Part shown: in pieces, positions 1-23,098 of the stretch
How positions within the stretch are numbered: the stretch's first letter is position 1
Layout: every line of letters begins with the position of its first letter
DNA from: a virus
Strand: one strand, 5' to 3'
IMG/VR virus record: IMGVR_UViG_3300027588_000012
Location: 1-23,098 of that record
DNA length: 23,098 nt
Position numbers and translations under genes: made by a program
The notes under the pieces: model-generated
What the model saw: only the letters and a program-made list of their open reading frames with translations
What the model was told of the DNA's origin: nothing
Databases searched by the model: none

Positions 1-2
1 AT

Positions 3-137
3 ATTCAATTCTTAAATGGTCGTTTGGTAATGGATGAATATGATTATATAACAGTAATATCAGAGACAGGTTCTACTATGTCAGTTATACTGACTATGGA
101 AATAGACCAACCAACATCTTATCAACATGTCTCTTAA
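3..137 (+). CDS. C-terminal fragment of an unidentified phage protein
   Basis: An open frame enters from the left edge and ends at TAA 135-137, giving 44 residues that finish ...PTSYQHVS. Its start lies outside the window. The piece is rich in Thr, Ile, Ser and acidic residues and has no recognisable motif. It lies 9 bases before the next gene, in the same direction, and the gap holds a good ribosome binding site (AAGGAG) for that gene. By position it may be the end of a head or other late gene, but the fragment does not show this. Confidence 0.6.
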   Translation: MQFLNGRLVMDEYDYITVISETGSTMSVILTMEIDQPTSYQHVS

Positions 138-146
138 GGAGTAATT

Positions 147-326
147 ATGCCACTCAAAAAAGGTAAATCAGACAAGACAGTATCTTCTAACATTAGTATG
201 ATGGTTAAAGAAGGTAGACCACAAAAACAAGCAGTAGCTATTGCTTTGTCTAAAGCTGGTAAGTCACTACCAATGCGTGGTGGACGTACTGCTACTAACA
301 TGAAAAAGACTGGTAGAGGTAGATAA
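147..326 (+). CDS. Small basic phage protein with a KQAVAIAL-type motif
   Basis: This 59-residue protein starts at ATG 147, preceded by AAGGAG seven bases upstream. It begins MPLKKGKS, carries the segment [16 protein letters not shown] near its centre and ends in a Gly/Arg/Lys-rich tail. Small proteins with this KQA(V/I)AIAL...AGKS core are common in phage genomes and have no assigned function; the DUF6496-like group is the closest I can name, with moderate certainty. It is strongly basic and probably largely disordered, so nucleic-acid contact is plausible but only inferred. Its stop overlaps the next start as TAATG, so the four small genes from here to 812 probably form one translationally coupled set. 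Confidence 0.75.
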
Positions 327-475
327 TGAAGCAAGGACTCTATTCAAACATCGCAGCTAAGAAAGCTCGTATCAAGGCTGGCTCTGGTGAGAAGATGCGT
401 AAGGTTGGTAGCAAAGGTGCTCCATCTGCTAAAGACTTTAAGGATGCTGCTAAGACAGCTAAGAAAGGTAAGTGA
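326..475 (+). CDS. Small Lys-rich phage protein
   Basis: This is a 49-residue protein. ATG 326 shares one base with the previous stop (TAATG), and AGAGGT lies just upstream as a ribosome binding site. The sequence begins [13 protein letters not shown] and continues with Lys/Gly/Ala-rich stretches (GSGEKMRK, GSKGAPSAKDFKDAAK). Similar tiny proteins occur in other phage genomes without an assigned role. There are no cysteines and no membrane segment. The high Lys content suggests binding to nucleic acid or to an acidic partner, but nothing in the sequence shows which. The gene ends at TGA 473-475, and the next start again overlaps by one base. Confidence 0.7.
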   Translation: MKQGLYSNIAAKKARIKAGSGEKMRKVGSKGAPSAKDFKDAAKTAKKGK

Positions 476-567
476 TGAAAGCTAAAGAATTTAAACCATG
501 TCCAGGATGCCCTACTCCAGCTAAGTGCAAGAAAGCTGGTAAATGTATGATGAAGGCTAAGAAGTAA
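475..567 (+). CDS. 30-residue Cys/Lys-rich miniprotein, possible metal-binding knuckle
   Basis: ATG 475 overlaps the previous TGA by one base, and the frame ends at TAA 565-567, again overlapping the next ATG. In only 30 residues there are four cysteines, at positions 9, 12, 18 and 24 (CPGC, then C-x5-C), with ten lysines. The CxxC pair followed by two more Cys resembles a minimal zinc knuckle. No family is recognised. Being translated within a tightly coupled series of small genes supports it as a real gene, although its size makes this less certain. It could also be a redox-active peptide. Confidence 0.6.
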   Translation: MKAKEFKPCPGCPTPAKCKKAGKCMMKAKK

Positions 568-812
568 TGCCTAAGAAAGAGTTTCAAAACCCTAAAGGTG
601 GTCTTAATCAAAAGGGTAGAGATTACTATAACAAGACTACTGGTTCTAACCTAAAACCACCTGTATCAGCTAAACAGGCTGCAAAGTCTCCAAAGGATGC
701 TGGTAGACGTAAGTCCTTCTGTGCTCGTATGGGGGGTGTGGCTGGTCCAATGAAAGATGAAAAAGGTAGACCTACTCGTAAGGCACTGGCACTTAAGAAG
801 TGGGATTGCTAA
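567..812 (+). CDS. DUF6321-like small basic protein
   Basis: This 81-residue protein starts at an ATG that overlaps the preceding stop (TAATG). It begins MPKKEFQNPKGGLNQKGRDYY, and its C-terminal half holds the segment RRKSFCARM and then GPMKDEKGRPTRKALALKKWDC. That layout matches small phage proteins annotated DUF6321, whose function is not known. It is very basic, with two cysteines: one in the SFCARM motif and one as the last residue. In these phages such genes lie among late genes near structural and lysis functions, as here just before the holin. A role in the virion or in packaging is a guess. Confidence 0.75.
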   Translation: MPKKEFQNPKGGLNQKGRDYYNKTTGSNLKPPVSAKQAAKSPKDAGRRKSFCARMGGVAGPMKDEKGRPTRKALALKKWDC

Positions 813-1205
813 GTGATTCCTCTAGCTATTATTGAGTTAGGTGCAAAGCTTCTTGATAAGGTTATTCCTGATAAAGATGCTAGAGAAAAAGCTCAAGCAG
901 AGTTACTAAAGGCTGCTAATGACCAGGACTTTCAACTCTCGTTAGCACAGATTAGAGTTAACGAAGAAGAAGCTAAGTCAGAGAATCTCTTTAAGTCTGG
1001 TTGGAGACCTGCGATTGGTTGGATTTGTGTTTTTGGATTGGCTTACAACTTTGTTATCTATAACTTGTTGTTGTGGGTTGTCGCTACATTTAACATTGCT
1101 ATCACTCCTCCAGCACTGATGTCAGATATCCTTATGGAGTTGGTCTTTGCTATGTTAGGTTTAGGTAGCTTACGTACCTTTGAGAAGGTTAAAGGAATTA
1201 AATGA
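813..1205 (+). CDS. Putative holin, GTA-holin 3TM family
   Basis: The frame begins with GTG directly after the previous stop and gives 130 residues. Residues 1-55 form a charged, helical N-terminal part with an amphipathic start. A typical SGWRP motif follows at 62-66, then hydrophobic segments at about 67-92 and 105-122 and a basic tail. This arrangement fits the family described as holins of three transmembrane segments (gene transfer agent release type). A holin makes holes in the inner membrane at the end of infection so that the lysis enzyme can reach the cell wall. The next gene, a possible cell-wall enzyme, starts in the ATGA overlap, as expected for a lysis cassette. Only two segments are strongly hydrophobic; the N-terminal one is weaker. 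Confidence 0.8.
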   Translation: MIPLAIIELGAKLLDKVIPDKDAREKAQAELLKAANDQDFQLSLAQIRVNEEEAKSENLFKSGWRPAIGWICVFGLAYNFVIYNLLLWVVATFNIAITPPALMSDILMELVFAMLGLGSLRTFEKVKGIK

Positions 1206-1627
1206 AACTCTTACTAAAGCGTATTCACTTTGGTGATACATTTACAGTAGGACAACTTTATGAAATAACAGAGCTAGATGAAAACCCTATATGTTATGTG
1301 CTAGAAGATAAGTATCGTGAAGTAGAGGGACAAGATGTAAAGGTTTGGAAAGAGCAAGATAAAACAGCTATCCCTAAAGGAACTTACGATGTATCCATTA
1401 CTTTCTCCAACAGATTTCAAACTAGACTACCTATACTCGCTAATGTCCCTGGGTTTACAGGTGTGCGAATACACTCTGGTAACTCTTCCAAGAACACTGA
1501 GGGATGCTTACTCGTTGGGATGACCTGGGATGGTAAGTCAGATTGGATAGGCTCATCTAAGGTCGCTATGGGCGTTCTAATGCCTATGCTTGAAAAGGTT
1601 AAAGACTGCACCATAGAGATTGTGTAA
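1202..1627 (+). CDS. DUF5675 family protein, candidate lysis enzyme
   Basis: This 141-residue protein starts at ATG 1202, overlapping the holin stop as ATGA. It begins MKLLLKRIHFGDTFTVGQLY and contains IPKGTYDV (58-64). The conserved core is GVRIHSGNSSKNTEGCLLVG (87-106), with His91, Gly93 and the Gly101-Cys102 pair. This is the pattern of DUF5675. The His ... Gly-Cys layout resembles the active site of L,D-transpeptidase-fold cell-wall enzymes, but the family has no settled function. Placed directly behind a holin, with no other recognisable endolysin in the window, it is the best candidate for the lysis enzyme. There is no signal peptide. That role is inference from position and motif. Confidence 0.7.
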   Translation: MKLLLKRIHFGDTFTVGQLYEITELDENPICYVLEDKYREVEGQDVKVWKEQDKTAIPKGTYDVSITFSNRFQTRLPILANVPGFTGVRIHSGNSSKNTEGCLLVGMTWDGKSDWIGSSKVAMGVLMPMLEKVKDCTIEIV

Positions 1628-1638
1628 GATTTTACACA
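1621..1638 (+). other. Hairpin over the stop codon of the DUF5675 gene
   Basis: TGTGTAA (1621-1627) and TTACACA (1632-1638) are a perfect 7-bp inverted repeat with a GATT loop. The left arm contains the TAA stop. There is no T-run after it, so an intrinsic terminator is not supported; it may be an RNA-stability or boundary element just ahead of the promoter at 1659. Confidence 0.45.
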
Positions 1639-1658
1639 GTTAATCGGAAAAATAAAGC

Positions 1659-1687
1659 TTGACAAAACCGTAAAAGTATGCTATAAT
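1659..1687 (+). promoter_or_regulatory. Consensus sigma70 promoter for the structural genes
   Basis: TTGACA at 1659-1664 and TATAAT at 1682-1687 are separated by exactly 17 bases: a perfect match to the bacterial housekeeping promoter. The start of transcription is expected near 1694, about 42 bases before the adaptor gene at 1736. It lies in a 108-bp gap between the lysis and structural genes and reads toward the latter. Rarely does such a full match arise by chance. Confidence 0.85.
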
Positions 1688-1735
1688 AGTACTTATATAG
1701 CATGTTAACAATAAACACTAACACTAATTAAAAAT

Positions 1736-2386
1736 ATGACATACATAGAACTTGTTAACGATGTACTAATCAGACTCAGAGAGGGCACTGTTTCGTCTGT
1801 CTCTGACAATGCCTATTCCAAATTAATAGGTACTTTTGTCAATGATGCTAAACGTACAGTAGAAGATGCCTATAACTGGAATGCGTTAACAGACACTCTC
1901 ACAGCAGTAACTGGAGATGATGTCTTTAACTATGTTTTAGTGGGTAGTGGTACTCGTTTCCGCATCCTTAACGTTATCAATGATACGTCTAACGAAGTCA
2001 TGGGTTACAAGACAGGGTTAGATATGGATGAGTTATTTCTTATCCCTAACACTGTGCAAAAAGGTAGTCCTTTGTGGTATAACTTTAACGGTGTTAACAA
2101 TAATGGCGATAGTCAGGTAGACGTATATCCTAAACCAGATGGTGTCTATAACCTACGGTTTAATATGATTGTCCCTCAAACACGTTTAACATCTGATGCT
2201 ACTGTTATGAAAGTTCCTGAAGAACCAGTAATTCTGTTAGCCTATGCTAAAGCTATTGTTGAAAGAGGTGAAGATGGTGGTCTTGCCTCTAGCGAAGCGT
2301 ATGCTCTTTATAAACAATCTTTGACTGACCATATCTCTATTGAGGCAGGTCACTATCAAGAAGAATATATGTGGTACTCAGCTTAA
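1736..2386 (+). CDS. Head-to-tail adaptor protein (gp11 / SU10-adaptor type)
   Basis: This 216-residue protein begins MTYIELVNDVLIRLRE, followed by a helical region with FVNDAKRTVEDAYNWNAL (about 50-67), a beta-rich middle (SGTRFRILNVIND) and a C-terminal helix (LLAYAKAIVERGED). That is the usual layout of the phage adaptor/tubular A family (T7 gp11-like, SU10-adaptor domain). It would form a ring beneath the portal and join it to the tail nozzle. It contains no cysteine. It is the first gene after the consensus promoter at 1659. There is no clear ribosome binding site before ATG 1736, which lies in an A/T-rich leader. Its stop overlaps the next start (TAATG). Confidence 0.75.
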   Translation: MTYIELVNDVLIRLREGTVSSVSDNAYSKLIGTFVNDAKRTVEDAYNWNALTDTLTAVTGDDVFNYVLVGSGTRFRILNVINDTSNEVMGYKTGLDMDELFLIPNTVQKGSPLWYNFNGVNNNGDSQVDVYPKPDGVYNLRFNMIVPQTRLTSDATVMKVPEEPVILLAYAKAIVERGEDGGLASSEAYALYKQSLTDHISIEAGHYQEEYMWYSA

Positions 2387-3981
2387 TGGCAGAACAAATA
2401 TTAACAGGTTCTATTGCAGCACCTGGATTCTTTGGACTAAATACACAAGATAGCTCTATTCAGTTATCCAGTGGTTTTGCTTTAGAAGCTAACAACTGTG
2501 TGATTGACAAATATGGTCGTATTGGTGCTCGTAAAGGCTGGACCAAGGTTAACACATCTGCTGCTAGTACAGGTGCATTCAGAGCTATCTATGAGCTTGT
2601 CAGGGACGATGGCTTAACTGTTATTAGTGCTGCTAACAATAAGATATATACTGGCACTACAACACTGACAGAAGCTGTGGTTCGTAACAGTACTGATAGT
2701 GCTAACCTAACATATACCATTACTGATAATAACTGGCAGATTAGTGGTATGCCTTATGATACAGGTGCTGCTCCTTCTGCTCATGCAATTTTAGTGCAAG
2801 AAGGTCATCCTATTCTTGTCTATCATAAACTAGGTGCTACAGCTCATGCTCACACAGGTGCTTATGGCTTTCAAAGACTAGGGGATGTCTCTACTTTTCC
2901 TACAGGTTATACAGTCACAGACTTTACTCCTAACTGTGTGATGACTGCTTTTGGTCGTACATGGGTAGCAGACATTGCTAACGATAAACAAACAGTATAC
3001 TTCAGTGACTTGCTTGACCCAACACAGTGGCAGACAGGTACATCTGGGTACTTAAACATTGGTGAGGTTGTTCCTAACAACGACCCTATCGTAGCATTAG
3101 CTTCTCATAATGGGTTCTTGATTATCTTTTGCAGTAAACATATTGTTATTTACTCAAATGCTACAGACCCGTCAGGACTAACACTACAAGATGTGATTAC
3201 AGGTATTGGTTGTGTTGCTAGAGATTCAGTAGCTTCTATTGGTACTGATTTAATGTTCTTGTCTTCAACTGGTGTCCAGTCATTACAGCGTGTGATTCAA
3301 GAGAAGTCAGTTCCATTCAGAGACATCTCAAAGAATGTACGTGATGATTTACTTGCTAACGTATCATCTGAAACATTAAAGAATATTAAAGCTGTTTACT
3401 TCCCAACAGATGCTTTTTATTTGTTGTCTCTTCCTTCTACTGGCTTTACGTATTGTTTTGATACAAGAGGTTCGTTAGAGAACGGAGCAGCAAGAACAAC
3501 TATCTGGAAACAGATTACTCCAACAGCATTTTGTGTAACACAAGACAGACAATTATATATTGGTAAGCCTGGTTATATCGGTAAATATGATTTGTATGAA
3601 GACGATGGTGCTAAATATCGTATGTCTTACTTTACTAATTACTTTGACTTTGACCAACCAGCTAGTGTAAAGATTCTTAAAAAGATTAACGTAGTTGCTA
3701 TTGGCGGTTCTAATCAACCTATTGCTGTTAAATGGGGTTATGACTATACTCGTAACTATTTCTCTCGTGGTATTACACTACAGCGAGTAGAAGTATATGA
3801 GTATGGAGTAGCAGAATACAACATTGCAACATACACGAATGGTATTGCGTTAGATATTGCTAACATCCAAGCATCAGGTTCTGGTACTGTACTTCAGATT
3901 GGTTTTGAATCTGATATTGATGGTACTCCACTTTCAATTCAAAAGATAGATTTTTTCCTTAAGGCAGGTAAGACACTATGA
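2386..3981 (+). CDS. Tail nozzle / tail tubular protein B-like
   Basis: The start is taken at ATG 2386, overlapping the adaptor stop; an in-frame upstream ATG at 2371 would add five residues and is less likely. The 531-residue protein starts MAEQILTGSIAAPGFFGLN and has an early SSGFALEANNCVIDKYGRIGARKG-type segment that is common in nozzle proteins of short-tailed phages. The body is rich in beta-strand-like repeats with aromatic and Gly residues, fitting a beta-propeller (T7 gp12-like). It would form the lower part of the tail tube through which DNA leaves the particle. It has several scattered cysteines, unlike the internal proteins downstream. The family call rests on that N-terminal segment, size and gene order. 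Confidence 0.75.
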   Translation: MAEQILTGSIAAPGFFGLNTQDSSIQLSSGFALEANNCVIDKYGRIGARKGWTKVNTSAASTGAFRAIYELVRDDGLTVISAANNKIYTGTTTLTEAVVRNSTDSANLTYTITDNNWQISGMPYDTGAAPSAHAILVQEGHPILVYHKLGATAHAHTGAYGFQRLGDVSTFPTGYTVTDFTPNCVMTAFGRTWVADIANDKQTVYFSDLLDPTQWQTGTSGYLNIGEVVPNNDPIVALASHNGFLIIFCSKHIVIYSNATDPSGLTLQDVITGIGCVARDSVASIGTDLMFLSSTGVQSLQRVIQEKSVPFRDISKNVRDDLLANVSSETLKNIKAVYFPTDAFYLLSLPSTGFTYCFDTRGSLENGAARTTIWKQITPTAFCVTQDRQLYIGKPGYIGKYDLYEDDGAKYRMSYFTNYFDFDQPASVKILKKINVVAIGGSNQPIAVKWGYDYTRNYFSRGITLQRVEVYEYGVAEYNIATYTNGIALDIANIQASGSGTVLQIGFESDIDGTPLSIQKIDFFLKAGKTL

Positions 3982-4688
3982 GTTCATATGTTAAGGCAAC
4001 AAACTTTGCCACAAAAGACACTTTACCAACAGGTGATGCTAACAAGATTGTTAAAGGCACAGAGCTTGATAACGAGTTCAATGCTATTGCAGGTGCTATC
4101 AGTTCTAAATCTGACATAGCTTCTCCAACATTTACTGGTACTCCTTCTGCTCCAACAGCTACGTTTGGTACTAATACTACTCAGTTAGCTACTACAGCAT
4201 TCGTAACAGCTGCTCTACAAGCTGTGTACCCTGTAGGTTCTATCTACATTAACGCTGCTAGTACATCTAATCCATCTTCTTTGATGGGATTTGGTACTTG
4301 GGTAGAGTTTGGTGCTGGTCGTATGATGGTTGGTTTAAACGCTAGTGATGCGTTGTTTGACACACTAGAAGAAACTGGCGGTTCTAAAGATTCTATTGTT
4401 GTATCGCATACTCACTCAGCTACTTTGACAGGAACTTCTGGTTCAGCTGGTACACACGCTCACATCTATCAAACAGGTTATCAAACTAATTTAACAATCA
4501 TCAATCAAAACGGTAACTTTGGTGGCGGTACACCTGATGATGGTAGTTATAGATATACTTCTGAAAGTGCTGGTGAGCATCAACACAGTTTATCTGTATC
4601 AGGTACTACAGGTGCTACAGGGTCTAGTGGAACTAATGCTAACTTACCTCCATACATTACGGTTAAGATGTGGAAACGAACAGCTTAA
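3978..4688 (+). CDS. Short tail fibre / collar-type protein with HxH metal motifs
   Basis: This 236-residue protein starts in an ATGA overlap. Residues 45-80 hold a fibre repeat of the form SPTFTGTPSAPTATFGTNTTQLATTAFV, common in phage tail fibres. From about 84 (YPVGSIYINA) to the end (NLPPYITVKMWKRTA) it matches the T4 gp10 C-terminal/collar-like domain found in receptor-binding proteins. Three HxH triplets, at 144-146 (HTH), 160-162 (HAH) and 201-203 (HQH), are spaced along the Gly/Ser/Thr-rich part. In T4 gp37, HxH triplets bind iron along the trimer axis, so metal-stapled trimerisation is plausible here. It probably contacts the host surface. It is very short for a sole fibre, so another fibre gene may lie outside the window. 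Confidence 0.75.
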   Translation: MSSYVKATNFATKDTLPTGDANKIVKGTELDNEFNAIAGAISSKSDIASPTFTGTPSAPTATFGTNTTQLATTAFVTAALQAVYPVGSIYINAASTSNPSSLMGFGTWVEFGAGRMMVGLNASDALFDTLEETGGSKDSIVVSHTHSATLTGTSGSAGTHAHIYQTGYQTNLTIINQNGNFGGGTPDDGSYRYTSESAGEHQHSLSVSGTTGATGSSGTNANLPPYITVKMWKRTA

Positions 4689-4972
4689 AAGTACCAGTAG
4701 TTAATAGACAAGACTACACAATGTACTTAGAAAACTTTGCAGGTATGCACTGGTTTCATACGGATGTACGTAAGTGGTCTAGTAAAGTTAAAACAAAGTA
4801 TATAGAAGATTTAAACTTATTGCAGTACTTGGTTAACACTCCACTGGTATCATTAGTCGAAGAAGATAACACGAAGCTAGCTAAGTTTGCTGAAATTATA
4901 GGAATGAAGGTTGTTGATAAAATGAATTTAACTAATGGAAAAGTAGGCTTTGTCTACGCAAGGAGTTTATAA
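4670..4972 (+). CDS. Small GNAT-like protein, position of T7 gp13
   Basis: The longest frame uses GTG at 4670 and overlaps the fibre gene by 19 bases, giving 100 residues. The first in-frame ATG, at 4721, would give 83. The GTG start is preferred because the extra segment (VPVVNRQDYTMYLE) looks like part of the fold, but neither start has a good ribosome binding site. The sequence contains MHWFHTDVRKWSSKVKTKY, then a helix with LVEEDNTKLAKFAEIIGM and the ending GKVGFVYARSL, typical of small phage proteins with an N-acetyltransferase-like fold. In T7-like genomes a protein of this kind (gp13) lies between nozzle and ejection proteins, just as here. Catalytic activity is uncertain. Confidence 0.6.
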   Translation: METNSLKVPVVNRQDYTMYLENFAGMHWFHTDVRKWSSKVKTKYIEDLNLLQYLVNTPLVSLVEEDNTKLAKFAEIIGMKVVDKMNLTNGKVGFVYARSL

Positions 4973-6060
4973 TGGGTGGATTAGTTAGTAGTATTGCTAA
5001 TATATTTACAGGAGCTGATGATGTAAAAGACGCTGCAAATGCTTCTGCTGCACAACAGAGAGATGCTGCACAGAATGCAGCGTATTCTGCTGCGTTTAGA
5101 CCAGTAGGGATGACATCTCGCTTTGGTACGTCTCAGTTCACACGTGAGATAGACCCGAAGACAGGTACTCCTTATGTCTCTAGTGCTGGGTATACTCCTG
5201 CACCTGAGTTATCTGCCTTACAGAATAGATTATTCAGTCAGTTCATGCCTAGCATGGCTACAGCTGAACAACGTGCAGGGCAGTATGCTCCTTTAGGTCA
5301 ATCTGCTGGTCAGTTAATGTCTTTAGGGCAAGGATATCTAGCACAGTCTCCTGAAGCTGCAGCTGCTGATTACATGAAGAGTCAACAGAATCTGCTAGCA
5401 GGTACAAGAGAACAACAATTAGCAAGTCTTCGTAATAAAGTATTTCAAACAGGTCGTAGTGGTTTAGGTGTTGGTGGTACTACTACTGGTCAAGGTGCAG
5501 CTAACCCAGAGATGCAAGCGTATTACAATGCGTTAGCAAATCAAGACTTACAGTTAGCAAGTCAGGCTACTCAAGCAGGTCAACAACGTGCTACATTTGG
5601 TGCAGGTTTGTTAGGTACAGGTGCTGGCTTACTTGGTTCACAAGTACAAGGTGAAGTTGGTGCATTGTCTCCATTGCAATCACAGTTAGGTTTAGCTGCT
5701 AACATTGAACAACTAGGACAAACACCATATAACATGGGTCTTGCTTTAGGACAAGCTTCTATTCCTGGTCAAACATCAGGTGCTCAGATGTATCAATCAG
5801 GTATGTCTGCTGCTGCTAACACACAGTACCAAGGTGCTGCTCAAGCTGCTCAGATGAATGCTGCCTTCTTGAATAACTTAATTGGTTCTGCTGCAGGTGC
5901 TTATGGCATGAGTCAGATGGGTGCTCCAACAGGTGTCCCAGGTGGTGGTTATCTAACACAAGGTACTAGCTTCCCAAGCTTTGGTATGAGTGCATATCCT
6001 ACTAGTGGTATTGGTATTAGCCCTAGTGGTGGTGGCTTCGGTATTAAATTCGGTCAATAA
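4972..6060 (+). CDS. Internal virion protein, Ala/Gln/Gly-rich (gp14-like by position)
   Basis: This 362-residue protein starts at ATG 4972 (TAATG overlap, with AAGGAG eight bases upstream). It begins MGGLVSSIANIFTGADD, then is dominated by Ala, Gln, Gly and Ser, with recurring motifs such as GQSAG, QLxSLGQG, GTGAGLLGS and QAAQMN. A conserved-looking segment is LASLRNKVFQTGRSGLGVGGTT (about 150-170). The C-terminus is Gly/Ser/Pro-rich. It contains no cysteine. Such compositions are typical of phage internal core proteins that are ejected with the DNA and can span or line the membrane channel; the order nozzle, gp13-like, this gene fits T7 gp14. No enzymatic motif is visible, and identity beyond position and composition is not established. 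Confidence 0.65.
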   Translation: MGGLVSSIANIFTGADDVKDAANASAAQQRDAAQNAAYSAAFRPVGMTSRFGTSQFTREIDPKTGTPYVSSAGYTPAPELSALQNRLFSQFMPSMATAEQRAGQYAPLGQSAGQLMSLGQGYLAQSPEAAAADYMKSQQNLLAGTREQQLASLRNKVFQTGRSGLGVGGTTTGQGAANPEMQAYYNALANQDLQLASQATQAGQQRATFGAGLLGTGAGLLGSQVQGEVGALSPLQSQLGLAANIEQLGQTPYNMGLALGQASIPGQTSGAQMYQSGMSAAANTQYQGAAQAAQMNAAFLNNLIGSAAGAYGMSQMGAPTGVPGGGYLTQGTSFPSFGMSAYPTSGIGISPSGGGFGIKFGQ

Positions 6061-6069
6061 GGAATAATT

Positions 6070-7032
6070 ATGGGAATGAATATTAGTCAGATGTTAGGGA
6101 GTGACCCTGACGTACTACGTGCTCAGTTAATGCAGCAAGAGATGGCTCGTTACAATCAGTATCAAGACCCACGTATGAACTTAGCTTCTACACTTGGTGG
6201 TCTTCTTGGTGGTGGTGTTGTTAACGTTGCTCAAGGTCGTAACTTCTTTGAAAGCAATAACCCAGTATTAAAGAAAGCATCTCAGCTACAAGAGATTTAT
6301 AATAACACTGCTCAATCAATTGACCCTACTGCTAACCCTGGTGACTTCTATAGAGCATTGCAAGGTAATCTAGCTGCTGCTGGTTTTGGTCCACAGGCTG
6401 CTATGGCTGCTCAAGAAGCATATAAGTATGCTAAGGAAGACAGAGAAATGTCTCTTAAAGAGCGTCAAGTTGTTGCTCAAGAGAGAAACGTTGCTCAGTT
6501 CGCTCAAGGTAACTACATGTCTGAGAAAGGTCCTCTTGTATTTAACAGAGAGACTGGTGGATATACTGTTGATGGTGAGCCATATAGCGAAGCTAAACAT
6601 GGTAAAGTCACATTCGCAGCTAAAGAAGACTTCAGGACTAACCTTCTTAAAGGTCCAGGTGCTGGTGGTGCTCCTGCTACTCCAGGTAAGGAAGGTAAGA
6701 AACCTCTTACTGAAGAAGAGAAGCGTGAGAAGTTTAATCGTGTTCAAGGTAAACCACAAGCTGCTCCTGCAGCAAGTACTGAAGAAGCTCCTGTATCTGC
6801 TGAGACAGAGAACCCAGAGATTATCAAGAGACCTTCAACATCAGGTGGTCGTGCTTCTACTGGTAATCAGTTCTATGTACCAGAGCTAGATAAATCATTC
6901 AGAACAGAGGCAGAAGCTAAAGCTGCTCTTGAGGCATATCGTATTAGAAACAGACCTCAAAGCGTAGTACAGCAACGTCCTACAATTCAGTTAAATCCAG
7001 AAACAACTCAATCTTTATTTTCAGTTAGATAA
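6070..7032 (+). CDS. Internal virion protein (gp15-like by position)
   Basis: ATG 6070 has AAGGA seven bases upstream. The 320-residue product begins MGMNISQMLGSDPDVLRAQL. Residues 10-140 are helical and Gln/Ala-rich, with SLKERQVVAQERNVAQFAQ as a probable coiled coil (about 136-155). The part from about 200 to 280 is low-complexity, Pro/Glu/Lys/Ala-rich and probably disordered, and a short folded tail (YVPELDKSFRTEAEAKAAL) follows. It has no cysteine and no enzyme motif. Its place between the Ala/Gln-rich protein and the large split protein matches T7 gp15. A 167-codon open frame in another frame of this gene is a composition shadow. The stop overlaps the next start as TAATG. Confidence 0.6.
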   Translation: MGMNISQMLGSDPDVLRAQLMQQEMARYNQYQDPRMNLASTLGGLLGGGVVNVAQGRNFFESNNPVLKKASQLQEIYNNTAQSIDPTANPGDFYRALQGNLAAAGFGPQAAMAAQEAYKYAKEDREMSLKERQVVAQERNVAQFAQGNYMSEKGPLVFNRETGGYTVDGEPYSEAKHGKVTFAAKEDFRTNLLKGPGAGGAPATPGKEGKKPLTEEEKREKFNRVQGKPQAAPAASTEEAPVSAETENPEIIKRPSTSGGRASTGNQFYVPELDKSFRTEAEAKAALEAYRIRNRPQSVVQQRPTIQLNPETTQSLFSVR

Positions 7033-8432
7033 TGGCTAAAGTCAACTACAACATCCTAGCTCTTAAGAAAGAGGGGCTATCGGATGAGGACATTGCTCGC
7101 TTAATCGCTGAAGATTTAGGTGCGGATTATAACGAGTATGTCTCTGAGGGTTTAACACCTAAAGATATCATTCGATTTGCTAACGAACAAGAGTACACTA
7201 CAGGTGAAGTACTAAAGCGTGGCTTCTTACAAGGAGCTACTTCTACCTATCGTGGTGTAAGACAACTAGCTGGAGCAGAACCTACAGATGAGGAGTTGCT
7301 AGCAGAGACAGAGTATCGTCAAATGCAAGAACAGAATCCTTGGGCTGCTTATGGTGCTAACATCGTAGGTAACATCCTTGGTGACCCTACTAACCTAATC
7401 CCTGGTGGTTTGTTGTTCAAAGGTGCTAAAGGTGCTATGAGCGTAGCAGGTCGTGTAGGTGCTCTAGGTGCTGTAACAGGTGCTGTTGAACCAAGATACG
7501 AAGATGAAGACCCCTCCAGACTCACTTCAGCCCTCGTAGGAGGCGTTACAGCAGGTGTCCTTGGGGGTGGTATTGCCAAGCTAACTGGCTTCGGTAAAAC
7601 GCTTCCTGACGCTACTGAGACTGCTTTTGTGAAAGAGGCAGATAGTATTGGTATTGACGCTAACGGAAACCAGATTAAAGATGTTCCTGGAGTCTTTGAC
7701 AATGCTGAGACACCAACTACACTAGCACAGCCTAGTATCGTTCAAACAGCAGAACAAGGCGTACCTAACGTTATTGAGCTACCTAAGCTACCTCAGTTCT
7801 TGTCTGGTGCTAAACCTTCATTCTTCACATCCCAAGTAGCTTTTGAGACAGACTTAGATAAGGCTTTGTATATTATTGCTAACCCTAAGTCTAAGTCAAA
7901 GAACCATCAAGAATATGTGGACTTTGTTAAGACAGCCTTGAATGTGGATGATGCCACTGCTAACAAACTAGCTGCCCAGGTAAGACAAGAAGTTATTGAG
8001 AAAGGCAAGCTAGTACAGAAAGAAGCAGGACTTGCTGGCACACAGGCAGAGAATGTACCTTTCCAGATGTCTAAAACCTTGGATGGTTTCTTAAATCCAG
8101 TTGATAAAAACCTTGACGATTTCTCAAAAATGGTGTATAATTATGGGAAGTCTATTGAAGAAGTTAACGGTAAGGCTAAGATAACACAAGCCATGACTGA
8201 AGACTATAGCTTTAAAAAGATTAGTGAAGCATATGCTCAAGCAGGTCTTAAAGTAACTCCTTTTGATATTGGTTTCCAGATTAAGGGTTATAACAAGATG
8301 CTTGATGAGCTAAAAGAAATCAATGGACGAAACTTTAAACCTAAATCATTTGAAGAATACGTTAAGAATGGTGCTAGCGTAGACGAAACTCTTGACTTAT
8401 TTGCACGTGGTGCTTTTGATGGATGTCTATAA
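7032..8432 (+). CDS. Large ejection-type protein, piece A (N-terminal part of a split gp16-like protein)
   Basis: This 466-residue protein starts at ATG 7032 in a TAATG overlap. Residues 1-60 have a small helical module (LSDEDIARLIAEDLGADY); about 95-180 hold Gly/Ala-rich hydrophobic stretches (AAYGANIVGNILGDPTNLIPGG, GALGAVTGAV, LVGGVTAGVLGGGIA) that look membrane-interacting. The rest is soluble and helical. The only cysteine is residue 465, in the terminal ...FDGCL. The gene is followed without a gap by two more genes with TAATG overlaps; together they total about 1,337 residues, close to T7 gp16 (about 1,320). I infer that it is the first part of one ejection protein. No transglycosylase motif (E-S-G-F) is seen. 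Confidence 0.65.
   Translation: MAKVNYNILALKKEGLSDEDIARLIAEDLGADYNEYVSEGLTPKDIIRFANEQEYTTGEVLKRGFLQGATSTYRGVRQLAGAEPTDEELLAETEYRQMQEQNPWAAYGANIVGNILGDPTNLIPGGLLFKGAKGAMSVAGRVGALGAVTGAVEPRYEDEDPSRLTSALVGGVTAGVLGGGIAKLTGFGKTLPDATETAFVKEADSIGIDANGNQIKDVPGVFDNAETPTTLAQPSIVQTAEQGVPNVIELPKLPQFLSGAKPSFFTSQVAFETDLDKALYIIANPKSKSKNHQEYVDFVKTALNVDDATANKLAAQVRQEVIEKGKLVQKEAGLAGTQAENVPFQMSKTLDGFLNPVDKNLDDFSKMVYNYGKSIEEVNGKAKITQAMTEDYSFKKISEAYAQAGLKVTPFDIGFQIKGYNKMLDELKEINGRNFKPKSFEEYVKNGASVDETLDLFARGAFDGCL
8113..8141 (+). promoter_or_regulatory. Internal near-consensus sigma70 promoter inside piece A
   Basis: TTGACG at 8113-8118 and TATAAT at 8136-8141 are 17 bases apart, 11 of 12 consensus bases. The site is within the coding sequence of piece A and reads in the same direction, with transcription expected near 8148. 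Transcripts would carry pieces B and C but not the start of A. It could be a chance match in A/T-rich coding DNA. Confidence 0.45.
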
Positions 8433-9064
8433 TGAAACGATGTGACCTCAAGTATTACAAGGCGTTCTTACCAAAAAGAATACCATCTAACTTAACACAG
8501 AAACAATTAGATAAGCTAGGTACATTGGACCAGGCACAGCAATCAAAGTTTGTATCAATGATGTCTGAGTTTGATGATGAGTCTGTTCAAGCTTTAAACA
8601 TTGTAGCTCAAGCTGCTCCTCAACGCTTTGCACAAACAACTAATAAAGGTTTGTCAATGGCTGAGTTAGCACAGCGTAACCAAGAACTCAATGCTAAGTT
8701 GATGGCTAGTGTACCAGAGAATGAGAGAGTAAGTCTTCAAGAGATTGGAGAGAAGTTAGCATTAGGACTAGAACGTGGTAGACCACTATCTACAGAAGAA
8801 AGAGCAATTGCTTTCCCAGCTTTTGCTAATCGTATGCATAACCTACCATTGTTGTTAAAACAAATACAACATGCTAACAACTCAGGCAACACTGCTGCTC
8901 AAGCGTTACTTGCTAAAGAATTAGTTGTTACTATGGGCGTTGCTGCTGGTATGTCTGGTGATAAGAATGCTGCATCTGTAGCCCTTAACTCATACAAGTA
9001 CTTCAAGAAGCAAATGCAATTAGGTAAAGAGATTAACCAGTTATTTCAGAATGGTGCTTGTTAA
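8432..9064 (+). CDS. Large ejection-type protein, piece B (middle part)
   Basis: The start is set at ATG 8432, which shares one base with the stop of piece A (TAATG). An ATG at 8423 in the same frame lies within piece A and is less likely. The 210-residue product begins MKRCDLKYYKAFLPKR and is almost entirely helical, with a Gln/Ala-rich middle. It has two cysteines only: residue 4 and residue 210, the final residue (...LFQNGAC). No ribosome binding site stands before the ATG, so translation probably depends on ribosomes that have just finished piece A. No separate family is recognised. Flanking context and the total length of A+B+C suggest the middle section of a gp16-like virion protein. 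Confidence 0.6.
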   Translation: MKRCDLKYYKAFLPKRIPSNLTQKQLDKLGTLDQAQQSKFVSMMSEFDDESVQALNIVAQAAPQRFAQTTNKGLSMAELAQRNQELNAKLMASVPENERVSLQEIGEKLALGLERGRPLSTEERAIAFPAFANRMHNLPLLLKQIQHANNSGNTAAQALLAKELVVTMGVAAGMSGDKNAASVALNSYKYFKKQMQLGKEINQLFQNGAC

Positions 9065-11049
9065 TGAAAATCAGTCAAAGATGTATTGAATTTATAAATA
9101 AGATGACAGGGTCGTTTGATAACCTGTTAAACAATAGTGCTGCCACAGATAGTGAAGCATTAGAAGCTGTTGCTAAGTCAATGACTACAGCATTGCGTAA
9201 TCCTACCTATCGTGAGCGTATTGGTTCATATGTACGTAACAGTTACTTGTCTGGTATCTCAACACAAGTAGTCAACCTTGTTAACCAAATAGGTCAAACA
9301 ATTGTGCAGCCTGTACTTCGTGCATCACGTGGTCAGTTTGGTGAAGCAGGTGCAATGCTAGAAGGTATTACTACTGGTTTCATGGAAGCATTCCCACGCT
9401 TTGTAGGTGCTCTAAAGACACGTCCTGTTAACTTGGACTTTGCTAATCAAACAGCATTTGATATCACTAAGAATAAGACAGCAGATGCTATTCTAACTTT
9501 CCCTACACGTGTAACTGGTGCATTGGACGAAGGTTTCAGTGCTGTACTAGAGCGTATGGAGTTTAATGCTTTACGTTATCGTGTTGCTAACAAATTCCCA
9601 GATGAGTTCTTCAGACGTAATAACACAACTAGAGAAGCCTTTGTAAAAGAAATCGAAGAGATTGCTTTAGGAGCGAAGAAGAATCCTTTGTGGTTGAATA
9701 AGCTATCAGAACTATCACCTGAGTTACATCAACAGTTAACTGAGTTTAAGATGTTCAACGTGTTCCGTTCACGTCTAGGCTCTTCTGCCCTGGACCAGAT
9801 GGGTAAGATGGTATCTAAAGCCAAAGAGACAACACCAGAGTTAAACCTTGTTGTTCCTTTCGTTACTACACCTATTAACGTTGTTAAAGAAGCAGGTGGT
9901 TACGTGCCAGGATTAGGCATGCTACGTGTACGCCAAGCTAAGATTGACATCAAGACACTACAGAGCAGATTAGCAGCTACTGAAGCTAAGTTATTGAACA
10001 CTACAAACCCTGACTCTCAAGCACGTCTTGCTGAGAAGGCTGCACGTATTCGTGGTGAGATTTCATTTAAGCAATCTAAAGTACCTGACTTCTACACACA
10101 GCAATTGATGGGTGCTGGTTTCATGCTAGCAACTTATGGCATGCTTAAACAAGGGTTGATTACTGGTCATTACTCTAACGACCCTGCTGAAAGACAGAGA
10201 CAAATAACATCTCAGATTCCTCCTATGTCTATTAAGATTGGAGACCAGTGGATAAGCTATGCACGTGTTGAGCCTGTGGCTACCTTGATGGGTACAGTAG
10301 CAGATATGATGCAAGCATACAAAGAGAAGCGTGTCAAGAATGAAGACATGGCTGCTGCTGATATTGCTAAAATTGTAGGATTGAATCTAACAGATAAAAC
10401 ATTTACTGAAGGTTTGTCTAAACTGTTCTTGGCATTCCAAGAGCCAGGTAGATATTTAGAATCATTCATGGTAAGTATGACTAACCCAGTTGTACCTACA
10501 TTGGTGTCTCAGATTGCTAAACTAGAAGATGATATCAAGCGTGAAGTTAGAGACCCTGATTTAGCAACATGGACAATCAATAACCTTAAGTCTCGTATCC
10601 CTGGCTTACGTGGTGACTTGCCTGCTCAGGTGAACCTATTAGGTCAAGAGCAAGACTTAGGTACATTAGGTGGTTCTTTAACTGGCTTTAACGTTGCTCC
10701 TGTAGACAGAGAACTTGTTAACCAGATGTTCGATAATCCATTCTTAAAACTAACACGTACTACACGTGAGATTGGTGGATTAGAGTTGACTGGTGCACAG
10801 TACGCAGCCCTTGAGAAAGAGATTGGTGACTATACTTATAATGCTATGTCTGTAATGGCTAATAACCCTGCATTCTTAGGGCTATCACGACCACTACAAG
10901 CCAACTTTATCAAAGGCATTGTAACTGATATTCGTAGTGCTGTAAGGCTCAAAGCCCTGGGTGATTTAGTACAAGACCCAGAGCTAAGAGCTAAATACAT
11001 TTTAAACGAACAGGCTAAGTATGGTGCTCAACCTGACTTAGTAGATTAA
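9064..11049 (+). CDS. Large ejection-type protein, piece C (LPD38-like C-terminal part)
   Basis: The start is ATG 9064, sharing one base with the stop of piece B (TAATG); a TTG at 9058 would add two residues. The 661-residue product begins MKISQRCIEF and its only cysteine is residue 7. A hydrophobic helical segment near residue 355 (QQLMGAGFMLATYGMLKQG) is followed by WISYARVEPVATLMGTVADM (about 397-416), a pattern found in the LPD38 domain of large polyvalent phage proteins. That domain call is from memory of the motif and needs a profile search. A helical region with many Lys/Glu/Ala (about 300-340) resembles a coiled coil. The protein likely travels into the cell with the DNA. It ends four bases into the convergent minus-strand gene. 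Confidence 0.65.
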   Translation: MKISQRCIEFINKMTGSFDNLLNNSAATDSEALEAVAKSMTTALRNPTYRERIGSYVRNSYLSGISTQVVNLVNQIGQTIVQPVLRASRGQFGEAGAMLEGITTGFMEAFPRFVGALKTRPVNLDFANQTAFDITKNKTADAILTFPTRVTGALDEGFSAVLERMEFNALRYRVANKFPDEFFRRNNTTREAFVKEIEEIALGAKKNPLWLNKLSELSPELHQQLTEFKMFNVFRSRLGSSALDQMGKMVSKAKETTPELNLVVPFVTTPINVVKEAGGYVPGLGMLRVRQAKIDIKTLQSRLAATEAKLLNTTNPDSQARLAEKAARIRGEISFKQSKVPDFYTQQLMGAGFMLATYGMLKQGLITGHYSNDPAERQRQITSQIPPMSIKIGDQWISYARVEPVATLMGTVADMMQAYKEKRVKNEDMAAADIAKIVGLNLTDKTFTEGLSKLFLAFQEPGRYLESFMVSMTNPVVPTLVSQIAKLEDDIKREVRDPDLATWTINNLKSRIPGLRGDLPAQVNLLGQEQDLGTLGGSLTGFNVAPVDRELVNQMFDNPFLKLTRTTREIGGLELTGAQYAALEKEIGDYTYNAMSVMANNPAFLGLSRPLQANFIKGIVTDIRSAVRLKALGDLVQDPELRAKYILNEQAKYGAQPDLVD

Positions 11050-11174
11050 TCTTCTTCTCTACTGAATAAGATACGCACTATACCTAGGTCAAGGACATAA
11101 TACTGCCCTTCATCTAGGTTAGCGTATTCAAATCCAATAGCGAACCCAGTAATCAAATAAAACTCTACTGTCAT
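11046..11174 (-). CDS. 42-residue hypothetical protein after ribonucleotide reductase
   Basis: This small frame begins at ATG 11174, overlapping the reductase stop as ATGA, and ends at TAA 11048-11046. It reads MTVEFYLITGFAIGFEYANL, then DEGQYYVLDLGIVRILFSREED. The hydrophobic N-terminal third followed by a conserved-looking VLDLGIVRI segment is like small proteins placed after ribonucleotide reductase or other replication genes in related phages; its function is unknown. It may be a peripheral membrane peptide. It is the last gene of the leftward unit, and its end overlaps the end of the late unit by four bases, with no terminator in between. Confidence 0.7.
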   Translation of the reverse strand: MTVEFYLITGFAIGFEYANLDEGQYYVLDLGIVRILFSREED

Positions 11175-13102
11175 ATGGCACATCCTCCTGCAGTACATGA
11201 TAACATCTGAGCACCTTCTACGTTATCATCATACTCTTTGAAGTCATCCCAACTCACTGAATCAGGAACTAACATTCTTAGTTGGTTATACTGCTCTTCT
11301 GTGCACTCCTCATAAGGTGCTTGCTTGTATGTTCCACCATCCATTGGCAAGAACGATACACCAGTTACCTCATCAAAGTGTTCCCACACCCAAGCCCCCA
11401 CCTCCATCCATTCGTCTTCCTTAACACTGATAGTTACTGAAGGTTTGTGTTCACAGTAATGTCTCTGGAATAACAACCATAACTTCAAGTGCTTAATAGC
11501 AGACAAATCTTCTCTCAACAACGCACCATCAGCAACCTTGACAGGGAAACTAAAGACTGTCGTGCTATCAGGCTTCATCACACAAGGTTCAGCTACAAAC
11601 CCTGACTGAATCATGAACTGAGTTAAAGGGTCTTTGTTATCAGCTCTAACCCTACGAATATAGTATTGACTATGCTGAGGATGAATACCACTCGCAGTCG
11701 AACAGAGTTGAGATACAGTCCCTTCAGGTTTAATTGCTGTAACAGCCACAGACTGATTAATCCCAACAGCAGTAGCGAACTCAGCATTAACAGCAACAGC
11801 AACATCTTTTAGTTTCTCCAATCGTTTAGGTAACTCTACATCATCAGGGTTATTCAATAAAGCATTGTCTAAGATGCCAGTCATTGACACACCTAGTAGT
11901 GCTTCCTCTTCAGTATTCTTCTGCCATACTTTACGTAGGTAAGGGAAGTTTGTTAACGTTGCTTGAAAAGTCCCAAGAATCGTTGCCAACCTAATCTTAC
12001 GTTCCAAAGTGTCCATAGTATCATCACTGCGAACAATGCAAGAGGATAGATTACAGAACTGATAAGGGCGAAGAATGATTTCAGAGCAAGGGTTCGTACC
12101 AAAATCGTAAGTACTGTCTCTTCTGCCATTCTTTGCTGCTTGCTTCTGTGATGCATCACGATTAAAGATTCCTCTCTCGCCACTATGTGACTCATAAATA
12201 CTTGTCCACTCACGCATGAACTGACCAATGCCAGGTTTCTCAGCGTATGTAGCAGAGTTATTTGCTAACGCTCTTTGACCTTGACCATCCCACCACGCTC
12301 CTGCTTTAGCATGTGCCATCTTATCATCTGACAAATCAGACAAAGAAATCATCGCACTTCTACGTACTCCTCCCACGACAACAACTTCCCCAATTTTGCA
12401 CAGAATATCATGACACTCCAACGAGGATAGTTTTCTCCCAGTCGAACCCTTGAACTTACCAATAACAAACTTGAACAAGTCTTCCAAAGGTTTAGGTCCA
12501 GATGCTCTTCCTCCAAACGTCTTGAGTCTTGCACCTTGAGGGCGAACTTTCGACAAGTCGAACTTTGGAATCTCGCCAGAATAAAGAAGAGCCAATAGTT
12601 GACGAAGCGACTTTGCCCATCCTTCTTTACTATCGGACACCACCACAGTAGTCTGACTATCAAACAACTTATCTGGTACTTCAGGTAACTGCTTAACATA
12701 TTGCTGCTCCACGCTAAAGCCTACTCCAGTACCACAGAGAAGGATATACATTGCTTCATCAAAAGCTTTAGGGTCATCGATAGGCAAGTAACTGCAATTG
12801 AATGCTGCCACGTTCTGACGCTCTAAAGCAGGTCCTGCAGTCATCACTGCTCGCATGCTTGGTACTACTTCTAAATGCTTCACAGCATCTTCTAACTCTG
12901 CACGTAACTCAGGTGTTAACGTGTAGCCATTCTTCTCTTTCAGATTCTTAGTCATGAAGTCAAAGTAACGTGCTACTGTTTCATCCCAGTGTTCTCTACG
13001 TCCCTGTTCATCTAGGTAACGTGAGTATCTGCTCTTAGCGATAAACGTGTTATAAGGTGTTAATTCGTATTTACTCAAGTTCTTTCTCCAGTCTATCAGC
13101 AT
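11171..13102 (-). CDS. nrdJ: Adenosylcobalamin-dependent (class II) ribonucleotide reductase, monomeric type
   Basis: The enzyme reduces ribonucleotides to deoxyribonucleotides using a vitamin B12 coenzyme. The start is ATG 13102 (GAAGAG upstream, 643 residues); an upstream in-frame TTG at 13132 is less likely. Numbering from 13102, NPCSE at 337-341 carries the thiyl-radical Cys339 and Glu341; Cys103 (FNCSY) and Cys350 (FCNLSS) are the redox pair, and the C-terminal CTAGGC (Cys636, Cys641) is the reducing tail. The spacings (Cys339 to Cys350, and five residues between the tail cysteines) match the single-chain Lactobacillus-type enzyme. It supplies dNTPs for the DNA polymerase upstream in the same unit, without an R2 subunit or oxygen. 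The start overlaps the preceding 51-residue gene by 32 bases. Confidence 0.93.
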   Translation of the reverse strand: MLIDWRKNLSKYELTPYNTFIAKSRYSRYLDEQGRREHWDETVARYFDFMTKNLKEKNGYTLTPELRAELEDAVKHLEVVPSMRAVMTAGPALERQNVAAFNCSYLPIDDPKAFDEAMYILLCGTGVGFSVEQQYVKQLPEVPDKLFDSQTTVVVSDSKEGWAKSLRQLLALLYSGEIPKFDLSKVRPQGARLKTFGGRASGPKPLEDLFKFVIGKFKGSTGRKLSSLECHDILCKIGEVVVVGGVRRSAMISLSDLSDDKMAHAKAGAWWDGQGQRALANNSATYAEKPGIGQFMREWTSIYESHSGERGIFNRDASQKQAAKNGRRDSTYDFGTNPCSEIILRPYQFCNLSSCIVRSDDTMDTLERKIRLATILGTFQATLTNFPYLRKVWQKNTEEEALLGVSMTGILDNALLNNPDDVELPKRLEKLKDVAVAVNAEFATAVGINQSVAVTAIKPEGTVSQLCSTASGIHPQHSQYYIRRVRADNKDPLTQFMIQSGFVAEPCVMKPDSTTVFSFPVKVADGALLREDLSAIKHLKLWLLFQRHYCEHKPSVTISVKEDEWMEVGAWVWEHFDEVTGVSFLPMDGGTYKQAPYEECTEEQYNQLRMLVPDSVSWDDFKEYDDNVEGAQMLSCTAGGCAI

Positions 13103-13226
13103 GCTCTTCAATAACGTCAATAAATCTCTCAACGATATCTTCAGATGTTATTTGTAATACTTCCAATAATGTTATCTCATCTAGCTGTGCTAGCCTAGTT
13201 AGAATATCTCTTAATGTGAGAGCCAT
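13071..13226 (-). CDS. 51-residue helical protein before the reductase
   Basis: ATG 13226 is preceded by AAGGAG with eight bases of spacing, an excellent ribosome binding site. The product begins MALTLRDILTRLAQLDEITL and is Leu/Ile/Glu-rich throughout, ending RLEKELE. Similar small acidic helical proteins are common in phage early regions; their function is not known. The gene overlaps the start of the reductase in another frame. The promoter at 13229-13257 lies over its ribosome binding site, so transcripts from that promoter would begin past its start codon. It would then be made only from longer upstream transcripts. Confidence 0.75.
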   Translation of the reverse strand: MALTLRDILTRLAQLDEITLLEVLQITSEDIVERFIDVIEEHADRLEKELE

Positions 13227-13228
13227 AT

Positions 13229-13257
13229 ATTATACTCCTTCTTATTGTTATTGTCAA
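13229..13257 (-). promoter_or_regulatory. Consensus sigma70 promoter before ribonucleotide reductase
   Basis: Read on the minus strand, TTGACA (13257-13252) and TATAAT (13234-13229) are exactly 17 bases apart. The -35 element includes the TGA stop of the DUF3310 gene, and the spacer holds the ribosome binding site of the 51-residue gene. Transcription would begin near 13222, just inside that gene, and would serve the reductase at 13102. Confidence 0.75.
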
Positions 13258-13619
13258 CGATAATATTTATCTTTAACTTCATCATAATTCACTAAGAGAT
13301 ATTCCACATAATGCTTTATCTTTTCTAAATCCTGCTTACCATTTTTATATGGAAAACGCAAGATATATTTGACAACATTATGAGACCAAGGGTCTAAGCC
13401 CCACTCTAAAGCAACGTCCCAAGGCTGTACAGCTCCTCGCTTGTAGTGGTCACCACCTACTTGCTTTGCCATTACATCACCTTGGTCTTCCTTGCCTTCG
13501 TTATAAGAATTAAATACTTGCTGAGTGTTCGCCTCCCACGCAGCTTGTTCCTTTTTCTTATCTTGCTCTTGCACCCAATCACGCCATGATGCCATTGCTC
13601 TATCATCAATTACTGCCAT
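13254..13619 (-). CDS. DUF3310 family protein
   Basis: The start is ATG 13619 (121 residues), chosen because AAAGGAAG lies a few bases upstream; a longer frame begins at 13637. The C-terminal half holds the family signature VGGDHYKRGAVQPWDVALEW followed by NVVKYILRFPYKNGKQDLEKIKHYVEYL. This is DUF3310, sometimes annotated as a nucleotide-kinase-related domain but with no proven activity. The N-terminal 50 residues are charged, helical and Gln/Lys-rich. It lies among nucleotide and DNA metabolism genes. Its stop is built into the -35 element of the next promoter. Confidence 0.85.
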   Translation of the reverse strand: MAVIDDRAMASWRDWVQEQDKKKEQAAWEANTQQVFNSYNEGKEDQGDVMAKQVGGDHYKRGAVQPWDVALEWGLDPWSHNVVKYILRFPYKNGKQDLEKIKHYVEYLLVNYDEVKDKYYR

Positions 13620-13974
13620 ACTTCTTCCTTTTATCATGTGCTTTATAGTTGTCCTCGTGATGAATTAACTTATGACAGTTAGAGCAAACAAGAATACATT
13701 TCTCTAACTCAGCATTTATCTTTTCATCACTTAGCATAAATAATTGTGCTGGTGAATATTCTTTTGTTGTTGGTTCAATATGATGAAACTCAAACACACA
13801 ATCATGAAACTCACCACCACACTTAGAACACTTACTACCAAACCTCACAACAGCATCGTGTTTCTTCTGCCTTCGTTGTGCTGTCCTGTGTTCTTTCCTT
13901 TTCTCATACCACTCAGGATTATCTTCTGCTTTCTTTCTTTGCCAGTCTCTATGGTAATTAGGATTTCGAACCAT
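13606..13974 (-). CDS. HNH endonuclease
   Basis: This 122-residue protein has a basic N-terminus (to about residue 45), then Cys49/Cys52 (CSKC), the His-His pair at 64-65 (FEFHHIEP), Cys97/Cys100-His101 (CSNCH) and His105. That is the HNH fold with its two zinc-binding Cys pairs and catalytic His. In phages such enzymes are either free-standing homing endonucleases or nicking enzymes that help packaging; T7-like packaging-type genes normally lie near terminase, which is not here. It overlaps both neighbours (17 bases with the phosphoesterase, 14 with the DUF3310 gene), so it is well integrated and does not look recently inserted. The start has no clear ribosome binding site. Confidence 0.85.
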   Translation of the reverse strand: MVRNPNYHRDWQRKKAEDNPEWYEKRKEHRTAQRRQKKHDAVVRFGSKCSKCGGEFHDCVFEFHHIEPTTKEYSPAQLFMLSDEKINAELEKCILVCSNCHKLIHHEDNYKAHDKRKKYGSN

Positions 13975-14731
13975 ATTTCAGTCTTAGAAAGTTTAAACTA
14001 ATTGGACATTCATCGAAGCTACCATTGTCAACTTCATGTAACATCCAGATACCACGCCAATACTTATTACCTTGTGAACCTAAGTAATCCTCATCATGTA
14101 AATAACAACAGCCTACAAACAAACCAGTAATCTGTTGACCATCAGCTTTGTTAGCATATGCTATTCCTCTGTGTTGGACATGCCCCATAACAGCAGACAT
14201 GTGACGCTTACTAAGCAATGCAGCAGCACTAGCAACGGGTCTACCCATGACACCACTGGTAAAGAAGTGACAATAGACAACACCATCAATGACAACAGGA
14301 GTAAGATAAGGTATGACTGTCCACCCTGCTTCAGCATATCCCAGGTCATTGATAGACATAGTACCATCCAACTTTGGGTCACTCTCAACTGCTCTAAGAA
14401 TACGCTCTTCATGATTACCTAATGTTAACACCATCTTTGGTTTATATTGCTTCTCTTTGTTCTTCTTAGCCTTCTCGTTAAAGGCTCTAAGAGGAGCTAA
14501 GAGTCTATCCATTGCTTGTTTAGTTACGTCAATATCCTTCTTGTATCTACGTCCTTCAAAACTTTTCTTACCTACATCGTACATTGATAAGCTAGGCATG
14601 TCAGCAAAATCACCAATGTTAATAATCACATCTGGTTTCTTGTCAACAATATACTTACCAACCCAGTCTAAGTAGGACAGGTCTACCCCATCCTTAACCT
14701 GCATATCAGGCAATACTAAATGTGTCGTCAT
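13958..14731 (-). CDS. Calcineurin-like metallophosphoesterase
   Basis: This 257-residue enzyme shows the phosphoesterase metal-site motifs in order: LPDMQ (Asp9, with Gln11 in place of the usual His), IGDFAD (Gly40-Asp41), TLGNHEER (Asn106-His107), His155 and GHVQH (His184, His187). It would hydrolyse a phosphomono- or diester, possibly a nucleotide or DNA end. The Gln in place of His in the first motif is frequent in phage members. The substrate is unknown. It starts 26 bases inside the preceding gene, and its end overlaps the HNH gene, so it belongs to the leftward replication unit. Confidence 0.88.
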   Translation of the reverse strand: MTTHLVLPDMQVKDGVDLSYLDWVGKYIVDKKPDVIINIGDFADMPSLSMYDVGKKSFEGRRYKKDIDVTKQAMDRLLAPLRAFNEKAKKNKEKQYKPKMVLTLGNHEERILRAVESDPKLDGTMSINDLGYAEAGWTVIPYLTPVVIDGVVYCHFFTSGVMGRPVASAAALLSKRHMSAVMGHVQHRGIAYANKADGQQITGLFVGCCYLHDEDYLGSQGNKYWRGIWMLHEVDNGSFDECPISLNFLRLKYGSKS

Positions 14732-14927
14732 CTTCTTCCCTTAATACTTTGCTAGCAATGTCGTAACCATAAATACTACTTAAGAAATTACAGAACTCAC
14801 GTAATGGTACTTCCCATTGTGCACTGTCTTCTACTTCAAAGGACATATCTGCTGCTTTGTTACTGTATGTGTACGAACAAGGATGATTCTCACCCTCACT
14901 GTAACTAAATGTATATCTGTTAGCCAT
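14706..14927 (-). CDS. Hypothetical 73-residue protein
   Basis: This acidic protein begins MANRYTFSYSEGENHPCSYT and ends REEDDDTFSIA. The middle (EVPLREFCNFLSSIYGYDIA) looks like an amphipathic helix. The family is not recognised. The start overlaps the previous gene by eight bases and the end overlaps the phosphoesterase by 26, which supports it as a translated gene in a compact operon. Two cysteines are present, not in a metal-binding pattern. Confidence 0.65.
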   Translation of the reverse strand: MANRYTFSYSEGENHPCSYTYSNKAADMSFEVEDSAQWEVPLREFCNFLSSIYGYDIASKVLREEDDDTFSIA

Positions 14928-15132
14928 TTTTTTCCACTGTGCCTTTCCAAATTGTTTGCATAATACGTACTCTGTCTTCGTCTGTAGCTTTGGTTACAAG
15001 CAATAAGGCATCCACTTGGTCCTGCAATGCTTTGTTCTCAGCTTCTAAACGTTCCATACGTGCTCTCATAAACTTTGATTCTACTTCTAGCTCTTCAACT
15101 ACTTGAGCGTCAATACAATTACCACATGTCAT
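14920..15132 (-). CDS. Short coiled-coil protein with CxxC head
   Basis: This 70-residue protein starts at ATG 15132 in an ATGA overlap with the nuclease stop. It opens MTCGNCIDAQ (Cys3, Cys6) and continues with a clear heptad-rich helix (FMRARMERLEAENKALQDQV, about 21-40), ending WKGTVEKNG. It would form a coiled-coil dimer, with the CxxC either binding metal between chains or being redox-active. The function is unknown. Confidence 0.7.
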   Translation of the reverse strand: MTCGNCIDAQVVEELEVESKFMRARMERLEAENKALQDQVDALLLVTKATDEDRVRIMQTIWKGTVEKNG

Positions 15133-15461
15133 TTGCTCACCATCTTAAAGAAATAATCTGCGTCTACAATTGCTAGAGGTCTTGCTCCATTCTGCTTGAC
15201 AAATACTACTGGTTGATGATAGCCATGCTCTTTGGCTTGCTCGTAATAATTATACACAGCAACCTTTGCTAATGACTTGCATTCAACTTGGAATGGAAAC
15301 ATCTCTCTAGCTGCAGGAGACAACTGTACATCTTCACCTCCTGCCCCCATACTCGTACTTCTTACATCATCTTGCTCAAGACTGGGGAATGTTGATAGTA
15401 TCTTGTCCCTCACCCACTTTTGCAGGTTTCTTCCTTTTGCCTTTGCGGATTGTGGTTTCAA
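15129..15461 (-). CDS. PD-(D/E)XK nuclease, possibly Holliday-junction-resolvase-like
   Basis: The start is taken as TTG 15461 (110 residues) with AAAGGAA upstream; no good ATG exists before the catalytic motif. The N-terminal KPQSAKAKGRNLQKWVRDKIL is a basic segment common in this phage family. Catalytic candidates are Asp44 (GGEDVQLSP), Glu60 and Lys62 (FQVECK), with Gln75 in the following helix (YYEQAKEHG), giving the D...ExK...Q layout. It may cut branched replication intermediates or degrade host DNA. It lies next to the 5'-3' exonuclease. The first 86 bases overlap the preceding gene in another frame, an unusually deep overlap. Confidence 0.75.
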   Translation of the reverse strand: MKPQSAKAKGRNLQKWVRDKILSTFPSLEQDDVRSTSMGAGGEDVQLSPAAREMFPFQVECKSLAKVAVYNYYEQAKEHGYHQPVVFVKQNGARPLAIVDADYFFKMVSK

Positions 15462-15681
15462 CTTTCAATTCCTTTCGTTTCAATATCATCCTCTTTGGTA
15501 GAGTAATACTGTTGTTACACATACCATGAGTGATTGTTCCTGCTAACTCAATCTGCTCATCGTCTTCATATACAAGATAACCAACACTGGTACAAGCTAA
15601 GTCTTCTCTCTTTGCTTCGTGCCACTCACCTTGTGCAAGAGCATCTAGCCATTCGATGAGGATAAGCTTGGGGGTTGCCAC
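15376..15681 (-). CDS. Hypothetical protein overlapping the exonuclease end
   Basis: A longer frame extends to 15795, but it would lie inside the exonuclease; the likely start is GTG 15681 (101 residues), with AAGGGAAG about ten bases upstream. The product begins (M)ATPKLILIEWLDALAQGEWH and has SVGYLVYEDDEQIELAGTI and PKRMILKRKEL. This resembles a small conserved phage protein of unknown function whose fold includes a W...CxSVG(Y/W)L core. The C-terminal 30 residues are very Lys-rich and overlap the nuclease start. An RNA- or DNA-binding tail is possible. Confidence 0.6.
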   Translation of the reverse strand: MATPKLILIEWLDALAQGEWHEAKREDLACTSVGYLVYEDDEQIELAGTITHGMCNNSITLPKRMILKRKELKVETTIRKGKRKKPAKVGEGQDTINIPQS

Positions 15682-16340
15682 ATTTGGTTTTCTTCCCTTC
15701 TTATCCACAATAGTTGACCGTTCTCCAAGACTCGCTCCTCGTTTCCCTCGTAAGCCTTGAGCACTGCCTGGTACATCTCTTCCTCTGTATTGCATTCTTT
15801 TAGAATCCTCTCAGCCTTTACAGGACCTATGCCCTTCAAGCCCTCAATGTTATCTGTTCTGTCACCTGTTAGTACTTGCTTATAGAAGATTCTCATTGTG
15901 TCCTCTTCTTTAATAAAGTACTTTTCCTTCTTGACAAAGTTATAGTGCCACCCTCTAATCATATCTAGGTCTTTATCAATTGACATGATGATGTAATCAT
16001 TTTCATCCATCGTGTACGCTTTGATACCTATTGCATCGTCAGCTTCCTGCCCAGTTATCATTAAGAAACCCCATTCTTTTTCTAGGTAGTCTCTTAAGAA
16101 CTGATAGTGGACAGGTTTAGCTACGTCTTTACGATTGCCTTTATATGTTGCAGTGACTGCTATCTCATTTCTAAAATTACCTTTGCCAGTGAGATAACCT
16201 TCAATAGAACTTATATCAGCAGGTGTTACTAACTCATCAACGAAGGCAGACATCCTAGCCTTAGCGATTGCTTCAGTCTCTTCTTGGGATGCAAAAGCAA
16301 CCCTATAGACCAGGATGTCACCATCGATGAGAGCTTTCAT
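15645..16340 (-). CDS. 5'-3' exonuclease / flap nuclease, T7 gp6-like
   Basis: This 231-residue protein begins MKALIDGDILVYRVA (metal ligands Asp6, Asp8). Further motifs are TYKGNRK (65-71), QEADDAIG (Glu99, Asp101, Asp102), SIDKDLD (Asp122, 124, 126), GDRTDNI (Asp160, Asp163) and the DNA-gripping helix-hairpin-helix GLKGIGPVKA (167-176). These are the hallmarks of the FEN/Pol I 5'-nuclease family. The enzyme removes RNA primers and degrades DNA from 5' ends during replication and recombination. Its start overlaps the stop of the 80-residue gene upstream (TAATG). The C-terminal tail overlaps the following gene and is Trp/Ser-rich. Confidence 0.9.
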   Translation of the reverse strand: MKALIDGDILVYRVAFASQEETEAIAKARMSAFVDELVTPADISSIEGYLTGKGNFRNEIAVTATYKGNRKDVAKPVHYQFLRDYLEKEWGFLMITGQEADDAIGIKAYTMDENDYIIMSIDKDLDMIRGWHYNFVKKEKYFIKEEDTMRIFYKQVLTGDRTDNIEGLKGIGPVKAERILKECNTEEEMYQAVLKAYEGNEERVLENGQLLWIRREENQMWQPPSLSSSNG

Positions 16341-16582
16341 TACTTACCTAACATCTTTTGATTATAAGACTCTAAGAAGTCAGCCATAGTACGTAAAGCT
16401 TTAACTGCTTGGTCTGGACCTGCAAACCACGTATCATCTAAACGTACCTCACCATCGCTATCAATGAAGAAGTCATATGCATCACTATCAAAGTCTACGA
16501 TGCCTGGGATTACGACACGAAACTTAGATGTTACTTTCTCTACTGATGGTTGAGAATTTGCTGTTGTTTGCTTTTTTGCCAT
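16340..16582 (-). CDS. Hypothetical 80-residue protein
   Basis: The gene starts at ATG 16582 with AAAGGTAAC before it and ends overlapping the exonuclease ATG. The product begins MAKKQTTANSQPSVEK and has VVIPGIVDFDSDAYDFFIDS, then a helix with FAGPDQAVKALRTMADFLESY. It is acidic in the middle, with no motif or family recognised. Its position between the putative ssDNA-binding protein and the exonuclease suggests a replication-linked role. Confidence 0.65.
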   Translation of the reverse strand: MAKKQTTANSQPSVEKVTSKFRVVIPGIVDFDSDAYDFFIDSDGEVRLDDTWFAGPDQAVKALRTMADFLESYNQKMLGK

Positions 16583-16602
16583 TTGTTACCTTTCAGTGTT
16601 AA

Positions 16603-16983
16603 TTATAGAGGTGATTCTTCAGGAGCTGTGTACTCAATCAAATCATTTACTACTAAGTGGTTAATACCTACGCCTACACCTTTATAGGGTTTAGCGAAGT
16701 CATATGTCTTACATGTTGCTAACCCTTTTGAACCATTCGCTACCTTGGCTGTGATAGGTTTGTTATCCTTATCAACAGTGGTCACTGGATACTTAGCTGA
16801 CTTAGCTGTAATATAGAAGCCTTTACCTTCTTTATTATTAACCTTAACACCTAACTCTTCCAATTCAGCGATTGTCTCAGGGGTTAAATTACACAAATCC
16901 ACTTGATATTTACCAGAAAGTGTGTTAGGTGTATCTAAAAAAGCCCACATAAGGTCTGCTTGAATCTTAATAACTTTTGACAT
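16603..16983 (-). CDS. Putative single-stranded DNA-binding protein
   Basis: The start is ATG 16983, preceded by AAAGGA with seven bases of spacing; a longer frame to 17040 would run into the promoter and is rejected. The 126-residue product begins MSKVIKIQADLMWAFLDTPN, has the segment SGKYQVDLCNL and later GFYITAKSAKYPVTTVDKDN, is beta-rich, and ends in TAPEESPL. A beta-rich body with a short acidic tail between DNA polymerase and exonuclease is what a T7 gp2.5-like ssDNA-binding protein would look like. The fold and name are not proven by motif. A dedicated consensus promoter (17032-17060) precedes it, fitting a protein needed in large amounts. Confidence 0.55.
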   Translation of the reverse strand: MSKVIKIQADLMWAFLDTPNTLSGKYQVDLCNLTPETIAELEELGVKVNNKEGKGFYITAKSAKYPVTTVDKDNKPITAKVANGSKGLATCKTYDFAKPYKGVGVGINHLVVNDLIEYTAPEESPL

Positions 16984-17031
16984 CTTGTTTCCTTTAACTA
17001 AGAAATATAAATAAAATACAACTGAACTACT

Positions 17032-17060
17032 ATTATACAACTTTTAGTGTAAGTTGTCAA
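17032..17060 (-). promoter_or_regulatory. Consensus sigma70 promoter before the ssDNA-binding gene
   Basis: On the minus strand TTGACA (17060-17055) and TATAAT (17037-17032) are 17 bases apart, a full match. The -35 lies within the last codons of the 62-residue gene. Transcription should start near 17025, about 40 bases ahead of ATG 16983, leaving room for its ribosome binding site. Confidence 0.85.
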
Positions 17061-17232
17061 CACTTTCATCAGGATAATATTCATCGCCCATTTCTGCAAC
17101 AACGTCTAGTATCTCGAAGAACTCTCCCTTTGTACTAACAGAGGAATGAACCTGAATCTCCCCTCCATTAATCAGTATTACAATGGCATCATCTGACTGT
17201 GCCATCATCTCTTTTAGTGTGTCTGTTCCCAT
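17044..17232 (-). CDS. Hypothetical 62-residue acidic protein
   Basis: The product begins MGTDTLKEMMAQSDDAIVIL and ends DEYYPDESVDNLH. It is strongly acidic, with a short beta-like core (AIVILINGGEIQVHSS). It overlaps the end of the DNA polymerase gene by 19 bases. The family is not recognised. Its final codons double as the -35 element and spacer of the next promoter. Confidence 0.6.
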   Translation of the reverse strand: MGTDTLKEMMAQSDDAIVILINGGEIQVHSSVSTKGEFFEILDVVAEMGDEYYPDESVDNLH

Positions 17233-18863
17233 GTATATCCTGTCTTAAATTCACCTGTTAATGGACATCTCATATTAAGGACACGACCTGCTTCCTCAAT
17301 TGCTAAGACACCTAACTTACCTGCATCTTCTGCCTGTTCTTCCTTTACTTCTATCTGCCATTCATCATGCACGTTAGCGACAAACTTGAAATCAATCTTA
17401 TTCTTTCTAAGACTTGACTCTAGTATCACCAGTGCTTGCTTCATGACAATCGCACCTGCACCCTGGAGCAGTGTGTTAAGGGCTGAATGCTCGGACCTAA
17501 CGAGTAGCTTACGTCCATCAAGACCTGGTAACGTGCCTTTCTCAGCGAAGATGCGAGCAACTTTCTCACGCAACGCCCTGAGCTTGGGTGTGTTCTTAAG
17601 AAAAGCATCAATGAGCTGTTGTCCTTCTTTCGCTGAACCACCAACAATCTTCCCAATCTTGGTACTTCCTGCACCATAGAGGAATGCATATATAAACGTC
17701 TTAGCTTGATTCCTCTCTTGCAACCCAGCAGCTTTTTGATTTGCTGTATGGATGTCACCTGATACGACTTCAGTAGTGTATGCTTCATCATTCATGTAGT
17801 GAGCAAGCATTCGTAACTCCAAACCTGAAGCATCGATACCTACTAACTTATACCCTTTCTCTACAGTCCAACAACTTCTACACTCTTTACCATATACCGC
17901 ACCACTATTTGGTATCTGTGCCATGTTAGGGCTGTGGTGCGTCATACGACCTGTTACTGCTCCGTTGGTAATTACCTTACCGTGTACTCGTCCATCTGTT
18001 TGCATGGCTTCTAACCATGATTCTGCCTGACTGATACGCTTTTGTAATAGCAGGTATCTTGCTATCTCTTTTGCTTCAGGGTAGGGCAAAGCTTCTAGTA
18101 CAGATTCATCAATAATGACCTGCCCTTTCTCAGTTTTCTTCTCAGGTATCCAACCCATAGACTGTAAACGTTTAGCAATCTGTTGTCTGCTACCAACGTT
18201 AAACACTTCTACATGGTCCTTCAACTGCTTACCTGTCTTCTCACTAAATCTCTGTGTCACAATTGGTGGGAATAATTCCTGTAGCTTCTCACTAATCTGC
18301 TCACACTCTGCTTTCCACATTGCTAACAAAGACATTACTCTTGGTGCGTCCAACTTGAAACCATTACGTTCTTGCTTGGCAATGATTGCCTGAACCTGGT
18401 GCTCTAGCTTGATACATTGTTCACTAAACTCTTTACTCTTTAACTCTGCTACTAGCATGTTATACAACTGCTTTGTTACTGCTGTATCTTGAATACAGTA
18501 ATCAATCATCGTCTGTGTTAAACCACCATCCCAGTCACTGAACTCAGTCTTTTGATTCCCTAGTCTTTGACCCCATGCTGAGAGACTGTGCCCTCCTTCT
18601 ACGCTTGGATTCAAGAGTCTTGAGAGAATCAAGGTGTCTGTTATCTGACTCAACCGAATAGTTGTCCCCCATAATCTGTTCAGGATTGGAGCATCGAAGC
18701 TGATTAAGTTGTGTCCTATAATTGTGTCGCATTTCTCTAGTAATGGCTTTAACGTCTTTGATTCTGTGTGACATATAACTTCATCTGTGTCAAGGGTTCT
18801 TGTAACTGCACACCAAATATTATCGTGTGTACTATTTGTTTCAATGTCAAGGATTATTTTCAT
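17214..18863 (-). CDS. DNA polymerase, A family (T7 type)
   Basis: This 549-residue replicative polymerase is shorter than T7 gp5 (about 704). The N-terminal 3'-5' exonuclease shows DIET (Asp6, Glu8), NLISFDAP (Asp57) and YCIQDT (Asp126). Polymerase motif A is GIDASGLELR (Asp344, Glu349), motif B is RNQAKTFIYAFLYGAG (Arg384, Lys388, Tyr392), and motif C is NVHDEW (His499, Asp500, Glu501). All catalytic residues are present. Tyr392 is at the position that is Phe762 in E. coli Pol I and Tyr526 in T7. No thioredoxin-binding insert is evident, which may explain the smaller size. ATG 18863 has no ribosome binding site; a -10 element ends only 7 bases upstream. Proofreading looks intact. Confidence 0.95.
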   Translation of the reverse strand: MKIILDIETNSTHDNIWCAVTRTLDTDEVICHTESKTLKPLLEKCDTIIGHNLISFDAPILNRLWGTTIRLSQITDTLILSRLLNPSVEGGHSLSAWGQRLGNQKTEFSDWDGGLTQTMIDYCIQDTAVTKQLYNMLVAELKSKEFSEQCIKLEHQVQAIIAKQERNGFKLDAPRVMSLLAMWKAECEQISEKLQELFPPIVTQRFSEKTGKQLKDHVEVFNVGSRQQIAKRLQSMGWIPEKKTEKGQVIIDESVLEALPYPEAKEIARYLLLQKRISQAESWLEAMQTDGRVHGKVITNGAVTGRMTHHSPNMAQIPNSGAVYGKECRSCWTVEKGYKLVGIDASGLELRMLAHYMNDEAYTTEVVSGDIHTANQKAAGLQERNQAKTFIYAFLYGAGSTKIGKIVGGSAKEGQQLIDAFLKNTPKLRALREKVARIFAEKGTLPGLDGRKLLVRSEHSALNTLLQGAGAIVMKQALVILESSLRKNKIDFKFVANVHDEWQIEVKEEQAEDAGKLGVLAIEEAGRVLNMRCPLTGEFKTGYTWEQTH

Positions 18864-18870
18864 AACATAT

Positions 18871-18899
18871 ATTATACCACAACTAATTTAATTAATCCA
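18871..18899 (-). promoter_or_regulatory. Possible extended -10 promoter directly before the DNA polymerase
   Basis: On the minus strand TGG-TATAAT (18879-18871) is an extended -10 element with a poor -35 (TGGATT at 18899-18894, 3 of 6). Transcription would begin near 18864, one base before the polymerase ATG 18863, giving a leaderless message. It overlaps the end of the small membrane protein gene. Confidence 0.4.
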
Positions 18900-19078
18900 C
18901 CTATATACATAAGAACTGCAACTATTTCTACTACAAATAAAGCAAAGTCTTTTTCTTTCAGTCCTGCGTATGCCCACAGTGCTGACCCAATGAACCCAAA
19001 CCACAGGTTCAAAGGGAAGATGTTAAGACTTGTTAATGCTATTCCTATTAGGCATAGTGTTGTTCCAGTCCACTTCAT
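18872..19078 (-). CDS. Small membrane protein (DUF6552-like)
   Basis: This 68-residue protein begins MKWTGTTLCLIGIALTSLNI and has two to three hydrophobic segments (about 5-22, 25-41 and 45-67), with a charged KEKD turn between the second and third. It matches small phage proteins annotated DUF6552, which have no known function. It overlaps the preceding gene as ATGA and ends just before the polymerase. Location in the inner membrane is the clear prediction; the role is unknown. Confidence 0.75.
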   Translation of the reverse strand: MKWTGTTLCLIGIALTSLNIFPLNLWFGFIGSALWAYAGLKEKDFALFVVEIVAVLMYIGGLIKLVVV

Positions 19079-19296
19079 TTCTGTTTCTTATTGTTTACAG
19101 TTTTAGGCTTTTGTATACTATCAGAAACAAATTCAGGTAGTGCATACTTCTCTTTCATTGTTGCTAACACTTTCTTAAACTCTTCGTCATTCAACTGCAT
19201 GCTGTTACCACAACTGAAGTACACCCTTCGTGCTTCTTTGTCAAGCAGTGTTACCTGGTGTGCTAGGAACACAAAGTTATCATACTCAAATATCAT
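19075..19296 (-). CDS. Hypothetical 73-residue protein
   Basis: ATG 19296 shares one base with the helicase stop (TGATG) and has AAGGA six bases upstream; a GTG one codon earlier is less likely. The product begins MIFEYDNFVFLAHQVTLLDK, has a helix around NDEEFKKVLATMKEKYALP and ends in a very basic tail (KPKTVNNKKQK). No family is recognised. The tail could bind nucleic acid. Confidence 0.65.
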   Translation of the reverse strand: MIFEYDNFVFLAHQVTLLDKEARRVYFSCGNSMQLNDEEFKKVLATMKEKYALPEFVSDSIQKPKTVNNKKQK

Positions 19297-20900
19297 CACA
19301 ATTCCTTATCATCAAATCGTTCATTCATTCTACCTGTAATCTTATCATACAACAGACTACAACCTGGACCAGTCATACCACTGAAGCGATTCTTTAACAC
19401 ACGTACTCTTGTAGTGTTACGCTCAATCATATCTTCTGCCTGTCCATTACGCTCTAAACCAATCACCATGTCACTCAACTGAGCGATACTACCTGAACCC
19501 CTAAGCTGTGCTAACGATGTCGCTGCACCCTCTTCATGCCCTTTATTCTCAGGACGTTTGAGGTGTGAGACAACAAACAAACTAACACCTGTCTCAGCAA
19601 CTAACATGCGAAGCTTAGTCATAATCTCATCTAATGCTTTACGCTCATCGCCATTCTCTTGTGCACTGACTACAATAGAGACGTGGTCAAGAAATATGTA
19701 ACCGCAACCAAGAGCTTTAGCCATGTACCTAACACGATTAATAATATTATCGATATCGGTAGAGCCAAAGTGGTCAAAAAGATATAACCTACCAGTACCC
19801 AAAGTTTCTTTAAAAGCATGTTCTAATTCTTTCTCTTCTACCTGCACATCAGGCAAGTGTAATGGTTTGTCAATAGCTAAAGACATAATTGACTTAGCTG
19901 TTTTCTTTACTGATTCTTCCAAGAACATCAAGCCAATGTTATCTTGAGTGTTCTTTAACACATGAAACACAATCTCTCTCATGAACTGAGACTTACCTAA
20001 ACCACTACCTGCTGTAAGTGTAATCAACTCACCCTTACGAATACCATAGGTTAAATCATTCAGCCCATGATATGGGTACATCACATCAGCCTTCTCAACT
20101 GGTTGATTGACTAAGTCCCACAACTGAGAGCCTTGCACAATCCCATCAGGCACGTACTGCTCACTTGCCCACCATGAATCTAAGTATTCTTTAATCTTAT
20201 TCAGTCGTAGATACTCACATGCATCTTTGTAAGCAGTCATCTTCTGAATACGTACCTTGTTACCGAACAACTCTGCTACCTGCTTGCTAGCCTGTACACC
20301 TGCCTCATCACTATCAAATGATATCACGATAGTCTCGAAGCTGTTAATCCACTCGTACTGTGCCTTGCAGTCCTTCAGTGCTGATTGTGCACCATTGCGA
20401 ATGCTAACACATGCATACTTACTACCCATCATCTGATAGCTAGCCATCGCATCTAACTCACCTTCACAGATTGTTAGATACTTACCACCTTTACTAAACT
20501 TTGTCTGACCAAACAACACTGCCTTGTTAAAGTCACCTGCAATACTGAATGTCTTGTTTGATACGGTCCTAGTCTTTACTGCTGTTAAGTTATTAAACTC
20601 ATCGAAGTAAGAATAGTAATGCTTGTCGTTATCAACTTTAACACCATAGTGTTGACATGTGCTAGAGCCAATGCCTCTGTCAACAATGCTTGCTACCTTT
20701 GCGTTATCATAAAAACTTAAGTTACTCATCGTTCTCTCTTTTGGTTTTGAAGCAATCAATTCTTCGCCTTCGCTCCTGGTGAAACACTTGTGACAGAATG
20801 TATGACCATCACTGTACAAGCCATTAGCATCACTGCTACCACAGCTAGGACATGCAATATGCTTGACAAATGTACTAGCCACGTTCTCAGAATAACTCAT
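19296..20900 (-). CDS. Primase-helicase, T7 gp4-like
   Basis: This 534-residue replication protein has a zinc-binding head with Cys17/Cys20 (CPSC) and Cys36/Cys39 (CHKC). A Toprim primase core follows, with CEGELDA (Glu146) and FDSDEAG (Asp196, Asp198), then a RecA-type helicase with Walker A AGSGLGKS (297-304), Walker B IFLDH (Asp405) and a C-terminal RVLKNRFSG (498-508) containing a likely arginine finger. It would unwind DNA ahead of the polymerase and lay down primers. All key residues are present. The start overlaps the previous gene by 14 bases. The length is close to T7 gp4 (566). Confidence 0.95.
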   Translation of the reverse strand: MSYSENVASTFVKHIACPSCGSSDANGLYSDGHTFCHKCFTRSEGEELIASKPKERTMSNLSFYDNAKVASIVDRGIGSSTCQHYGVKVDNDKHYYSYFDEFNNLTAVKTRTVSNKTFSIAGDFNKAVLFGQTKFSKGGKYLTICEGELDAMASYQMMGSKYACVSIRNGAQSALKDCKAQYEWINSFETIVISFDSDEAGVQASKQVAELFGNKVRIQKMTAYKDACEYLRLNKIKEYLDSWWASEQYVPDGIVQGSQLWDLVNQPVEKADVMYPYHGLNDLTYGIRKGELITLTAGSGLGKSQFMREIVFHVLKNTQDNIGLMFLEESVKKTAKSIMSLAIDKPLHLPDVQVEEKELEHAFKETLGTGRLYLFDHFGSTDIDNIINRVRYMAKALGCGYIFLDHVSIVVSAQENGDERKALDEIMTKLRMLVAETGVSLFVVSHLKRPENKGHEEGAATSLAQLRGSGSIAQLSDMVIGLERNGQAEDMIERNTTRVRVLKNRFSGMTGPGCSLLYDKITGRMNERFDDKEL

Positions 20901-21105
20901 CGTAATCCTCAGTCCTCTCTCTTTCCTGTTTAATCTTTTGACGTTCTTGCAACATCATTGACAAATCAATTAGCACTTTCTCAACACCAATGGTGTCAAT
21001 GTACGACACTACATCTGACAATGCAAACCAGTAGTGTGCTTCTTCCTGTGCTTGTTGATGCTCTAGCTCATCACTAAAGCTGTTCATATTGTGGTCACCA
21101 CTCAT
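20887..21105 (-). CDS. Hypothetical 72-residue helical protein
   Basis: This acidic, Glu/Gln-rich protein begins MSGDHNMNSFSDELEHQQAQ and has a helix with SYIDTIGVEKVLIDLSMMLQ. A ribosome binding site (AGGAGAT) precedes ATG 21105. The sequence is unlike any family I can name. It starts one base after the stop of the previous gene and runs 14 bases into the helicase, so it is probably co-translated with it. Confidence 0.65.
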   Translation of the reverse strand: MSGDHNMNSFSDELEHQQAQEEAHYWFALSDVVSYIDTIGVEKVLIDLSMMLQERQKIKQERERTEDYDELF

Positions 21106-21106
21106 A

Positions 21107-21250
21107 CTATCTCCTGTTATCTACAAAGACACGAATCCCTAAACAAAAGAATCTGTATCCAACATAAGGGTTACCATTGTTAAAGTATGTCATACCCCAA
21201 TACAAGGGTGTTCCTTTAAACCAAGGTAACTTTACAAACTTAATCTTCAT
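21107..21250 (-). CDS. 47-residue basic aromatic protein
   Basis: The gene starts at ATG 21250, inside the end of the previous gene (11-base overlap), and ends at TAG 21109-21107. The product begins MKIKFVKLPWFKGTPLYWGM, then TYFNNGNPYVGYRFFCLGIRVF, ending VDNRR. It is rich in Phe, Tyr, Trp and basic residues. The long tight overlap and close fit to the next gene support it. The function is unknown; the aromatic and basic content could suit membrane-surface or RNA contact. Confidence 0.6.
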   Translation of the reverse strand: MKIKFVKLPWFKGTPLYWGMTYFNNGNPYVGYRFFCLGIRVFVDNRR

Positions 21251-21443
21251 TAACTACTTCTACCTCTGTCCAAGCTGCAAAGTGTACCACATCATCACCA
21301 TCTTTGCAATAGCTATACATGCCATCAATACTACCAAACCAATATACCTTATCAGCTTCTGCTTCAGGAGCACCTACTGGTACTCTAGGGTCTTCGTCAA
21401 TGATTCTAAACTTATCACCCTTCTTTAACTCATATAGTTTCAT
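21240..21443 (-). CDS. Hypothetical 67-residue acidic protein
   Basis: The product begins MKLYELKKGDKFRIIDEDPR and contains YWFGSIDGMYSYCKDGDDVV. The KGDKFRI opening and beta-rich character suggest a small SH3-like or OB-like barrel, but that is only an impression. It starts in an ATGA overlap with the previous gene. No family is recognised with confidence. Confidence 0.65.
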   Translation of the reverse strand: MKLYELKKGDKFRIIDEDPRVPVGAPEAEADKVYWFGSIDGMYSYCKDGDDVVHFAAWTEVEVVNED

Positions 21444-21646
21444 GTCATCTCATCTAAGATTGGTTTATCTAAACACTCTAGCATACGCTCCAGTGTAACT
21501 CTTAATGCTTGTACATTCTCACCACACACAGTAACACCTTCTCCTGTGTGTCCTATTGGATTACCATCGTGATAGAATACCTCACAAATCTCAAGCCAAT
21601 CATCATCGTCTTTCTTGAATCTCACTACTCTGTTATTCCAGTACAT
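21440..21646 (-). CDS. Hypothetical 68-residue conserved phage protein
   Basis: The product begins MYWNNRVVRFKKDDDDWLEI, then CEVFYHDGNPIGHTGEGVTV, and ends with a helix ALRVTLERMLECLDKPILDE. The pattern WNNRV...E(V/I)(F/Y)Y...G.P.G.T...L...LE.ML..L.KP.L is shared by many small phage and bacterial proteins of unknown function. It starts 22 bases within the previous gene. Confidence 0.7.
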   Translation of the reverse strand: MYWNNRVVRFKKDDDDWLEICEVFYHDGNPIGHTGEGVTVCGENVQALRVTLERMLECLDKPILDEMT

Positions 21647-21918
21647 TTCTTAATCCTCTTACAGTTATCTTGATTCTCTTTACATTCATACTCACCACAG
21701 AATCCATTACATTCTTTCTGCTTCGTGTGTCTTTCCCAATAGTCCCAGACCTGTTCTAGTGGTGTTCTAACTGACTGATTCTCTTCTAGCCACTGCCTAC
21801 ACCATTTGATATGGTCATCTCGTTGCAGTCTAACCTTGTCGTGTGATAGCTCGATGTATTCATTAGCAATCATCTCAATCAAGTGTCGTGCAGTGATGCC
21901 TTTAATAAAGTCTGTCAT
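21625..21918 (-). CDS. Hypothetical protein with Cys-rich tail
   Basis: This 97-residue protein begins MTDFIKGITARHLIEMIANE and is helical to about residue 68. Its C-terminal end then has five closely spaced cysteines (ECNGFCGEYECKENQDNCKR, then KKC), which could form a zinc site or disulfide-rich knot. It starts in an ATGA overlap. No family is recognised. Five rather than four Cys makes a simple single-zinc site less certain. Confidence 0.65.
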   Translation of the reverse strand: MTDFIKGITARHLIEMIANEYIELSHDKVRLQRDDHIKWCRQWLEENQSVRTPLEQVWDYWERHTKQKECNGFCGEYECKENQDNCKRIKKCTGITE

Positions 21919-22142
21919 CTATCTCTTGCTTTCTTTTCAAGTTCATTAACTCTCATCATAGCCTGAGTAGCTAAGTTATGCATCTCTCTGTACTTACCTC
22001 TCCACATCTCAACAGCATCAGCAGACTCTTCAAGCAAATCAGCAAGCCTATCAGGTTCGTTATTCTGTACTGACTTACGAGTATGTATCTGTCTGCGTAT
22101 CTCAGCACGCTTGCGTAATCGTTCAACTAAATCATTACTCAT
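21915..22142 (-). CDS. Hypothetical helical protein, first gene of the main leftward unit
   Basis: This 75-residue protein begins MSNDLVERLRKRAEIRRQIH and is one long charged helix with a likely coiled coil at the end (MMRVNELEKKARDR). The family is not recognised for certain; the LVERLRKRA...LLEESADAVE pattern is common in small phage proteins with no known role. A ribosome binding site (AGGA, nine bases from the ATG) precedes ATG 22142, with the palindrome ACTATATAGT between them. Confidence 0.7.
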   Translation of the reverse strand: MSNDLVERLRKRAEIRRQIHTRKSVQNNEPDRLADLLEESADAVEMWRGKYREMHNLATQAMMRVNELEKKARDR

Positions 22143-22152
22143 ACTATATAGT
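22143..22152. repeat. 10-bp palindrome between ribosome binding site and start codon
   Basis: ACTATATAGT is a perfect palindrome directly before the ATG of the gene at 22142. It could be an operator-like site or an RNA element, but a 10-bp A/T-rich palindrome may be chance. Confidence 0.3.
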
Positions 22153-22192
22153 CCTATTTAGATATGTTAGCATTTATTACTACTCTTACAAT

Positions 22193-22214
22193 CTATACGC
22201 AAATCTCTGTATAG
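22193..22214 (-). other. Short hairpin at the expected 5' end of the early transcript
   Basis: CTATAC (22193-22198) and GTATAG (22209-22214) form a 6-bp inverted repeat with a 10-base loop. Transcription from the promoter at 22219-22247 should begin near 22212, so the stem sits at the very 5' end of the message, where it could protect the RNA. Confidence 0.35.
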
Positions 22215-22218
22215 TATA

Positions 22219-22247
22219 ATTATAATGGTAGACAAAAAAGCTGTCAA
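22219..22247 (-). promoter_or_regulatory. Consensus sigma70 promoter for the replication genes
   Basis: On the minus strand TTGACA (22247-22242) and TATAAT (22224-22219) are 17 bases apart, a full match. The TGA stop of the upstream zinc-finger gene is built into the -35. Transcription should start near 22212, about 70 bases ahead of the gene at 22142, and could continue through the helicase and polymerase. Confidence 0.85.
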
Positions 22248-22483
22248 TAATTTTCTTCATCGTTATCATAATGTGAAATGTCATCATGGTAATCATCGCT
22301 AGCATCATCCCACTCATCATCAAAATCATCCTCATGTGCTAGGTCTGCTCTTTCCATTGATGGCATGTCTGTCTTAATCGTACCATAACACTTATTGCAC
22401 ATATCAAGATATTCATCTGTTGTTGTTGACTTCCTGGTAGCTTCAAAGTCTGTTAACGCTTTATTACAGCAATAGCATCTCAT
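22244..22483 (-). CDS. Small zinc-finger protein with a long acidic tail
   Basis: ATG 22483 has AAGGA seven bases upstream. The 79-residue product starts MRCYCCNKAL with Cys3, Cys5 and Cys6, and a second pair at 29/32 (CNKC), a probable zinc ribbon. From about residue 49 on it is dominated by Asp and Glu (EDDFDDEWDDASDDYHDD), ending DNDEENY. Small phage zinc-ribbon proteins of this kind are common, but their role is unknown; the acidic tail could mimic DNA and bind a host DNA-binding protein. That last point is speculation. Confidence 0.75.
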   Translation of the reverse strand: MRCYCCNKALTDFEATRKSTTTDEYLDMCNKCYGTIKTDMPSMERADLAHEDDFDDEWDDASDDYHDDISHYDNDEENY

Positions 22484-22499
22484 AATTTTTCCTTATAAA

Positions 22500-22757
22500 T
22501 CAATTGTTTACGTATGTCTTAAGACTGCTAGCCTTTTTGACAACTTCTGTTGACACTGCCCAACCATACATTTCAGGGTCTGTCAAGTCATTTAAGAATT
22601 CTTTGAAAATGGTTTTTAAGCAATCCAAATCATCCTTGTACTGGTCTCGTTCCAAGCAAACATCTTGTACTTTGTCTTTAAGGTAACGAACATCGTCTAA
22701 CCATTCACCTGATAGGTTTTGTTCAATCTTTTGTTCAATCAATTCATCCCAAATCAT
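22500..22757 (-). CDS. Hypothetical helical protein
   Basis: The start is set at ATG 22757, which overlaps the previous stop as ATGA and has GGGAGA at a proper distance; a longer frame to 22790 uses GTG inside the previous gene. The 85-residue product begins MIWDELIEQKIEQNLSGEWL and is an acidic coiled-coil-like helix (LKDKVQDVCLERDQYKDDLD), followed by DPEMYGWAVSTEVVKKASS. The function is unknown. Confidence 0.65.
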   Translation of the reverse strand: MIWDELIEQKIEQNLSGEWLDDVRYLKDKVQDVCLERDQYKDDLDCLKTIFKEFLNDLTDPEMYGWAVSTEVVKKASSLKTYVNN

Positions 22758-22939
22758 AGTCTGCATTCTCCCACTGTTTGATAAGCCCACTCATATGTAC
22801 CTTTAACTTTCTCACGACTGCACTTGACAATCTCAATTTTAATGTTCTTGTCAAGGTCTTTCAAGTACTGTGCTTCGTTCCTGCTTTTGACAATACGTAA
22901 CACAAACCCATCACTGTCTATCACTCTATAAAGGTTCAT
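22754..22939 (-). CDS. Hypothetical 61-residue protein
   Basis: The product begins MNLYRVIDSDGFVLRIVKSR and has NEAQYLKDLDKNIKIEIVKC and ends YQTVGECRL. The alternating hydrophobic pattern suggests a small alpha-beta fold. ATG 22939 overlaps the previous stop. No family is recognised. Confidence 0.65.
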   Translation of the reverse strand: MNLYRVIDSDGFVLRIVKSRNEAQYLKDLDKNIKIEIVKCSREKVKGTYEWAYQTVGECRL

Positions 22940-23097
22940 ACTTTACCATCCTGTTCTATACGTTCTAACATGTTTTCAATGTAACCAACAATAGCTTCTA
23001 ATCTCATCTTAGAATCATCACCTGCTATGTCATTATACAATATATACTCAGCGTTTTTTAGGTCTGCTTTTAACCTGTACACAATATCTTTCTTGTT
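22936..23097 (-). CDS. C-terminal part of a hypothetical helical protein, cut by the window edge
   Basis: An open frame enters from the right edge and ends at TGA 22938-22936, giving 53 residues (NKKDIVYRLKADLKNAEYIL ... NMLERIEQDGKV). Its start is outside the window. It is a charged helical segment, probably a coiled coil. Its stop overlaps the start of the next gene, in keeping with the compact early operon. Confidence 0.6.
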   Translation of the reverse strand, partial: NKKDIVYRLKADLKNAEYILYNDIAGDDSKMRLEAIVGYIENMLERIEQDGKV

Positions 23098-23098
23098 C

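What the first reader, a model, noticed from the sequence alone, without database searches (positions are those of the whole stretch)
7032..11049. A split ejection protein in three pieces whose only cysteines lie at the breaks
Seen: pieces A (466 residues), B (210) and C (661) are joined by TAATG overlaps at 8430-8434 and 9062-9066. Their combined 1,337 residues hold just four cysteines: A-465 (of 466), B-4, B-210 (last) and C-7. Each break has exactly one Cys on either side. If four Cys were placed at random, the chance that all fall within seven residues of a break is about (28/1337)^4, or 2 in 10 million. Established: internal virion proteins of T7-like phages include one of about 1,300 residues (gp16) and are ejected into the periplasm, where disulfides can form. 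Inference: the pieces are re-joined, A-S-S-B-S-S-C, either in the particle or on entry. This would be a way to keep a giant protein working after its gene was broken, or to pass it through the tail in parts. I know of no described system exactly like it.
Basis: partly seen in the sequence, partly recalled or inferred. Interest (0 to 1): 0.9.

Follow-up and report, generated by a model that had tools for sequence, protein, structure and literature searches.

The report
Split phage protein with break cysteines
In a group of uncultured short-tailed phages, a large protein of the kind injected into the host is made as three separate proteins whose only four cysteines sit at the two breaks, in all 37 contigs examined, so the pieces are probably clipped together by disulfide bonds, a joining method I found described for no phage.

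Summary
Pieces A (466 aa), B (210) and C (661) overlap at TAATG and hold four cysteines: A465, B4, B210, C7. It is not chance. I found 36 other viral contigs (about 16 lineages, down to 26-30% identity) with both breaks. All keep one cysteine on each side of each break and none elsewhere. Unbroken relatives are almost cysteine-free: 4 cysteines in 53 proteins and 69,547 residues, none in T7 gp16 or SP6 gp37. The gene overlap varies (1, 4 or 11 nt; at B/C also a single in-frame stop), relative frames vary and TGT/TGC swap, yet the cysteines stay. That argues against sequencing error, ribosome hopping and frameshifting, and for selection on the proteins. C matches the internal virion protein family phrog_6651 (Syn5 gp45 type); A weakly matches the T7 gp16 family. 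Best reading: a three-chain ejection protein linked A-S-S-B-S-S-C, in the virion after lysis or in the periplasm on entry. The disulfides are inferred; a metal site, links between copies, and assembly-only roles remain open. The split group is one clade, so the link between break and cysteine rests on one origin kept over about 8.9 substitutions per site. Fission versus fusion is undecided.

The parts
7032..8432 (+). Piece A (466 aa), N-terminal third of the gp16-like protein; sole Cys 465 in the tail GAFDGCL
   Evidence: phrog_342 (T7 gp16 family, internal virion protein with endolysin domain) E 3.2e-7, 15 of 16 A sequences match it; tail motif DGC invariant in 17 sequences
8424..8426 (+). 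Cys465 codon TGT of A
   Evidence: Cys in all split relatives, TGT or TGC
8430..8434 (+). Break 1: TAATG, stop of A overlapping start of B
   Evidence: overlap is 1, 4 or 11 nt in relatives
8432..9064 (+). Piece B (210 aa), Cys4 and C-terminal Cys210; no annotated family
   Evidence: no PHROG or Pfam match; only 9 of 210 columns invariant in 19 sequences, two of them the cysteines
8441..8443 (+). Cys4 codon TGT of B
9059..9061 (+). Cys210 codon TGT of B (last residue)
9062..9066 (+). Break 2: TAATG, stop of B overlapping start of C
   Evidence: 1 or 4 nt overlap, or a single in-frame TAA, in relatives
9064..11049 (+). Piece C (661 aa), internal virion protein core; Cys7 at the start of the first predicted helix
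   Evidence: phrog_6651 E 9.7e-31, all 43 C-type rows match it; AF2 model pLDDT 82.5, fold matches to internal virion proteins
9082..9084 (+). Cys7 codon TGT of C
   Evidence: the only invariant residue in the first 46 of C
4972..7032 (+). Two upstream Cys-free proteins (362 and 320 aa), likely the other ejection proteins by position
   Evidence: zero Cys; position only, no family match

Best explanation
A, B and C together are one large internal virion (ejection) protein of a short-tailed phage, made as three chains from overlapping genes. Shown: the three pieces, their order, their family, the four conserved cysteines at the two breaks, and the near absence of cysteine in this family otherwise. 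Inferred: the tail cysteine of A pairs with the head cysteine of B, and the tail cysteine of B with the head cysteine of C, as interchain disulfides giving A-S-S-B-S-S-C. They would form after assembly, in the virion once the reducing cytoplasm is lost at lysis, or in the periplasm on ejection. Selection against cysteine elsewhere would keep this large, refolding protein from mispairing. Separate chains could ease passage through the tail or allow reduction and release in the cytoplasm; that is speculation.
For: One Cys on each side of each break and none elsewhere in the window and 36 other contigs, about 16 lineages, with B 28-44% and A 26-55% identical to the window outside its closest relatives. 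Unbroken relatives: 4 Cys in 69,547 aa against about 0.6-0.9% in open frames of these phages. Cysteines are kept although overlaps, frames, stop codons and Cys codons change. The split clade is monophyletic, SH-aLRT 100, with 8.86 substitutions per site inside it and no loss in any intact copy. C family and fold. The cysteines sit at chain ends; most heads have a basic residue before Cys (KRC, AKC) and the A tail is always DGC. Established knowledge: the periplasm is oxidising; T7 ejection proteins refold outside the virion (PMC8954989).
Against: No bond has been observed. No cultured member was found in 50,697 phage records. Split and Cys arose once together on this tree, so the association is not replicated. 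B gave no usable model (pLDDT 48), so Cys distances are unknown. Four cysteines could also make one Cys4 metal site.
Confidence: 0.72

Rival explanations
1. The four cysteines form one Zn(Cys)4 or iron-sulfur site that knots the three chains together; B gives two ligands, A and C one each.
For: Exactly four Cys, all conserved.
Against: No CxxC pairs; ligands would come from three chain ends and need both ends of B to meet; cysteines divide evenly as one pair per break; heads are mostly basic. The model of B was too poor to test it.
Confidence: 0.11
2. The cysteines link copies of the same piece to each other (ring stapling, A-A or B-B), or pair with a host or phage partner, rather than joining across the break.
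For: gp16 of T7 is a four-fold ring in the virion (PMC11784390), so copies lie close.
Against: Would not explain one Cys on both sides of both breaks and absence in unbroken relatives.
Confidence: 0.09
3. The cysteines act reduced, in assembly or chain contacts, and no lasting covalent link forms.
For: No bond seen; assembly takes place in the reducing cytoplasm.
Against: Strict conservation of Cys, not Ser or Ala, at four chain ends in a family that otherwise avoids Cys.
Confidence: 0.05
4. One continuous protein is still made by ribosome bypassing or frameshifting between matched TGT codons.
For: In the window a hop from TGT to TGT would join frames at both breaks.
Against: Landing or take-off codon is TGC in many relatives; B sits in a different relative frame in L007, L036 and L083; B and C of L083 are in one frame with a single TAA; the heads before Cys vary as protein code.
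Confidence: 0.01
5. Sequencing errors or a dying gene with chance cysteines.
For: None found.
Against: Same breaks in 36 other contigs from many samples.
Confidence: 0.01

Closest known systems
T7 gp16 (internal virion protein D) and SP6 gp37
   Same: Very large ejected internal virion protein; A weakly matches this family (phrog_342); both lack Cys altogether, as A, B and C do outside the junctions
   Different: One chain; T7 gp16 has an N-terminal transglycosylase domain; here three chains, no such domain found in A, four Cys at breaks; C has no fold match in the PDB, where T7 gp16 is present
Syn5 gp45 type internal virion proteins (phrog_6651) of cyanophages and roseophages
   Same: C matches over about 600 residues, in the C-terminal part
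   Different: One chain of about 1,100-1,610 aa with no Cys (ProddE has 3)
P22 gp7, gp16, gp20 ejection proteins
   Same: Several ejected proteins build the conduit
   Different: Three different proteins, counterparts of the T7 gp14-gp15-gp16 set; not one protein in pieces (from literature, PMC8954989)
Nicked disulfide-held proteins (for example 11S seed globulins)
   Same: Chains that were continuous stay joined by a disulfide
   Different: There one gene product is cut; here the pieces are separate genes (own knowledge)

Membership tests
Internal virion protein family phrog_6651 (Syn5 gp45 type) | Significant profile match of the core region | tested here: met
   C E 9.7e-31; all 43 C-type rows match
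Internal virion protein family phrog_6651 (Syn5 gp45 type) | Predicted fold like internal virion proteins | tested here: met
   Foldseek hits to internal virion proteins of Pelagibacter phage Eyrgjafa EXVC018P (E 8.8e-14) and Synechococcus phage S-RIP1 (E 3.4e-13) among viral models
Internal virion protein family phrog_6651 (Syn5 gp45 type) | Single chain of about 1,100-1,600 residues | tested here: not met
   Three chains of 466, 210 and 661 aa, together 1,337
T7 gp16 (phrog_342) | Profile match | tested here: inconclusive
   A matches at 3.2e-7 over part of the profile; B and C do not
T7 gp16 (phrog_342) | N-terminal lytic transglycosylase domain | tested here: not met
   T7 gp16 shows it; A, B and C do not
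T7 gp16 (phrog_342) | C fold like solved gp16 | tested here: not met
   No PDB match at E 0.001 although gp16 entries exist
Ejection protein (function) | Present in the virion and ejected into the host | not testable with these tools
   No cultured member; inferred from family and gene position
Disulfide-linked complex | Interchain disulfide between paired cysteines | not testable with these tools
   Only the conservation pattern was tested

The most novel reading that the evidence does not exclude
A phage ejection protein is delivered as three chains linked end to end by two disulfides at its only cysteines: a covalent daisy chain, possibly redox-switched, formed in the virion or periplasm and opened in the reducing cytoplasm. 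The family as a whole is kept free of other cysteines to make this safe.
Probability: 0.6. Interest if true: 0.9.

Novelty: new variant of a known kind. Interest (0 to 1): 0.84.

Why it matters
How proteins of more than 1,000 residues pass a narrow phage tail and work again in the cell envelope is an open question (PMC8954989, PMC12633501). Here evolution has marked the joints of such a protein: two breaks, each with a cysteine on both sides, in a family that otherwise avoids cysteine. This points to a covalent rejoining step and gives a direct, cheap test: non-reducing gels and Cys-to-Ser changes. It also shows a strong rule that I found stated nowhere, that gp16-like ejection proteins contain almost no cysteine, which may hold for other ejected proteins.

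Tried and rejected
Ribosome bypassing from TGT to TGT (it looked possible in the window; rejected by TGC codons, changed frames and the in-frame stop in L083). Split intein (A has one residue after its Cys, so no room for an intein half). Frameshift or sequencing error (36 contigs). PDB fold search with C: nothing at E 0.001. Mapping A and B residue by residue on unbroken relatives: only weak, mostly collinear matches, so the exact break point in an unbroken chain is unknown. Searches for prophage relatives in genome contigs found none. Literature searches on ejection proteins and disulfides, split genes or cysteine-free proteins found no description; only open-access text was searched. The Bordetella plasmid copy annotated as two ORFs looks like a plain frameshift inside a conserved motif, without Cys.

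Full report
What is there. The window is a virus record of 23,098 bp, a fragment of a short-tailed phage, with a structural module on the + strand and a T7-like replication module on the - strand. At 7032-11049 three genes follow each other with one-base TAATG overlaps: A (466 aa), B (210 aa) and C (661 aa). Their four cysteines are A465, B4, B210 and C7.

What it is. C belongs to the internal virion protein family phrog_6651 (E 9.7e-31; all 43 C-type rows match it), whose named member Syn5 gp45 is one chain of 1,415 aa. A weakly matches phrog_342, the T7 gp16 family (3.2e-7; 15 of 16 A sequences match). B matches nothing annotated. In summed size (1,337 aa) and order the trio resembles one gp16-like protein without the transglycosylase domain. 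In unbroken relatives the C part lies at the C-terminal end, after several hundred residues; A and B correspond there only weakly, in mostly collinear positions. An AlphaFold2 model of C (pLDDT 82.5) is mainly helical, places Cys7 at the start of the first helix, and matches predicted internal virion proteins and large polyvalent proteins of phages, but no solved structure.

Is it more than chance. Within the window the placement has a chance of about 2e-8 to 2e-7. The comparison is far stronger. Eight scans of IMG/VR gave 36 other contigs in which both breaks can be read, counted by hand once per contig from the locus tables. Every one has a Cys at the end of A, the start of B, the end of B and the start of C, and no other Cys after the inferred start codons. 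In the first 47 aligned proteins, 61 of 61 cysteines in 21,623 residues are at these positions. Sequence has otherwise changed greatly: only 9 of 210 columns of B are invariant among 19 sequences, and two of them are the cysteines; in the first 46 residues of C, Cys7 is the only invariant one; the A tail always reads DGC. On the C tree the split copies form one clade (SH-aLRT 100) with 8.86 substitutions per site inside it.

Unbroken relatives are the control. Fifty-three of them, 69,547 residues, hold four cysteines (three in Desulfovibrio phage ProddE, one in L047); 51 have none, among them T7 gp16 (1,318 aa) and SP6 gp37. Open frames of 150 aa or more in these phages have 0.6-0.9% Cys, so several hundred would be expected. 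T7 gp15 and the two proteins upstream in the window (4972-7032) are also Cys-free. Lack of cysteine thus appears to be a rule of these proteins, and the only exceptions in the split clade are at the breaks.

The reading mechanism is not special. The A-B overlap is 1 nt (window, L020, L068, L088), 4 nt (L003, L004, L065-L067, L092) or 11 nt with a different relative frame (L007, L036, L083). B and C overlap by 1 or 4 nt, and in L083 and its kin are in one frame with a single TAA between them. Cys codons are TGT or TGC. This speaks against bypassing, frameshifting and sequencing error as general explanations and shows that selection acts on the amino acid. Translational coupling through the overlaps is likely (inference).

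How it most likely works. Two cysteines at facing chain ends, at both joints and nowhere else, in a protein expected to meet oxidising conditions after lysis and in the periplasm, are best explained as interchain disulfides A465-B4 and B210-C7 (inference, confidence about 0.72). Near absence of other thiols would keep pairing unambiguous in proteins that refold after ejection (refolding: PMC8954989 for T7). Whether bonds form in the virion or on entry, and whether they are opened in the cytoplasm, is unknown.

Limits. All split copies are metagenomic contigs; no cultured phage or prophage with the trait was found. Break and cysteines arose once together on this tree, so their association is a single event with long retention. 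The tree root is not fixed, so the trio may be the older state and the long proteins fusions. Family membership, not experiment, says that these proteins are ejected.

Novelty. The proteins are members of a known kind, internal virion proteins. The three-chain form with paired break cysteines is not described in the open literature searched. I file it as a new variant of a known kind.

Noticed in passing
L035 around 4516-4520, compared with L036: L035 is nearly identical to L036 but lacks about 79 nt exactly at the B/C break, losing both junction cysteines together and leaving the frames out of register; assembly artefact or natural deletion.
   Followed up: partly
Cys7 codon of C, 9082-9084, and relatives: The head Cys of C is TGT in all 17 sequences compared, while the other three vary between TGT and TGC.
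   Followed up: no
8400-8460 and 9040-9110: The two breaks resemble each other: tails end LF..GAFDGC and LFQNGAC, heads start M(x)[KR]C..[FY]; they may share an origin or a common docking partner.
   Followed up: no
T7 gp15, gp16, SP6p36, SP6 gp37 (L058, L059) and the other unbroken relatives: Large internal virion proteins are almost free of cysteine, a rule that I found stated nowhere.
   Followed up: yes
L061 (Bordetella bronchiseptica plasmid NZ_CP132331) 3208-6185: A phage-like plasmid copy is annotated as two ORFs by what looks like a frameshift inside the conserved RMEFNA-like motif; no cysteines.
   Followed up: partly
11171-13132 (-): A ribonucleotide reductase with weak matches to class II (B12-dependent) domains lies convergent to the C gene; an ORF of the same length and place is seen in L001, L003 and L004.
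   Followed up: no
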